From Chloroflexota bacterium (GTDB taxonomy: Bacteria > Chloroflexota > Dehalococcoidia > DSGV01), in the NCBI GenBank assembly GCA_021787985.1, contig JAJYLG010000003.1, positions 1 through 64,000 on the forward strand: 64,000 bases of DNA, read 5' to 3'. Within the stretch, counting starts at the first letter, position 1; every line of letters begins with the position of its first letter. This document shows positions 1-64,000 of this stretch, piece after piece. The notes beneath the pieces were generated by a model. It ran no database searches. It saw nothing but the letters and a program-made list of their open reading frames with translations, and was not told the origin of the DNA. The translations under genes and the position numbers were made by a program.

Positions 1-120
1 ATGGGCTGCTTCCAGAACATGGACAGCGCCGAGCGGGTGATGTACGCCATCGCCACCCGGCTCAACGCAAAATGGGAGGGCCGCCCGCTCCCTCACTTCA
101 AAAGTCCACACTCATCTTGA
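1..120 (+). pseudogene. C-terminal end of a transposase, possibly IS256/mutator family, cut by the window edge
   Basis: Open frame from base 1: MGCFQNMDSAERVMYAIATRLNAKWEGRPLPHFKSPHSS*. The FQN..SAER..YA...LN.KWEGRPL..F pattern resembles IS256-type C-termini. Confidence 0.4.
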
Positions 121-623
121 CGTTACCCGCTCGCGGCCCATCCGCTTCGCTCGACGGGATCGACCTCGAAGCAGTCTGCTCCCGCGTCAGCGACTGGTTC
201 CAGGAAGCCGCTGGGGACGACATGGCGCTCGTGGGCGACGCCCTGGGCCTCGAGGTCCGCGCGCTGCCGGAAAGTGCATCGCCAGTCGGGTATCGAGCGG
301 TTTGGACTTGCCAGTGGAAGAACATCGGCATGACCGTTGACTTGTACGGGAAACGGGGAGGGCTGCCCTTCCGGCTGACCGTGGAGCTGCTCGGGCCCCG
401 GCGCCGACGGCGTAACGACCTGCCCCCTGTCCCTTCGACCCCCGACACTTCGCACGAGTCTGGCAGGTTGACTTCTCAAGGCCGACGGCCGAACGTGTGA
501 TTATTACAGCCCGCAGACGGTAAGCGCTCGACCCATCGAGCGAATCCCGGCTGCAATCAATGCCCCAGGGGCCGCCAGAATGTGGCCCCTGTATTCTATC
601 CGGGCTGAGCGGGCAAAGGCTGC

Positions 624-1271
624 TTGATGGACCCTGATCCCAATGGCGCCGGCCGTCCCGGAACCGAACGCGTCCGCATCTTCGTGGACTTCTGGAACCT
701 TCAACTCACGATGAACCAGCGCGAACGCACGGTGGCTGGTTCCCCGAACTTCCTGTTCGACAGGTCGAAGCTGCCCCCGTGGCTCGCCAAGAAGGCGGCC
801 GACAAGTGCGGTGTCCCGAGTCTTGCGTACGAGGGCATGCATGTATACGCGTCGTACGACCCGCGGGCCAACGACGAGAAGCTCAAGCGGTGGCTCTTGA
901 CTTGGGTAAACCGACAGCCGGGCGTTCAGGTCGTTCTGAAGGAGCGTAGACCCAAAGATGCGCCCCACTGCCCAGCTTGTCGATCGGAGGTGCCGACGTG
1001 CCCCGCCTGTGGCGGCTCGTTGAGGCGCACCCAGGAGAAAGGCGTGGATACCGCAATCGTCACGGACATGATTCGGCTCGCGTGGGAATCAGCCTACGAC
1101 GTCGCGGTACTGGTATCGTCCGACAGCGACCTCGTGCCAGCCGTTGAGGTCTTGGACCTCCGAGGTCGGAAGATCATCCAAGCCGGGTTCCCGCCAATCG
1201 GTAGCCATCTCGCGACTGCCTGTTGGGCTTCGTTCGACATGTTCGCCGAGCGAGACAGCTACCGTCGGTAG
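624..1271 (+). CDS. NYN domain (LabA/DUF88-like, PIN-fold) protein with a CxxC...CxxC insertion
   Basis: RIFVDFWNLQ start, DTAIVTDMIRLA and VLVSSDSDLVPAVEVLDLRGRKI acidic motifs; HCPACRSEVPTCPACGG zinc-ribbon-like insert. Confidence 0.75.
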   Translation: MMDPDPNGAGRPGTERVRIFVDFWNLQLTMNQRERTVAGSPNFLFDRSKLPPWLAKKAADKCGVPSLAYEGMHVYASYDPRANDEKLKRWLLTWVNRQPGVQVVLKERRPKDAPHCPACRSEVPTCPACGGSLRRTQEKGVDTAIVTDMIRLAWESAYDVAVLVSSDSDLVPAVEVLDLRGRKIIQAGFPPIGSHLATACWASFDMFAERDSYRR

Positions 1272-1720
1272 CTCGGCGCGGCACGGATGCCGGCCGCTTC
1301 CCGGTAGGGCGCGGTCGCGGCGACCGTGGCGATACGCGCATCGAGCGCGCGCAGGCGCTCGTCGGCGAGCTGTACCGCCTGCAGGTCCTCGCGCGCGCGG
1401 CAGAGGTCGCGCACCGCTTCTTGCTCCGGCGTTGGGGGATGCACCGCGGTGAGCAGGCCCACGCGCAGCAGCCGCGCCAGCGAGTGCGCGTCGCGCCGGT
1501 CCGCCTTGACGCGGTCCCCGCTGCGCTGCGGGATCAGGGCCGGGGCGATCACCTGGCACGACACGCCCGCCGTCTCCAGCCGGCGCAGCAGCGAGAACCC
1601 CGCCGGCCCCGCCTCGTAGCACGCGAGCAACTCGCCACCGCTGCGCTTGACCAACGTGTCCGCTCGGCTCGCCGAGCTCTGTGCCGAGCGCGGAGTCCCC
1701 GAGCACGTCGGCTCAGACAA
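1259..1720 (-). pseudogene. Truncated IS110/IS1111-family transposase, N-terminal half
   Basis: CYEAGPAGFSLLRRLETAGVSCQVIAPALIPQRSGDRVKADRRDAHSLARLLRVGLLTAVHPPTPEQEAVRDLCRARED is characteristic; the C-terminal domain is missing. Confidence 0.75.
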
Positions 1721-1885
1721 CGTGCGCCGGCATCCTTGTCACGGACCCGGTCGACGGACCGAGCGACGAGCAGTTCGAGCCAACCGTGGCGTTCGTCCGG
1801 GAGCAACAGCAGGCCGCCGGGATCGAGTAGCCACGGCGGCTATGCGGAAGGCGTTCCACGACGCCCCACTCCGAATGCCATCACA

Positions 1886-2329
1886 TCAGACACGAGACCC
1901 GCGCCGTTCGAAGGTGAGGTCGAAGTCCTTCCTCCACGTCTGGCCGGCGTCCTCCGATGCTTCCCATCGACCGGCGATACGGTCGCGCTCCACAGTCGCG
2001 ACGAAGCGCTGGTGGAAGTCGGGGTCCTCGCGCAGCATCGTCCAGTCACCGTCACCGAAGGTCATGCGGAACACGCGGCACACGCCGCGTACATCGTGGT
2101 AGAGGACCGCGAACTGCTCGTCCGGATCGCTGCGCCCGAACACCATGTCCCAGGTGGAGTAGTCCTCGCCCAGCGCCGATCGCAGGACGATGAACGCATC
2201 GGCGAGCCACTCGATCGTTGCCGTACCGTGGACCTCGACGTCGGGGCTCTCGAGGAACCATGCGCCGGTCATCGTCAGCGCCCATTCGCCGACGAGGCCC
2301 TCCAGTTCCGCCACCGCCTCGTTCCTCAT
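1886..2329 (-). CDS. Hypothetical protein, DUF1579-like beta-barrel
   Basis: ORF 1886..2344; internal ATG at 2329 preceded by GGAGG. ELEGLVGEWALTMTG opening and alternating beta pattern. Confidence 0.5.
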   Translation of the reverse strand: MRNEAVAELEGLVGEWALTMTGAWFLESPDVEVHGTATIEWLADAFIVLRSALGEDYSTWDMVFGRSDPDEQFAVLYHDVRGVCRVFRMTFGDGDWTMLREDPDFHQRFVATVERDRIAGRWEASEDAGQTWRKDFDLTFERRGSRV

Positions 2330-2383
2330 CGCCCGCTCCTCCATGTGACGCGCATCGATTCCTCGTAGGGTGGCTGCTCGCAG

Positions 2384-2932
2384 TCAGTTCTTGGCCGGGA
2401 CATAGCTGAGGTTCAGCACGCCGCTCTTGAAGGTCTGCGCGCCGGCCAGCTCGAGCGGGGTGCGGGGCTCGTCCGGCGGAAAGAGCCGTGCCATGCCGCC
2501 GCCGACCACGATCGGGTGGACGAGCAGGTTGAGTTCGTCGAGGAGCCCCTCATGCAGCAGCCAGCGGACGGTCGTTGCGCTGCCGGAGAGGACGATGTCG
2601 CCGCCGTCCTGAGCCTTGATGTCAGCGAGCTTCCGGGCCGCGTCGCCGCTGATGAGCTCGGAGTTCTGCCACTCGGCCACCGTCAGGCTGTTGGAGACCA
2701 CGTACTTTTTCATCGCGTTGATGACGTCGCCGAACGGCTCGTCGGCGTGTTCCGGCCAGTACGCAGCCCACTCGTTGTAGAGCACGCGCCCCATCAGCAT
2801 GGCGCCGGCGGTCGCAAAGCCGGCGCTCACGACCGCCCCCGTCTCGTCATCGAAGTACGGGAAGTGCCACTGGTCAGGCGCCTCGGCGACACCGTCGAGG
2901 GAGATGAAGAAGTAGGACTTGATCTTGCGCAC
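2384..2932 (-). CDS. Dihydrofolate reductase family protein (RibD C-terminal-like)
   Basis: MRKIKSYFFISLDGVAEAPDQWHFPYFDDE...LMGRVLYNEW...GDIVLSGSATTVRWLLHEGLLDELNLLVHPIVVGGG; GTG start with AGGAGGT upstream. Confidence 0.85.
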   Translation of the reverse strand: MRKIKSYFFISLDGVAEAPDQWHFPYFDDETGAVVSAGFATAGAMLMGRVLYNEWAAYWPEHADEPFGDVINAMKKYVVSNSLTVAEWQNSELISGDAARKLADIKAQDGGDIVLSGSATTVRWLLHEGLLDELNLLVHPIVVGGGMARLFPPDEPRTPLELAGAQTFKSGVLNLSYVPAKN

Positions 2933-2974
2933 TGCCGAGACCTCCTGTGCTCGTCTGTTTGTCGCGAGTCCGGA

Positions 2975-3487
2975 CTAGTGACCGGTCATCGGCCGCTTGC
3001 TGTCCTCGGCGAGGATCGCGTCGATCTGCCCGACCGCCTGGGCCATGCCCTCTTCCATGCCCATCGCCAGGACCTGCTCCATCGCCGCAGTGTCGGGGAA
3101 CACGGTCTCGATCGACATCCGCGTCCGTGCACCGTCGGCGGCGATCGTTACCCGCATCTCCATGAGCGGCAGGTCGGGGTTCGGCGTGCCGTCGGCGTTC
3201 GCGAAGCCGTCACGGAGCACGATGCGATGTGGCGCCTCGACCTCGAGCACCTCCCAGTACCCGCGCGGCTGGTCGCCCTCCGGGCCGGTCATGTGGTACT
3301 CGACGCGACCACCAGGCCGGAGGTCGTGTGCGGTGACGGTGGCCGGATAGGTCGGCGGTCCCCACCAGCGCTCGAGCTGACGCGGGTCGGCCCAGAGCTG
3401 CCACACCCGGTCGGGCGAGGCGTCGAACTCGGCGTCGAGCTTCATGGTCAGCGTCTCGGGGTCCTTGCGTACGGCGGTCATGGTCAT
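2975..3487 (-). CDS. SRPBCC/AHSA1 domain protein
   Basis: LDAEFDASPDRVWQLWADPRQLERWWGPPTYPATVTAHDLRPGGRVEYHMTGPEG; start overlaps the stop of the upstream ArsR gene. Confidence 0.85.
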   Translation of the reverse strand: MTMTAVRKDPETLTMKLDAEFDASPDRVWQLWADPRQLERWWGPPTYPATVTAHDLRPGGRVEYHMTGPEGDQPRGYWEVLEVEAPHRIVLRDGFANADGTPNPDLPLMEMRVTIAADGARTRMSIETVFPDTAAMEQVLAMGMEEGMAQAVGQIDAILAEDSKRPMTGH

Positions 3488-3825
3488 CGAGGTGGCTCCT
3501 TCGTCTCGTCGCTGATCAGTGCTGACATGCGAACGACCCGGCCGCGCCACAACTCCTCGTACTGGTCGAGCAACCGGCGAGCGATACGCAGCCCTTCGAG
3601 GTTGGTGCACACGACCTTGCGACGCCCGACTCGTTCCTTCGTGACGAGGCCGGCGCGCTCAAGGACGGCGATGTGCTTCTGCACAGCGGCGAAGCTCATC
3701 GAGTAGTACCCGGCGAGCTCGGCGACGCCCTCTTCCGCGTCGATCGCGCGACGCACGATGTCGCGACGGGTGGCGTCGGCGAGGGCGCCGAACATGCGGT
3801 CGAAGTCGGGCGGGGCGACTTGCAT
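3484..3825 (-). CDS. ArsR-family HTH transcriptional regulator, co-transcribed with the SRPBCC gene
   Basis: MQVAPPDFDRMFGALADATRRDIVRRAIDAEEGVAELAGYYSMSFAAVQKHIAVLERAGLVTKERVGRRKV; the ArsR plus AHSA1 pair is a common arrangement. Confidence 0.85.
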   Translation of the reverse strand: MQVAPPDFDRMFGALADATRRDIVRRAIDAEEGVAELAGYYSMSFAAVQKHIAVLERAGLVTKERVGRRKVVCTNLEGLRIARRLLDQYEELWRGRVVRMSALISDETKEPPR

Positions 3826-3853
3826 CGATACAACTATATAGTTGTATCGATGC
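3822..3853. promoter_or_regulatory. 32-bp perfect palindrome, candidate ArsR operator overlapping the start codon
   Basis: GCATCGATACAACTATATAGTTGTATCGATGC is its own reverse complement; AT-rich core in GC-rich DNA. Confidence 0.8.
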
Positions 3854-3981
3854 CACGTCAATTCGCGACCGAACGCAGGTCCGAGCGATTGGCGCCGACG
3901 GTGATACGCTCGCGCTCGTGCACAGCTTCACGTCCGGGCAGGTCCGGATTCGGCACACACGGACGAATGGAGACGACACCG

Positions 3982-4130
3982 ATGGGACAGATCTACGCCA
4001 ACATGTCGATGTCGCTCGATGGGTTCATCGCCGGGCCGACAAGGACGTCCGCGTCGAAGGTGGCGCCGCCACCGTCCGGCAGTAGCTGCACGCCGGCGCC
4101 GACGGCGGGCTGTGGCGCCATCAGGGGTGC
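3982..4130 (+). pseudogene. Dihydrofolate-reductase-family remnant with internal deletion
   Basis: MGQIYANMSMSLDGFIAGP, then in another frame DKDVRVEGGAATVRQ*LHAG, matching the N- and C-terminal portions of the family. Confidence 0.6.
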
Positions 4131-4142
4131 TATCATGGTGAC

Positions 4143-4367
4143 ATGCGACGCACCACCATCTCGATCGACGCCCCGCTCCTCCGGGACCTCCACCGCATGG
4201 CAGAGGAACGGCGAACCTCGATCGCGGCGATCATCCGCGAAGCGGTGGAAGAGAAGCTGGCGACCTTCCGGCCCCGGCCTCGGAGCCTGGGCATCGGTGC
4301 GTCGGGCCACCGCGACACCGCCCACCGCGCCGGGGACGAACGACCGGAACCTCGGCCGTGGCGCTGA
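4143..4367 (+). CDS. Ribbon-helix-helix antitoxin, VapB-like
   Basis: MRRTTISIDAPLLRDLHRMAEERRTSIAAIIREAVEEKLATFRP; overlaps a PIN toxin gene. Confidence 0.8.
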   Translation: MRRTTISIDAPLLRDLHRMAEERRTSIAAIIREAVEEKLATFRPRPRSLGIGASGHRDTAHRAGDERPEPRPWR

Positions 4368-4771
4368 TCCTGGACACCGGGCCACTGTACGCGTCGCTCG
4401 ACCGAAGCGACGCCGAGCACGTGGCGTGCAGGCGGCTCATCGAAGAGGCTGAAGAGCCGCTGGTCATTCCGGCTCCGGTGCTCGTCGAAGTGGATTACTG
4501 GATTCACACGCGCCTTCATCCGGGTGTCCTTGTGGCCCTGCTCGACGACATCGAGTCCGGTGCTTACCGCGTCGAAAACCTTATCGCCGCGGACTACGCC
4601 CGTGTTCGCTCGCTCTGCGACCGCTATGACGATGCGGACATCGGCTTCGTCGACGCCGCGGTCCTGGCCATCGTGGAACGCCTCGGCGAACCCAAGCTCG
4701 CAACCCTCGACCATCGGCACTTCGGGACACTCAGGCCGCGTCATGTTGACGCGCTGGTTCTCCTTCCGTAA
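4358..4771 (+). CDS. PIN-domain toxin, VapC-like
   Basis: LILDTGPLYASLDRSDAEH...VLVEVDYWI...DADIGFVDAAVLAIVERL...LATLDHRHFG; 10-nt overlap with the antitoxin. Confidence 0.88.
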   Translation: MALILDTGPLYASLDRSDAEHVACRRLIEEAEEPLVIPAPVLVEVDYWIHTRLHPGVLVALLDDIESGAYRVENLIAADYARVRSLCDRYDDADIGFVDAAVLAIVERLGEPKLATLDHRHFGTLRPRHVDALVLLP

Positions 4772-4795
4772 GCGCCTCGCGGCGCGGAGTCAGCC

Positions 4796-5053
4796 GTGAG
4801 AATTGCTCACGACTCCGATGTGGACGCGCTGACACTTGCGCTCGACGAATCCTCCGTGGCCGACGGTTACGAAACCCGACTCGGCGTGATCGTCGACCTC
4901 CCCAGGTCGGTCACCTCGCCGTGGGCGTGCTGGTCGGAGGCGTGGGAGGCGTGGCGCGGCGTGCTGCGGTGCAAGTCCATCGAGCGTACCTCCGGTGAGA
5001 CCGGCAATCCGGCTGCTGTCTGTGCCGGTACAGCGCCGTTCATGGCCCGCTGA
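4796..5053 (+). pseudogene. Decayed DUF2283-like ORF
   Basis: MRIAHDSDVDALTLALDESSVADGYETRLGVIVDLP resembles DUF2283 N-termini; similarity is lost afterwards. Confidence 0.4.
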
Positions 5054-5108
5054 CGGCGCTCCGGGAGACTGATAGTCACGCGGAAGGCGATTCCCGAGCT
5101 GGTCTTCC

Positions 5109-6254
5109 TCACCACTGCACGAACATCGGCATGACCACGTGCACGTAGTCGTCGTGGCCGAGCGGCCGCAGCACGCCCGGGTTGCTCGGCCCGGACGTCT
5201 CCAGCGCCAGCTCGCCCGGCTCCAGCACGCTGAGCACGTCGATCAAATAGCGACTGTTGAACGCGATCTTCGATGGCTCGCCGTCCACCGCCGCGTCGAT
5301 CTCGCCGCGGTTGTCGCCCACCTCGTCCGCGCGGGCCGACACCTGCAGGCTGCCCGGCCCTCCGCCCTCGCCCGGCGTGACGTGCAGTCGCACGATGCCG
5401 CTGCCATCACGGGCGAAGATGGCCGCGATCTTCGTCTCGTGCAGGAACTCCTCCACGCTCACCCGCGCGCGGGTCGCGTACGTCGTGGGGATGAGCTGCT
5501 GGTAGTTGGGGAAGGTGCCGGGGATGAGCTGCGTCACCAGCTCGATGTCGTCGAGCCGGAAGAGCGCGCGCGTGCGCTCGCCGTTGACGGCCATCTGCAC
5601 GTCGCCCGACTCGCTCAGCAGCCGGCCGAGGTGGTCGAGGGTGCTCCAGGGGATGTTGACGCTGAACGGCTCGGGCGATCCTTCCGCGGAAGGGGCAGGC
5701 AAGCGCAGGCGGTGCACCGCCAGGCGGAAGCCGTCGGCTCCGGCGAGCTCGGCCACGCCGTCGGCCACCTGGACATGGACGCCGGTGAGCACGGGGCGCG
5801 AGTCGTCACGCGCGGCGGCGAAGACCACCTCCTCGATGGCGCGGCGCAGGCCGCGGGCCGGCAGCACGAGCCGCTGGCCGTCCGTCACCTCGGGCACGAC
5901 CGGGAAATCGTCGGCCGGCATCCCGCCGATGTTGGCCTCGTCGCGGCCACAATGCACGTTGAGCTGGCGGGAGCGCGGCGGGAGGGTAATCTGCACCGGC
6001 TGGTCGCCCTTGAGCTGGCTGACGAACTCGGAGAAGAGTCGGGCCGGGACGGTGATGGTCCCCTCTTCCGAGACCTGGGCGCCGATCCAGACGGTCAGCG
6101 CGATCTCCAGGTTGGTGGCGACCAGCTTGAGCCGGTGGTCGTCGGTGGTGAGCAGGACGTTGCTTACGACCGGCAGGGGCGAGCGGCTGGGCACGGCGCG
6201 GGACACGATGCCGAGGGCGCGCGCAAGGCTATCCTGAGGGATGGCGACCTTCAT
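5109..6254 (-). CDS. dnaN: DNA polymerase III subunit beta (sliding clamp)
   Basis: MKVAIPQDSLARALGIVSRAVPSRSPLPVVSNVLLTTDDHRLKLVATNLEIALTVWI...; C-terminal HDDYVHVVMPMFV; 381 aa. Confidence 0.96.
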   Translation of the reverse strand: MKVAIPQDSLARALGIVSRAVPSRSPLPVVSNVLLTTDDHRLKLVATNLEIALTVWIGAQVSEEGTITVPARLFSEFVSQLKGDQPVQITLPPRSRQLNVHCGRDEANIGGMPADDFPVVPEVTDGQRLVLPARGLRRAIEEVVFAAARDDSRPVLTGVHVQVADGVAELAGADGFRLAVHRLRLPAPSAEGSPEPFSVNIPWSTLDHLGRLLSESGDVQMAVNGERTRALFRLDDIELVTQLIPGTFPNYQQLIPTTYATRARVSVEEFLHETKIAAIFARDGSGIVRLHVTPGEGGGPGSLQVSARADEVGDNRGEIDAAVDGEPSKIAFNSRYLIDVLSVLEPGELALETSGPSNPGVLRPLGHDDYVHVVMPMFVQW

Positions 6255-6386
6255 GGCTCACCTGCGTAGGCATTTAGCCTGATGGCGTTGAATCGCCCTG
6301 ATGATACGCTGCGGCGCCCGGCGACACAACGTGATGAGCCCTCCCGCCAAGCCCGCGCCCGCGCAGGCGGGGGCAGGCTCGGCAGG

Positions 6387-7019
6387 TCAGCCGAGAATGG
6401 CGAGGGTATCGAGCGCCGGCTTCGCCGCTTGCAGGAAGCTGTCGAGGGTGCCGGCCGGCGCGGTGACGCTGACGACCCAGGCGCGCTCGGCCTTGACCAG
6501 GTACCACTGTCGGCCATCGATCTCCTGACCGCTCGTGGTGTGTCCGTGGAAGCTGACGGCGCGTGCGTCCATGCCGGCCAGGGTGGCCGGCTCTGGGCCG
6601 TGCAGGTCCGTCGCGCCGGACTGGCGCAACTCCTGGACCAGCTTGCCGGCGAACGCGTCGAGCAGGTCGTCGGGACCGGCGGGCAGGGCGAAGATGGTGA
6701 TCCTGCCCGAGCCGTCCGGCGGGGTGAAGACGTTGCCGGGCAGGGCGATCTGCTTGTCGCCGTACTGAGCCGCGACGGGCTGGACCTCCGACTTCCAGGC
6801 GTCCGGGACGTCCAGGGTGAAGGGATAGTACTGCGAGAGGTAGCGTTGAAAGCCGGGCGTCAGCGGCCGGGTGTTGAAGCTCACCGGGGTGGAGCCGGCC
6901 CCCACACCGGGTCGCTGCACGCGCGCGCCCTTACCGCACGCGGCGGCGAGCACGAGGAGGCAGGCGGCGAGGGCCGCGCTCGCAGCGCGCAGCGTGGAGT
7001 GCACGGGTGCTACCGGCAA
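6387..7019 (-). CDS. Hypothetical lipoprotein
   Basis: N-terminal hydrophobic stretch ending in lipobox-like LAAAC; YPFTLDVPDAWKSEV PsbP-like segment. Confidence 0.65.
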   Translation of the reverse strand: MPVAPVHSTLRAASAALAACLLVLAAACGKGARVQRPGVGAGSTPVSFNTRPLTPGFQRYLSQYYPFTLDVPDAWKSEVQPVAAQYGDKQIALPGNVFTPPDGSGRITIFALPAGPDDLLDAFAGKLVQELRQSGATDLHGPEPATLAGMDARAVSFHGHTTSGQEIDGRQWYLVKAERAWVVSVTAPAGTLDSFLQAAKPALDTLAILG

Positions 7020-7114
7020 AGAGGCACGGGCGACCGGCTTCGCTCCGGTCGCCCGATGGTGGACGGGCTCACGCGGGCGAGTGTAGCAGAGGCGCCGCGG
7101 CCGGGCACGTGCCC

Positions 7115-8176
7115 TCAGTCCACCGGCGGCATGTGCACCGGGCGCCCGTCGTTCAGCCGCTCCAGCTCACGCTCGTCGCCGATGGCGATCATCTGGTCGC
7201 CCGGGTTGACGACGGTGGTGCGCGCCGGCCCGAGCAGGAGCTGCCCGGACGCCGCGCGGATGGCGAGCACCGTGACGTTGTGTGACCCCGCGAGCGCCTC
7301 CTCCACGGGTTTGCCGGCGAGGGCCGAGTCGGCGGTGACCAGCAGCTCGGCCAGCATCAGGTTGCCGCGCCGGCCGCCGATGAGCGTGTCCATCACTTCG
7401 ATGAAGTCAACGAACAGCGGCTGCAGGGCGGCGAGCGCCATGTGCCGGCCGCCGATCGAGTACGGGGAGATGACGCGGTCGGCCCCGGCCTGCCGCAGCT
7501 TGCGCTCGGCGCCGGCGTGGTCGATGCGGGCGACCACGAAGACGCGGGGGTTGATCGCCTTGGCGCTCAGCGTGATGTAGGTGTTGTCGGCGTCGGAGCC
7601 GACGGCGGCGATGAGGCAGCGGGCCTGCTCTACCCGCGCCTGACGGAGCAGCTCGTCGTCGGTCGCGTCGCCCTCGATGACCAGGTGGCGGCGGCGGGCC
7701 AGCGTGGCCAGCTCGCGCGACTGCTCGATGATGACGAAGGGCGCGCCGCGGTTGGCCAGGTCGGCGGCGACCTCCTGCCCCACCCGGCCGAAGCCGCAGA
7801 TGATGTAGTGGTCTTCCAGCTCGCGGATCCGGCCCAGCATGCGACGACCTCCCCAGAGACGCCCGAGCTCGCCTTCGACGGCGAAGCCGACGACGCCCGT
7901 AAGCGTGTACAGGACCCCGCCCACGCCGCCCACGATCAGCAGCATCGTGAAGAGCTGGCCGAGGCGCGAGAGCGGGTGCACCTCGCGATAGCCGACGGTG
8001 CTCAGGGTTACCACGGTCATGAAGAGCGCGTCGACGAGCCCCCACCCCTCGATGACCATGTATCCGCCGGTGCCCGCGGCGACGAGGGCGATGAGCAGCA
8101 CGAGCGACAGCAGCAGGCGACGATACGGCTCGTCGAGGTCCAGGAATCCGCCGACCAGGCGCCGCGCGCGGCTCAC
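7115..8176 (-). CDS. Potassium channel with TrkA-N/TrkA-C (RCK) domains
   Basis: Two TM segments around VVTLSTVGYREVHPL, then HYIICGFGRVGQEVAADLANRGAPFVIIE Rossmann motif and a C-terminal TrkA-C; GTG start overlaps the upstream stop. Confidence 0.88.
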   Translation of the reverse strand: MSRARRLVGGFLDLDEPYRRLLLSLVLLIALVAAGTGGYMVIEGWGLVDALFMTVVTLSTVGYREVHPLSRLGQLFTMLLIVGGVGGVLYTLTGVVGFAVEGELGRLWGGRRMLGRIRELEDHYIICGFGRVGQEVAADLANRGAPFVIIEQSRELATLARRRHLVIEGDATDDELLRQARVEQARCLIAAVGSDADNTYITLSAKAINPRVFVVARIDHAGAERKLRQAGADRVISPYSIGGRHMALAALQPLFVDFIEVMDTLIGGRRGNLMLAELLVTADSALAGKPVEEALAGSHNVTVLAIRAASGQLLLGPARTTVVNPGDQMIAIGDERELERLNDGRPVHMPPVD

Positions 8177-8598
8177 GGGCCGCTCCCGCCACCGGCGAGC
8201 CGTTCGAGCGCTTCGTATTGGCGGCGGACGGGCGACGTGTCGAACAGCTCCTCGTGGCGCCAGATGAGGCCGCGGCGCTCCTCGAAACGCATGGCGGTCG
8301 GCGGGAAGACGACGGGCAGATTGGCGAGCGCGCGGAAGCGGAGGCGGTAGCCCCGCACCCAGGCCACCGCCGTGCGGCCGCGCGTGAAGACCTCCACCGA
8401 GTCCCAGTCGGCCGACTGCACGTCGGCGAAGGCGGCGTAGTACTCGGCGATCGCGTCGCGGCCGCGCAGCGGCGCGTCGAGCGTGGGGTCGCGCAGCTCG
8501 GCGTCGAGCGCGTACCAGAAGACGATGGCGGCGGGGTCGAGCGAGCGCACGGCCTCGAGGTAGGCGTCGACCAGGGCACGGACGCGGGTGGTGGCCAC
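8173..8598 (-). CDS. SnoaL-like/NTF2-like protein
   Basis: VRALVDAYLEAVRSLDPAAIVFWYALDAELRDPTLDAPLRGRDAIAEYYAAFADV; likely GTG start. Confidence 0.7.
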   Translation of the reverse strand: MATTRVRALVDAYLEAVRSLDPAAIVFWYALDAELRDPTLDAPLRGRDAIAEYYAAFADVQSADWDSVEVFTRGRTAVAWVRGYRLRFRALANLPVVFPPTAMRFEERRGLIWRHEELFDTSPVRRQYEALERLAGGGSGP

Positions 8599-8752
8599 GA
8601 CCCGAGTATCGTCGGGGAGCGGAGAAGGGAAAAGGGCGGAGGAGAGGAGGGAGGAGGCGGCCTGCCCGCCCTGTCTGCCGGCCAGACAGGCCGCCGGGCT
8701 GGCGGTAAACAGGCGGTATGCTGGCGCGGGGACTCGTCGTGGAGGCGGCGCC

Positions 8753-9409
8753 ATGGTTGCCCGGCCGCGGATCGAGGTCTTCGAGCAGCGGGCCGCGGAT
8801 TACGATGCCTGGTTTCGCGGCCCCGCCGGCCGCGTGCTCTTCCCGATCGAGGCGGATACCGTGCGGCTGGTGCTGCAGGGCGCGCCGCGGCCCTGGCTGG
8901 AGGTCGGCGTCGGCACGGGCGCGTTCGCGGCGGAGCTGGGCGTCGAGCTGGGGCTGGACCCGGCAGGCGAGCCGATGCTCTACGCTCGGCGGCGCGGCGT
9001 CACGTGCATCCAGGGCGTGGCGGAGGCGCTGCCGTTCCGTGATGGCAGCATCGGAGCGCTGCTGCTGGTGGTGACGGTCTGCTTCCTCGAGGACCCGACC
9101 GTCGCGCTGCGTGAGGCGGCGCGCGCGCTGGCTCCGGGCGGGCGGGTCATCATCGGTGAGGTAACGGCGGACTCGGCCTGGGGCCGGGCGTACCGCAAGC
9201 TGGGCGAAGCAGGCCACCCGTTCTACGCGCCGGCGCGCTTCTTCACCATGCGCCAGACGGAGGAGCTGCTCGCCGCCGTTGGGCTGCGGGCGACACGCTA
9301 CGCGAGCACGCTTGTGCAGCCGTACGCGCGCCTGCCGCAGCCGGAGCCGGCCCGCGCGGGCGTCGCGGAGGGCGCGTCGTTCGTGGCGATCGCGGCCGCG
9401 CGGGCGTAG
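8753..9409 (+). CDS. Class I SAM-dependent methyltransferase
   Basis: WLEVGVGTGAFAAELGVELGLDPAGEPMLYARRRGV...ALPFRDGSIGALLLVVTVCFLEDP...EAARALAPGGRVIIGEV. Confidence 0.88.
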   Translation: MVARPRIEVFEQRAADYDAWFRGPAGRVLFPIEADTVRLVLQGAPRPWLEVGVGTGAFAAELGVELGLDPAGEPMLYARRRGVTCIQGVAEALPFRDGSIGALLLVVTVCFLEDPTVALREAARALAPGGRVIIGEVTADSAWGRAYRKLGEAGHPFYAPARFFTMRQTEELLAAVGLRATRYASTLVQPYARLPQPEPARAGVAEGASFVAIAAARA

Positions 9410-9487
9410 CGGCCGCCCGCCACGGTTGGTGCTCGGAGGGGAGCGCGCGGCGGTACGATAGAGCCACGGAGCAGAGGGAGGGAACGA

Positions 9488-9883
9488 ATGGCCGCACTAT
9501 CGCCAAGTCTGGTGGACTTGCTCAAGGGGCCGAACTTCGCCCACCTGGCGACCCTCAACCGCGACGGGTCACCGCAGGTGACGCCGGTTTGGGTCGACAC
9601 GGACGGGACGCACGTCCTCGTCAACACCAGCTTCGGGCGGCTGAAGGAGCGCAACGCGCGACGCGACCCGCGGGTGATGCTGAGCGTGCTGCGCCACGAC
9701 AACCCGTACGCCCGCGCGTTCATCAAGGGTCGCGTGCTGGAGCTGCGCGAGGAGGGCGCCGGTGCGCACATCGACGCGCTGGCGCGGCGTTACATCGGCG
9801 CCGAGCGCTACGCGCTGCCGCTCGGCGAGCGCCGGGTGGTGATGGTCATCGAACCGGAGCGGATAACCGACCAGGGGCTCTGA
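9488..9883 (+). CDS. PPOX-class (pyridoxamine 5'-phosphate oxidase-like) oxidoreductase, possibly F420-dependent
   Basis: FAHLATLNRDGSPQVTPVWVDTDGTHVLVNTSFGRLKERNARRDPRVMLSV. Confidence 0.88.
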   Translation: MAALSPSLVDLLKGPNFAHLATLNRDGSPQVTPVWVDTDGTHVLVNTSFGRLKERNARRDPRVMLSVLRHDNPYARAFIKGRVLELREEGAGAHIDALARRYIGAERYALPLGERRVVMVIEPERITDQGL

Positions 9884-10032
9884 GCGTCGACGCGACCGAT
9901 TGAAGGCCGACGAGGGCCGCGCGCGCCTGCTCGGGCGAGGTCGTCGGCCGATGGTCGAGCGAGTCGACCCTGAAGCGGCGACCGGAACGGCGCGCCGGGT
10001 GACGCAGATGCGGGGGGCGCGGTGCTCCTCCC

Positions 10033-12258
10033 TCAGACGCCCCGCAGTTGCTTGCGCTTGCTGGCGACGTAGTCGACCAGGATGTACTCGCCCAGCTTGT
10101 CCGGGGTGGTGTAGAAGACGCGCCCCTTGTTGATGCGGGCCACCTGGTTGACGAACTCCTTGAGGTAGTAGTTCCGGTCAAGCATGAATGTGTTAATGAC
10201 GATGTCCTTCTGGGTGCAGCGCCGGACTTCCTTCAAGGTCTCGCGGATGGTGATCGGGCTGGGCGGGTAAGCGAAATACGAGCGGCCGCGCTCGAGGTGG
10301 GCGGTGGGCTCGCCGTCGCTGATCATGATGATCTGCCGTGTACCGACCTTGTGCTTGGATAGCAGGTTCTGCGCCAACATCAGCGCGTGGTGCATGTTCG
10401 TGCCGAGCACGGACTCGTCCCAGCGCACGTACGGAAGCTGGTCCGCCTGCAGCTCGCGGGCGTAGGCAGAGAAGCCGATGGTGTACAGGCTGTCCCGCGG
10501 GAACATGCTGCGGATCAGGTTGTTGAGCGCCATGGCGACCTTCTTGGCTGCCTGGAACGAGCCGCGCAGCGCCATCGACCAGGAGAGGTCGAGCATGATG
10601 ACGGTCGCCGTCTGCGTCAACGTTTCCGTGCGATAGACTTCGAAGTCGTCGCCCTGCAGCTTCACCGGCACGCCCGGGCCGTTGCGGTAGACCGCGTTGC
10701 GGATCGTGCGCTCCATGTGCAGCAGGAACGGGTCGCCGTACTCGTAGATCTTCGTGTCCTCGTCGCGGTCGCCGCCAGAGCCGCGCTCACGAGTCGCGTG
10801 CCTGCCGAAGGAGTCCTTCTTGAGCTGGGCATAGATCTCAGCGAGGGCGCGCTGGCCGATCTTGCGCGTGCCGCGCGGCGTCAACTCCCAGGTGTTGCCG
10901 CGCTTGCGGATGTAGCCGGCCTCCTCGAGCACCTCCAGCAGTTTGCGAAGCTGTTCGAGCGCTTCCGCGGCCTCGTCGCCGAGCACCTCGCGCAGCTTCT
11001 CCAGGTCGACGTCCTCGACGTCGCCGCCATACTGGGTTCGCTCGAGCTGCCGTTCCAGCTCGTCGATCGACTGCATGCGGTCCATGAGATGCATCGCCTC
11101 GCGCAGGTCCAGCTCCTCGTCGCCGCGGAAGGGGTACTGATTGCGCAGGTCGCGTGACGGCAGCAGGTACTCGAGGTTGGCCGCGAGCTGCGCCAGTTCG
11201 CTCTGGAGCTGTGGGTCCCCGATCTTGTCCATCAGCAGGTCCTGGAGCTGCTGCCGCATGTCGGCCGGCAGGCTGTCCAGCAGGCTCTGCATCTGCGCCA
11301 TCTGCGCTTGCATCTGAGCCAGCAGCTCGTCCAGGCTCTGCGGCGGGTTCGGCCCGAACATGTCGCCGTACTGGCGCATGAACTGCTCGAAGTCCGGCTC
11401 CTCGCCGCGGGCGCGCTGCTCCAGCATCTGGTTGAGGTCGTGGGCCATGTCCTTGATGCGCTGGAGCTGCTCCGGCGTCATGTCCTGGATGGTGCTGGAG
11501 AGGTCCTTGAAGAAGGTGTCCATCATCGCCTTCTTCAGCGTCTCCATCAGCTCCTGGAACTTGGCCTGGGCCTCCGGGTCCATGAACTCGTAGTTCTGGA
11601 GCTCCTTCACCGCACCGCCGACGTCCGCCGGGAGCTGGTCGAGGAAGCTCTGCTTGCGCTCGACGACCTTGCGCAGCATCTCTGCGAACTCGTCGGGCGC
11701 GCCCTCGCCCGCCTGCTGGCCCGACCGGCCGCTCTGCCCCTCGCCGGGCGCGCCCTCCCGCGGCCCGCCGGACGGCGGCTGGCCCGCCTTCCCGGTTGGC
11801 GAGTCACCTTCACCTTGCCCACCCTGTTGCTGACCGGGTTGCTGGGCCTGGCGCAGCGCCTGCTCGGCCTGCTCGAGGACGCTCGGCGTCCCCTGCTGGG
11901 ATCCCTCCGGGGCGCCCTGCTGGGGCTGGGCCTCCTGGGTGCGGCGGGTGAGCGTCTCCTTCTCCATCTGGACGATCTCGTTGAGCTGCTTCTTGATGTC
12001 GTCGAAGGCGCTGGAGAGGTTGTAGCGGTCGAGCGCCTGGCGTCGCTGCTGGCGGAGCTGCTGCAGGAGGTCGCGCAGCCCCGGGAGCCGCTGGCCGGAC
12101 GGGTCACGCATGCCGCGCTGCAGCATGTTGCGCAAGGCGTGCTGCAGGTCGCCGAAGTTCATCAGGTCGTCGGTGAGGTTGTCGAGGATGTGGTCCGGGT
12201 CGAGGTCCGGGATCTCCTGTGAGCCGTCCCACTCGGAGTAGCGGTAACGCAGCACCAT
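10033..12258 (-). CDS. VWA-domain protein partnered with a ChlI/MoxR-type ATPase
   Basis: TATVIMLDLSWSMALRGSFQAAKKVAMAL MIDAS-like motif, IIMISDGEPTAH; long Q/G/P-rich low-complexity middle. Confidence 0.85.
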   Translation of the reverse strand: MVLRYRYSEWDGSQEIPDLDPDHILDNLTDDLMNFGDLQHALRNMLQRGMRDPSGQRLPGLRDLLQQLRQQRRQALDRYNLSSAFDDIKKQLNEIVQMEKETLTRRTQEAQPQQGAPEGSQQGTPSVLEQAEQALRQAQQPGQQQGGQGEGDSPTGKAGQPPSGGPREGAPGEGQSGRSGQQAGEGAPDEFAEMLRKVVERKQSFLDQLPADVGGAVKELQNYEFMDPEAQAKFQELMETLKKAMMDTFFKDLSSTIQDMTPEQLQRIKDMAHDLNQMLEQRARGEEPDFEQFMRQYGDMFGPNPPQSLDELLAQMQAQMAQMQSLLDSLPADMRQQLQDLLMDKIGDPQLQSELAQLAANLEYLLPSRDLRNQYPFRGDEELDLREAMHLMDRMQSIDELERQLERTQYGGDVEDVDLEKLREVLGDEAAEALEQLRKLLEVLEEAGYIRKRGNTWELTPRGTRKIGQRALAEIYAQLKKDSFGRHATRERGSGGDRDEDTKIYEYGDPFLLHMERTIRNAVYRNGPGVPVKLQGDDFEVYRTETLTQTATVIMLDLSWSMALRGSFQAAKKVAMALNNLIRSMFPRDSLYTIGFSAYARELQADQLPYVRWDESVLGTNMHHALMLAQNLLSKHKVGTRQIIMISDGEPTAHLERGRSYFAYPPSPITIRETLKEVRRCTQKDIVINTFMLDRNYYLKEFVNQVARINKGRVFYTTPDKLGEYILVDYVASKRKQLRGV

Positions 12259-12365
12259 GAACAGCCCCGCTCCCACCCGCCCGCGGCGGGCCGCGACGAT
12301 TCTGTCGCCGCGATATGGTCATCCTACCACCGGCGCCAGCGGGCCCGAGCGCAACGGGGGAATGG

Positions 12366-12548
12366 AACCACAGATGGACGCAGATGAACTTGGATGGGTG
12401 ATTCATGGGTGAAGGACCACCCGCTTCACCTGGACTCCGGGTGCGCCAAAGTTGAGGAGCAGGCATATCGTGAGGCCGGTGGCGCGCAGCGAGAGACGCA
12501 GCCCGTTGCCACCGAGTGACCCGCGTTCATCTGCGTTCATCTGCGGTT
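12366..12548. repeat. Inverted-repeat-bounded element with 24-nt arms (22/24 identical)
   Basis: AACCACAGATGGACGCAGATGAAC at 12366-12389 and GTTCATCTGCGTTCATCTGCGGTT at 12525-12548. Confidence 0.75.
12403..12510 (-). pseudogene. C-terminal remnant of a GxxExxY-family protein
   Basis: Minus-strand frame reads LRATGLTICLLLNFGAPGVQVKRVVLHP*, the typical C-terminus of GxxExxY proteins. Confidence 0.6.
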
Positions 12549-12550
12549 TC

Positions 12551-13153
12551 TCACGCGCGGCGGATGGTGCGTGGGCGGCGAGTGGGAGCGAGGGCGAGGG
12601 CGTCGAGCGCGGTGAGCGCGGCGGCGACGTCCGGCAGGGGCCGGACGAGGGCGAGGTGCTCCGGGCGAATGAAGCCGAGCTCGCTGGCGGCGCGCAGGTG
12701 GTCGAGCAGCCGGTCGAAGAAGCCGTCCAGGTTCACCCAGAGGACCGGCTTGCCGTGGAGGTCGAGCTGCTTCCAGGTGGTGATCTCGAACGCCTCCTCG
12801 AGCGTACCGAGCCCGCCCGGGAGGACGACGAACGCGTCCGACTCCGTCGCCATGACGCGCTTGCGCTCGTGCATGGAGGAGACGACGCGGGTGTCACTCA
12901 CTCCGCGATGGGGGCGCTCGTCGTCCATCAGCGCGCGGGTCATGACGCCGGTGACGGGTCCCCGGCCGGCGAGCGCGCCGTCGGCGCAGGCGCCCATCAT
13001 GCCGAACGCGCCGCCGCCGAAGACGAGCCGCCAGCCGCGGGCGGCGAGCCCCGCGCCGAGCGCGCGCGCGGCCGCCAGGTGGCGCTCTGGCACGCGGCGC
13101 GAGGAGCCGCAGAACACGCAGACGGACACCAGCGAACCGTCGCGGGAGGTCAT
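12551..13153 (-). CDS. LOG-family (TIGR00730) Rossmann-fold protein, cytokinin riboside 5'-monophosphate phosphoribohydrolase-like
   Basis: VCVFCGSSRRVPE...LVFGGGAFGMMGACADGAL...MHERKRVMATESDAFVVLPGGLGTLEEAFEITTWKQLDLHGKPV. Confidence 0.92.
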   Translation of the reverse strand: MTSRDGSLVSVCVFCGSSRRVPERHLAAARALGAGLAARGWRLVFGGGAFGMMGACADGALAGRGPVTGVMTRALMDDERPHRGVSDTRVVSSMHERKRVMATESDAFVVLPGGLGTLEEAFEITTWKQLDLHGKPVLWVNLDGFFDRLLDHLRAASELGFIRPEHLALVRPLPDVAAALTALDALALAPTRRPRTIRRA

Positions 13154-13236
13154 CTCGCTACTCTCCAGTCGAGGGCGTGGGTCCGACCCAGGCGCCACGG
13201 GCCGCCGGCCGCTGTTCGCCCGCGGTGCGCCGGATA

Positions 13237-14643
13237 TTACCCCCGATACTGCGAGCGGCCTGGCACCTTGTCCTTGTTCAGCCGCTTGTTGAGGTGCAGC
13301 CCCTCGAGAACGAGCTCGATCGCCGAGGCGATGACCGCGTCGTTCCCCGTCTCGCCCACCAGCTTGTGCACCGGCTGGACGAAGGCCGGAACCTGCTGCA
13401 GCGCGGTCACATAGTGGGCCGAGGGCATCTGCTCGCCCGCCTCCACCGAGAAGCCGCCCTTGAAGCGGGCGACGATCTCCTCCAGCTCTCCGACGCTGAA
13501 GTAGCGGTTGAAGACCGCCACGAGCGCGCCCTGCACGAGCTTCTCGATGATCTGCTCCTCGCGCCCGTCGTCCAGCGTCTCGAACTCCACCTTGCCGCTG
13601 AGCGTGGGCATGATGAACGCCAGGTCGGAGACCCTTGGCACCACGTATCGCTCGTCGAGCCGGATCGCGCGGCGCTGCGCGTTCGCCAGGAGCGCCTCGT
13701 AGTCCGCGATCGAGGCCCGCACGGAGACGCCGGAGCGCTGGTTGACGTCCGGGCTGCGTCGCGCCAGCCGGGTGATCTCGGCCACGATCTCCTTCACGAA
13801 CTGCGGGACGATGACCTCGTAGCCCTCGTCGTCGAAGTGGGCGCGCTCGCGCTCCATGATGTCGATCTCGTGCTCGACGGCGCGCGGGTAGTGGGTGCGG
13901 ATCTGGGCACCGTAGCGGTCTTTCAGCGGCGTGATGATGCGACCGCGGTTGGTGTAGTCTTCCGGGTTGGCCGACGCGACCACCATCACGTCGAGCGGGA
14001 GCCGCACGCGATAGCCACGGATCTGGACGTCGCGCTCCTCCATGATGTTCAGCAGGCCGACCTGGATGCGCTCGGCCAGGTCGGGAAGCTCGTTGATGCA
14101 GAAGATCCCCCGGTTCGTCCGCGGGATCAGCCCGTAGTGGATGGTGAGCTCGTCGCTCAAGTAGCGGCCCTCGGCGACCTTGATCGGGTCCACCTCGCCG
14201 ATCAGGTCGGCGATGGTGATGTCGGGCGTCGCCAGCTTCTCGCCGTAGCGGTCCTCGCGGCGGAGCCAGGCGATCGGGGCGTTGTCGCCCCCGCGCTCCT
14301 GGAGGTCCCGGCCTTCCCTGGTAATCGGCGCGTACGGATTCTCCGGGATCTCCGTGCCGGCGAGGACGGGGATCTCCTCGTCCAGCAGGTTGGTGAGCGC
14401 ACGGATGATGCGGCTCTTGGCCTGGCCGCGCTCGCCCAGGAAGATGATGTCCTGGCCAGCAAGCAGCGCGTTCTGCAACGCGGGTAGGACGGTGTCCTCG
14501 TAGCCGACGATCCCCTCGAACAGCGGCTCACCCGAGCGGATGCGCTGGACCAGGTTCTTGCGGATCTCCTGCTTGACCGAAAGGACCTTGTAGCCGGACG
14601 CCCGCAGCTCGCCGACGGTCCGGGGTTTCTCGAGAACCGACAC
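13237..14643 (-). CDS. AAA+ ATPase, magnesium chelatase ChlI/MoxR-like
   Basis: DIIFLGERGQAKSRIIRAL Walker A-like; GIFCINELPDLAERIQVGLLNIMEERDVQIRGYRVRLPLDVMVVASANPEDYTNRGRIITPLKDR. Confidence 0.92.
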   Translation of the reverse strand: MSVLEKPRTVGELRASGYKVLSVKQEIRKNLVQRIRSGEPLFEGIVGYEDTVLPALQNALLAGQDIIFLGERGQAKSRIIRALTNLLDEEIPVLAGTEIPENPYAPITREGRDLQERGGDNAPIAWLRREDRYGEKLATPDITIADLIGEVDPIKVAEGRYLSDELTIHYGLIPRTNRGIFCINELPDLAERIQVGLLNIMEERDVQIRGYRVRLPLDVMVVASANPEDYTNRGRIITPLKDRYGAQIRTHYPRAVEHEIDIMERERAHFDDEGYEVIVPQFVKEIVAEITRLARRSPDVNQRSGVSVRASIADYEALLANAQRRAIRLDERYVVPRVSDLAFIMPTLSGKVEFETLDDGREEQIIEKLVQGALVAVFNRYFSVGELEEIVARFKGGFSVEAGEQMPSAHYVTALQQVPAFVQPVHKLVGETGNDAVIASAIELVLEGLHLNKRLNKDKVPGRSQYRG

Positions 14644-14648
14644 GACCA

Positions 14649-15275
14649 GTGCTACCTCCTCACCGTCCGCGTGCCCGGCGCCGGGTCGGGGCGGGCACGC
14701 GCCGGTGGCCGTATTCTACACCCGGTGAAGGGGGCCACCGGCGGAGGGCCGCCTGGTCTCAGCATCGGCACGGGGCGAGGAGGGCGTCAATAGACGTAAC
14801 ACAAGCGTCACATGGCCGCGGCGCCTCGAGTGGGCGGGCGGCCGCACGCCGGCGGGTCGGGGCGCCGCCGGAACGGGTGTTTGGTCTGCTGGCGGCGCTC
14901 GGGCAGCGTCACCAGTGGTTCCCTCCGGAGCTTGGAGGCCTGCGCATGCTCGATGGCCCGGCGGCCGGGCTCGGCGCCCGCGCCCAGTACCACGCGCTGC
15001 TGTTCCGGCGCCGCCTGTCCGTGACCGTCGAGGTATACGAGCACGATCCGCCGGTGCGCCTGACAGAGCGTGGCAACTGGGGCGAGCGCCCCTATCAGCA
15101 GTGTTGGGTGGTCGTCGCGGATGGCTCCGGCTGCACGGTGACGTGCGAGCTGGAGTACGAGCGTCCGCCCGGGCCGATGGCCGCGGTCGCCGACCGCCTG
15201 CTGGTGCGGCGGGCGTTTCAGCGCCTGCTGGAAGCGGAGCTGGCCGGGCTCGCCGCGGCCGGCGAGGCAGGATAG
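14649..15275 (+). CDS. SRPBCC family protein (start uncertain, true start probably internal)
   Basis: RRRVGAPPERVFGLLAALGQRHQWFPPELGGLRMLDGPAAGLGARAQYHALLFRRRLSVTVEVYEHDPPVRLTERG. Confidence 0.6.
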   Translation: MLPPHRPRARRRVGAGTRRWPYSTPGEGGHRRRAAWSQHRHGARRASIDVTQASHGRGASSGRAAARRRVGAPPERVFGLLAALGQRHQWFPPELGGLRMLDGPAAGLGARAQYHALLFRRRLSVTVEVYEHDPPVRLTERGNWGERPYQQCWVVVADGSGCTVTCELEYERPPGPMAAVADRLLVRRAFQRLLEAELAGLAAAGEAG

Positions 15276-15328
15276 GCGCGGCGGCCCGGTCGCATTACCG
15301 ACGGGGCCGCGCTCTCGCCGCGTGGCGG

Positions 15329-16486
15329 CTAGTCGAGCCGCTCGATGATCGTGGCGGTGCCGATGCCGCCGCCCACGCACATCGTCACCAGGCCGTAGCG
15401 GCCGTTGCGCCGCTCCAGCTCGTGCAGCAGGGTGACGAACAGCCGTGCGCCGGTAGCGCCCAGCGGGTGGCCCAGCGCGATCGCGCCGCCGTTCACGTTC
15501 ACCTTCGACATGTCCGGGTCGAGCTCCTTCTGCCAGGCGAGCACCACGGCCGCGAACGCCTCGTTGATCTCGACCAGGTCCATCTGGTTGAGCGTCATGC
15601 CGGTGCGCTTCATGATCTTGCGGGTCGCGAAGATCGGGCCGCTGAGCATCAGCTCTGGGTCCGTGCCGACGACGACCTGGTCAACGATGCGCGCCCGCGG
15701 CTTGAGGCCGAGCTCCCGCGCCTTCTCCGGCGTGGTGAGGAGCACGGCGGCCGATCCGTCGGTGATCTGGCTGGAGTTGCCGGCGGTGTGGGTTCCATCC
15801 TCCTGGAAGCTGGGCTTGAGCGTGCCGAGCACCTCGATGGTGGTGTTGGGGCGGATGCCCTCGTCGTAATCGATGACGGTCTCAACGCCCTCGAGGGCGA
15901 CCTTCACCGGCGTGATCTCGGGCAGGAACTTGCCTTCGGCCCGGGCCCGCGAGGCGCGCATCTGGCTCTCGAGGGCAAAGCGGTCGGCGTCCTGGCGGGT
16001 GATGCCCCACTTCTTGGCGATCTTCTCGGCGCTGATGCCCTGACTGGTGAGGACGTATCGGTCGGTCATCGAGCTGGTGAAGGGGAAGCCGGGCCCCTGG
16101 GTCATGTTGATGCCCATGGGCACGCGGGTCATCGCTTCCACGCCGGCGGCGACGACGACGTCCATCGCGCCGGAGCCGACCAGGCCGGCGGCGAGGTGCA
16201 CGGCCTGCTGGCTGCTGGAGCATTGCTGGTCCACCGAGGAGGCGGGGATCTCCATCGGCCAGCCGGCCGCGAGCACCGCGTTCCGGCCGATGTTGGCGGA
16301 TTGCTCGCCGACCTGCCCGACGCAGCCCATGATGAGGTACTCGACCTGGGCGACGTCGAGCCGAGTGCGATCGGCGAGTGACCGGAGGGTGTGGGCGGCG
16401 AGGTCTACCGGGTGGACGCCGGAGAGCACGCCGTTGCGCCTGCCAAGAGGCGTGCGGACCGCCCCGGCGATGACGACTTCGTGCAT
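15329..16486 (-). CDS. Acetyl-CoA acetyltransferase (thiolase)
   Basis: MHEVVIAGAVRTPLGRRNGVLSGVHPVDLAAHTL; SSVDQQCSSSQQAVHLAA active-site Cys; GGAIALGHPLGATGAR; TMCVGGGIGTATIIE. Confidence 0.95.
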   Translation of the reverse strand: MHEVVIAGAVRTPLGRRNGVLSGVHPVDLAAHTLRSLADRTRLDVAQVEYLIMGCVGQVGEQSANIGRNAVLAAGWPMEIPASSVDQQCSSSQQAVHLAAGLVGSGAMDVVVAAGVEAMTRVPMGINMTQGPGFPFTSSMTDRYVLTSQGISAEKIAKKWGITRQDADRFALESQMRASRARAEGKFLPEITPVKVALEGVETVIDYDEGIRPNTTIEVLGTLKPSFQEDGTHTAGNSSQITDGSAAVLLTTPEKARELGLKPRARIVDQVVVGTDPELMLSGPIFATRKIMKRTGMTLNQMDLVEINEAFAAVVLAWQKELDPDMSKVNVNGGAIALGHPLGATGARLFVTLLHELERRNGRYGLVTMCVGGGIGTATIIERLD

Positions 16487-16596
16487 GATGGGTGAACCTC
16501 TCTTCTCTGCTGGCGCTCGCGCAGGATGCGCCGCTTGCGCCCTCAGGATACCACCGGGGGGTGTTCCGAGCCCCCGATGGCCAGCGCCGTTGTGGA

Positions 16597-17601
16597 TCAC
16601 ACGGTGATGCCGATGCCTCGCACCAGCTTCTGGAGCTGGCGGAAGTTGTGGCGCGCCTCCACCCAGCGGATCGTCCCGGAGAAGGAACGCATGACGATGG
16701 ACTGGGTCGTCGCGCCACCGCCGAAGTAGTGCACGCCTTGCAGGAGCTCGCCGTCGGTGATGCCGGTGATGGCGAAGAATACGTTTTCGCCACCCACCAG
16801 GTCGTTGGTGGACCAGACGCGGTCCAGGGCCAGGCCGGCCGCCCGGCATGCCTCGCGCTCGGCGTCGTCGCGGGGCCAGAGCAGGCACTGCATCTCGCCG
16901 CCCATGCACTTGAGCGCGGCGGCCGCGAGGACCGCCTCGGGCGCGCCGCCGATCCCGATCAACGCGTCTGCGCCGGTCCCTTCCATCGCGGTGCTGATCG
17001 CGCCGGCCACATCGCCGTCGGTGATGGACTTGATGCGGGCGCCGGCCTCGCGGATCTCGCGCACCAGGTCGGCGTGGCGGGGGCGGTCGAGCACCACGAC
17101 GAGCAGGTCGCGCACGTCCTTCTTCTTGGCGCGGGCGATGTTCTTCAAGTTGTCGGCGACGGAGGCGCGGATGTCGATCGCGCCGGCCGCCTCCGGGCCG
17201 ACGGCGATCTTGTTCATGTAGACGACCTCCCACGGGCAGTGCATGGTGCCGCGCTCGCAGAGCGCCACCACGGACACCGCGCCGGGCAGGCCCAGTGAGA
17301 GCAGGCGCGTACCGTCGATCGGGTCGACGGCGACATCGACCTCGGGCGGATTGCCGTTGCCGATGCGCTCGCCGTTGTAGAGCATCGGCGCCTCGTCTTT
17401 GACCCCTTCGCCGATGACGACGAGGCCGTCCATGTCGACCGAGGCGAGCGTGACCCGCATCGCCTCGACGGCGGCAGCGTCGGCCGCGTTCTTGTCGCCG
17501 CGCCCCATGAAACGGCCCGCGGCCATCGCGGCGACCTCGGTGACGCGGGCCAACTCCAGTGCCAGGTTCCGCTCGATCGTCGCGTGGTGGACGGTGGTCA
17601 T
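16597..17601 (-). CDS. glpX: Fructose-1,6-bisphosphatase class II (GlpX)
   Basis: NLALELARVTEVAAMAAGRFMGRGDKNAADAAAVEAMR; VVIGEGVKDEAPMLYNGE; VDVAVDPIDGTRLLSLGLPGAVSVVA; GIGGAPEAVLAAAALKCMGGEMQ. Confidence 0.95.
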   Translation of the reverse strand: MTTVHHATIERNLALELARVTEVAAMAAGRFMGRGDKNAADAAAVEAMRVTLASVDMDGLVVIGEGVKDEAPMLYNGERIGNGNPPEVDVAVDPIDGTRLLSLGLPGAVSVVALCERGTMHCPWEVVYMNKIAVGPEAAGAIDIRASVADNLKNIARAKKKDVRDLLVVVLDRPRHADLVREIREAGARIKSITDGDVAGAISTAMEGTGADALIGIGGAPEAVLAAAALKCMGGEMQCLLWPRDDAEREACRAAGLALDRVWSTNDLVGGENVFFAITGITDGELLQGVHYFGGGATTQSIVMRSFSGTIRWVEARHNFRQLQKLVRGIGITV

Positions 17602-18062
17602 GGTTGCTCCTCCCTCGGGTGACCATCGGGGTGGATGCGGCCGCGATCGTGCTCGCGGATCATCTGGGTGCTGGTGCCACGGGCCACCAGCCGACCGTGG
17701 GCGTCGAAGAGGCTCGCCTCGACATAGGCAACCGTGCGGCCAAGCCGCACGACCTGCGCCTCGGCCAGCATCGGCCCGGCGCGGACCGGCCGCAGGTAGG
17801 TGATGTGCAACTCGATGGTGGGACTGCCCATCTCCGGCCGCGGCAGCAGCGACCGCACGGCGAACGCCATGGTGGTATCGATCCAGGTGGCGACGATGCC
17901 GCCCTGAACCGTGCCGTTCGAGATATAGAACTGGTCGCGCGCGGGGAAGCGGATGCGCGCCCGCCCCGCGGCGCACTCGAGCACCTCGAGCTGCAGCAGG
18001 TGGTGGATGGGCGCGCTCGGCGCCCCGCGGACCGGCGATGTCGGCTGTGGCTCCGTGGACAT
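17598..18062 (-). CDS. PaaI-family hotdog thioesterase
   Basis: HHLLQLEVLECAAGRARIRFPARDQFYISNGTVQGGIVATWIDTTMAFAVRSLLP. Confidence 0.88.
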   Translation of the reverse strand: MSTEPQPTSPVRGAPSAPIHHLLQLEVLECAAGRARIRFPARDQFYISNGTVQGGIVATWIDTTMAFAVRSLLPRPEMGSPTIELHITYLRPVRAGPMLAEAQVVRLGRTVAYVEASLFDAHGRLVARGTSTQMIREHDRGRIHPDGHPREEQP

Positions 18063-18316
18063 GTCGTTAACGATCTGAACACCCGCGACGGGGACGGCGC
18101 AAGACGCCGGGCGCCGAAACGCGCCCGATCATGGCGCGCAGGCGCGCGGTGTGCTTCCGCCCGCCGGAGGATACGCCCGCTCTTCCCCCTCCGCGAGATT
18201 CCACACTCTTCGGTACACCACCAAATCGTTGCCGCGCGTTTACAGCATCCGGCGGGCGACGTAGGATCGCAGCGCAGCGCGCCCGCGAGGGCGTCCCTCA
18301 CCGTGGGAGGTGCACG

Positions 18317-19234
18317 ATGGCGACGGAAACCCCGGCCGTGCGCGTGGCGCGACCGAGGCTCGAAGACATGGGGCTCAGCCTCGGCAAGCTCACGCGGCTG
18401 CGCCAGCTCTTCTACCAGCGCGGCCCGAAGAACGGCACGCTGATGCTGCTCCCGCTCGACCAGGGGCTCGAGCACGGTCCGCGGGACTTCTTCGACAACC
18501 CCGACAGCCTCGACCCGGCATACGTGCTGCGTCTCGCGCGCGACGGGAACTACAGTGGGGTGGCGCTCCAGGTTGGCCTGGCGAAGAAGTACATGCCTGA
18601 GGTCGCCGGCGAGGTGCCGCTCATCCTGAAGCTGAATGGGAAGACGGAGATCCCGCCCGACGATGCGCCGATTTCGCCGCCCAACGCGCAGGTGGAGGAC
18701 GCGGTGGCGCTGGGCGCCGTGGCGGTCGGCTACACGCTGTATGTCGGCTCCGCGCGCCAGGACGAGGACTTCGTGCAGCTCATGAGCGTGCGGCGCGAGG
18801 CGGAGCGACTGGGCATGCCCGTGGTGGTGTGGAGCTACCCACGCGGCAAGGCGGTGGAGGCGAAGGGCGGTCGCGACAGCACCTGGGCGGTGGAGTACGC
18901 GGCTCGCGTCGCCTGCGAGCTCGGCGCGGACATCGTGAAGGTCAACATGCCGGTGCACGACCCCGAGAAGGCGCAGCTCATGCCGAAGCCGTACAACGCG
19001 ATGGCGTACGACATGCGCGAGGCCTTCACGCGGGTCGTCAAGTCGGCGGGCCGCACGCCGGTCCTGCTCAGCGGCGGCACGAAGACGGGTGACGACGAGT
19101 TGCTCACCCGGGCGCGCGCCGCGCTCGAGGCGGGCGCCACTGGCTTCATCTTCGGGCGGAACGTCTGGCAGCGGCCGCATGCCGATGCGGTGGCGCTCAT
19201 CGAGCGACTCTGGGCGCTGCTCGGCCAGTTCTGA
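18317..19234 (+). CDS. Class I fructose-bisphosphate aldolase (DhnA/archaeal type)
   Basis: MLLPLDQGLEHGPRDFFDNPDSLDPAYVLRLARDGNYSGVALQVGLA; LKLNGKT; ADIVKVNMPVHD; VLLSGGTKTGDDELL; GATGFIFGRNVWQRP. Confidence 0.92.
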   Translation: MATETPAVRVARPRLEDMGLSLGKLTRLRQLFYQRGPKNGTLMLLPLDQGLEHGPRDFFDNPDSLDPAYVLRLARDGNYSGVALQVGLAKKYMPEVAGEVPLILKLNGKTEIPPDDAPISPPNAQVEDAVALGAVAVGYTLYVGSARQDEDFVQLMSVRREAERLGMPVVVWSYPRGKAVEAKGGRDSTWAVEYAARVACELGADIVKVNMPVHDPEKAQLMPKPYNAMAYDMREAFTRVVKSAGRTPVLLSGGTKTGDDELLTRARAALEAGATGFIFGRNVWQRPHADAVALIERLWALLGQF

Positions 19235-19304
19235 GCCGGCAGGCGGCCGCGGAGATGACCGGGTCTCGGGGCGCGTCACAATCGCGCCCCGTCTGGCGTT
19301 TGCA

Positions 19305-19871
19305 ATGAGTGGCAGGGAGTCCGAGCCGGTGGAATCTGGGCTGGGGATCGATGCGGTCCGGTGCTCAGCCGCCGAGGGGCGCGTCGCGCTCTTCGAGCGG
19401 ATCGTGGAAGAGAACGAGGCGGTGATCTATCGTTTTCTCTGCGTCACGATGGGCGAGCCGGAAACGGCGCGGGACATCCTGCAGGAGACGTTCATGAAGG
19501 CGTACCTGGCGCTGCCCCGGGCGCGCCCGGACACCAACTACCGCAACTGGCTGTACACCATCGCTCGCAACACCGCGCGCGACGAGTTTCGCCGCCGTAA
19601 GCGTCGCGTGCGGCTGGTCCATCGTGACGATCTGGAGGCGGAGAACGGCCCGGTGCGAGCCGACGAGGACGGGGTGCTGGCGCGCGAGACGCTGCGCACG
19701 GCCCTGGCCTCGCTCGAGCCGGTTACCGCGCAGTGCGTCGTGATGGTGGCGCAAGGCTTGACGTATGACGAGATCGCCCGCATTACTCGTATCTCGGCCG
19801 GCGCGGTGCGGGCACGGGTGCACCGGGCGCGAGAGTCGCTGCGCGAGTCCATGAAGGAGGAGCGGTGGTGA
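19305..19871 (+). CDS. ECF-type RNA polymerase sigma factor
   Basis: VALFERIVEENEAVIYRFLCVTMGEPETARDILQETFMKAYLALPRA...NYRNWLYTIARNTARDEFRRRKRRV; region 4 LTYDEIARITRISAGAVRARVHRARESLRE. Confidence 0.92.
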   Translation: MSGRESEPVESGLGIDAVRCSAAEGRVALFERIVEENEAVIYRFLCVTMGEPETARDILQETFMKAYLALPRARPDTNYRNWLYTIARNTARDEFRRRKRRVRLVHRDDLEAENGPVRADEDGVLARETLRTALASLEPVTAQCVVMVAQGLTYDEIARITRISAGAVRARVHRARESLRESMKEERW

Positions 19872-20899
19872 CGGGCGGGCACGTCGAGCCGGTTGTCCTC
19901 AGCGCCTACGTCGACGGCGAGCTGGACGAGGCAGAGCGGGCGCGGGTGGGCGAGCATCTCGTCCGCTGTGCCGACTGCGCGGCCACGGCGGCCGGGTATC
20001 GCTCCGTGACCGTGACGTTGGCGGAGTACCTGGAACGACTACCCGTGCCCACGGTCGGCGAGGTCATCGAGGCGGCGACCGCGGGTGCCCGGCGGCACGA
20101 GGTCAGCTTGGCCTGGCGACGGGTGCGATGGGTCGGCAGCGTGGCCGCGGTAGCGGCGGTGGTGGCCGCGCTGGCGCTGCTGACGCCCATGGGTGAGGCC
20201 GCCGCGGGCGTCCTTTCGTGGCCGCCCGGCCGTGGCGCGGGCCATAGCGAGCTGGCGCGTGGCGTGCAGATGCCGACCGGCACGGTGGGCGCGGGCAGCC
20301 CGACCGTCGCGTTCACCACCACACGCCCGGCAGGGCCAACCGCGACGGTTACCGCTCCGGCATCCGCCGCGGCCAGTCCGGCGGCAACGACCGGCGGCTC
20401 GCCGACGGCGGCGGCCAGCGCGACGCCGACCTCGGGCGGGACCTACGCCGACCGCGGACCGACCTTCCCCGCGATGCTGCCTCCGCTCGATCCGGGCTTG
20501 AGCGCGGACCTGGTCTACGGGCCGGTGGCGGTCGACGGGCAATGGCTCGACCCGAAGCTCGCCGACACGCTCTCGTTGGTGGCAAAGATCAACGGCACGG
20601 ACTGCACCTTGCGCCGTGGGCTGCCGCAGCTCTTCGAGAGCTACTACGCCGTCGAGGTCCGCGGAGGCACCGACTGCGGACAGGATGGCGCCGTCATCAC
20701 GTTCTGGCTCGGCGACCGCAAGGCGAACGAGCAGGTATCGTACCGCTCGGACAAGCCGCTGCGCTACATCGTGCTGACGTTCGGCAGCAAGCCCGCGCCG
20801 TCGACCGCGCCGCCGCGCGCGCCGTATCCGTTCGTCAGCGACAACGGGCTGCCCGCCACGCCTACCCCCACGCCCACGCCGGCTCCGCCCGGCGGCTGA
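19865..20899 (+). CDS. Anti-sigma factor with zf-HC2 zinc finger, one TM and an S/T/P-rich extracytoplasmic linker
   Basis: VLSAYVDGELDEAERARVGEHLVRCADCAATAAGYR HxxxCxxC motif; TM VGSVAAVAAVVAALALLTPMG; overlaps the sigma gene. Confidence 0.9.
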   Translation: MVTGGHVEPVVLSAYVDGELDEAERARVGEHLVRCADCAATAAGYRSVTVTLAEYLERLPVPTVGEVIEAATAGARRHEVSLAWRRVRWVGSVAAVAAVVAALALLTPMGEAAAGVLSWPPGRGAGHSELARGVQMPTGTVGAGSPTVAFTTTRPAGPTATVTAPASAAASPAATTGGSPTAAASATPTSGGTYADRGPTFPAMLPPLDPGLSADLVYGPVAVDGQWLDPKLADTLSLVAKINGTDCTLRRGLPQLFESYYAVEVRGGTDCGQDGAVITFWLGDRKANEQVSYRSDKPLRYIVLTFGSKPAPSTAPPRAPYPFVSDNGLPATPTPTPTPAPPGG

Positions 20900-20951
20900 A
20901 CCCACCGGGTGCTGGCGCTGCCGGCCTCGCGCCCTATCATGGGCGGGGGAG

Positions 20952-22130
20952 GTGGCCATGACCCGTCCGGTCCGTTCCGTCGCCGCGCGCACCGGCGTCT
21001 TCACCGAGTCCGTTATTCGCGAGCAGACGCGCCTCGCGATGGAGTACGGCGCCATCAACCTGGCCCAGGGCTTCCCTGATTTCCCCGCGCCGCCCGCGCT
21101 CAAGCAGGCAGCGGTCGACGCAATCCTGGCCGACCACAACCAGTACGCCATCACCTGGGGCGCGAAGAGCCTGCGCGACGCCGTCGCCCGCAAGGCCGCC
21201 TGGTTCAACGGGCTCAACTGGGTCGACCCGGAACGGCACGTAACCGTGACCTGTGGTGCGACCGAGGCGATGATGGCGACCATGCTCGCGCTGGTCGACC
21301 CCGGCGACGAGGTGATCGTCTTCGAGCCGTTCTACGAGAACTACGGCCCTGACGCCGCGCTGTGCGGCGCGAGCCTGGTGTACGTGGCGCTGGCCGATCC
21401 CGACTTCCACCTGGATGTCGCCGCCCTCGAGCGGGCGTTCACGCCGCGCACACGGGCGATCATCATCAATACGCCCAACAACCCGAGCGGGCACGTCTTT
21501 TCCCGCGACGAGCTGGAGGCGGTCGCCCACCTTTGCCGTCGCTATGACGTGGTGGCGGTGACCGACGAGATCTACGAGCACATCCTCTACGACGGCGCCG
21601 AGCACGTGAGCATCGCCACGCTGCCCGGCATGACCGAGCGGACGGTGACGATCAGCGGCCTCTCGAAGACGTTCAGCGTGACGGGCTGGCGGCTCGGCTA
21701 CGTGATCGCGCCGGATCACCTGTCGGACGCCGTCCGCAAGGTGCACGACTTCCTCACGGTAGGCGCACCCGCGCCGCTGCAGGAGGCCGGCGCGGCGGCG
21801 CTCGCCATGCCGATGTCGTACTACGAAGAGCTGCGCGACATGTACGCTCACAAGCGCGCCATGCTCTACGAGAGCCTGGAACGCGCGGGCTTCCGCTGCG
21901 TGCTGCCGAGCGGAGCGTACTACATCATGGCCGACGTCCGGTCCCTGACTGACGAGGACGACATCTCGTTCTGCGGGCGGCTGGTGCGGGAGGTCGGGGT
22001 CGCGGCGGTGCCCGGCTCGTCGTTCTACCACACGGCCGAGCTCGGGCGGCACTGGGTGCGGTTCACCTTCTCGAAACGGGAGGAGACGCTCGAGGAGGCG
22101 GTGCGACGGCTGCAGCGCCTGCGCGGCTAG
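20952..22130 (+). CDS. PLP-dependent aminotransferase class I/II
   Basis: INLAQGFPDFPAPPALKQAAVDAI...NTPNNPSGHVFSRDELE...VTDEIYEHILYDGAEH...ISGLSKTFSVTGWRLGYVIAP. Confidence 0.95.
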   Translation: MAMTRPVRSVAARTGVFTESVIREQTRLAMEYGAINLAQGFPDFPAPPALKQAAVDAILADHNQYAITWGAKSLRDAVARKAAWFNGLNWVDPERHVTVTCGATEAMMATMLALVDPGDEVIVFEPFYENYGPDAALCGASLVYVALADPDFHLDVAALERAFTPRTRAIIINTPNNPSGHVFSRDELEAVAHLCRRYDVVAVTDEIYEHILYDGAEHVSIATLPGMTERTVTISGLSKTFSVTGWRLGYVIAPDHLSDAVRKVHDFLTVGAPAPLQEAGAAALAMPMSYYEELRDMYAHKRAMLYESLERAGFRCVLPSGAYYIMADVRSLTDEDDISFCGRLVREVGVAAVPGSSFYHTAELGRHWVRFTFSKREETLEEAVRRLQRLRG

Positions 22131-22238
22131 CTCGTGCGTTTCCCCTGCGGCGCGAGCCGGCGCGGATGTGATGCGAGTCGTCGGGCTGCGTCCGAAGGCG
22201 GCCGGCCGGAACCCCCGCCTCGGCTCCGGGGCTCCGAT

Positions 22239-22868
22239 TCACGCTTCGACGCGGAAGTTGGTACCCAGCTCGGGGCCCGTGCCGAAGTAATGGCGGAAGA
22301 CGTAGAGGAGTGGGCTCCAGCGGCTCGTGTCGATATGGTTCGAGCCGGGGATGACGATGCGCTCGTGCGCATGAACGCGCTCCACGCGCGTCTCGATAGC
22401 CGCCGTCGGGGTCGGGCCGTCGCCTTCAACGGGCGTCGCGCGATGGATGGCCAGGACGCGGGCTTCGAGCTGGATGGGGCATTCGGCCACGCGGGGTGGC
22501 GCGACCACCTCTGAGGCGAGCGCCGTGAGCCCCGCGCATTCGAACTTCTTCGGTTCGAAGCGGTACCCCATGGCGACCTTGAAGCCGGGTACCGGGTCGA
22601 CGCCGGTGGTGTCGGCAATGCGCTCGACCGCCTTCCATAGTTCCGGCGAGGGCATGTTGATGACGCATTCCATGGTGCGCTCGATGTTCAAGAACCCCTG
22701 GCCGCTGGTCGCCATGCCGAGGACGACGCGGTTGCCGAGCGCCCACGACGAGGAAATCGGCGAGAGATTGGGCGTGCCGTCGGGACTTAGCGTGCTGATG
22801 AGCGAGACCGGCGTGCCGTAATAGAGTATCGACGGCTTGATGGTCCGATGTACGATTGCGTTGAGCAT
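22239..22868 (-). CDS. Flavin reductase family (FMN-binding split barrel) protein
   Basis: KPSILYYGTPVSLISTLSPDGTPNLSPISSSWALGNRVVLGMATSGQGFLNIERTMECVINMP. Confidence 0.82.
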   Translation of the reverse strand: MLNAIVHRTIKPSILYYGTPVSLISTLSPDGTPNLSPISSSWALGNRVVLGMATSGQGFLNIERTMECVINMPSPELWKAVERIADTTGVDPVPGFKVAMGYRFEPKKFECAGLTALASEVVAPPRVAECPIQLEARVLAIHRATPVEGDGPTPTAAIETRVERVHAHERIVIPGSNHIDTSRWSPLLYVFRHYFGTGPELGTNFRVEA

Positions 22869-22897
22869 GACTCGAATGTACCGGCCGCCTTGGCGCC

Positions 22898-22923
22898 ATC
22901 GTTTCGGCCACGGACGAAACGAT
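22898..22923. promoter_or_regulatory. Inverted repeat ATCGTTTCG-N8-CGAAACGAT centred in a divergent promoter
   Basis: Perfect 9-bp arms; centre 22910.5 is the exact midpoint of the two divergent start codons (22868 and 22953). Confidence 0.75.
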
Positions 22924-22952
22924 CCCGGATCTCGCCGCGGTATGGTACACGC

Positions 22953-23672
22953 ATGATCGGGACGGATACCTCCCCGGACACCCGCGACATCGCGCTCGCC
23001 TCCGCCGCCAGCCTCATCGGCGACGCTTCGCGCGCCGCCATGCTCTCGGCGCTGCTCGACGGGCGGGCGCTGACGGCCGGTGAGCTCGCCCGCGTCGCGT
23101 GGATCGCACCGCAGACCGCCAGCGGCCACCTTGCGCGGCTCGTAGATGGCGGGTTGTTGGCGCTCGAGGCCCGAGGCCGGCACCGCTACTACCGCATCGC
23201 CAACGCCGACGTGGCCCACGCGATCGAGGCGCTGTCCGCGGTCACGCCCCGACCGGGGCCACGGCTCACGCCCAACTCTCCGCCTGCCGCCATCCGGGCC
23301 GCGCGTACGTGCTACGACCACCTGGCGGGGCAACTGGGGGTGGGCCTCGCCGACGCGCTCGTGGGGCGGCAGATCCTGGCGCGCGGCGACCGGGAGTTTG
23401 TCGTGACCGCGGCCGGTGCCGGATGGTTCGCTGAGCTTGGGGTCGACCTGCAGGTGCTTCGGCAATCGAAGCGGAAGTTTGCCACGACGTGTCTTGATTG
23501 GACGGAGCGGCGGCACCACATCGCCGGAGCGCTGGGGGCGGCCGTCGCTGCCCGGTTTTTCGAGCTGGGCTGGGTTGCGCGCCTCGAGGGCAGCCGCGCG
23601 CTCCGCGTCACGGTCGCCGGCCGGGTCGAGCTGGACCGCGAGCTACGCCTCTCGGTCCACGTGCCTGCCTGA
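22953..23672 (+). CDS. ArsR-type winged-helix regulator with C-terminal extension
   Basis: ASLIGDASRAAMLSALLDGRALTAGELARVAWIAPQTASGHLARLVDGGLLALEARGRHRYYRI. Confidence 0.88.
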   Translation: MIGTDTSPDTRDIALASAASLIGDASRAAMLSALLDGRALTAGELARVAWIAPQTASGHLARLVDGGLLALEARGRHRYYRIANADVAHAIEALSAVTPRPGPRLTPNSPPAAIRAARTCYDHLAGQLGVGLADALVGRQILARGDREFVVTAAGAGWFAELGVDLQVLRQSKRKFATTCLDWTERRHHIAGALGAAVAARFFELGWVARLEGSRALRVTVAGRVELDRELRLSVHVPA

Positions 23673-23763
23673 ACCGGCTATGCGTCAGGTCAGGCCGTCG
23701 CTCGCGCCGGCGGCCGCCACGATGGCCGCGTGAGCGACCCGGCAATCGCGCCGGTACGGCAGA

Positions 23764-24630
23764 TCAGTCCGCCCGGGAGAACTGGGTCACGGCAGTCACC
23801 AGCATCAGAACGCCGAGCACCGCCACGATGGCGACCTCCAGCAGGACCGGCAGCCGCCAGCCGCCCCAAGTGATGCCGGGGTCCAGCACGAGCTGGATCG
23901 AGGCAGGCGGCGAGACGTACGCGAACACGGCCCGGCGCATCGGATCGACGGCGTAGGTCAGCGGGTCGAGGCGTGTCAGCACCTGAAGCCAGCCGGGCAG
24001 CCGGCTCAGCGGGAAGACAGCGCCGGAGAGGAAGAACATGGGCAGCACGAAGAACTGCATCACCACCTGGAACGACTCGACCTGCTGCATGCGGCTGGCG
24101 AGCAGCACGCCGAAGGCCGTCAGCGCAAAGGCGGTGAGCGCCATCTCGGCAACCAGCGTCAGCAGCAGGAGCGGCGCGTAGGGCACATGCACCAGCCCGG
24201 CCAGGGCCAGCATGATCACGCCCTGCAGGGTCGCCACCGTGGCCCCGCCGAGGCACTTGCCCAGCACGAGCGCGCCGCGCCGCACCGGCGCCACCAGCAT
24301 CTCGCGCAGGAAGCCGAACTCGCGGTCCCACACGATCGAGACGGCGGAGAAGATCGCCGTGAACAGCACGGTCATGGCGATCACCCCCGGGAACATGAAC
24401 GTCCGGAAGTCGAAGTTGCTGCCTTCCCCGCCCTGCACGAGCGGCGAAAGGCCCGTGCCGAGGATGAAGAGGAAAAGCACGGGCTGGGCCAGCGAGGTCA
24501 CGATGCGGATCCGGGAGCGGAAGAAGCGCAACAGCTCGCGCTTCCAGACGACGCGCACGCCGCGCAGGTCCTCGCGCCAGGTGCCCGCGGCGATGTGTAC
24601 TCCGGCGACCGGGGCGACGCTGGCGGTCAC
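23764..24630 (-). CDS. ABC-2 type transporter permease
   Basis: WKRELLRFFRSRIRIVTSLAQPVLFLFILGTGLSPLV...MFPGVIAMTVLFTAIFSAVSIVWDREFGFLREMLVAPV; multiple TMs. Confidence 0.92.
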   Translation of the reverse strand: MTASVAPVAGVHIAAGTWREDLRGVRVVWKRELLRFFRSRIRIVTSLAQPVLFLFILGTGLSPLVQGGEGSNFDFRTFMFPGVIAMTVLFTAIFSAVSIVWDREFGFLREMLVAPVRRGALVLGKCLGGATVATLQGVIMLALAGLVHVPYAPLLLLTLVAEMALTAFALTAFGVLLASRMQQVESFQVVMQFFVLPMFFLSGAVFPLSRLPGWLQVLTRLDPLTYAVDPMRRAVFAYVSPPASIQLVLDPGITWGGWRLPVLLEVAIVAVLGVLMLVTAVTQFSRAD

Positions 24631-24632
24631 GT

Positions 24633-25673
24633 TCAGCGTCCCCGATGCGCGCGAACGAAGGGCAGGCTGCGCATCTGGTCGCCCGTCGACGCCTCGGCAT
24701 CGCGGATGGTGCGGCCGGTGTACGTCATGAAGACGTCGTCCAGGGTGGGGCGGGCGACGGAGACCGAGCGGATCGGCACGCCCAGGCCGGCGAAGAGCTG
24801 AGGGACGAACTGCTCGCCGCCGGGTACGTGGAACGTGACCATCTCCTCGCTGACCGTGGCCTCGATCTCGAACCGTTCGCGCAGCGCCAGGATGGCGGCC
24901 TCGGCGTCGTCCGTGCGGATCTGCACGCGGTCGCGGCCCACGCTCGCCTTCAGCTCCTCGGGCGTGCCCATGGCCACGACCCGCCCGTGGTCGATGATGG
25001 CGATGCGGTCGCAGAATTCCGCCTCGTCCATGTAGTGCGTGGTCATGAAGATGGTGATCTCCTCGCGCCGCTTCAGCTCGCGGATGTAGGCCCAGATGTG
25101 ACTGCGGGTCTGCGGATCGAGGCCGATGGTCGGCTCGTCCAGGAAGAGCACGCGCGGTGAGTGCAGCAGCCCGCGGGCGATCTCGAGCCGGCGTTTCATG
25201 CCGCCCGAGAACGTGCGCACGATGTGGTCGCGCCGGTCCCACAGCTCGACCATGGTCAAGACCTGGCGGATGCGATCCTCCACGATCGACCCGGGGACGC
25301 CGTACAGCTCGGCGTGGAAGCGCAGATTCTCCTTCGCGGTGAGGTAATCGTCCAGCGTGGTGTCCTGGAAGACGAGTCCGATGCGGCGCCGGACCTCTGC
25401 CGGAGCGGCCACGGCGTCGAAGCCGGCCACGCGGGCGGACCCGCTACTCGGTCGGACGAGCGTGCAGAGCATGGAGATGGTGGTGGACTTGCCGGCGCCG
25501 TTCGGCCCGAGGAATCCGAACGTCTCACGCGGCGCCACGCTGAAGCTGATGCCGGCGACGGCCTCCAGCTCGCCATAGCGCTTGTGGAGATCGCGGACCT
25601 CGATGGCGGGGACCGGGCCGCCATCCGGAGGCGCCGCGACCTCGGGCCGCGCGACGCCGACAGGAACGCTCAT
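24633..25673 (-). CDS. ABC transporter ATP-binding protein, DrrA-like
   Basis: Walker A FGFLGPNGAGKSTTISML; signature FSGGMKRRLEIARGLLHSPRVLFLDEPTIGLDPQTR. Confidence 0.95.
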   Translation of the reverse strand: MSVPVGVARPEVAAPPDGGPVPAIEVRDLHKRYGELEAVAGISFSVAPRETFGFLGPNGAGKSTTISMLCTLVRPSSGSARVAGFDAVAAPAEVRRRIGLVFQDTTLDDYLTAKENLRFHAELYGVPGSIVEDRIRQVLTMVELWDRRDHIVRTFSGGMKRRLEIARGLLHSPRVLFLDEPTIGLDPQTRSHIWAYIRELKRREEITIFMTTHYMDEAEFCDRIAIIDHGRVVAMGTPEELKASVGRDRVQIRTDDAEAAILALRERFEIEATVSEEMVTFHVPGGEQFVPQLFAGLGVPIRSVSVARPTLDDVFMTYTGRTIRDAEASTGDQMRSLPFVRAHRGR

Positions 25674-25792
25674 ACTCGCAGTCTAGCACAATGACGTTGA
25701 CGTGAAGGTCTGATTCCTCGGGCGGTGGCCGGTTCCGCGCCCAGGCGGTAGCGTGGACTACGAGCGGGGGAGCCGCGAGGCGGAGGTGGGGC

Positions 25793-26287
25793 ATGGCAAT
25801 AGAGGTCCGCGAGGCGTTCCCGGATGAGCACGCACGGCTCGGCGATCTGGTGGTCCAGGCGTATCACGGGCTGCTGCTGGACGAGGCGTACGCGCGGGAG
25901 CTGCGGGACGTCGCCCGCCGGGCGGAGCAAGCGGTCGTCCTCGCCGCGGTGGACGAGCACTTCCAGCTCCTCGGTTGCGTCACGTACGTTCCCGGCCCGG
26001 GGCCGTACGCCGAGTTCGAGGCGGAGGACGAGGCGGGCATCCGGATGCTGGCCGTAACGCCGGCGGCCCAGCGACGCGGCGTGGGTGAGCTGCTGGTGCG
26101 CGGCTGCGTGGTGCGCGCGCAGGAGGAAGGAAAGGCGCGGCTCTCTCTCTTCACCACGCCGCGGATGCAGGCCGCGCAGCGGCTGTACGAGCGGCTGGGC
26201 TTCCGTCGCGCGCCGGAGCGGGACCGCCAGCCGACGCCAGAGGTGCGGTTGATCGGCTACGTGTTGGAGCTTCGAGCGGAGTCGTAG
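25793..26287 (+). CDS. GNAT family N-acetyltransferase
   Basis: IRMLAVTPAAQRRGVGELLVRGCVVRAQEEGKARLSLFTTPRMQAAQRLYERLGFRRAPERD. Confidence 0.92.
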   Translation: MAIEVREAFPDEHARLGDLVVQAYHGLLLDEAYARELRDVARRAEQAVVLAAVDEHFQLLGCVTYVPGPGPYAEFEAEDEAGIRMLAVTPAAQRRGVGELLVRGCVVRAQEEGKARLSLFTTPRMQAAQRLYERLGFRRAPERDRQPTPEVRLIGYVLELRAES

Positions 26288-26426
26288 CCTGCTGCCACCG
26301 GGCGGCCCGGCCTGCCGTCATCGCGCGGCGGTGGTCGAGGAACGATCACGAGGATGAAGGCAGCCCGCGCCAGAGACTCGAACGGCGGCACGGCGCGCGT
26401 TACCCTCGTGAGGGGGAGGGTGCGCG

Positions 26427-27623
26427 GTGCGACCGCTGGAGGGGCTACGCGTCGTTGAGGCGCCCGGCCGGCACGGCCACTACGCCGGGCGGCTGCTGGC
26501 CCAGCTCGGCGCCGAGGTGCTGCTGGTTGAACCGCCGTGGGGCGCCGCGGTGCGGCGCGAGCCGCCGCTCCTGGCGACGGCGTCGGCGCGTGACCGCTCG
26601 CTACAGCATCTGCACCTGAATGATGGCAAGCGCGGGGTCACGCTGGACCCGGCCACCGCGGATGGCCGCGCGCTCCTCTGGCGTCTCCTGCGCACCGCCG
26701 ACGCGTGCCTGCTCGCCTCGTCGGACGGCGGGATGCCGCCGGGCTGGCCCGGGCCGGACGAGCTGACCGAGATGCAACGGCTACTGGTGGTCGGCGCGCT
26801 GACGCCGTTCGGGCGCACCGGGCCCAAGGCCCGCTGGCGGGCGACCGACCTGGTGGCGCAGGCCGCCGGCGGCATCGCCGCGCTGACGGGCTTTCCGGAC
26901 GACCCCCCGGCCCGGGTCGGCGGCGAGCAGGGGCTGCACATGGGCTCGATCCACCTGGCCGGCGCCGTGCTCGCCGGGCTCGCCACGCGGGAGCGCACGG
27001 GCCGCGGCATCGTCTGCGAGGTCTCGCTGCAGGAGTCCGTGGCCGCGTCGGTGCAGCCGGACATCATGTTCTGGGATCTGCGGGGCGAGGTGCGCGGACG
27101 CTACGGCGAGGAAAGTGCGGCGCTGGGCGTCACCGTCTCACGATGCCTGGATGGCTGGGTAGCCACCTACCTGGTCCCCTGGCACTGGGACGGGTTCGTC
27201 GCCTGGGCGGCCGAGGATGGCCTGGCCGAGCCGTTTCTCGACCCCCGCTGGCAGGACCCGGCATTCCGGCAAGAGAACAAGGGGCAGGTCGATGACGCGC
27301 TGCGGGCCATCTGCGCGCGGCGGACGGCCGAACAGGCCGCTCGCGACGGACAGGCGCGCCGGCTGTTCGTCTTTCCCGTGCACGGACCGGAGCAGCTCCT
27401 GCGCGACCCACAGCTCGTGACGCGCGGTTACTTCCGCGCCGTGCGTGCCCCGGACGGCCGCCAGGCGACGCTGCCCGGCTCGCCCTGGCGCATGAACGGC
27501 GAGCCGCCACGGCCCGAGCGAGGCGCGCCGCGGCTTGGGCAGGACAACGTCGGCGTCTGGTGTGAGGAGCTGGGGCTGGCACGTGAGACGCTGGCCGCCC
27601 TGGCCGGGGCGGGGGTGGTGTGA
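26427..27623 (+). CDS. CaiB/BaiF family III CoA-transferase, first of two adjacent paralogues
   Basis: LEGLRVVEAPGRHGHYAGRLLAQLGAEVLLVEPPWGAAVRRE...LNDGKRGVTLDPA; family features throughout. Confidence 0.88.
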   Translation: MRPLEGLRVVEAPGRHGHYAGRLLAQLGAEVLLVEPPWGAAVRREPPLLATASARDRSLQHLHLNDGKRGVTLDPATADGRALLWRLLRTADACLLASSDGGMPPGWPGPDELTEMQRLLVVGALTPFGRTGPKARWRATDLVAQAAGGIAALTGFPDDPPARVGGEQGLHMGSIHLAGAVLAGLATRERTGRGIVCEVSLQESVAASVQPDIMFWDLRGEVRGRYGEESAALGVTVSRCLDGWVATYLVPWHWDGFVAWAAEDGLAEPFLDPRWQDPAFRQENKGQVDDALRAICARRTAEQAARDGQARRLFVFPVHGPEQLLRDPQLVTRGYFRAVRAPDGRQATLPGSPWRMNGEPPRPERGAPRLGQDNVGVWCEELGLARETLAALAGAGVV

Positions 27624-27624
27624 G

Positions 27625-28860
27625 ATGGGCGGCGACATGGGCGGCGCCCTGCCGTTCACGGGGCTGCGCGTGCTCGATCTGAGCTGGTTCGCCGCGGGGC
27701 CGGTCTGCGCCAAGGTGCTGGCCGATTACGGCGCGACGGTGGTGCGGGTCGAGTCGCTGGCCAGGCTGGATTCGCTGCGGGTGAACAACCCCATCCCCGA
27801 GGGCTACGAGGGCTACAACGGCAGCGGCTACTTCAACAACTTCAACAGCAACAAGCTGTCGCTGCAGGTCGACCTCGGCCACCCCGCGGGCCTCGATCTT
27901 GCCCGCCGGCTGGGTCGCTGGGCCGAGGTGCTGGTGGAGAACTTCGCGCCCGGTGTGCTCCACCGCTGGGGGCTCGACTACGAGACGCTCAGCCGCGAGA
28001 ATCCGGGCATCATCGTTGTCTCCGCGCCCGCGTGCGGGTCGGAAGGGCCGCGAAGGGAGTATCGCGGCTTCGGCTTCGGCATCAAGGCGATCGCCGGGCT
28101 GAGCTGGCTGACCGGCAACCCAAGCCGCAAGCCGGTCGGCCCGCCCGGCGCCTTCCCGGACTTCGTGATCAACGCTGGTCAGGCGCTCGTCGGCGTCATT
28201 ACCGCGCTGCGTGCGCGCGAGCGGACCGGGCGCGGCTGCCTCATCGAGCTGGCGCAGTACGAGTCGACCGTCTGTGTTACCGGGCCGGCGATCGCGGCCG
28301 CGTCGCTGGGCGTGCCGCGCCGCGGACGGATGATGAACGGCAGCCCTTGGGCGTGCCCGCACGGCATCTACCCGGTGAGGGGCGCCGACCGCTGGCTTGC
28401 GTTGACGGTGACGACCGATACCGAGTGGGCGGCCTTGGGCCGTGTCGCGTTCGGCGAGCCGTGGGCAGCGGACCCGAGCTTCGCTACGCTCCTGGGGCGC
28501 AAGCGCCACGAGGACGATCTCGAGCGGGCGATAGCGGCCTGGACGGGCCGGCACGAGGGCGAGGCGCTCGCCGCCGCCCTGCAGGAGGCGGGCGTGCCGG
28601 CGCATGTCGCGAACACGAACCGCGATTTGCTGGACGACGACCCCCACCTGCAGGCTCGGGGCTACTACCGCACGCTGGTGCATGAGGAGCTCGGCCCCTG
28701 CCGCTACGACGGCGCGCCCTTCCGGCTGGAGGGCGTCGCGCACGGCCCGTTCCGCGCCGCACCGCTGCTGGGCGGGGACACCGACACGGTACTGCGCGAC
28801 CTGCTGGGCATCGGCGAGGACGAGATCGAGGCGCTGCACGCGAGCGGCGCGCTCCAGTGA
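27625..28860 (+). CDS. CaiB/BaiF family III CoA-transferase, second of two adjacent paralogues
   Basis: FTGLRVLDLSWFAAGPVCAKVLADYGATVVRVES...NSNKLSLQVDLGHPAGLDLARRLGRWAEVLVENFAPGVLHRWGLDYETL. Confidence 0.92.
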   Translation: MGGDMGGALPFTGLRVLDLSWFAAGPVCAKVLADYGATVVRVESLARLDSLRVNNPIPEGYEGYNGSGYFNNFNSNKLSLQVDLGHPAGLDLARRLGRWAEVLVENFAPGVLHRWGLDYETLSRENPGIIVVSAPACGSEGPRREYRGFGFGIKAIAGLSWLTGNPSRKPVGPPGAFPDFVINAGQALVGVITALRARERTGRGCLIELAQYESTVCVTGPAIAAASLGVPRRGRMMNGSPWACPHGIYPVRGADRWLALTVTTDTEWAALGRVAFGEPWAADPSFATLLGRKRHEDDLERAIAAWTGRHEGEALAAALQEAGVPAHVANTNRDLLDDDPHLQARGYYRTLVHEELGPCRYDGAPFRLEGVAHGPFRAAPLLGGDTDTVLRDLLGIGEDEIEALHASGALQ

Positions 28861-29107
28861 GGTACCGGGAATGGCGGACCGCGGCGTCAGCGAGCTGATC
28901 GCGAAGGCGAGGGCCTGAGCCGCATCCCTCGCAGGTGCTCGCTTGGCCTGCTTGCACCAGGCAGGCCGGAATGACGGACGGTCGTTGCGCCCGCCTCATT
29001 TCATGCGGCCCTCCCGCCGGGCGCGGGCACGCGGACGAAACGTGCCCCGGATATTGTTGACTGAGTCGCGTCAGATACATGACAATATCCGCCAGGGAGG
29101 CACCCTG

Positions 29108-29839
29108 ATGCTCACGCCCGCATCCGACGCCCCTGGGCGGGCCTGCCCTTTCGCCCCTGACGAGCTCGACCGCCTCGCCGCTGAGCTGGAACACGGCGGG
29201 GCCGAGGCGACCGTCCGCTGGGCGATGGAGTCCTTCCACCCGCACCTGCGCCTGGCCTGCTCCTTCGGCGGTGCCGGCGGCATGGTGCTGCTGCAACTCG
29301 CCTTGCAGGTCCGCCCGGACGTGCACGTGTTCGTGCTCGACACCGGGCTGCTCTTCCCCGAGACGTACGCGCTGATCGATGAGGTCGAGCGGCGGTACGA
29401 GGTACGAGTGGAGCGGGCGCGACCGCCGCTCACCCTCGAAGAGCAGGCCGCGCGTCACGGCGACGCGCTCTGGGAGCGCGACCCTGACCGGTGCTGCGCC
29501 CTGCGCAAGGTCGGGCCGAACGCCGAAGCCCTGGGCGGCGATGTGCGCGCCTGGCTCACCGCGATCCGCCGAGAACAGACCGAGAACCGCGGCGGCACTC
29601 GCGCCGTCGAGTGGAACGAGAAGCTCGGGCTGGTGAAGGTGAGCCCGCTGGTCGGCTGGAGCGAGAGAGACGCCTGGCGCTACCTGGCCGAGCACGACGT
29701 CCCCCACAACCCGTTGCTCGACCGTGGCTACGCCAGCCTCGGCTGCTGGCCGTGCACGCGGCCGGTCGCTCCCGGCGAGGACTCCCGCGCCGGGCGCTGG
29801 GCCGGCTTCGGCAAGACGGAGTGCGGTCTGCACACCTGA
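29108..29839 (+). CDS. cysH: Phosphoadenylyl-/adenylyl-sulfate reductase with CC...CxxC Fe-S motif
   Basis: LRLACSFGGAGGMVLLQL; VFVLDTGLLFPETYALIDEVERRY; RCCALRKVGP; AWLTAIRREQTENR; GCWPCTRPV; KTECGLHT. Confidence 0.92.
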   Translation: MLTPASDAPGRACPFAPDELDRLAAELEHGGAEATVRWAMESFHPHLRLACSFGGAGGMVLLQLALQVRPDVHVFVLDTGLLFPETYALIDEVERRYEVRVERARPPLTLEEQAARHGDALWERDPDRCCALRKVGPNAEALGGDVRAWLTAIRREQTENRGGTRAVEWNEKLGLVKVSPLVGWSERDAWRYLAEHDVPHNPLLDRGYASLGCWPCTRPVAPGEDSRAGRWAGFGKTECGLHT

Positions 29840-29878
29840 CCGCTCGTTACCCCCAACCTGCTACTTCGGAGGACAGCG

Positions 29879-30448
29879 ATGCGGAACGACGTCGCACAGG
29901 GCGCGGTGGTGTGGTTCACTGGCCTTTCCGGGGCGGGCAAGTCCACACTCGCCGGGTTGCTCGCCGCCGAGGTGGGCCGTCGCGGCACCCGCGTCGAGGT
30001 GCTCGACGGCGACGAGGTGCGTACCAACCTCTCCAAGGGCCTGGGCTTCTCCCGCGAGGACCGCGACGCCAACATCCGCCGTATCGGCTACGTCGCACGG
30101 CTGCTGGCGCGCAACGGCGTGCACGTCATCACCGCGGCCATCTCGCCTTACCGCGACGTCCGTGACGAGGTGCGACGCCTGGTCGAGGCGGACGGCGCCG
30201 CGTTCGTCGAGGTGTTCGCTCGCTGTCCGATCGAGGTGCTGGCGGCGCGCGACGTCAAGGGGCTGTACGCCCGCGCGCTGCGCGGCGAGATCCCCAACTT
30301 CACCGGCATCTCCGACCCGTACGAGGAGCCGCCGCGACCGGACGTGACCGTCCACAGCGACCGCGAGCGTCCCGAGGAGAGCCTGGCGCGGATCCTCGCC
30401 GTGCTCGAGTCGCGCGGGCTTGTGGCGTCGCCCGATCCGGCGTGGTAA
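29879..30448 (+). CDS. cysC: Adenylylsulfate kinase
   Basis: [90 protein letters not shown]. Confidence 0.96.
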
Positions 30449-31578
30449 ACGGTCCCGACGCTGGGCGGTCCGCGCTCGGCCGACGCGGCCGGACGGTCGG
30501 CGCGGCGGCGGCCGCTGGTCGTCATGCGCGCCGCTCCGCCCGCGGTGGTCGGCTTGCCGCACGGCGCTGGTCGCTCGGCCTGGCGGGACTGGTGGCCCTG
30601 CTGCTCGGGCTCCAGTACCTGCGCATCGGCGCCGCGGGCGTCGGCCGCCTGGTCGCGGTCGTCGGCGGGCACACGTTCGCCGGTGCGGTCGGCGGTGGCT
30701 GGCTGCTGGCGTACGTCGTCGGCAGCGGCTCTCCGGTGGCGGCGGTCGCGCTCGGGCTACACGCGGGAGGCGCGCTGGGCGGCACGGCGCTCTATGGCAT
30801 GCTGGCGGGCGGGCGGCTGGGTGCGGCCTCCGGAGTGCTGATGGTCGGCGCGGTGGCGTGGCTGCGCGGCCGGCGCGTGCCCGACGCGCTCTACCCGGGA
30901 GTTATCGCTCTCGTCACGACGGCGCTGCTCTACCTGCCGGCATTCCCGCTCGGCTACCTGTTGGCGCGGACGGGCTGGTTCGACGCGGCGCGCGTGGCCG
31001 CACCCCCGCCCGTCCGAGGCGTGGCGACGCTATTCCTGCCATCCGCCGACTGGCTCGGCGCGCATCTCGGCGGCCTGCCCGTGTTCGCCCTCGGTCTGGT
31101 CGCGGTGGCGCTCGCGCTGCGCTGGTTCGAGGCGGCGCTGCCCGACGTGGGCGCGCGCGGCGGGGCGCTGCCCGGCTCGCCGTGGGGGCTCTTCGCGGTC
31201 GGATTCGCGCTCACCGTGGTGATGGTCTCGGCCGTCGCCGCGGTGGGCCTGCTGCTGCCGCTGACGATGAACGGCCGCATCCACCGCCGCCAGCTCGTCC
31301 CGTACATCATCGGGGCCGACGTCGGCACGTTCGTGGACAAGCTGTTCGTCGCGTCGCTCGTGGGCGGCGGAGGCGGCCAGCCGGCCGTGCTGGCGCTGCT
31401 GGCGGCCGTGCTGGCCACGGCCGTGGTCGTGCTCGCCGTGGCCGAGCGGCCCTTCAGCGGGTTGGCCTTGCGGCTGGCGGGACGGGCCACGCGCGATGGC
31501 CGTTCGCTGCTTGGCTTCGCGGTCGCCGTCCTCTCCGCGCCGCTGCTGCTGGTGCTGGCAGGCCGGCTCGCGGGCTGA
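30442..31578 (+). CDS. Polytopic membrane protein, Na/Pi-cotransporter (PNaS)-like, within the sulfate assimilation cluster
   Basis: Many TM segments; [26 protein letters not shown] resembles the PNaS GANIGTT motif; overlaps the cysC stop by 7 nt. Confidence 0.6.
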
Positions 31579-31587
31579 TGCGCGTGG

Positions 31588-32757
31588 TCAGGTGCCGGCG
31601 AACGCCTGTCCGAGGACGGCGGCGACCTCGGGCCGGCTGAACTCGGGCGGAAGTGGCTCGCCCGTTCGCAGAAGCTCGCGCACGCGCGTGCCGGAGAGGG
31701 TGAGACGCGCCGCGTCGTCGTGCGGGCAGGTGCGGGCGGTGGCCATGGCGGCGCAGCGGCGGCAGTAGAAGGCGTTCTCGTAGAACAGCGGGGTGATGCC
31801 GAGGGCGGCCGGGTCGAACTCGGCGAAGATGCGTTGCGCGTCGTAGGTCCCGTAGTAGCTCCCGACGCCAGCATGATCGCGTCCCACGATGAAATGCGTG
31901 CAGCCGTAGTTCTTGCGGAGGATGGCGTGGAAGACCGCCTCGCGCGGCCCGGCGTAGCGCATCGCGGCCGGCAGCGTGCCGAGCAGCACGCGATCCGCCG
32001 GGTAGTAGCCGCGCAGCAGCACCTCGTAGCAGCGCATGCGCACATCGGCGGGGATGTCGTCGTCCTTGGTGGCGCCGATGAGCGGTTGCAGGAAGAGGCC
32101 GTCGACGTGCTCCAGCGCGACCTTCTGCAGGTGCTCGTGCGCGCGGTGCACGGGATTCCGCGTCTGGAAGCCCACGACGGTACGCCAGCCGCGCGCGGCG
32201 AAGGCGGCGCGGGCCTCGGTCGGGTCGAGATGGTAGCGGGGGAAGCGCGGCAGAGGCCGCCGCAGGACGGTGACCGGCCCGCCGGCGAGCAGCGTCCCCT
32301 CGCGGTACAGCGCGGCCACGCCGGGGTGGCCGTCGTCCTCCGTCCGATAGACGAGGCGCGCCTCCTGGCGCGGGTCGCGCTCGTAGAGGGACTCGACGTC
32401 CACCACGGCCACGGTGGCGCCGTCCTGGGAACGCAGCGCCAGCGAGTCGCCCTCGCGCAGGCGGTCGCGGAGCTCATCCGGCAGTGCCAGGGCGATGGGG
32501 ATGGTCCAGGGTAGGCCGTCCGTCAGGTGCATCGTGTGCACGACCGAGCGGTAGTCGTCGCCGCGGAGGAAGCCGTCGAGCGGGCTGAGCGCGCCGCAGG
32601 CGAACTGATCCACGTCGGCGAGCGTGCGCTGATCCACGGTTAGGGACGCGAGGCCGGCGGCGCGCTGGTCGAGCGCCGGCAGGGCAGCGGGCGGCGCGAG
32701 GCGGAGCACCAGGCTGCCGCCGTGTGGAGGCGGCCCGGGCAGGGGGTCGGGTGCCAT
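31588..32757 (-). CDS. sat: Sulfate adenylyltransferase
   Basis: LSPLDGFLRGDDYRSVV; VVGFQTRNPVHRAHEHLQKVALEHVDGLFLQPLIGATKDDDIPADVR; NYGCTHFIVGRDHAGVGSYYGTYDAQ. Confidence 0.96.
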   Translation of the reverse strand: MAPDPLPGPPPHGGSLVLRLAPPAALPALDQRAAGLASLTVDQRTLADVDQFACGALSPLDGFLRGDDYRSVVHTMHLTDGLPWTIPIALALPDELRDRLREGDSLALRSQDGATVAVVDVESLYERDPRQEARLVYRTEDDGHPGVAALYREGTLLAGGPVTVLRRPLPRFPRYHLDPTEARAAFAARGWRTVVGFQTRNPVHRAHEHLQKVALEHVDGLFLQPLIGATKDDDIPADVRMRCYEVLLRGYYPADRVLLGTLPAAMRYAGPREAVFHAILRKNYGCTHFIVGRDHAGVGSYYGTYDAQRIFAEFDPAALGITPLFYENAFYCRRCAAMATARTCPHDDAARLTLSGTRVRELLRTGEPLPPEFSRPEVAAVLGQAFAGT

Positions 32758-32921
32758 CAGGGTTGGCTCCTCTCGTGCGGCAGCGGTCGAAGGCGGCGCC
32801 GCATATGTCGAGTATGTCGGTCGAGTTACATCATATCCCCATCGGCCCTGACGTGAGAAGGCCGCTCGAGGCTGGGTTCCCGCCTCCGCCGGAGCATGCG
32901 AGGCTCAGGATCCTCGGTTGC

Positions 32922-34421
32922 TCAGCCGCCGGTCTCCGGGGCGACCGGCTGGAACGCGACCGTCTGCAGGGCGGGTAGGGTGATGCTGAAGGTGCTGCCC
33001 TCGCCCACGCGGCTCTCGACAGAGAGGGTGCCTCCGTGCGCCACGACGATCGAGCGGGCGATGGCGAGCCCGAGGCCGGAGCCTCCCCGCGCCCGGGTGC
33101 GCGACGGGTCGACGCGGTAGAGCCGGTCGAAGATGTGCGGCAGGTGTTCGGCAGGGATGCCGCGGCCCGTGTCGCGGACCCGTAGGACCGCGTCCGTGCC
33201 TTCGGCCTCGACGCTCACGCCCACGCTGCCACCCGGGTCGGTGAACGCGGCCGCGTTCTCGAGTAGGTTCCGCACCACGCGGCGAAGTGCGTCCGGGTCG
33301 CCCTCCACGGTGACGTTCGAGTCGAGCCGCAGCGAGACCTGGACGTGCGCCAACAGGTCGCCGACCTCCTCCAGCGCCTCGTGCGCGGTGCCCGCGAGCC
33401 GCAGCGGTTGAGACGGCCGCGGGCGCCGGCTCTCGCTGCTGGTGAGCGCGAGCATGTCGTCTACCAGGTGCGACATGCGCAGCGTTTCGCGGCGCAGCGC
33501 ACCGAGCATCCGCATGCGCTCCTGCGGCGTGCGCTCCATCTGCAGGAGGAGGACCTCGAGCGTGCTGCGGAACGAGGTCAGCGGGGTGCGCAGCTCGTGC
33601 GATGCGTCGGCGACGAAGCGCTGCTGGGCCACGAACAGCTCCTCCAGCTTGGCGACCATCCGGCGGAGCGCGTCGCCGAGCTGCCCGACCTCGTCCGCGC
33701 CGCATGGGAGGTCCGCCCGTCGCTGCCATTCACCCGAGCCGATGGCGTCGGCCGCCCGCAATATGCGGCGGAGCGGCCGCAGGCTGAGCCCCGCCAGCCA
33801 CGGCGCCGCGAGCAGCACCAGGACGATCCCGGCGGCGAGGCCGCCGAGGTCCACGATCAGCAGCCGCTGGAGGGTCGAGTTCGCCGCGGCCAGCGGCGCG
33901 GCCACTCGCAGCAGCCCGAGGGCCGCGCCGCCTCGGTCGCCGGCGGATATCAGCGGCAGCACGAAGACGGCGAAGCCGGCGCGGCCGTCGTTGGCGCGGT
34001 ACGCGACGCCGCCGGAGCCGGTCAGCGCGGCGAGGTCGCGCGATGGGGCGGGCGGTGGCATGGAGGAGGGAGTCCCGCCGCCCGCCCCGGTGGTCTGTGC
34101 GACGAGGGCGCCGGACGGGGCGAGGACCTGGCCGGCAAGCCCGGTGGTCTCGAGATCGCGCAGGATCGCGGGGGCAAGCCGCGCCAGCGCGTCCTCCGGT
34201 TGTCCCTCCGCCGGGCGGCCCGGGGGCGGCGGCGGATGGCGCTGGGCCACCAGGCGCGCCTCATCGCGCGCGAGCGCTTCGGTGCGCACGTACAGGAAGT
34301 CGCGCAACAGCACGTACTGGACCCCGATCAGGAGGGCGAGCAGCACGCCCATGACCGTCGCCAGCAGCGCGGTCAGACGCCAGCGGATGGTCCGCGGCCA
34401 CAGCCGCCGTGCGGTCAGCAT
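32922..34421 (-). CDS. Membrane sensor histidine kinase (HAMP/HisKA/HATPase)
   Basis: Two TMs; FVADASHELRTPLTSFRSTLEVLL; VVRNLLENAAAFTDPGG; VRDTGRGIPAEHLPHIFDRLYRVDPSRTRARGGSGLGLAIARSIV. Confidence 0.95.
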   Translation of the reverse strand: MLTARRLWPRTIRWRLTALLATVMGVLLALLIGVQYVLLRDFLYVRTEALARDEARLVAQRHPPPPPGRPAEGQPEDALARLAPAILRDLETTGLAGQVLAPSGALVAQTTGAGGGTPSSMPPPAPSRDLAALTGSGGVAYRANDGRAGFAVFVLPLISAGDRGGAALGLLRVAAPLAAANSTLQRLLIVDLGGLAAGIVLVLLAAPWLAGLSLRPLRRILRAADAIGSGEWQRRADLPCGADEVGQLGDALRRMVAKLEELFVAQQRFVADASHELRTPLTSFRSTLEVLLLQMERTPQERMRMLGALRRETLRMSHLVDDMLALTSSESRRPRPSQPLRLAGTAHEALEEVGDLLAHVQVSLRLDSNVTVEGDPDALRRVVRNLLENAAAFTDPGGSVGVSVEAEGTDAVLRVRDTGRGIPAEHLPHIFDRLYRVDPSRTRARGGSGLGLAIARSIVVAHGGTLSVESRVGEGSTFSITLPALQTVAFQPVAPETGG

Positions 34422-35125
34422 CGCAGGGTGTAGCCCACGCCGCGCACGGTCTGGATCGGTTGAACGGGGTCGCGGCCCAGCTTCTCCCGCAAGTGGCTGA
34501 CGAACACTTCGACGACGTTGGTGTCGCCCGAGAAGTCGTAGCCCCATACGCGGTTCAGCAGCGCCTCCTTGCTCAGCACTTGGCGCGGGTGGGCCATCAG
34601 CGCGGCCAGCAGGTCGAACTCACGCGCCGTGAGGTCGAGGGGGCGACCGGCGCGGAAGGCTTCGCGCGTGGCGGGATTCAGCTCGATGTCGCCGACACGC
34701 AGCGCCTCTTCGCGCAGGGCGCCCGTGCGGCGCAGGACGGCGCGCGCCCGCGCCAGCAGCTCGATGAAGTCGAACGGCTTGGTGAGGTAGTCGTCGGCCC
34801 CGGTCTCCAGCCCCCGGACGCGGTCCTCGAGCGCGCCACGGGCGGTGACCATGATGATGCCGCATGCGGCGAGGCCGCGAAGGCGCTTGCACACCTCGAT
34901 GCCGTCCACGCCGGGGAGCATCAGGTCGAGGATCACGAGCTGCGGCTGGCGTCCACGCGCCAGGCGCAGCCCCTCCTCGCCGGTGGAGGCGACGTCGACC
35001 TCGAAACCCTCGTAGCGCAGCCCGAGCGCGATCAGGTCGGCGATCGTCTGCTCGTCCTCGATCACCAGCACCCGCGGCGAGGGCGCGTCTCCGGCGGCGG
35101 GTGAGACCCGGCCCTGGGGCGACAT
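34415..35125 (-). CDS. OmpR-family response regulator
   Basis: RVLVIEDEQTIADLIALGLRYEGFEVDVASTGEEGLRLA...LVILDLMLPGVDGIEVCKRLR...DDYLTKPFDFIELLARARAVLRR; C-terminal winged helix. Confidence 0.96.
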   Translation of the reverse strand: MSPQGRVSPAAGDAPSPRVLVIEDEQTIADLIALGLRYEGFEVDVASTGEEGLRLARGRQPQLVILDLMLPGVDGIEVCKRLRGLAACGIIMVTARGALEDRVRGLETGADDYLTKPFDFIELLARARAVLRRTGALREEALRVGDIELNPATREAFRAGRPLDLTAREFDLLAALMAHPRQVLSKEALLNRVWGYDFSGDTNVVEVFVSHLREKLGRDPVQPIQTVRGVGYTLRC

Positions 35126-35295
35126 GCGCGTTTCACCTCACCCAGTCCAGTCTAGTGGGCCCAGCCCGCAGACCCCTTCGAACCGCCTGAGGGTGAACGG
35201 CAGAGGGCGGTCCGCGGATGTTGCGGGCGCGAGCCAGACGGGTTGCTCGCGCCCGCATTGCGGCGCCTCGGCAGCGGCGGCCGCCTCCGGCCGGC

Positions 35296-35444
35296 CTAGC
35301 AGGGTGTTGCAGAATCTGTCTCGACCATCCCCCCACCCCCTTCCTGGCCAGGAAGGGGGCACGTTTCGTATCTGGGGGGACACCCCCAGGCCCCCGGCAG
35401 AGGGGTCAGACCCCTCTGGACTCCCCTTTTCAGCGACCTGCTAG
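35296..35444. mobile_element. MITE-like palindromic element (149 bp) with CTAGCAGG terminal inverted repeats and three internal hairpins
   Basis: CTAGCAGG at 35296-35303 and CCTGCTAG at 35437-35444; internal 24-bp palindrome 35336-35359; stems at 35372-35389 and 35398-35418. Confidence 0.6.
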
Positions 35445-36352
35445 AACGGCGGCGCCTGGACGGTCGGCGTCGTCCCGGGAGCCGGAGGCTTTGGCGGGCC
35501 GCTCGGTCCGACGGTAAGGCCGGAGGCGCGCAGCAGGTGCAGCGCGGCCTCGGCAAGGTGGTGCGCGTCGTGCGCCTTCTCGACTGCCGTGGTGTAGCTG
35601 CCGGACTGGTACGCGCTGTAGGCGGTTCGGTAGAGCGCCTCGGCGCTGTCGTTCAAGCTGCTCGCAAGCGCGTTGCTCGTGCCGGCGAGCGCGGTATGGC
35701 CGGCGACGATGTCCTGGTAGGCGTGCGCGAGCTCGTTGGCGGCGCGGTCGGACGCGGATGGCGCGGGGCGGCCGGCCGGCGGGGCCTTGGGCTGCGGCCG
35801 CGACGCGGAGGACGGGGCCGAGCTGCCGAGCACGTCGTCGGCCTGATCGAGCACGCCGTTCGCGGCCTCACGGGCCGCCGCGGCCAGCTCGGACGCCTTG
35901 CGGTACTCCTTCGCGCTGCTCGCGGCCTGTGCCTGGCTGATCAGCGAGTCAGCGGAATCGAGGATGGCGGACAGCGCCGTGCCGTCCACTTTGCCGCCCG
36001 CGGCGGCCAGGTCTTGCTTGGCGGAGCCGAGCGCGTCTTGGGCCCTGGAGATCGCCGCGCTGGCGCCTGTAGCCGTGTCCGGTGCCGGAGGCGGAGCCGG
36101 GCAGCCAGCGGTCGGCGTCGTGGTTGACGATCCGGTGCTGGCGGTCGTGGTTGCCTCCGCCTTCGGTCCTCGCCCGGGATGGGGTGGGCAGGGACGCGAA
36201 GCTCGAGGGCCGGGCCCGGTGACGCCCGACGCGGCCGGCGTGGGCGTCGGCGTGGGCGTCTGTGCGAAGACGACCGCCGCGCCAACAGCGGCCGCGAGCA
36301 CAGCCGCACCCACGAGCGGAGCGGCCAGGAGCAGCCTGAGCCTGATGTGCAC
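35441..36352 (-). CDS. Secreted Ala/Ser/Pro-rich helical protein
   Basis: Signal-peptide-like LLLAAPLVGAAVLAAAVGAAVVFAQ, T/P-rich linker, then helical repeats. Confidence 0.7.
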   Translation of the reverse strand: MHIRLRLLLAAPLVGAAVLAAAVGAAVVFAQTPTPTPTPAASGVTGPGPRASRPCPPHPGRGPKAEATTTASTGSSTTTPTAGCPAPPPAPDTATGASAAISRAQDALGSAKQDLAAAGGKVDGTALSAILDSADSLISQAQAASSAKEYRKASELAAAAREAANGVLDQADDVLGSSAPSSASRPQPKAPPAGRPAPSASDRAANELAHAYQDIVAGHTALAGTSNALASSLNDSAEALYRTAYSAYQSGSYTTAVEKAHDAHHLAEAALHLLRASGLTVGPSGPPKPPAPGTTPTVQAPPF

Positions 36353-36597
36353 TGCAACCTCCTGTGCGGATATGGGCCGCCGCCAGGGCGGCCTTCTTCA
36401 ACATAGGAGGCGGGTCTGACGCCAGGCTGGCGCCGGGCTGAAGAGATCCTGAATCGGTGGCGGGACGTGAGCCGGAATCCAGCGGTGGGCGCAGCCCGCT
36501 CGAGGCTGGGTTCCCGCCTTCGCGGGGCAGGGCTCTTCGCGGGAAGGACGGTGGGTGCGTGGGAAGGGCGAGCCGGGCCGAGGCCCGGCAGGGCTGA

Positions 36598-36921
36598 CTA
36601 CCAGATCCCGAGCATCATCTTGACCTCGTCCGAGGCCATGGTGCGCGGATCCCACGGCGGGTTGAAGGTGATCTGGACGTCGACGTCCTTCACTCCGGGG
36701 AGGTCGCGCAGCGCTTGCCAGACCTGGCCTTGGATGATCCCGCCCAGCGGGCAACCCGGGCTGGTCAGCGTCATGGTGATCGTTACCAGCCCATCCGTCG
36801 CGACCTCGATGTCGTAGATCAGCCCCAAAGACATGATGTCGAGGCGGATCTCCGGGTCTTCGACGAGCTTGAGCCGCTCGCGGATGTCGTCGATGCTCGG
36901 CAGGGTCGTGTCGGTCGTCAT
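36598..36921 (-). CDS. sufT: MIP18/DUF59 Fe-S assembly factor, SufT-like
   Basis: IDDIRERLKLVEDPEIRLDIMSLGLIYDIEVATDGLVTITMTLTSPGCPLGGIIQGQVWQALRDLPGVKDVDVQITFNPPWDPRTMASDEVKMMLG. Confidence 0.9.
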   Translation of the reverse strand: MTTDTTLPSIDDIRERLKLVEDPEIRLDIMSLGLIYDIEVATDGLVTITMTLTSPGCPLGGIIQGQVWQALRDLPGVKDVDVQITFNPPWDPRTMASDEVKMMLGIW

Positions 36922-37400
36922 CGGGAACGCTCCACCTGGCGCGGCTGGCGGGACGAGTGCCCAGCGCGGGCGGCGAGCGCCTGGGCGAGCACCTTCCACG
37001 CCAGCAGCGCGCACTTGATGCGCACGGGGAATTTGTTGACGCCCTGGAGCACCTCCAGGTCGCCCAGCTCGGAGTCGGGCTCGGCGCCGCTGCTCATCAT
37101 CGCCTCGAAGGCTGCCCGCAGCGCCTCGGCCTCCGCGGCCGTCCTGCCGAGCACCGCCTCCGACATCATCGAGGCCGCGGCCTGGCTGATCGAGCAGCCG
37201 CGCCCACCCCAACCGATCGCGGCGATGCGATCGTCGTTGAAGGCGAGCTGCAAGGCGATCTCGTCGCCGCAGAGCGGGTTGAGGCCCTCTTCTGAGACGT
37301 CGGCATGCGCCAGCGGCGCGTGGTTCCGCGGGCTGCGGTAGTGGTCGAGGATGATCTCGCGGTACAGCTCATCCAGCTCGGGTTCGAGCGGCATAGCCAA
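36918..37400 (-). CDS. sufU: Fe-S cluster assembly sulfur-transfer/scaffold protein SufU
   Basis: LYREIILDHYRSPRNHAPLAHADVSEEGLNPLCGDEIALQLAF...GWGGRGCSISQAAASMMSEAVLGRT...RIKCALLAWKVL. Confidence 0.94.
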   Translation of the reverse strand: MAMPLEPELDELYREIILDHYRSPRNHAPLAHADVSEEGLNPLCGDEIALQLAFNDDRIAAIGWGGRGCSISQAAASMMSEAVLGRTAAEAEALRAAFEAMMSSGAEPDSELGDLEVLQGVNKFPVRIKCALLAWKVLAQALAARAGHSSRQPRQVERSR

Positions 37401-38616
37401 ACACCTTCGCGGTCTCTGTCAGCGCGTCCGTCAGCGCGTCCACGTCGTCGCGGCCGTTGTAGACGTAAAACGACGCGCGGACCGTGGCCGGCACGTCGAG
37501 CAGTTGCATCAGCGGCTGCGCGCAGTGGTGACCGGCGCGCACTGCCACCCCAGCGTAGTCCAGCACGGTGCCCACGTCGTGAGGATGGATGTCACCGTAG
37601 TAGAACGAGATCACGCCGCCGCGCCGGGTCGCGTCCGGCGGCCCGAAGATGCGCATGCCATCCACCTCCGCCAGCCGCCCCAGCGCGTACGCGGTGAGCT
37701 GGACCTCGTGCTCGCGCACCGCGTCCATGCCCAGCGCCTCGAGGTAATCGAGTGCGGCGTCGAACGCGATCGCGTCGGCGTAGTTGGGCGTGCCGGCTTC
37801 GAAGCGCCACGGGACCTCGTTGTAGCGTGAGCGCTCCCACTCGACCTTCAGGATCATCGACCCACCGGCGAGGAACGGCCCCATCCGGTCGAGCAGCTCA
37901 TAGCGGCCGTAGAGCACGCCGACGCCGGTCGGCCCGAGCATCTTGTGGGCGGAGAAGGCCAGGAAGTCGCAGTGGAGCGCCTGGACGTCGGTGGCGATGT
38001 GCGGCACGGACTGCGCGCCGTCGACGAGCACGACGGCGCCGAACTCGTGCGCCAGGTCGATGAGCGGCCGCAGGTCGTTGATGGTCCCGAGCACGTTCGA
38101 CATGGCGGTCACGGCCACGATGCGCGTGGCTGGGCCGATCAGACGCCGGGCCGCGTCCATGTCGAGCGTGCCATCCGGCAGCAGGGGGATGAAGCGCAGC
38201 ACGGCGCCCGTCTCGGCGGCCGTGATCTGCCAGGGGACGAGGTTCGCGTGGTGCTCCATGTGCGTGAGGACAACCTCGTCGCGCGGCTTGAGGGTGGCCC
38301 GGCCCCAGGAGTGTGCCACCAGGTTGATCGCGGCGGTGGCGTTCTCGGTGAACACCACCTCCTCGGCGCGGCGCGCGTTGATGAAACGCGCCACGTGGGC
38401 GCGCGCGGCCTCGTACAGGTCCGTGGTCTCGGTGGCGAGGGTGTGGACGCCCCGGTGCGGGTTGGCGTTGTGCTGCTCGTAGACGCGGACCAGCGCCTCG
38501 ATCACCTGTCGCGGCTTCTGGGTGGTGGCGGCGTTGTCCAGGTAGACGAGCCGTCGGCCGCGCACCTGCCGCGCCAGGATGGGGAAGTCACGTCGGATGG
38601 CGGCGACGTCCAGCAC
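37369..38616 (-). CDS. sufS: Cysteine desulfurase SufS
   Basis: IRRDFPILARQVRGRRLVYLDNAATTQKPRQVIEAL; VLVDGAQSVPHIATDVQALHCDFLAFSAHKMLGPTGVGVLYG; RAGHHCAQPLM. Confidence 0.96.
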   Translation of the reverse strand: MLDVAAIRRDFPILARQVRGRRLVYLDNAATTQKPRQVIEALVRVYEQHNANPHRGVHTLATETTDLYEAARAHVARFINARRAEEVVFTENATAAINLVAHSWGRATLKPRDEVVLTHMEHHANLVPWQITAAETGAVLRFIPLLPDGTLDMDAARRLIGPATRIVAVTAMSNVLGTINDLRPLIDLAHEFGAVVLVDGAQSVPHIATDVQALHCDFLAFSAHKMLGPTGVGVLYGRYELLDRMGPFLAGGSMILKVEWERSRYNEVPWRFEAGTPNYADAIAFDAALDYLEALGMDAVREHEVQLTAYALGRLAEVDGMRIFGPPDATRRGGVISFYYGDIHPHDVGTVLDYAGVAVRAGHHCAQPLMQLLDVPATVRASFYVYNGRDDVDALTDALTETAKVFGYAARTRAG

Positions 38617-38627
38617 GTCGATTCACC

Positions 38628-38933
38628 TCACACTTCGATTGCAATCGCGCCGTCCTCCACCACCACGCGGTAGACCTTCACCGCCCGCACTGCCGGCAGT
38701 CGGGTGACACGGCCGGTGGTCACGTCGAACCGCGCACCGTGGCGCGGACATTCGATCTCGCAGCCGTCGAGCGCGCCCTGGTCGAGCGGACCGCCGTCGT
38801 GCGTGCAGACGTCGTCTATAGCGTAGACTGCGCCGTCGCAACGGCAGAGGGCGATCCGTTTCTCGCCGATGTCCAGGACACGCACGGTTCCCGGAGCAAG
38901 CTCGTCTAGCCGGCCGGCCGGATGGAGGGCCAT
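38628..38933 (-). CDS. Rieske-type [2Fe-2S] ferredoxin
   Basis: DDVCTHDGGPLDQGALDGCEIECPRHGARFDVTTG: CTH...CPRHGARF Rieske pattern. Confidence 0.9.
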   Translation of the reverse strand: MALHPAGRLDELAPGTVRVLDIGEKRIALCRCDGAVYAIDDVCTHDGGPLDQGALDGCEIECPRHGARFDVTTGRVTRLPAVRAVKVYRVVVEDGAIAIEV

Positions 38934-38936
38934 GCC

Positions 38937-40175
38937 CTAGCCTTGCTCCTGCACCTTGCGGGTGACCGCCGCGCCCACGTGCTCGCGCAGCGGCTCATAC
39001 GGGACCCGCCCGAAGACCTGCATGAGGAAGCCTTCCACCAGCAGGCGCGTCGCCTGACGTTGTGGCAGGCCGCGCGACTGCAGGTAGAAGAGCTGCTCCG
39101 GGTCCACCGGGCCGGCCGAGGCGCCGTGGCCGCAGCGCTCGACCTCGCTGGTTAGGATCTCGAGCACCGGGTCGGCCTCGGCGCGGGCGCTGTCGCTCAG
39201 CAGCAGGTTGCGGTCCTCCTGGTTGGCGTTCGCCATGCGGGCCGAGGGGTTGATCCGGACGAGGCCGTAGTAGGCGGCCAGCGCCTGGTCGGCGACGGCC
39301 GACTTGTAGAACAGGTCACTGAAGCTGCGCTCGCCGAAGTGGTCCTGCAGGGTGATCACGTCCATCTGCTGGCGGCCGGAACCGAAGAAGCTGCCCAGCA
39401 TCTCGCTGTGCGAGAAGGCGCCGTCGAGCCGGGCGTCGAGCCAGAGCTTGGCGAGGCGGCCGCCGATGCCCACCTGCAGGTCGCGGTAGCGCGCGTGGCC
39501 GCCCAGCACCACGCGATTGTGGGCGATCCAGGCCGCGTCTCCGCCGAGCTCCTGCACGGTGTAGAGGTCGAGCTGAGCGCCGTCGTCAACGAAGACCTCT
39601 CCCAGCGCGGGCAGCAGGCTCTCGCCCGTCGCGCCGGACGTTAGGTAAAGCACGACGGTAGCGCGCGCGCCCTGCTCGACGTGGATCAGGTGGCGGAAGC
39701 CGGCCAGCTCGCCCGCGAGCCTGGGCCGGTAGCGGATCACCACCGGTTCTTGCAGGTCACGGTCGCGCGGGATGCGGACGTAGACGCCGTCGCTCCAGGC
39801 GGCCTCGGCCAGCGCCTCGAACTTGCCGTCGGAGTGGCCGACGAGCAGGCCGAGCCGCTGGCGCGCCTCCGTCTCGCCGAGCGCCTGATGCAGCGGCCGA
39901 GCGAGCGGCGCGCCCGATTCCACCGTGATCGCCCGACCAGGCGGCGTGCGCAGAAAGCGCAAGGCGAGCGCGCCGGGGTCGAGCCGACCCAGGTCGGCGT
40001 AGCGCCATGCGCGCTCACGCGGGGTGGGGAGCGGCAGATCGTTCGCGGCCGCCGCGGCCTGCTGCCGCCGCTCCGTCAGCCAGGCAGGCTCGCCCAGCGC
40101 CTGGGAGCGCGCGACCAAGGCATCGGTCTGCAGGGGGGTCAGCTCGGTCGTCGTCCCCGCGATTGCGTTCGTCAT
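38937..40175 (-). CDS. sufD: Fe-S cluster assembly protein SufD
   Basis: Position and C-terminus: ADPVLEILTSEVERCGHGASAGPVDPEQLFYLQSRGLPQRQATRLLVEGFLMQVF. Confidence 0.93.
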   Translation of the reverse strand: MTNAIAGTTTELTPLQTDALVARSQALGEPAWLTERRQQAAAAANDLPLPTPRERAWRYADLGRLDPGALALRFLRTPPGRAITVESGAPLARPLHQALGETEARQRLGLLVGHSDGKFEALAEAAWSDGVYVRIPRDRDLQEPVVIRYRPRLAGELAGFRHLIHVEQGARATVVLYLTSGATGESLLPALGEVFVDDGAQLDLYTVQELGGDAAWIAHNRVVLGGHARYRDLQVGIGGRLAKLWLDARLDGAFSHSEMLGSFFGSGRQQMDVITLQDHFGERSFSDLFYKSAVADQALAAYYGLVRINPSARMANANQEDRNLLLSDSARAEADPVLEILTSEVERCGHGASAGPVDPEQLFYLQSRGLPQRQATRLLVEGFLMQVFGRVPYEPLREHVGAAVTRKVQEQG

Positions 40176-40197
40176 CAGCGCCGTATCCTCCCTCGGC

Positions 40198-41598
40198 TCA
40201 GCCGACCGATCCTTCCATCTGCAGCTCGATGAGCCGGTTGAGCTCGACCGCGTACTCCATCGGCAGCTCCTTGACGATCGGCTCGACGAAGCCGTTGACG
40301 ATCATCTTGGCGGCCTCTTGCTCCGGGAGCCCGCGGCTCATCAGGTAGAAGAGCTGCTCCTCGCCGAGCTTGCCGACGGTGGCCTCGTGGGCGATGGTCA
40401 CGCGGTCGGCGTCGATCTCCATCGTCGGGTAGGTGTCCGAGCGTGAGTCCTCGTCGATCATCAGCGCGTCGCAGCGGACGCTCGAGGTGGCGTCGCCGCA
40501 CTCGGGATACACCTTGACGAGCCCGCGGTAGGAGGTGCGCCCGCCACCCTTGGAGACCGACTTGCTGACGATCATGCTCGTCGTGTTCGACGCGGCGTGC
40601 ACGACCTTGCCGCCGGCGTCCTGGTGCTGCCCGGGACCGGCGAAGGCGAGCGATAGGATCTCGCCGTGCGCGCCCGGCTCCATCAGGTAGACGGACGGGT
40701 ACTTCATGGTCAGCTTGGAGCCCAGGTTCCCGTCGACCCACTCCATCACGGCGTCGGCGTAGGCGACGGCGCGCTTCGTGACCAGGTTGTAGACGTTGTT
40801 GCTCCAGTTCTGGATGGTCGTGTAGCGGACGCGGGCGCCGCGCTTGACGATGATCTCGACCACGGCGCTGTGCAGCGAGTCCTCGCTGTAGATGGGCGCC
40901 GTGCAGCCCTCGACGTAGTGCACGTACGAGCCCTCGTCGGCGATGATGAGCGTCCGCTCGAACTGGCCCATGGCCTCGGAGTTGATGCGGAAGTAGGCCT
41001 GGAGCGGGATGTCGACCTTGACGCCCGGCGGGACGTAGATGAACGACCCGCCGCTCCACACTGCGCTGTTGAGCGCCGCGAACTTGTTGTCCGCGGGCGG
41101 CACGACCGTCCCGAAGTACTGACGGAAGATCTCGGGGTGCTCTTTGAGCCCCTGGTCGGTGCCGAGGAAGACGACGCCCTGCTTCTCCAGGTCTTCGCGA
41201 ATGTTGTGGTAGACGACCTCGCTGTCGTACTGGGCGCCCACGCCGGCGAGAAACTTCTTCTCCGCCTCCGGGATGCCGATGCGGTCGAACGTGCGCTTGA
41301 CGTACTCGGGCACGTCCTCCCAGGAGCGGGCGTCGCGGTCGGTGGCGCGGACGTAGTAGAAGTACTCGTCGAAGCGGATCTCGCTCAGGTCGCCACCCCA
41401 GCTCGGCATCGACTTGGTGTAGAAGATGTCGAGCGCACGGTGACGGAGCTCACGCATCCAGTCGGGCTCGCCCTTGATGCGCGAGATCTGGTCGACGATT
41501 TCGTGCGACAGACCGCGGCGCGAGCGGAATACGGGCTCCTCGGCGTCGTGGAACCCCCACTTGTACTCGGAAACGATGTCACGGGCTTCCGTGGTCAT
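40198..41598 (-). CDS. sufB: Fe-S cluster assembly protein SufB
   Basis: [58 protein letters not shown]...[36 protein letters not shown]. Confidence 0.97.
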
Positions 41599-41623
41599 CC
41601 GGTTTACTCCTCTCCCCTGCGCA

Positions 41624-42388
41624 TCAGGCCGGCGCGCCCACCGGGATGAACGGGTCGTAGCCCTTCGCCTCGACCTCGTCGGCCAGCTCGCGGCCGCCAC
41701 TGGTGACGATCCTGCCGGCGTAGAGGATATGGACGCGATTGGGCGTGATGTAGTTGAGGATGCGGTTGTAGTGCGTGATGAGCACGACACCCAGATCCGG
41801 TCCCAACAGTCGGTTGACGCCCTCTGCGACGATCCGCAGCGCGTCCACGTCGAGGCCCGAGTCCGTCTCGTCGAGGATGGCGATCTCGGGCTTGAGCACG
41901 GCCATCTGCAGGATCTCGGCACGCTTCTTCTCGCCGCCGCTGAAGCCGTCGTTCACGTAGCGGCGCGCGAACTCGCGGTCGACCTTGAGCTTGGCCATGG
42001 CGTCGTTCAGGAGCTGGGTATACTCGCGGACCGGCACGTCCTGGCCGCGGCGCTGGTTGAGGGCGTGGCGCAGGAAGTTGACCAACGTCACGCCGGGTAC
42101 GGCCGCCGGGTACTGGAACGAGAGGAAGAGGCCGGCCCGCGCCCGCGCGTCGGGTGTCCAGTCGGCGATGTTCTCACCCCGGTAGCGGATCTCACCCTGC
42201 GTCACTCGGTAACGCGGATGGCCCAGGAGCGCCGAGGCGAGCGTGGTCTTGCCGGAGCCGTTGGGCCCCATGATGGCGTGGACCTCACCCTTGCTCACGA
42301 CCAGGTCGATCCCCTTGAGGATCTCCTTGTCGTTGACCTCGACGTGCAGGTCGTGCACCTCGAGCGTGGGCGTTGCCGATTCGGTCAT
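41624..42388 (-). CDS. sufC: Fe-S cluster assembly ATPase SufC
   Basis: [39 protein letters not shown]...[44 protein letters not shown]. Confidence 0.97.
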
Positions 42389-42423
42389 TGCGTGCTCCAA
42401 CCGTCCTTCAGACTTCGTCTTGC

Positions 42424-43095
42424 TCACCTCGCCTGCTCGGTCGCGACGCCGGCGGGCACCGGCTCGGCACGTTGCGGCAGGCGGATGACGTATTCGCACA
42501 GCGCGGCGCCGCGCACCGCGGTGCCGACCTGGTCGACCTCGGCGCCCAGGAGCAGGCGGATAGTCCGCTCCTCGCTGGCGCAGACGGCGGGTGTCGCCAT
42601 CGCCGCCCGCCGGTGTGGGCAGGAGACGTTGAACAGGTGATACCCGTCTGGCCGGCGCTCCCAGCCGCTGAGCAGGCCCTCCTGCTGGAGCGCCGTCACC
42701 AGCGACTCGATCCGCTCCTCCAGCGAGCGGCCGCCCACCTGGTGACGGTACTCGTCGACCATACGGTCGCTCAGGCGGCTCAGCACGGTGTCTACCAGGC
42801 TCTGGCCCTCGTCGCCCGGCGCGAGCGCGCACAGCTCACCGAAGAGCCGCTCGACCAGGCGCGGGTAACCGGTGCTGGCCAGCTCCATCGCCTGTTCCGT
42901 TGGGAAGTAGACGAAGTGCGGCCGGCCGAGGCCCGACTTCTCGGGCTGATAGGCAACCAACCCCTGGGCGGCTAGGATGTCCAGGTGACGCCGCAGCGCC
43001 GGCTGCGCGATGTCCAGCTCATCGGCCAGCTCGGAGACGGTCGCCTGGCTTCGCGCGCGCAGGATCTCGAGGATATGTTCGCGAGTCGACTTCAT
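42424..43095 (-). CDS. sufR: SufR-like HTH regulator with C-terminal cysteines
   Basis: MKSTREHILEILRARSQATVSELADELDIAQPALRRHLDILAAQGLVAYQ; CPHRRAAMATPAVCASEE...GAALCEYVIR; upstream of sufC. Confidence 0.82.
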   Translation of the reverse strand: MKSTREHILEILRARSQATVSELADELDIAQPALRRHLDILAAQGLVAYQPEKSGLGRPHFVYFPTEQAMELASTGYPRLVERLFGELCALAPGDEGQSLVDTVLSRLSDRMVDEYRHQVGGRSLEERIESLVTALQQEGLLSGWERRPDGYHLFNVSCPHRRAAMATPAVCASEERTIRLLLGAEVDQVGTAVRGAALCEYVIRLPQRAEPVPAGVATEQAR

Positions 43096-43247
43096 CGCTG
43101 GTCACCACCGGGAGCCCTTCGTTCCCAGTCTGGCACGGGTTCGGCCGGCTTTCAAGCCTTTCGTGCATTTTTTGTTGAAAAACTCGCCGGACCGTCGCGG
43201 GTGGCCTCCGCGGTTGTGGCCGGACCCGGCCGCCACCGATACTCCGC

Positions 43248-44363
43248 ATGATGAGGACGGTTGACCTGTATGCCGTGCTCGGGGTGCGCCGGACGGCGAC
43301 GGATGCCGAGGTCAAGATCGCATATCGCCGCCTCGTCCAGGAGTGGCACCCCGACCATAACCCGCACCGCCAGCAGGCGGCCGAGCGCTTCACGCGGGAG
43401 CTGAACCGCGCGTTCCAGGTGCTATGCGACGCCCGGCGGCGGCACGACTACGATCGCGCGGATCCCACGGCGGGTCTGGCGAGCGGGGTGCGCGGCGATG
43501 GTCGGCCGTGGAGCGCCAATGGCTCCGCCTCCGGCGACGGTCGCGCGTTCGGTTCGGCTCAAGGTGCGGGCACGGGAGCTGCCGACTCGGCGGGTGCGCC
43601 GGGCAGCCGAGCGCCTGGGCCAGGGGGGCGGGGCGAGCCCTCGCGTCCGCGGCTGCTCGTGGCCCCGGCGCATGTCGACCTCGGCGCGGTGCGCCCGGAC
43701 GAGCGCGTCACCGTGTACCTCGCCGTCGGCAACCTCGGCGGCGGCACGCTGCGCGGTTGGGCCGAGGCGGACGTGCCCTGGCTGCACGTGGAGCCGCGCG
43801 ACTTCTACGGGAACCAGGCGCACGTGGCGCTCCGTCTGCTGTGGGGCGAGGCGTCCGGCCTCGAGGCCGGGCGACGGCACGGCGCGCTCGTGCGCGTCCA
43901 TGCCGAGGGCTGCGAGACGGCGCTGGTGACGCTCGTCGTCGAGACCGTGGCGGCGGTGCAGCGGGCGAGGAGCGCGAGCGAGCGGGACGACCGTCCGCCG
44001 TCCGAGTTCTCGCCGAACCCGCGGCGCCCGCGTGTGCGTCCGCTCACGCTTCTGCCGGAGCGAATCGAAATCACGGGAATCCGCGCGGGCGAGTCACGCT
44101 CGGTGTCGGTGACCGCGTTCGCCACCGTTCCCAAGCTGTTCGATGGCACGGTGGAGTCGCGCTGTGCCTGGGTCATCACCGACGGCCACCTGCGCTCGCT
44201 GGAGCCGGGGGTGGCAAAGCTGGTCTTTCGCGTCGAGGTCCCGGACGTCTGGGACGGCGCGGTGGACCTCGAGACCAGCGTGCGTGTGGAGTCGCGCTTG
44301 GGCGTCGCCGACCTGCCGATCCGCGTCCGTGGCGGGGAGCCGTCCCGCGCAGGCTCTCGGTAG
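43248..44363 (+). CDS. J-domain protein with two C-terminal beta-sandwich-like repeats
   Basis: DLYAVLGVRRTATDAEVKIAYRRLVQEWHPDHNPHRQQAAERFTRELNRAFQVLCDARRRHDYDR (HPD present); then two ~90-aa VDLGAVRPDERVTVYLAVGN / IEITGIRAGESRSVSVTAFA units. Confidence 0.85.
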   Translation: MMRTVDLYAVLGVRRTATDAEVKIAYRRLVQEWHPDHNPHRQQAAERFTRELNRAFQVLCDARRRHDYDRADPTAGLASGVRGDGRPWSANGSASGDGRAFGSAQGAGTGAADSAGAPGSRAPGPGGRGEPSRPRLLVAPAHVDLGAVRPDERVTVYLAVGNLGGGTLRGWAEADVPWLHVEPRDFYGNQAHVALRLLWGEASGLEAGRRHGALVRVHAEGCETALVTLVVETVAAVQRARSASERDDRPPSEFSPNPRRPRVRPLTLLPERIEITGIRAGESRSVSVTAFATVPKLFDGTVESRCAWVITDGHLRSLEPGVAKLVFRVEVPDVWDGAVDLETSVRVESRLGVADLPIRVRGGEPSRAGSR

Positions 44364-44426
44364 GCGGAGCCTGATGGCCGCCCGGCCCGTTGCCGCTTTG
44401 CGACCGCCATCCGTAGTGTGGCCGGC

Positions 44427-45155
44427 ATGAACGAGCGGACGCCACTCCACCTCCAGGGGCGGCCGGGCGATGTGGCGCCAGTGGTGCTGCTGCCTGGCGA
44501 CCCGGGGCGCGCCGAGCGGATCGCGGCGCGGCTGGAGCAGCGGCGGCAGTACACGGCCGTCCGCGGGCTGCCGGGCTTCACGGGGGAGTACGGCGGCCGG
44601 CCGGTCAGCGTCCAGGCGACCGGGATGGGCGCTCCCAGCGCGGCAATCGTCGCCGAGGAGTTGCTGATACTCCGTGCGCGCGCGCTGGTGCGCGTGGGCA
44701 CATGCGGCGGCACGAGCGACGCCACTCCGCCCGGCTCGCTGGTAATCGTCACGGCGGCGGTGCCGCTCGACGGGACAACGCGGCAGTACCTGGGCGGCGA
44801 CCCGTTCGCGCCCACCGCGTCTCTCGATGTGGTCGAGGCGCTGCGGAGGGCGGCTGCGGCGCACCGCGCGCCGTACCGGGCCGGCCTCGTCTGCACGGAG
44901 GACGCGCTCTACGCGGAGGAGCACGAGCATGCGGCGCGCTGGGCCGCCCGCGGTGTGCTGGCGCTCGAGATGGAGTGCTCGGCGATCTTCACGGTGGCGG
45001 CGCTGCGTGGTGCCCGCGCCGGCGCGGTGCTGCTGGTGACGAACCGGGCGGCGGAGCACGCCCGGCTCGAGGGCGAGGCGATGGAGCGGGGCACCGACCT
45101 GCTGCTCAGCGTGGCGCTGACGGCCGCGCGGGCGCTGGCCGGAGGGGAGCGATGA
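44427..45155 (+). CDS. Nucleoside phosphorylase (uridine phosphorylase/PNP-like)
   Basis: VVLLPGDPGRAERIAARLEQ; VQATGMGAPSAAIVAEELL; LVRVGTCGG; VLALEMECSAIFTVAALRGARAGAVLLVTN. Confidence 0.9.
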   Translation: MNERTPLHLQGRPGDVAPVVLLPGDPGRAERIAARLEQRRQYTAVRGLPGFTGEYGGRPVSVQATGMGAPSAAIVAEELLILRARALVRVGTCGGTSDATPPGSLVIVTAAVPLDGTTRQYLGGDPFAPTASLDVVEALRRAAAAHRAPYRAGLVCTEDALYAEEHEHAARWAARGVLALEMECSAIFTVAALRGARAGAVLLVTNRAAEHARLEGEAMERGTDLLLSVALTAARALAGGER

Positions 45156-45227
45156 CCGCTGGGGCGTGATGCCCTGGTCTGCTCGCCACCACGGAGACGA
45201 GCCGGGGCGCGTGGCATGGCTGGGGGC

Positions 45228-45262
45228 TTGACAGTGGCCGGACGATTCGGAAAAATGCGAAC
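45228..45262 (+). promoter_or_regulatory. Sigma70-like promoter immediately upstream of arsR
   Basis: TTGACA (45228-45233), 17-nt spacer, AAAAAT (45251-45256), 6 nt, ATG; TTCG-N8-CGAA half-sites flank the -10. Confidence 0.65.
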
Positions 45263-45631
45263 ATGAAGCGTTTACCTGCCGAGCTCGTCCCCGAGACGGA
45301 GCTGCGACTCCTGCGGGCGCTGGGCAACCCGGTGCGGCTGGCCGTGGTAGCGGCGCTGGCCCGCAGGGGCGAGTGCGTGTGTGGGGAGCTGCTGCCGGAC
45401 CTGCCGATCGCCGCGTCGACGCTCTCGGAGCACCTGTCCGCCTTGAAGGAGGCCGGGCTGGTTCGCGGTGAGGTGCAGGGGCCCTACCGCTGTTACTGCC
45501 TCGAGCCGGCGGCTTTGGACACCCTTGCTCGGTACCTGGGGCAGCTCGCCGCCCGTGCCCGCGGGAGCGCGCCCGTGGCAGCAGCTCCGTACCGCGTCGT
45601 CGCGGACGACTGCTGCCCGCGGCTGCACTGA
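45263..45631 (+). CDS. arsR: ArsR-family metalloregulator
   Basis: ELRLLRALGNPVRLAVVAALARRGECVCGELLPDLPIAASTLSEHLSALKEAGLVRGEVQGPYRCYCLEP; ECVC motif and C-terminal CC; next to arsM. Confidence 0.9.
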   Translation: MKRLPAELVPETELRLLRALGNPVRLAVVAALARRGECVCGELLPDLPIAASTLSEHLSALKEAGLVRGEVQGPYRCYCLEPAALDTLARYLGQLAARARGSAPVAAAPYRVVADDCCPRLH

Positions 45632-45695
45632 CCGTGGCTCATGTGGCGGATCTTCTGTGCGGGTGCGCTTCGGAATTTCTCGAAGGAGGGAAGCA

Positions 45696-46475
45696 ATGGC
45701 GGACGAAACTTTCGGTTGCTGCGGAAGCGGCGCCGGGCCCAAGGCGCAGCCGGTGGCGCTTCGAGAGGGCGACGCCGGACAGGTGGACAGCGCGCTGATC
45801 AAGCTGCACGTGCGGCAGGTCTACAGTCAGCGGGCGAGGGGCGTGTCGGGAAGCTGCTGCCCTTCGAACGTTGCCGAAGAGGTGGGGGCGGATCTGCCGG
45901 ACACGGCAGTGAGCTACGGCTGCGGGAACCCGCTGGCGCTGGGTGAGATGCGGCCGGGCGAGGTGGTGCTGGACCTGGGAAGTGGCCCCGGGCGCGACTG
46001 CCTGCTGGCCGCGCGTGCGGTCGGCGCGACCGGGCGTGTGATCGGCGTGGACTTCTCTGACGACATGCTGGAGCTGGCGCGGCGCAACGCGCGTGCCGTC
46101 GGCGCGACGAACGTCGAGTTCCGCAAGGGTGATATCGAGGCGCTGCCAGCAGAGGACGCCGGCGTCGATGTGGTGATCTCCAACTGCGTGATCAATCTGG
46201 CGCCGGACAAGCGGGCCGTCTTCCGCGAGGCGGCGCGCGTGCTGTGCCCGGGAGGTCGCTTCCACGTCGCCGACGTGGTACTGCTGCGCGATCTGACGGC
46301 CCCGCAACGGGCTGACCTGGATGCCTGGGCTGGCTGCGTGTCCGGCGCGATCGCCGTCGATGAGTACCGGGCCGGGTTGGTGGCGGCGGGCTTTCGCGAG
46401 GTGACGATCGACGTGGAGCCCGGCGCGAGTGGGGGCGCGTGGGCGTCGGCTCACATCCGCGCGGTGCGCGGGTAG
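45696..46475 (+). CDS. arsM: Arsenite S-adenosylmethyltransferase
   Basis: SYGCGNPLALGEMRPGEVVLDLGSGPGRDCLLAARAVGATGRVIGVDFSDDMLELARRNA; ISNCVINLAPDKRAVFREAARVLCPGGRFHVADVV; WAGCVSGAI. Confidence 0.95.
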   Translation: MADETFGCCGSGAGPKAQPVALREGDAGQVDSALIKLHVRQVYSQRARGVSGSCCPSNVAEEVGADLPDTAVSYGCGNPLALGEMRPGEVVLDLGSGPGRDCLLAARAVGATGRVIGVDFSDDMLELARRNARAVGATNVEFRKGDIEALPAEDAGVDVVISNCVINLAPDKRAVFREAARVLCPGGRFHVADVVLLRDLTAPQRADLDAWAGCVSGAIAVDEYRAGLVAAGFREVTIDVEPGASGGAWASAHIRAVRG

Positions 46476-46893
46476 GTACAACTTGCATCTGCCGCGCCTA
46501 CGGTTGGTCGCGGTGGGCGAATGTATGCTCCGGCATGGGTTCGTGAACTTGTCGAAATCAGCGAAACGGGTCTGGTGGGCCGCCGCCCGGCCGGTCAGCC
46601 GCAGGGTGCAGCTCTGGGATCCGCTGGAGCGGCGGACGTTGCCGGTAGCCGCCATCAGGCCCCAGGCGAGCGCGCATGAGCCTCCCGGGCCCTGTCCCAG
46701 CACCAGCGAGAGCCTGGCGGTGGGACAGCGTTCGGCTGATCGGAACCGCGTTCCCGACCGAACGTTGCAAGCGACACGCCTGGCTTGACGAGGCCGCGAG
46801 CAACGCGGCTCGCGTGACGCCGGCTGTGGAAGCTCACACGCGCAGCGACCACCGATGGCGTTGGGATACGTTATGCTGCTTCTGGAGCGTGGC

Positions 46894-47787
46894 ATGACGT
46901 TCACCGTCGACGATTTCCCCAGCCTGATTCGCCTGCTCGGCGAGCACCCGGAGTGGCGCGCGGAACTGCGACGCCACGTCCTGTCGGAGGAGCTGCTGGA
47001 GCTGCCGACCATCGTGCGACAGGTGGCCGACCAGCTCGCCACGCTCACGGCGAGGGTCGACGCGCTGGCCGACCAGCTCGGCACGCTCACGGCGAGGGTC
47101 GACGCGCTGGCCGTCCAGCTCGGCACGCTCACGGCGAGGGTCGATGCGCTGGCCGAGGCCCAAGCGCGGACCGAGGAGCGGCTCACGCGCCTCGAGGAGG
47201 TTGTGGAGCGGCTGGCCGAGGCCCAGGCGCGGACCGAGGAGCGGCTCACGCGCCTCGAGGAGGTTGTGGCGCGGCTGGCCGAGGCCCAGGCGCGGACCGA
47301 GGCCGAGCTGGAGAAGCTGATCGGCCGGGTGGATGGGTTGGCGCGGGACGTGAGGCGGCTGCAGGCGGACGTGGGCGCGCTGAAGGGCGACAGCCTGGAA
47401 CAGCGGTACCGGCGGCACGCCAGCGGCTACTTCGGGCGGCTGTTGCGCAAGACCCGCGTGGTTGCGGACGAGGAGTGGCGTGACCTGCTGGAGGACGCGG
47501 TGGAGCGCGGGCAGTTGTCGGAGGAGGAAGCCGGCGACCTCGGGCTGGTGGACCTGGCGCTGCAGGGAGTGTGGCGCGCGGATGGGGAGCCGGTGCACGT
47601 GCTGGTCGAGGTGTCGGCGAAGGTGGACGTGGATGATGTGGCGCGAGCGGCGCGTCGGGCGGCGCTGCTGACGCGGGTGGCCGGTCGTACCCTTCCGGCC
47701 GTGGCGGGGACAGAGTTCAGCGGCGGCGCACTGGATGAGGCCGCGCGCCGCCAGGTGCTGCGGTTTTCGGACGGCGCGAGCGTCTAG
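46894..47787 (+). CDS. Coiled-coil protein with conserved MTFTVDDF...EHPEWR N-terminus and a nuclease-like C-terminal domain
   Basis: Heptad repeats DQLGTLTARVDALA and EAQARTEERLTRLEEVVERLA; C-terminal VHVLVEVSAKVDVDDVARAARRAALL. Confidence 0.75.
   Translation: MTFTVDDFPSLIRLLGEHPEWRAELRRHVLSEELLELPTIVRQVADQLATLTARVDALADQLGTLTARVDALAVQLGTLTARVDALAEAQARTEERLTRLEEVVERLAEAQARTEERLTRLEEVVARLAEAQARTEAELEKLIGRVDGLARDVRRLQADVGALKGDSLEQRYRRHASGYFGRLLRKTRVVADEEWRDLLEDAVERGQLSEEEAGDLGLVDLALQGVWRADGEPVHVLVEVSAKVDVDDVARAARRAALLTRVAGRTLPAVAGTEFSGGALDEAARRQVLRFSDGASV
47026..47301 (+). repeat. In-frame tandem repeats: three 42-bp units then two full and one partial 63-bp unit
   Basis: 42-bp units at 47026-47067, 47068-47109, 47110-47151; 63-bp units at 47152-47214, 47215-47277, partial to 47301. 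Confidence 0.9.
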
Positions 47788-47839
47788 CGAAGGCTGGGCG
47801 GTCCGGCGGCGGGCGGTCGCGGTCGGCGTGGGTGCATCG

Positions 47840-48529
47840 CTACAGCCGCATCTCAGGCACGGGGTCGGTCCAGCGCAAGCGAGCGCCGGTCCACGCCTGA
47901 ACCTCGGCGGCCGTGAGCCCGGGGGCGACCTCCTTCAGGACGAGCCCCTCGGGCGTGACCTCGATGACCGCCAGATCGGTGACGATCAGTTTGACCGCAG
48001 CCACGGCCGTCAGCGGGTAGGTGCACTCCTCGAGCACGCGGGGCTCGCCCTCGCGCGTCACGTGCTCCATCGCGACCACGAGACACCTGGCGCCGACGGC
48101 CAGGTCCATCGCGCCCCCGATGCTGCCGCCGCCCCGGGCCGGCACGAGCCAATTGGCGAGGTCGCCTTTCTCCGAGACCTGGAGTCCGCCCAGCACGGCC
48201 ACGTCGATGTGGCCGCCGCGGATCATGGCGAACGACTGCGCGCTGTCGAAGAATGCCGCGCCTGGCACGATCTCGACCGGCTGACCGCCGGCGTTGATGC
48301 GGTCCTGGTCGAAGCGCGCGTCCTCCTGAATGATCGCGCCGTAGCCGAGGATCCCGTTCTCGGACTGGAAGAGGACGGTGACCTCCGGCGGCAGGAAGTT
48401 GGCGACCAGGGTGGGCAGCCCGAAGCCCAAGTTCACCACCATCCCATCACGCAGCTCCCGCGCGACGCGCATGGCGATCAGCTCGCGCGTCAGCCCGGTT
48501 GGACGCTCACGTGTACCAGCGGATGACAT
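47840..48529 (-). CDS. CoA-transferase (3-oxoacid type) subunit B
   Basis: MRVARELRDGMVVNLGFGLPTLVANFLP...VLFQSENGILGYG; downstream of subunit A. Confidence 0.92.
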   Translation of the reverse strand: MSSAGTRERPTGLTRELIAMRVARELRDGMVVNLGFGLPTLVANFLPPEVTVLFQSENGILGYGAIIQEDARFDQDRINAGGQPVEIVPGAAFFDSAQSFAMIRGGHIDVAVLGGLQVSEKGDLANWLVPARGGGSIGGAMDLAVGARCLVVAMEHVTREGEPRVLEECTYPLTAVAAVKLIVTDLAVIEVTPEGLVLKEVAPGLTAAEVQAWTGARLRWTDPVPEMRL

Positions 48530-49196
48530 GTCGGTCCCCCTTCACGATGCGGTCGACATAGACGGAGGGCGTCACGACCAGCTCCGGATCGAGCTCACCG
48601 GGCTCGACGATCTCGTCGACCTCGGCGATGACGACGTCGGCCGCGGTCGCCATGACGGCGTTGAAGTTGCGTGAGGCGTAGCGGTAGACGAGGTTGCCGA
48701 AGCGGTCCGCCTTGTGCGCCTTGAGGAAGGCAAAGTCGGCCCGCAGCGGGTATTCGAGCAGATAGTCGCGGCCGTCGATGGTACGTTTCTCCTTGGCCGC
48801 CTCCACGACGGTGCCGACGCCCGTCGGCGTGTAGAAGGCGCCGATGCCCGCGCCGCCGGCGCGGATGCGCTCGGCCAGCGTGCCCTGAGGCATCAGCTCC
48901 AGCTCCACCAAGCCCTGGCGGTACTGCTGCTCGAAGCGCGACTTCGCCGCGCTCGAAGCGCGGATGGCGAACGAGCAGACCATCTTCTTGAGCTGGAAGC
49001 TCTCGCAGAGGTCATCCAGTCGGTCGCCGATCCCGATGTTGTTGGCGATGCCGGTGATGCCCTGCACGCCCTTGTGCTTCAGGGCCAGGATCAGCGTGGT
49101 CGGCGACCCGGCCGAGGCGAAACCGCCGAACATGATCGTCGCGCCGTCGAAGACGTCCGCGATCGCCGCTTCGGCGGATGGGAACACCTTCTCCAC
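48507..49196 (-). CDS. CoA-transferase (3-oxoacid type) subunit A
   Basis: AIADVFDGATIMFGGFASAGSPTTLILAL; GTLAERIRAGGAGIGAFYTPTGVGT; RADFAFLKAHKADRFGNLVYRYASRNFN; GTG start; 23-nt overlap with subunit B. Confidence 0.92.
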   Translation of the reverse strand: MEKVFPSAEAAIADVFDGATIMFGGFASAGSPTTLILALKHKGVQGITGIANNIGIGDRLDDLCESFQLKKMVCSFAIRASSAAKSRFEQQYRQGLVELELMPQGTLAERIRAGGAGIGAFYTPTGVGTVVEAAKEKRTIDGRDYLLEYPLRADFAFLKAHKADRFGNLVYRYASRNFNAVMATAADVVIAEVDEIVEPGELDPELVVTPSVYVDRIVKGDRHVIRWYT

Positions 49197-49399
49197 CGGC
49201 CACCTCCAGCAGACGACGATTGGCGGCGGCGTGTTGCGAGCGCCACGCGCGCAGGACCGCCCGTCGGGAGCGGCCTCAGGATAGCGCCGCCGCGGACGCT
49301 CGCTCAAATGATGATGCGCATAGGCATCTTGACAAGAGTCGCTGGCCATGCCATCCTGCTGACGACGCGGCACGCCGGCCCCACCCCGCCGGGGTCGGG

Positions 49400-50176
49400 G
49401 TGCTGCGTTCGCTGTGGGGAGGAACCCGCACGGAGCGCTTCGCGAACCCGTCCGAGGCCGCCTTCGCTGCGTTGCTCGATGCCTTCGCCATCGAGTGGCG
49501 CTACGAGCCGCACACGTTGATCATCGAGCGCCGGGGCGAGCTGCCGCTGGCGGCGTTCGCCCCCGATTTCTACTTGCCGCGCTTCTCCCGCTATGTGGAG
49601 CTGACCACGCTGCGGCAGCGCTGGGTGACGGTCAAGCACCGCAAGCTCCGCCGCGCGCGGGCGGCGTGCCCGTGGCTACGGGTCACGTTGCTCTACCGCC
49701 GCGATCTGGCGGAGATTCTGGCGGGTCCGCGCCCGGCCGAACCCCTCCCCCCCGGCTCGGTCGACCGAGCCGCCGCGGAGGTCGTGTCGCGGTGGCGCCC
49801 GGCCGTCCCCTGGCTGATCGGACTCGGCGAATCCGGGGATGCCTTGCGGGCACGGTTGGGACGAGCGCTCGAGATGCCGTCCAGCTCGGTCTTGCTGGAG
49901 CGGTGCGGTGGGGCGGCACGGCCGCAGATCGCGCCTGTCCCGCCCGCCGGCGCCGACCTGCTCCTGTGCTGCGGCACGCTGGACACGGGATTGGCGTGTC
50001 ACCTTGCGTTGCGGGCCTGCTGGCGAACCGCGCCGCGCTCGGTGCGCGTGATCGCGCCGCGAGAGCGAGAGCGCCGGCGGCTGGTAGACCTCCCGCTGCT
50101 CGTGCGGCCGTGGGAGGTAGCGGGGGAGCGGCGGGGAGAAGGGATCGTCGCGGGTCTGGCCGTGGCCGCGGGTTGA
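49400..50176 (+). CDS. PD-(D/E)XK-like nuclease domain fused to a degenerate phosphoribosyltransferase domain
   Basis: FANPSEAAFAALLDAFAIEWRYEPHT...FAPDFYLPRFSRYVELTTLRQRWVTVKHRKLRRARAACPWLRVTLLYRRDL; then GADLLLCCGTLDTGLACHLALRA...RRRLVDLPL. Confidence 0.65.
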   Translation: MLRSLWGGTRTERFANPSEAAFAALLDAFAIEWRYEPHTLIIERRGELPLAAFAPDFYLPRFSRYVELTTLRQRWVTVKHRKLRRARAACPWLRVTLLYRRDLAEILAGPRPAEPLPPGSVDRAAAEVVSRWRPAVPWLIGLGESGDALRARLGRALEMPSSSVLLERCGGAARPQIAPVPPAGADLLLCCGTLDTGLACHLALRACWRTAPRSVRVIAPRERERRRLVDLPLLVRPWEVAGERRGEGIVAGLAVAAG

Positions 50177-50653
50177 GGCGGAGAAAAAAGCCCCGAGCAA
50201 CCTTTCCCTAGGTTCGGCGCCTCACCCTTCTCCGGACGTTTGGGACTGGGAGGCTTTCGCCTGCCCGCCCCCGCCGGAGTCGTCCGCACCGGACCGTGTC
50301 CAGCTGCTCGGGACATCAGCAATGTAGGGCCGGCTCCGACGGCGCGTCAACAGAGATCGGGCGCTCCGTCCCACAAAAGTTGCCGGGCCGATCCGCGGTT
50401 TGACGCTGGTTTCCCGAATGCCACACAGGTCCTCCGCAGGTTATCCGCACGGTTCGTGGACAACTCCCCCATCCTCGGGCGGCACATCGACGGGACCGCT
50501 CGGCGGGCGCTTGAGCCATACAGATCTCCACTCAGCGACCTCTCGTCGGCCGCGTCCCTCATGTGCATGTGCGGCCGCGCCGATGCTCATCAGAGAAGGC
50601 GCGTGCACGGGGCTGTGCCGGGTGGCGGCGGTGCGCCCGCGGGAGGAACAGGG

Positions 50654-53600
50654 ATGGCCGACGATGTGGCCAGCACGGTGCGGGTCCTGCGCCGCACCCT
50701 GGGGCTGAAGGCGGCCGCGTGCTTTTGCGCCGACCCCAGCGGCAGATTCTGGCGCTGGTCCTGGGGCCGCTGGAACGCGTCCGGCTGCAGCAAGGCCGGC
50801 GACCCGGCCGATGACGCGTTGCGCTGGCTGGGCGCGGCCTCGCGCGACCCGAACCAGCTCATCACGTCGCTCTCCGAAGCGGACCCGGACGACACCTGGA
50901 GCGGCGCCGTCGTCGCCGTGAGCGGTGAAGGTGCCTCGATGTGCGCCGTGGTCGGCGTGACGCCCGACCTGCCCACAGACGATCTGCGCGCGGCGCTCCG
51001 GGCCGCCGCCGATGCGATGGCGGCATCGCGCGAGCGCCAGACACTGCGCGAAGCGACGGTGGCGTACGAGGCCGCCTTCCGCCGCCAGGTGGAGCGCATG
51101 ACGGCGGTTCACACGGTGACGCAGGCGACGCTGGCGCGTCTCGCGGCCGGCGGGTCGCTCCAGGAGGTGCTGACGGCGGTCGCGCAGGGCGCGCGCACGC
51201 TGATCCTGGCGGACGAGGCGGCGCTGCTGGAGCCGGGAGCGCCGGCCAACGCCTGGTGCACCATCGACGGCACGGGCGCGCGCTGGGAGCAGCCGCGGCG
51301 GGAGCTGTCGGATGCGGTCCAGCGGGCCGCGCGCGACGGGAGCCCGTCGCGGCACGCCGCTCCGGCCGGGGCCGTGCTGGCGGTCCCCATGCTGGCGCTG
51401 GACCAGCAGAGCGGCGCGCTGGGCTTCTTCCGCAGCGAGGGCGCGCCGCGCTTCAGTGACCTTGACCGCGTGGTCGCCGCGCACTTCGCCTCGATCGCGG
51501 CCATCGCCTGCCAGAACGCGCGCATGGTCCAACGGGCGCACGCCGAGGCCGAGCGCCAGGCCGCGCTGTCCGCCATCGGCCGCGCGGCGCACGCGGCCGA
51601 CGACGAGCGGGCGCTGGGATCGGTGCTGCCTGCCGTGCGCGAGCACAGCCGCGCCGAGGTGGCGGCCTGGGTTCACGTCGACGGCGAGACGGCCCGCGTG
51701 CGGGCGATCGACCCGGAGGACGCAGCCTGGCCGTCCGGCGCGCTCGACGACCTGGTGCGGGCTATCGTTCGGGGTGAGCCGCCTCCCGAGACCGAGGACC
51801 CGCGAGTGCCGATGGTGCGCGTGCTCGCCGGCCGGACGCCGTCGGCCCTGGTTCTCTGGCGGCCGGACGGACTCGGCTGGGACGATGAGACGCGCGCTTT
51901 TGTCGATGCGGCCGCGGTGGAGTTCGAGCGGGGGATCGAGCAGGCGCGCCGCCAGAGCGAGCTGCGCGCGACCGTCAACCGCCTCGAGCACCTGGTGCAG
52001 GAGGCCAGCGACGCGATCTTCTGCATCGACTCGGAGGGAAAGCTGGTCTTCGTCAACGACCGCTTCTACGAGGAGTCGGGCCTCGGTCCCGATGAGGTGC
52101 TCGGAACGGTCGCCGAGACGCTGGTCCTGGAGCCGTTCCGCGACGAGGCTCCCGGGATGCTGAAGGCGGCGCTCGTCGGGCAGCGAGCTGAGGGCGAGTT
52201 CCGCGTACGTACGCGCTTCGGGCCGCGGGACTACTCGATCGCCCTCGCGCCGATGCTGGGCTCGGACGGGCAGGTCGCCGGCGCGCAGGGCATCGCGCGC
52301 AACATCACGTTGCGCAAGCAGCGCGAGCGCGAGCTGCTGCGCCGCAACGAGGAGTTGACTCGCCTCGACCACACGAAGACGGAGTTCTTGTCGCTGGTCA
52401 GCCACGAGCTGCGGACGCCGCTCACTTCCATCCGCGGCTATGTGGACCTGCTGCTTGACCCGGACGGTGCACCGCTCGACGAGGAGCAGCGCCAGAGCCT
52501 GGACATCGTGCGCTACAACGCTGACCGGCTGATGTCGCTCATCAACGACCTGCTCGACTTCAGCCGGATCGAGGCCGGAACCATGCGCCTCAATCCGATG
52601 CCTTCCGACCTGGGGAAGATCATCACGGCCACCATCGCCACGATGCGCACCGACTTCGAAGCGCGATGCCAGGTCTGCGAGTATCGCGGGGAAGGGGTGC
52701 CGCGCCCGGTCTTCGCCGACGGCGAGCGGCTGGCGCAGGTGTTGACGAACCTGCTCAGCAACGCGACCAAGTACACGCCTTCCGGCGGGCGTATCGGCGT
52801 GGTGGCCCGCTACGGCGACGGGCAGGTAGAGATCGACGTCGCCGACACGGGCGTCGGGATCAGCCGGGCGGACCAGGACGAGATCTTCTCGCGCTTCTTC
52901 CGCGCCGAGAACGAGCACACGCGCGCGGTCGGCGGCACGGGGCTTGGCCTTGCGATCACCAAGTCGCTCGTCGAGATGCATGGCGGCACGGTCGCGGTGC
53001 GCAGCGAGCTGGGCAAGGGCTCGACCTTCACCGTTACGCTGCCGCTCGCGCGCAGCGGCCCGCCGCCACTGCGCGAGCACGTCATGCCGGCCCCACACGC
53101 GCGCCGGCGGCAGCAGGGCCGCGCGCGCCGTGTGCTGGTCATCGAGAGCGAGCCGCAAGTGGCGAAGCTGCTCGAACGCCGTCTCGCGCGCAACGGCTTC
53201 CGCGCGCAGGTGGTGACCGGCGGACAGGCGGCGGAGAAGGCGCTGGACGGCCAGCCACCGGACGCGCTGCTGCTGGACGCCGGCCTGCCAGACATGGACG
53301 GGCTGGACCTCGTGCGCAAGTTGCGCGCCAATCCTTCTACCAGCCGGCTGCCCGTGGTGGTGTATTCGGGCGCCGGGCTGCAGGAGTCGGCGGTGGAAGC
53401 CGGGGCCGACCGCTATCTGCCGCGCTCGGTGCCGCTGGAAGAAGTCGTGGGCGCGCTCGACGAGGCGACGCGCGCCCTGGGCGCGCCGCGCGCCCTGGTC
53501 GTGGACGACGAGCCCGTGGTGCGCGAGGTGCTCCGCCTGGCGCTCGAGCACTTCGGCTTGGACGTCAGCTCGGCGGCGACCGGCCAGGAGGCGCTCGACC

Positions 53601-53866
53601 TGCTGCAGCGGCGGCCGCCGGACGTGCTGATCCTCGACCTGATCATGCCCGCGATGGATGGCCTCACGGTGCTCGAGCGGATCCGCTCTGGTGAGGGCAC
53701 CCCGGGTCTACCGGTCGTCGTGCTGTCGGGCGCGCCGCCGACGGGTTGCGAGACCGGACGCCTGGAGGAGTTGGGCGTGCTCGCGAGGCTGCAGAAGCCT
53801 GTCTCGGTGGAGGAGCTGGCGCAGGTGGTAGGGCGTGTCGTGCCGCTGCACCAGCCGGCTGCGTGA
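50654..53866 (+). CDS. Hybrid histidine kinase: GAF-like regions, PAS, HisKA, HATPase, two C-terminal REC domains
   Basis: EASDAIFCIDSEGKLVFVNDRFYEESGLGPDEVLG (PAS); EFLSLVSHELRTPLTSIRGYVDLLL; VGGTGLGLAITKSLVEMHGG; LLLDAGLPDMDG and LILDLIMPAMDG. Confidence 0.93.
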   Translation: MADDVASTVRVLRRTLGLKAAACFCADPSGRFWRWSWGRWNASGCSKAGDPADDALRWLGAASRDPNQLITSLSEADPDDTWSGAVVAVSGEGASMCAVVGVTPDLPTDDLRAALRAAADAMAASRERQTLREATVAYEAAFRRQVERMTAVHTVTQATLARLAAGGSLQEVLTAVAQGARTLILADEAALLEPGAPANAWCTIDGTGARWEQPRRELSDAVQRAARDGSPSRHAAPAGAVLAVPMLALDQQSGALGFFRSEGAPRFSDLDRVVAAHFASIAAIACQNARMVQRAHAEAERQAALSAIGRAAHAADDERALGSVLPAVREHSRAEVAAWVHVDGETARVRAIDPEDAAWPSGALDDLVRAIVRGEPPPETEDPRVPMVRVLAGRTPSALVLWRPDGLGWDDETRAFVDAAAVEFERGIEQARRQSELRATVNRLEHLVQEASDAIFCIDSEGKLVFVNDRFYEESGLGPDEVLGTVAETLVLEPFRDEAPGMLKAALVGQRAEGEFRVRTRFGPRDYSIALAPMLGSDGQVAGAQGIARNITLRKQRERELLRRNEELTRLDHTKTEFLSLVSHELRTPLTSIRGYVDLLLDPDGAPLDEEQRQSLDIVRYNADRLMSLINDLLDFSRIEAGTMRLNPMPSDLGKIITATIATMRTDFEARCQVCEYRGEGVPRPVFADGERLAQVLTNLLSNATKYTPSGGRIGVVARYGDGQVEIDVADTGVGISRADQDEIFSRFFRAENEHTRAVGGTGLGLAITKSLVEMHGGTVAVRSELGKGSTFTVTLPLARSGPPPLREHVMPAPHARRRQQGRARRVLVIESEPQVAKLLERRLARNGFRAQVVTGGQAAEKALDGQPPDALLLDAGLPDMDGLDLVRKLRANPSTSRLPVVVYSGAGLQESAVEAGADRYLPRSVPLEEVVGALDEATRALGAPRALVVDDEPVVREVLRLALEHFGLDVSSAATGQEALDLLQRRPPDVLILDLIMPAMDGLTVLERIRSGEGTPGLPVVVLSGAPPTGCETGRLEELGVLARLQKPVSVEELAQVVGRVVPLHQPAA

Positions 53867-54258
53867 TGCCAACGGTTCTCGTCGTCGATGACGATCCGGA
53901 CATTCGCAACCTGGTCCGCCTGGCGCTACAGCGTTCGGGCTATGGCGTGCTGGAGGCGGGCGACGGCCGGATCGCGCTCGATGTGGTGGCCGCCGACCAC
54001 CCGGACCTGGTCTTGCTCGACCTGTCGATGCCCGTGCTCGACGGCCACGCGACCCTCGCCGCCCTGCGCTCCGACCCTGCCACCGCTGATCTGCCGGTGG
54101 TGATCATCTCCGCGCTCAGCACCGTGGTCGACCGTCGCGAGCTGCTCGCGGCGGGGGCGCAGCGCTTTGTCGGCAAGCCGTTTCTCCCGCGCCAGTTGGT
54201 CGAGACGGTGGCAGAAGTTCTCGGCCGCCTGCAAGGGGCGGAACGCGGCGTTTCCTGA
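53866..54258 (+). CDS. Stand-alone REC-domain response regulator
   Basis: TVLVVDDDPDIRNLVRLALQRSGYGVLEAGDGRIALDVV...LVLLDLSMPVLDGHATL...FVGKPFLPRQLVETV; TGATG junction with the kinase. Confidence 0.95.
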   Translation: MPTVLVVDDDPDIRNLVRLALQRSGYGVLEAGDGRIALDVVAADHPDLVLLDLSMPVLDGHATLAALRSDPATADLPVVIISALSTVVDRRELLAAGAQRFVGKPFLPRQLVETVAEVLGRLQGAERGVS

Positions 54259-54279
54259 GCCGATGCCGGGGCGCAGCAG

Positions 54280-54308
54280 GAGACCCCCGACCGTCGGCCG
54301 GGGGTCTC
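54280..54308. terminator. Intrinsic-terminator-like hairpin between convergent genes
   Basis: GAGACCCCCG-N9-CGGGGGTCTC, followed by GTTTCG. Confidence 0.65.
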
Positions 54309-54409
54309 GTTTCGTGGTCGCCTGCTCGCGGCACCTGTCTAGCGCCTGCCTGCAGCAGGCGGGCCAGGTAGAGGCGGGCCCGTCGCCACCAGGAGAGGGC
54401 CCGCGTCAG

Positions 54410-55534
54410 CTACCAGGCGAAGTACTCGCCCGACACGCCGAGCGGAGTGTAGAAGAACGATAGCGAGTCGTGCGTGTCGGCGATGTAGCCCGTCGGGCCG
54501 GCCGCGCGGTCCCAGCTACCCTTGCAGGCGTCCGGGTTGGATTGCTGCGCGGAGCCGGTGTAGATCTTGCAGCTTGCGCCGGCCGCCACCGCCCCGTTGC
54601 CGCTGAAGGTGAACTTGGCGCCGCTGGACCCCACGGTCATCACCAGGCCGTCCGGGTTCCATGGCACGACGCCGAAGTTCTTCATCTCCACGTACTCGTT
54701 CGGCTGGCCGGACGTCGGGTCGTACCAGCGCACGGCAGCCACCTGGAGGGCCGGGCCGCCGAGCGCACGGGCGATATTGATCCACGCGCCCAGGTCATCG
54801 CGGTCCAGATGGTACTTCAGCGAGAAGACCAGCTCGTCGTTGAAGCTGGGATTTGTGTTGCCAAAGAGGCTCAGGATGAGCCGCCGCGCGCCCGAGTCGT
54901 TGTTCCACAGCAGCCGTTCGATCGGAGCGCAGGCCTTCTCCGTCCCCGGCGTGCCGCTGCCGACCTGATTGGTGCGGCAATAGATCGACTGGGTGTCGCG
55001 CTGGCCGGTGGTGTCCACGTTGGCGACGTTGAGGGCGCCCGGCGTGGCGGAAACGTTGGTGGCGCCGACGAAGCCGTTGATCGTGATGTCGATTCGCTTC
55101 CCGCCACACGTCTGCGAGTCCGCCGGCAGGCCGGTGCCGGAGATCGAGCCGGCGACGAAGTTCGCGTAGTTGACCTGCGTCTCGCCCGGCACCGGGTTGG
55201 AAGGCGTGATCGGCGTGAAGGTCGTGCCGCGCCCGGAGCCCGTGCCGGCGAACTGCCACGGCGACGGCTGGGTCACGTCCTCGCAGAGGACGCCGACCCA
55301 ATAGGGCTGGCCGGCGAACGTCTGCTGGGTGAGGCCCCAGACCTCGAGCGTGTTGCCGGCGGGCAGCGCCTGGCCGTTGAGCGTCGCCAGGCCCTCGAAG
55401 ACCATCGGCGGGTTTCCGGGCGTCTGTGCCCGCACGGTCCCGGCGTCGCGGGCGAACAGCGCGCTTGCCGCCAGCACGAGCGCGAGGACGCCGAGCGCCG
55501 CGGCCCGGCGGGGACTGGGTACGAGCTGTCTCAT
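54410..55534 (-). CDS. Secreted protein with lamin-tail-like C-terminal domain (paralogue 1)
   Basis: Signal peptide AAALGVLALVLAASALFARDAGTVRAQ; VRWYDPTSGQPNEYVEMKNFG; CKIYTGSAQQSNPDACKGSWDRAAG; ends SGEYFAW. Confidence 0.75.
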   Translation of the reverse strand: MRQLVPSPRRAAALGVLALVLAASALFARDAGTVRAQTPGNPPMVFEGLATLNGQALPAGNTLEVWGLTQQTFAGQPYWVGVLCEDVTQPSPWQFAGTGSGRGTTFTPITPSNPVPGETQVNYANFVAGSISGTGLPADSQTCGGKRIDITINGFVGATNVSATPGALNVANVDTTGQRDTQSIYCRTNQVGSGTPGTEKACAPIERLLWNNDSGARRLILSLFGNTNPSFNDELVFSLKYHLDRDDLGAWINIARALGGPALQVAAVRWYDPTSGQPNEYVEMKNFGVVPWNPDGLVMTVGSSGAKFTFSGNGAVAAGASCKIYTGSAQQSNPDACKGSWDRAAGPTGYIADTHDSLSFFYTPLGVSGEYFAW

Positions 55535-55617
55535 CGGCGGACCTCCCTGTCGCTGCGAAGCTGGACGACCATCGCCGCCGATCGCCGTCCTGCCGTCCAC
55601 TATAGTGCGGGCAGTCG

Positions 55618-55651
55618 GCCGAGGGCCGGCGCGAACGCGCCGGCCCTCGGC
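55618..55651. terminator. Long GC hairpin between the two secreted-protein genes
   Basis: GCCGAGGGCCGGCGCG-AA-CGCGCCGGCCCTCGGC, 16-nt complementary arms. Confidence 0.65.
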
Positions 55652-55661
55652 TTTCGCGCGT

Positions 55662-56783
55662 TTACCAGGCGTACTTCTCGCCCAGCCAGACGCCGAAGGC
55701 GAACTGGAGCTGGTCGTGCGTATCCGCCAACTGGCCGTTGGGGCCGGGCGGGGCGCTCCAGGTGCCGGCGCAGGCGTCCGACTGACCCGAGGGCACCGCG
55801 TAGATCTTGCAGGTCTGGCCGCCATTCAGCGTGAAGCTGCCGAAGCTGAACACGTGCCCGCTCGACTGGACCGTCATCGTGATGCCGCCCATGGTCTGCG
55901 AGGCCGGCCCGAAGTTCTTCATCTCGACGTATTCGCCCGCCTGGTTGGCGGCGCTGTCGACGTAGTGGACCGCCGATACGCGGACCATCGGCCAGTTGAG
56001 CGCCGTGGCCAGGTTGGTGAGCGTCTTGATGTCGTCGCGGTCGGCGTGGAAGCCGATGGCGGTGGTCAGGTAGTTCTCGAAGGTCGGGTTCGTGACGCCG
56101 AACAGCGCCAGCACGATGTTCATGGCGCTCGGCTCGTTGTTCCAGAGCAGGCGCTCGAAGGCGGAGCACTCGTTCGTCGGCATCTGCACGGTCACACCGC
56201 CGCCCAGCGAGGCCGGGGTGTTGCCGCCCACAGTGTCGGTGCGGCAGGGGAGGCCGTTGGGATCACGCTGGCCGCTCGTGTCCAGGTTGATCGTGGCCGA
56301 TGGAGTGAAGGTGCCCGGGTTCGGCGGGGCCGGCGTGGGCGTGGCGAGCAGGCCGTTGACGGTGAACATGTAGCTCGTCGCGCTGTTGCAAGAGCCGCTC
56401 GCCGCGAGGTAGGCGTAGGCGCCGCTGGCGTTGCTGTTGACGCGGCCGGCCTCGGTCACCAGGTCCGGGCCGTAGCTGGGGAACGTCCCGGTCGTTGTGC
56501 CGCAGAGGACGGCCATCTGAGCGCCGGGGAAGCCGGGGATCGGCTTGAGTCCCCACACTTCCACGGTCTGGCCGGCCGGCAACGGCTGGCCGCCCATGGT
56601 GAGCGAGCCCTCGAACACGGTGAAGTTTGCCTGCGGCGGGGTCTGGGCCCGGGCCGCGCGGCCGTCGAAGGGTGCCACCAGCATGATGGCGGATACCGCG
56701 GCTACGGCGGCTAGAACGACCAGCCGGCGCGGCGCGGCGAGCGCGGGGCGTATGCGCTGAAGCAAATCGACCCTCCCTGGCAT
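55662..56783 (-). CDS. Secreted protein with lamin-tail-like C-terminal domain (paralogue 2)
   Basis: Signal peptide LVVLAAVAAVSAIMLVAPFDGRAARAQ; ERLLWNNEPSAMNIVLALFGVTNPTFENYL; GEYVEMKNFG; TCKIYAVPSGQSDACAGTW; ends LGEKYAW. Confidence 0.75.
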   Translation of the reverse strand: MPGRVDLLQRIRPALAAPRRLVVLAAVAAVSAIMLVAPFDGRAARAQTPPQANFTVFEGSLTMGGQPLPAGQTVEVWGLKPIPGFPGAQMAVLCGTTTGTFPSYGPDLVTEAGRVNSNASGAYAYLAASGSCNSATSYMFTVNGLLATPTPAPPNPGTFTPSATINLDTSGQRDPNGLPCRTDTVGGNTPASLGGGVTVQMPTNECSAFERLLWNNEPSAMNIVLALFGVTNPTFENYLTTAIGFHADRDDIKTLTNLATALNWPMVRVSAVHYVDSAANQAGEYVEMKNFGPASQTMGGITMTVQSSGHVFSFGSFTLNGGQTCKIYAVPSGQSDACAGTWSAPPGPNGQLADTHDQLQFAFGVWLGEKYAW

Positions 56784-56908
56784 GATTCTTCGACCGGCGC
56801 GCTGCCCGCCCGGTCCTGTAGTGATCAACGCCGGGACCGCGGCGCGTGTTACGCACATGGTCTCGAGCGTCACGGTATGCCCGGACGGGCACTGGATGCA
56901 ATGCGCAG

Positions 56909-56950
56909 GCGTGCGCCGGGCCGGACGGGAACGTCCGGCCCGGCGCACGC
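56909..56950. terminator. 19-bp stem, GGAA-loop hairpin downstream of amt
   Basis: GCGTGCGCCGGGCCGGACG-GGAA-CGTCCGGCCCGGCGCACGC, just past the amt stop. Confidence 0.7.
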
Positions 56951-56969
56951 CACGCGCGGAAGGCTGTGC

Positions 56970-58640
56970 TCAGGCGGAGCCCATCGCGGGCCGCGGCACC
57001 ATCCCGCCCGGCAGCGGCGGCACGGTCTCGCCGCCCAGCGGCTCCGGCTCGAACGGGTAGGCGTGCGTGCCCATCTCCGGCAGGTCCAGGCCCGCCAGCT
57101 CGTCCTCCGGCTTGCTGCGCAGAACGCCCAGCCACTTGAGGACGGAGAAGAAGGCATAGCTCAGCCCGAACGCCAGGGCGAAGCAGACCACCCCGCCGAC
57201 GAGTTGGGCGACGAACTGGCCGCCGTCACCGAAAAGCAGCCCTTTCGCCTGCAGCCCGCCGTAGTTGGCCGTGCCGTCGGCGAACAGCCCCAGGGCGAGC
57301 TGTCCCCAGAGACCGTTGACACCGTGCACCGAGATCGCGCCAACCGGGTCGTCCACGTGCATCACGCGCTCGAAGAACGCCATGGCGACGACGACCAGCA
57401 CGCCGGCGATTCCGCCGATGACCACGGCGCTGATCGGGCTGACCCAGCCCGATGGGGCCGTGATCGCGACCAGGCCAGCGAGCAGCCCGTTCATCATGTA
57501 CCCGGGGTCGTACTTCCGCTTTTCGACCCAGCCGTAGGCCATCGCCGTCACGGAGCCGGCGGCACCGGCCAGCATGGTGACGACCGCGACCTCGCCGATG
57601 CGCAGGTTGCCGTTCCCGGACGCGCCCAGCGTCGAGCCGGGGTTGAAGCCGAACCAGCCGAACGCCAGGATGAAGGTCCCCAGGGCGGCCATGTTCAGGT
57701 TGTGGCCCGGCATGGCGTTGGGGCTGCCGTCGCGGTTGAACTTGCCCAACCGCGGCCCCAGCACCATGGCGCCGGCGAGCGCCGTCCAGCCGCCGACCGC
57801 ATGGACCACGCCGCTGCCCGCGAAGTCAAGGTATCCCTTGCCGAGGTGCGCGGCGGCGAGCTGGGAGAGCCAACCACCCCCCCACGCCCAGTTGCCGAAG
57901 AGCGGATAGACGATGGTGCTGATGAACAGCCCGAACAGCATGAACCCGGCCCAGCGCCAGCGCTCGGCCATCGCGCCGGTCGGGATGGTGGCCGCCGTGT
58001 CCATGAACACCATCTGGAAGAGGAAGAGGACGGCGACCGCCGAGTCGAGCACGTTCGGGCCCAGGAAGAAGCCCTTGTAGCCGATGATCCCCCAGTCGGT
58101 GCCGGCGATGTGCCAGGTCAACTCCTTGTTGAGCAGGCCGACGCCGCCGAGGTTGCTGATGCCCACGTTGCCGACCCCGCCGAACTGGAACGCGAAGCCG
58201 ACCGCCCAGTAGCCGAGCATGCCGATGCCGTAGATCATGAAGTTCGTCATCATCACGTGCATCGCCGACTTGGCGCGGCAGAAGCCGGTCTCCACCAGGG
58301 CGAACCCGGCTTGCATGAACATGACGAGGTAGCCGGTGACCAGCACCCAGATGAAATTGGATGCCAGCCGGTTCTGATCGACGAAGCTCGCCAGCTTGGC
58401 CGCGAACGGCTCGGTCTGTGCGGCCTTCTGGCAGTCCTCGGCCGTGATCGTCGCGCCGACGCCGGCAACCCCGGCCAGGTTGTCGCACGAGGACATGTCC
58501 ACGCCGCTCGGGTTGGGCGCCGGCGGCGCGGCCAGGGTGGTCGTCGGAAGGACCGCCGCGGCGAGCAGCGCGACGAGGAGCAGGACCGGCAGCCACCGGT
58601 ACGCGCCCCGCAGGCGTAAGTGAGCCAAGAGGGTAGTCAT
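56970..58640 (-). CDS. amt: Ammonium transporter
   Basis: VMFMQAGFALVETGFCRAKSAMHVMMTNFMIYGIGMLGYWAVGFAFQFG; DFAGSGVVHAVGGWTALAGAMVLGPRLGKF; VDDPVGAISVHGVNGLWGQLALGLFADG. Confidence 0.96.
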   Translation of the reverse strand: MTTLLAHLRLRGAYRWLPVLLLVALLAAAVLPTTTLAAPPAPNPSGVDMSSCDNLAGVAGVGATITAEDCQKAAQTEPFAAKLASFVDQNRLASNFIWVLVTGYLVMFMQAGFALVETGFCRAKSAMHVMMTNFMIYGIGMLGYWAVGFAFQFGGVGNVGISNLGGVGLLNKELTWHIAGTDWGIIGYKGFFLGPNVLDSAVAVLFLFQMVFMDTAATIPTGAMAERWRWAGFMLFGLFISTIVYPLFGNWAWGGGWLSQLAAAHLGKGYLDFAGSGVVHAVGGWTALAGAMVLGPRLGKFNRDGSPNAMPGHNLNMAALGTFILAFGWFGFNPGSTLGASGNGNLRIGEVAVVTMLAGAAGSVTAMAYGWVEKRKYDPGYMMNGLLAGLVAITAPSGWVSPISAVVIGGIAGVLVVVAMAFFERVMHVDDPVGAISVHGVNGLWGQLALGLFADGTANYGGLQAKGLLFGDGGQFVAQLVGGVVCFALAFGLSYAFFSVLKWLGVLRSKPEDELAGLDLPEMGTHAYPFEPEPLGGETVPPLPGGMVPRPAMGSA

Positions 58641-58689
58641 GCGCAGTTTCGCTCCTTGTGAAGGTGGTGCGCGCTGGGCGCGCGGGTCG

Positions 58690-59217
58690 TTACTCCGCGG
58701 CGACGCCGCGGCGCTTCGGCTTCGTGCGTCCGCGCACCACCTCCCTTCTGTCCCCTCGCTGCAGGTCCTGCCGCACGTGCCGCCGCACGACGTCGAGCGC
58801 CGGCGCCTGGTGGCCGGCCAGCAGCCGGACGTGGAAGTCCCGCATCCCTTCCGCCCCCTGCAGGCGGATGGAGCGAGCTCCGGGGACGAACCCGCGGAAC
58901 TCGCTCCAGCGGCGGAACACCACGTTGTTCAGCCCCACGCCATCGCTGGTGAAGCGGTAGCGCACGGGGATGGAGAGGATCCCGTACGCGAAGGCGATGG
59001 CGATGAGCTCGAAGAGGTAGGGGACCGCGCCGCTAACGGCGAGGAGCAGCAGGATCAGCCCGAAGGCGTAGAGGTTCGTCCGCTGCAGCAGCATCCGCTC
59101 GCGGAAGCCCAGGCGAACCTCGGCGACGGCGCGGCCGGCGGGGGACTGGCCATGCGGCAGCCAGACGCGCATCAGCAGTAGCAACAGCGAGGCGCCGAGG
59201 AGTGCGAGCGCGGGCAT
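58690..59217 (-). CDS. Membrane protein with PH-like cytoplasmic segment
   Basis: TM stretches MPALALLGASLLLLLMRVWL and LYAFGLILLLLAVSGAVPYLFELIAIAFAYGILSI; VRYRFTSDGVGLNNVVFRRWSEFRGFVP. Confidence 0.65.
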   Translation of the reverse strand: MPALALLGASLLLLLMRVWLPHGQSPAGRAVAEVRLGFRERMLLQRTNLYAFGLILLLLAVSGAVPYLFELIAIAFAYGILSIPVRYRFTSDGVGLNNVVFRRWSEFRGFVPGARSIRLQGAEGMRDFHVRLLAGHQAPALDVVRRHVRQDLQRGDRREVVRGRTKPKRRGVAAE

Positions 59218-59219
59218 GG

Positions 59220-59813
59220 CTACGCCTCCCTCGGAAGCGAGCGGCGGGCCCCGACGCCCGCCGGCCACCGCTGCAGAAGCCGGCGGAAGGCGGGCGGCGG
59301 GAATGCCGGCGCCATCCGGTTGTACTGGTTGGCCGCCCGGCGGTCCGCCACGCGCAGAAGCTCCGCGCAGGTGCTGCGACTGGCGGCATCGGGTGCGTCG
59401 GTCTGGAGCGCCGCTTGCAGCGATGCCGCCGCCTCTCTGGCGTAGCCAAGGCGCAGCAGGAACTCGCCCTCCTTCCACCGCACCACGAACGAGCGGGGGG
59501 CGAGCGCCACGGCCCGATCCATCTGCTCGCGGGCCGAGGCGAAGTCGTGGGGGCCCAGCAGCAACGCCAGGGCGAGGTAGGCACGCGCCGGCGCGTCCGC
59601 CGGCTTCAGCGCCACGGCGCGTCGCAGGGGCTCGAGGGCGCCCGCGAAGTCGCCCTCGTTGCACAGCGCGGTCCCCAGCGCGCGCGCGGGCGCTGGCTCC
59701 TCGGTATGGAGGGCGCACAGACGATGCATGGCGGCGATGGCGCGCTGCGTACGGCCGGCGCGGTAGTCGTCGACGGCCAGGGCGAGCTCGTCTTGATACA
59801 GGTCCGGTGCCAC
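59220..59813 (-). CDS. Tetratricopeptide-repeat protein
   Basis: ARALGTALCNEGDFAGALEPLRRAVALKPADAPARAYLALALL...AREQMDRAVALAPRSFVVRWKEGEFLLRLGYAREAAASLQAAL. Confidence 0.85.
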   Translation of the reverse strand: MAPDLYQDELALAVDDYRAGRTQRAIAAMHRLCALHTEEPAPARALGTALCNEGDFAGALEPLRRAVALKPADAPARAYLALALLLGPHDFASAREQMDRAVALAPRSFVVRWKEGEFLLRLGYAREAAASLQAALQTDAPDAASRSTCAELLRVADRRAANQYNRMAPAFPPPAFRRLLQRWPAGVGARRSLPREA

Positions 59814-60033
59814 GGCGGTGGTTGCCTCCTCTATCGCGAGGGACGAATCCCTTCCATTAATGGACGCTACGGGTGCGTGATTTCGCGCTCATTACGGCGA
59901 GATGACGATCACATGACACGGCGGCTTGCGTCGATTGGTAGGAGGGGCCGCGGCACGTGTAACGAGGACTTCATCCCCATGAAACATGGCCGAAACGTGG
60001 TGGCGCGAGCATGACATCAGACGGAGGTGCGAG

Positions 60034-60132
60034 ATGGCCGCAGGGATCGCCTTCATCCTCCTGGCCGCGGGATTCGTGGCGGCGTCATCGGTGATGCAGC
60101 GGCGGAGCCGCCGCAACGACGAGGCGGAGTAG
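60034..60132 (+). CDS. Small single-TM protein, 32 aa (below the ORF track cutoff)
   Basis: MAAGIAFILLAAGFVAASSVMQRRSRRNDEAE*; GGAGG 6-8 nt upstream; hairpins at 60141-60156 and 60174-60205 follow. Confidence 0.55.
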   Translation: MAAGIAFILLAAGFVAASSVMQRRSRRNDEAE

Positions 60133-60226
60133 CGCCGAGGCCCTTCCGGCGAAGGGTTGGCAGTTCAACGAAACGGTGGCGCGCGGTTCTGGCCGCGCGC
60201 CACCGCGCGTCTTGGGGTGACGGGTC

Positions 60227-61417
60227 GTGGCACAGGGAGCGGGGCTGCTGTCGTCGCTGGCGCTGATCTTGCTGGGCGGGCGCCTCGCGGGCGCGCTGAG
60301 CAATCGAATCGGCATGCCGGCGGTGCTCGGGAAGCTGCTGGCCGGACTGGCCATCGGCCCGGCGTTCCTGGGACTGGTTCACATGGACGCGTCGCTGAAC
60401 GGTTTCGCGCAGGTGGGGGTCATCCTCCTGATGTTCGTCGCCGGCCTCGAGACGGACACACGGGAGCTGCGCCGCGTGGGGGCGGCGGCGAGCCTCGCGG
60501 CCGTGGGCGGCGTCGTGCTGCCGCTGGCGGCGGGGACGGTGGTCGCGCGGGCGGCGGGATACCCGTTCCGGGAGGCGCTGTTCACCGGCGCCGTGCTGAC
60601 CGCGACGAGCGTGTCGATCACCGCCCAGACACTCCAGGAGCTCGGCTATCTGAAGACACGCGTGGGCGCGGCCGTGCTCGGCGCGGCCGTGATCGACGAC
60701 GTGCTGGGCATCCTGGTGCTTGCCGTGGTGATGGGGCTGGACGCGGGGGGCAATCTCGCCCTGCCGATGCTGAAGCTGGTCGTCTTCATCCCGGCGGCGA
60801 CGCTGGTCTCGCTATGGGCGGTGCCGCTGATGATGCGCCACGTGGACCGGCTGCGCGGCGCCGAGGTGCGGCTGGGGATCGCCCTGGCGCTGGTGCTGTT
60901 CTACGCCTGGTCAGCCGAGGAGCTGGGCGGCGTGGCGGCGATCACCGGCGCCTATTTGGCCGGCATCGCGCTGGCGCGCACGGGCGCGCGCGACCACACT
61001 TCCGATGCCGTGCGAACGCTGGCCGAGGGCTTCTTCGTGCCGATCTTCTTCGTCAGCGTGAGCCTCTCGCTCAGCCGGGCCGACCTCGCCGCGGCGCCGC
61101 TGTTCACCGTCGCGCTGGTGGGGGTCGCGATCGTCACCAAGCTGGTCGGGTCGGGCCTCGGCGCTCTGGCCGGGCGCATGCCGGCCGGCGACGCGCTGCG
61201 CGTCGGGGTGGGGATGATCTCGCGCGGCGAGGTGGCGCTGGTCGTTGCCACCGTCGGGCGGGAGTCGGGGCTCGTATCACCGGTGATCTTCTCGGCGGCG
61301 GTGGTGGTGACGGTCGTGACGACGGTCGTCACGCCGCTGCTCCTGCGGCTGGTCTACCGGGGTGCGTCCGCGCCGGCGCCCGCCGGCGTGCTCTCCGCGG
61401 CGGCCGTGGCCGAGTAG
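60227..61417 (+). CDS. Cation:proton antiporter, CPA2 family
   Basis: GGRLAGALSNRIGMPAVLGKLLAGLAIGPAFLGL; LFTGAVLTATSVSITAQTLQELGYLKTRVGAAVLGAAVIDDVLGILVLAVV; GMISRGEVALVVATVG. Confidence 0.94.
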   Translation: MAQGAGLLSSLALILLGGRLAGALSNRIGMPAVLGKLLAGLAIGPAFLGLVHMDASLNGFAQVGVILLMFVAGLETDTRELRRVGAAASLAAVGGVVLPLAAGTVVARAAGYPFREALFTGAVLTATSVSITAQTLQELGYLKTRVGAAVLGAAVIDDVLGILVLAVVMGLDAGGNLALPMLKLVVFIPAATLVSLWAVPLMMRHVDRLRGAEVRLGIALALVLFYAWSAEELGGVAAITGAYLAGIALARTGARDHTSDAVRTLAEGFFVPIFFVSVSLSLSRADLAAAPLFTVALVGVAIVTKLVGSGLGALAGRMPAGDALRVGVGMISRGEVALVVATVGRESGLVSPVIFSAAVVVTVVTTVVTPLLLRLVYRGASAPAPAGVLSAAAVAE

Positions 61418-61944
61418 CCCGCCGGGCTCAGGGCGGACGTCTCGGCGGCCACGGAGCGATGTGGGCCGCCCTGCGGCGACGCGGCCTCGAGGGCCAGATG
61501 CATCGCCAGGTTACCGGCCTGCGTGACCAGCGGCACGGTCACGCGGCGGATGTCCACCGTGGAAAAGGTCACGCCGTTGCCGACGAGCAGGGCCGGGGGC
61601 GAGATGACGATGGTGATGCCGCGTGTCTCGAGGACCTGCCCAGCGATGCCGGTGATCACGTTGCCCAGCTCGGCGACCCCGCTCTGCACGATCTCGTCGA
61701 GCGCGGTGCGTCGCTCGCCCAGCATCCGCGAGGCGAGCGCGAGCGCGGTGCGCTCGCTCATGCCGTAGAGCACCATGCCGCGCACGTGGCCGGTGACGCC
61801 GACGAGCACGGTGACCTCCTCGGTGGCGTGGGTCGATCGCTGGGTTCGCATCTCGCCGGCCTGCGGCGGCTCGCCGAGCTCCTGGGCGAGCACGTCCACC
61901 GCGGCTTCCACGAACGCGGTGACTACCCCGAAGTGCATGGTCAC
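61354..61944 (-). CDS. CheX-like chemotaxis phosphatase domain protein
   Basis: ALDEIVQSGVAELGNVITGIAGQVLETRGITIVISPPALLVGNG: CheX/CheC ExxN motif (ELGN). Confidence 0.82.
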   Translation of the reverse strand: MTMHFGVVTAFVEAAVDVLAQELGEPPQAGEMRTQRSTHATEEVTVLVGVTGHVRGMVLYGMSERTALALASRMLGERRTALDEIVQSGVAELGNVITGIAGQVLETRGITIVISPPALLVGNGVTFSTVDIRRVTVPLVTQAGNLAMHLALEAASPQGGPHRSVAAETSALSPAGYSATAAAESTPAGAGADAPR

Positions 61945-61968
61945 CTCCCCGGAGCCTCGATCACGGGT

Positions 61969-62328
61969 CTAGCCGCCCAGCAGCTTGTGCACGGCTGCCA
62001 GCACACGGTCTTTCTCGAACGGCTTGACGACGAAGTCGCGGGCGCCCGCCCGGATCGCCTCGATGACGATCGACTGCTGGCCCATGGCGGTCAGCATCGC
62101 CACCCGAGCGTCCGGGTCGAGTAGCCGTATCGCCTTGAGCGCCTCGATCCCGTCCATCTCCGGCATCGTGATGTCCATCAGCACCGCGTCGGGACGCTGG
62201 TCGATGTAGACGTCGACCGCCTCCCGTCCGTTCGACGCCTCTACGACCTCGTGACCCTGTTCGGTCAGCAGTCGCGCGGTCCGCATGCGCATGAACGCCG
62301 CGTCATCGACCAGCAGCACCTTCGCCAT
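61969..62328 (-). CDS. CheY-like response regulator
   Basis: KVLLVDDAAFMRMRTARLLTEQGHEVVEASNGREAVDVY...AVLMDITMPEMDGIEALKAIR...DFVVKPFEKDRVL. Confidence 0.95.
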   Translation of the reverse strand: MAKVLLVDDAAFMRMRTARLLTEQGHEVVEASNGREAVDVYIDQRPDAVLMDITMPEMDGIEALKAIRLLDPDARVAMLTAMGQQSIVIEAIRAGARDFVVKPFEKDRVLAAVHKLLGG

Positions 62329-62524
62329 GGCGCGGGGAGCCTCCCTGGACTCTCGGGCGGAATCGAGTCGTTCAACTGGTGTATCGACCCAAGACGGCGG
62401 TTCTTAACGGCCGGCCGCTCGCCGAGGTCGGTGCGACGCCGTGAGCGCGTAGGGACCACCACCGAGGCGCTGTCGGTGCGGACCCCGCTTCAGGCGTCGG
62501 GGGCGCGTCCGAGACGATCGGCTC

Positions 62525-63202
62525 GTGGGGATCGACACCATGCCGGTCGGCGACTCGGCCCCTGGCGGCGGCTACCGTGCCGGGCTTCGTGGCGACGTGC
62601 GCGCCGCTGCCGCGGCCGCGATGCGCTCCGCGATCCCGGACGGGCTCGCGCAGATGGCGCACCCCGCCTTCGACTCGCTGCTCGCCCTCGCGCTTCAGAG
62701 CGGACCGCCGGCCGGCGGCGGACCGGCGGCGGCCAGTGCCGGGACGTTCGTCAACATCCCCGGTGCGCCTCCGCCGCATCGCTATCACTACAGCAACGAC
62801 CCGCAGGGATGGCGCGAGCTCACCCGCGCGGTCGGCAACGACTACCTTGGCTCGACGATGGCGCCGATCTTCTACCGCCAGATCGAGCAGGAGTCCGGGT
62901 TCGACCCGGCCGTGGTGACCGGCCGGAGGCGCAGCTCCGCCGGTGCGGAGGGCATCGCCCAGCTCATGCCCAGCTCCTATCCCGGGGTGGATCGCACCGA
63001 TCCGGAAGCGAGCCTGGTCGCCGCCGCGCAGACGATGCGTGACTACCTCGAACGCTATGGAGGCGACGTGCGTAAGGCGCTCGCCGCCTACAACGCGGGT
63101 CCGGGGACGGTGGACGGCCTTGTGGCCGCCCGCGGCTCCGACTGGGAATCCGGCCTCCCATCCGAGACCCGCCGCTACCTCCGGAGCATCCTCGGTGCAT
63201 GA
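62525..63202 (+). CDS. Lytic transglycosylase (SLT domain)
   Basis: FYRQIEQESGFDPAVVTG...SAGAEGIAQLMPSSYPGVDRTDPEASLVAAAQTMRDYLERYGGDVRKALAAYNAGPGTV. Confidence 0.9.
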   Translation: MGIDTMPVGDSAPGGGYRAGLRGDVRAAAAAAMRSAIPDGLAQMAHPAFDSLLALALQSGPPAGGGPAAASAGTFVNIPGAPPPHRYHYSNDPQGWRELTRAVGNDYLGSTMAPIFYRQIEQESGFDPAVVTGRRRSSAGAEGIAQLMPSSYPGVDRTDPEASLVAAAQTMRDYLERYGGDVRKALAAYNAGPGTVDGLVAARGSDWESGLPSETRRYLRSILGA

Positions 63203-64000
63203 ACCGCCCGCTCGCGCCAGCCTTGCCATCGCGGCGCTGACCCAGGGGCGGCCGTATCGCTGGCCGCGGGCGCTGTTGGCTGCCGTGGCCGTGATCCAAC
63301 TGCTGGCGCTGGCAGCGCACGCGGCGTCCTGGGACCGCCTGGAGCTGACACCACCCGTGACGCTCTCGCGCGCCTCGGCGGCGGTGCCGGAGCATCGCAC
63401 GGCCCCGCGACCGTCGACGGTCCGAGAGACCGCGCAAGGCGCCGCGCGGCAAGACGCCGGCCCGGCACGTTGGCAGCGACCCGACCCGGCCCTGCAGCCG
63501 GTCGCCGCCTACCACGTGGTGAACGCGGCCTCTGGCGACACGCTGAGCGGCATCGCGGATCGCTTCCACGTCGCGCTGGATACGCTCGTCGCCGCGAACC
63601 CGAAGCTGGAGGACCCCGACCGGCTTTCGGTCGGCCAGGCGGTGGTGGTGCCGATGGCGGACGGCGTCCTGTACGCGTGGCAGGCCGGGGACACGCCGGA
63701 GTCCGTCGCACGGCGCGCCGGCATCGCCTTAGGGGCGCTGCTCGACGCGCCGGGCAACCAGCCGCTGGCGGCGGGCCGCGTGCCGCGGCCGGGCGAGGTC
63801 GTGCTCCTGGCCGGCGTGCGCGCGCCGGCACGCACGAGGCCGCACTCGACGGCCCTGTCCACGGCCACGCCCGTGGGTCAGGACGCGTCCGGTTGGGTGA
63901 GGCCGGTGCCGGGGTCCGTGTTCGGGACCTTGTTCGGCAGGGTGGACGCGCTGCACCCGCGGGGGCACCACGGCGTGGACCTGCGCGCCGGCTACGGCGA
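63195..64000 (+). CDS. LysM-repeat M23-type peptidase, partial (runs off window)
   Basis: GTG start overlapping the SLT stop; frame stays open: YHVVNAASGDTLSGIADRFHVALDTLVAANPKLEDPDRLSVGQAVVVP (LysM), second LysM-like repeat, GWVRPVPGSVFGTLFGRVDALHPRGHHGVDLRAGYG. Confidence 0.8.
   Translation, partial: MHEPPARASLAIAALTQGRPYRWPRALLAAVAVIQLLALAAHAASWDRLELTPPVTLSRASAAVPEHRTAPRPSTVRETAQGAARQDAGPARWQRPDPALQPVAAYHVVNAASGDTLSGIADRFHVALDTLVAANPKLEDPDRLSVGQAVVVPMADGVLYAWQAGDTPESVARRAGIALGALLDAPGNQPLAAGRVPRPGEVVLLAGVRAPARTRPHSTALSTATPVGQDASGWVRPVPGSVFGTLFGRVDALHPRGHHGVDLRAGYG

Follow-up and report, generated by a model that had tools for sequence, protein, structure and literature searches.

Introduction

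The operators of SmtB/ArsR repressors are 12-2-12 inverted repeats; for AzuR the repeat overlaps the predicted −35, and ZiaR controls a divergent gene from a shared region (PMC8790569). An ArsR dimer that sits on a 12-2-12 repeat over the −35 and controls its own gene together with a divergent one is a known kind of architecture. A second body of work concerns transcripts that lack a 5' leader: a TANNNT hexamer near the start codon marks leaderless genes in high-GC bacteria, and Zheng et al. reported about 4.7% of genes as leaderless in those Chloroflexi genomes where any were detected (PMC3160421).

Here we analyze a divergent gene pair in a stretch of 64,000 nucleotides from a Chloroflexota genome of the class Dehalococcoidia, referred to throughout as the window. 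The original prediction for this locus was a geometrically symmetric divergent promoter with one operator in both −35 positions. On the evidence of the sequence comparisons reported below, we consider it very likely that an ArsR-family repressor with a C-terminal extension controls both its own gene and that of a flavin reductase from a single dimer site.

Results

Organization of the intergenic region

The features of the locus are as follows.

22239..22868, minus strand: flavin reductase-like protein, 209 aa (Pfam PF01613, 39.3 bits, cut-off 27)
22868, minus strand: ATG start codon of the flavin reductase gene (CAT at 22866-22868)
22875..22880, minus strand: predicted −10 hexamer TACATT of the flavin reductase gene, ending 6 nt before the ATG
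22898..22903, minus strand: −35 position of the flavin reductase promoter, AACGAT, which is the left operator arm; 17-nt spacer; the same hexamer is found in the relative L126
22898..22923, no strand: predicted operator, ATCGTTTCG-N8-CGAAACGAT, with the family core TTCG-N8-CGAA at 22903-22918
22918..22923, plus strand: −35 position of the ArsR promoter, AACGAT, which is the right operator arm; 17-nt spacer
22941..22946, plus strand: predicted −10 hexamer TATGGT of the ArsR gene, ending 6 nt before the ATG
22953, plus strand: ATG start codon of the ArsR gene
22953..23672, plus strand: predicted ArsR-family repressor, 239 aa, with an N-terminal winged helix (HTH_20) and a C-terminal extension

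The start-to-start distance between the divergent genes is 85 bp, and the palindrome at 22898-22923, a perfect 9-bp inverted repeat that extends to a 12-2-12 form with 11 of 12 pairs, is centered at 22910.5, 42.5 nt from the first base of either start codon. On re-checking, the coordinates originally given for both ATGs, both TANNNT hexamers and the inverted repeat were exact to the base; the center of the repeat is indeed the exact midpoint of the two start codons, and on both strands a TANNNT hexamer lies exactly 6 nt upstream of the ATG. The claim that both −35 positions read AACGAT stands in so far as the operator arms do occupy these positions, but they do not constitute a −35 element (0 of 6 bases match TTGACA). 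No two-box sigma-70-like promoter was detected, and both predicted −10 hexamers are weak. When the flavin reductase was compared with PDB sequences at a threshold of E 0.001, nothing matched.

By itself a 9-bp inverted repeat is unremarkable on the scale of the window: simple arithmetic gives a few expected in 64 kb with gaps of 0-10, which is what can be said for the view that both the repeat and its symmetry are accidental. At one given center and gap, the probability of a perfect pair of 9-bp arms is ~6e-6 at the local GC, and for this very sequence, 3 mismatches allowed, the expectation over the 64-kb window is 0.01 occurrences. Chance is ruled out by the position of the repeat, by its match to the family-wide operator and by the exact retention of the geometry in L126: position and sequence are conserved far beyond shuffles, and the comparative data refute a coincidence, to which we assign a negligible probability. 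The symmetry itself requires no new principle, as it follows automatically when a two-fold symmetric operator is equidistant from two leaderless promoters.

Elsewhere in the window, at 19865-20899 on the plus strand, is a gene whose product has a zf-HC2 domain, a zinc finger of the anti-sigma type, and a long part rich in Pro, Thr and Ala; the open frame directly upstream of it resembles, by eye, an ECF sigma factor.

Predicted leaderless starts

For each gene we predict a leaderless transcript that begins with the start codon itself, because a TANNNT hexamer ends 6 nt upstream of the A of each ATG. In 342 kb of the genome (the 64-kb window and 278 kb of further stretches, in which genes and starts were called by a simple script), 6 nt is the commonest distance at which a TANNNT ends before an in-frame start, with 8 of the 309 called genes; 5 genes have it at 7 nt, and the mean for other distances is ~2. 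These counts make a small leaderless fraction in this genome plausible. Besides these two genes, the window has a third candidate, which encodes a DrrA-like ABC transporter ATPase (24636-25673, minus strand); here TAGACT ends exactly 6 nt before the ATG at 25673.

Conservation of the geometry in related genomes

The nearest relative that we found, L126, belongs to another family of the same class, and its ArsR and flavin reductase proteins are respectively 72% and 84% identical to those of the window. The original prediction had proposed an alignment of orthologous intergenic regions, in which loss of the inverted repeat would have counted as a refutation. The prediction withstood this comparison: the repeat is kept in divergent pairs, and in L126 the geometry is identical, with 85 bp between the start codons and the core of the operator 42.5 nt away from each. 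The flavin reductase side of L126 reads AACGAT, a 17-nt spacing, and TACGTT-N6-ATG, while the ArsR side has TACGAT-N6-GTG at the offset of TATGGT in the window. Aligned from start codon to start codon, the two regions require no gap; each 17-nt spacer keeps 9 of 17 bases (8 changed), and the operator keeps 22 of 26 (4 changed). That length and elements are retained while the filler drifts is a mark of constraint, and the exactness of the full mirror geometry rests on this one independent comparison.

Two other loci of the same class, L127 and L128, have the center of the core 41.5 and 43.5 nt, respectively, before the ArsR start, and in L127 a TACGCT ends 6 nt before the ATG of the ArsR gene. 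No relative of the flavin reductase was found in either locus. In keeping with the class being Dehalococcoidia, two complete genomes that belong to it, of 1.4-1.5 Mb, have 27 and 28 matches to the reductive dehalogenase family, a diagnostic trait of Dehalococcoides-like organisms.

Beyond its intact copy, L126 contains a second stretch (185-345, minus strand) that matches residues 63-114 of the flavin reductase with 71-76% identity; it is in two pieces, as in a partial or frame-shifted duplicate.

Divergent ArsR/flavin-reductase pairs with an intervening site occur in Chloroflexota, Actinomycetota and Bacillota. The core, exact or with one mismatch, is found in the pairs of Streptomyces clavuligerus, Embleya and a Streptomyces sp., of three Paenibacillus, a Bacillus sp. 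and an uncultured Firmicutes MAG, and of another Chloroflexota genome (L161); a weaker, one-sided match was recognized by eye in Paenibacillus cellulositrophicus, Priestia and the Chloroflexota loci L158 and L159. In these other lineages the operator lies at other distances from the start codons. Of the symmetric shared-operator layout originally proposed, the shared operator is therefore general, while the exact mirror symmetry belongs to the present lineage and has been seen in two Dehalococcoidia genomes only.

The putative operator across the ArsR subfamily

We scanned the 170 nt upstream of 84 ArsR homologues (80 from named genomes and 4 plasmid matches), which span Pseudomonadota, Actinomycetota, Bacillota, Cyanobacteria and other phyla. 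TTCG-N8-CGAA is present exactly in 55 of the 84 and with at most one mismatch in 73; the corresponding numbers are 0 and 6 (exact and one mismatch) in an internal control region, and 0.3 and 7.1 in dinucleotide shuffles. The remaining 11 homologues have no site even at one mismatch, and in some of these the gene start may be misplaced. The symmetrized consensus is roughly A(T/C)GCTTCGG(C/T)..(A/G)CCGAAGC(A/G)T.

It is highly improbable that the repeat acts in RNA, as a hairpin or attenuator of longer transcripts begun upstream. A perfect 9-bp inverted repeat could fold, but if the starts are leaderless as predicted it lies outside both transcripts, and what is conserved is a fixed TTCG/CGAA sequence, not the pairing of bases that vary. 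There is no run of T of the kind seen at terminators, and we rejected a terminator or RNA hairpin.

Slightly less remote, and still very unlikely, is that another regulator binds the palindrome and the ArsR protein is inactive here. Its one point of support is that the literature searched yielded no binding data for any member of the subfamily. Against it, the motif accompanies the ArsR gene in several phyla and in many different neighborhoods, and as a two-fold 12-2-12 repeat it agrees with the SmtB/ArsR operators in the literature.

The operator precedes ArsR subfamily genes whatever the neighbor (MFS transporter, ABM, hydrolase, P450, EamA and others), and among the relatives the commonest divergent upstream genes are, in counts that are approximate because open frames were chosen mechanically, MFS (14), flavin reductase (5), antibiotic-biosynthesis-monooxygenase domain (4), alpha/beta hydrolase (4) and P450 (3). 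This indifference to the neighbor, together with an ArsR-side spacing that is nearly equal in L127 and L128, where the flavin reductase was not found, would suit an operator that serves for autoregulation only, the flavin reductase promoter being adjacent through compactness and unregulated or even activated. We regard this as unlikely, because L126 keeps the flavin reductase side as exactly as the ArsR side, and because the ArsR/flavin-reductase pairing recurs in three phyla. Control of both genes from the one site is the reading that we retain.

In six Streptomyces loci (L090, L091, L098, L108, L109, L121) the center of the operator is 21.5 nt from the ArsR start in every case, a fixed geometry other than the 42.5 nt of the window.

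A search of the window's own genome with up to 2 mismatches returned 22 sites (one exact), against 5 for the reversed pattern, an excess that may reflect dinucleotide content; we claim no wider regulon in this genome. By the open reading frame lists, none of the three one-mismatch sites is convincingly placed at a gene start. One site with a single mismatch, CGTTTTGGTCCGGGTCGAAACG (L020:1501-1522, contig C7), precedes a histidine-kinase-like open frame by ~110 nt, possibly by chance.

The regulator and its C-terminal extension

The N-terminus of the regulator passes the threshold of Pfam PF12840 (HTH_20; 34.6 bits, cut-off 27), whereas its score for the NCBIfam HTH_metalloreg model NF033788 (47.4 bits) is below the cut-off of 55. 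A Foldseek search with a predicted model of the protein (mean pLDDT 89) matched the N-terminus to SmtB, CzrA, CadC, HlyU and YgaV with probability 1.00; the best 50 matches were all to N-terminal ArsR domains, and the extension by itself was unmatched. By its winged-helix DNA-binding domain and the dyad-symmetric operator over both −35 positions, the protein is assigned to the ArsR/SmtB superfamily, as a member of which it would bind the operator as a dimer and repress.

The extension contains a duplicated CxD...H motif, at C120/D122/H123 and C180/D182/H189. The duplication involves the C-terminal half of the protein: its two parts align locally with a score of 51, where 1000 shuffles reached 43 at most, and C120 is aligned with C180. 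All 41 aligned sequences share C120, D122, H123, C180, D182, W183, E185 and H189, although the locus search had selected this set for one motif or the other (CYDH or CLDW); both motifs are also present in L042, L043, L044, L148 and L156, which were found without motif selection. The regulator of the window has both, as well as TTCG-N8-CGAA upstream, and is assigned to the subfamily on these grounds.

C120 and C180 are the only cysteines of the protein. As there is none in the HTH domain, the classical alpha3 metal site is absent, and a metal-sensing ArsR/SmtB protein with alpha3 cysteines is ruled out. For the same reason the extension is most likely the sensor, by thiol chemistry or by metal binding, with the two invariant cysteines as candidate sensing residues. 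Identity with CmtR was also rejected (NCBIfam equivalog NF047906, 43.1 bits against a cut-off of 150).

Discussion

These results can be read as an on/off switch of a mechanistically ordinary bacterial type. A dimer of the ArsR-family protein would bind the palindrome, across the −35 positions of both divergent and predicted leaderless promoters, and while bound would keep RNA polymerase off both; from a single site the protein would in this way repress its own gene and that of the flavin reductase. A ligand or a redox signal, probably sensed by the extension with its two invariant cysteines, would release the repressor, and both genes would be switched on together. What the sequences show is the geometry, its exact retention in L126 and the tie between this operator and the ArsR subfamily; DNA binding, repression as the direction of control, the start sites, the action on both sides and the signal are inferred from them. 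Points against the model are the weak −10 hexamers, the mismatch of AACGAT to a −35 consensus, the 11 homologues that lack a site and the Tn10 relative, near which no such site was seen.

A broader reading, which we offer tentatively and with some reserve, is that the subfamily represents an undescribed class of repressors, in which the duplicated CxD...H extension would sense a small molecule that is reactive or redox-active, such as a quinone, and induce detoxifying reductases, monooxygenases and efflux pumps via TTCG-N8-CGAA. The present locus would then be a case in which one dimer, balanced between mirror-image leaderless promoters, exerts equal control over sensor and enzyme.

In the literature searched we found no description of the mirror-image leaderless arrangement, of the operator sequence or of the extended subfamily, and no paper in which the ArsR family appears together with either a divergent flavin reductase or TTCG-N8-CGAA. 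A concrete operator for a widespread, apparently uncharacterized ArsR subfamily makes its regulons and signals testable, and this subfamily includes the regulator beside tetR(B) in Tn10-type elements. The mirror-image pair is also a compact natural setting for asking whether two polymerases can be kept out by a single repressor dimer; with leaderless transcripts, as predicted, no 5' UTR would confound the answer.

Comparison with known systems

The regulator beside tetR(B), which we take to be the one known as JemC, is 39% identical to that of the window over 90% of the query and shares CYDH and CLDW. Its gene has an ABM-domain gene upstream and, unlike that of the window, has no flavin reductase partner within the sequence examined; no TTCG-N8-CGAA was seen near it. 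This gene (L175:3974-4660), which hundreds of enterobacterial plasmids carry, encodes a distant member of the subfamily.

Among PDB sequences the N-terminal domain matches best that of CmtR, the Cd/Pb sensor of Mycobacterium (2jsc, E 4.5e-5); the regulator of the window is longer and has its two cysteines in the extension. The likeness to AzuR, SmtB and ZiaR consists in the N-terminal fold (that of SmtB, CzrA, HlyU and YgaV) and the dyad 12-2-12 operator, to which AzuR adds the overlap of the operator with a predicted −35 and ZiaR the control of a divergent gene. The differences are in the operator, which is TTCG-N8-CGAA here while the published repeats are TGAA-N8-TTCA-like; in the regulator, which has an extension of ~130 aa and lacks the alpha3 cysteine pair; and in the target, a flavin reductase, with the operator midway between two predicted leaderless promoters. 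As for the leaderless genes marked by TANNNT (PMC3160421), the same hexamer is found at the same distance on both sides of the present locus, whose distinction is to have two such promoters mirrored around one operator.
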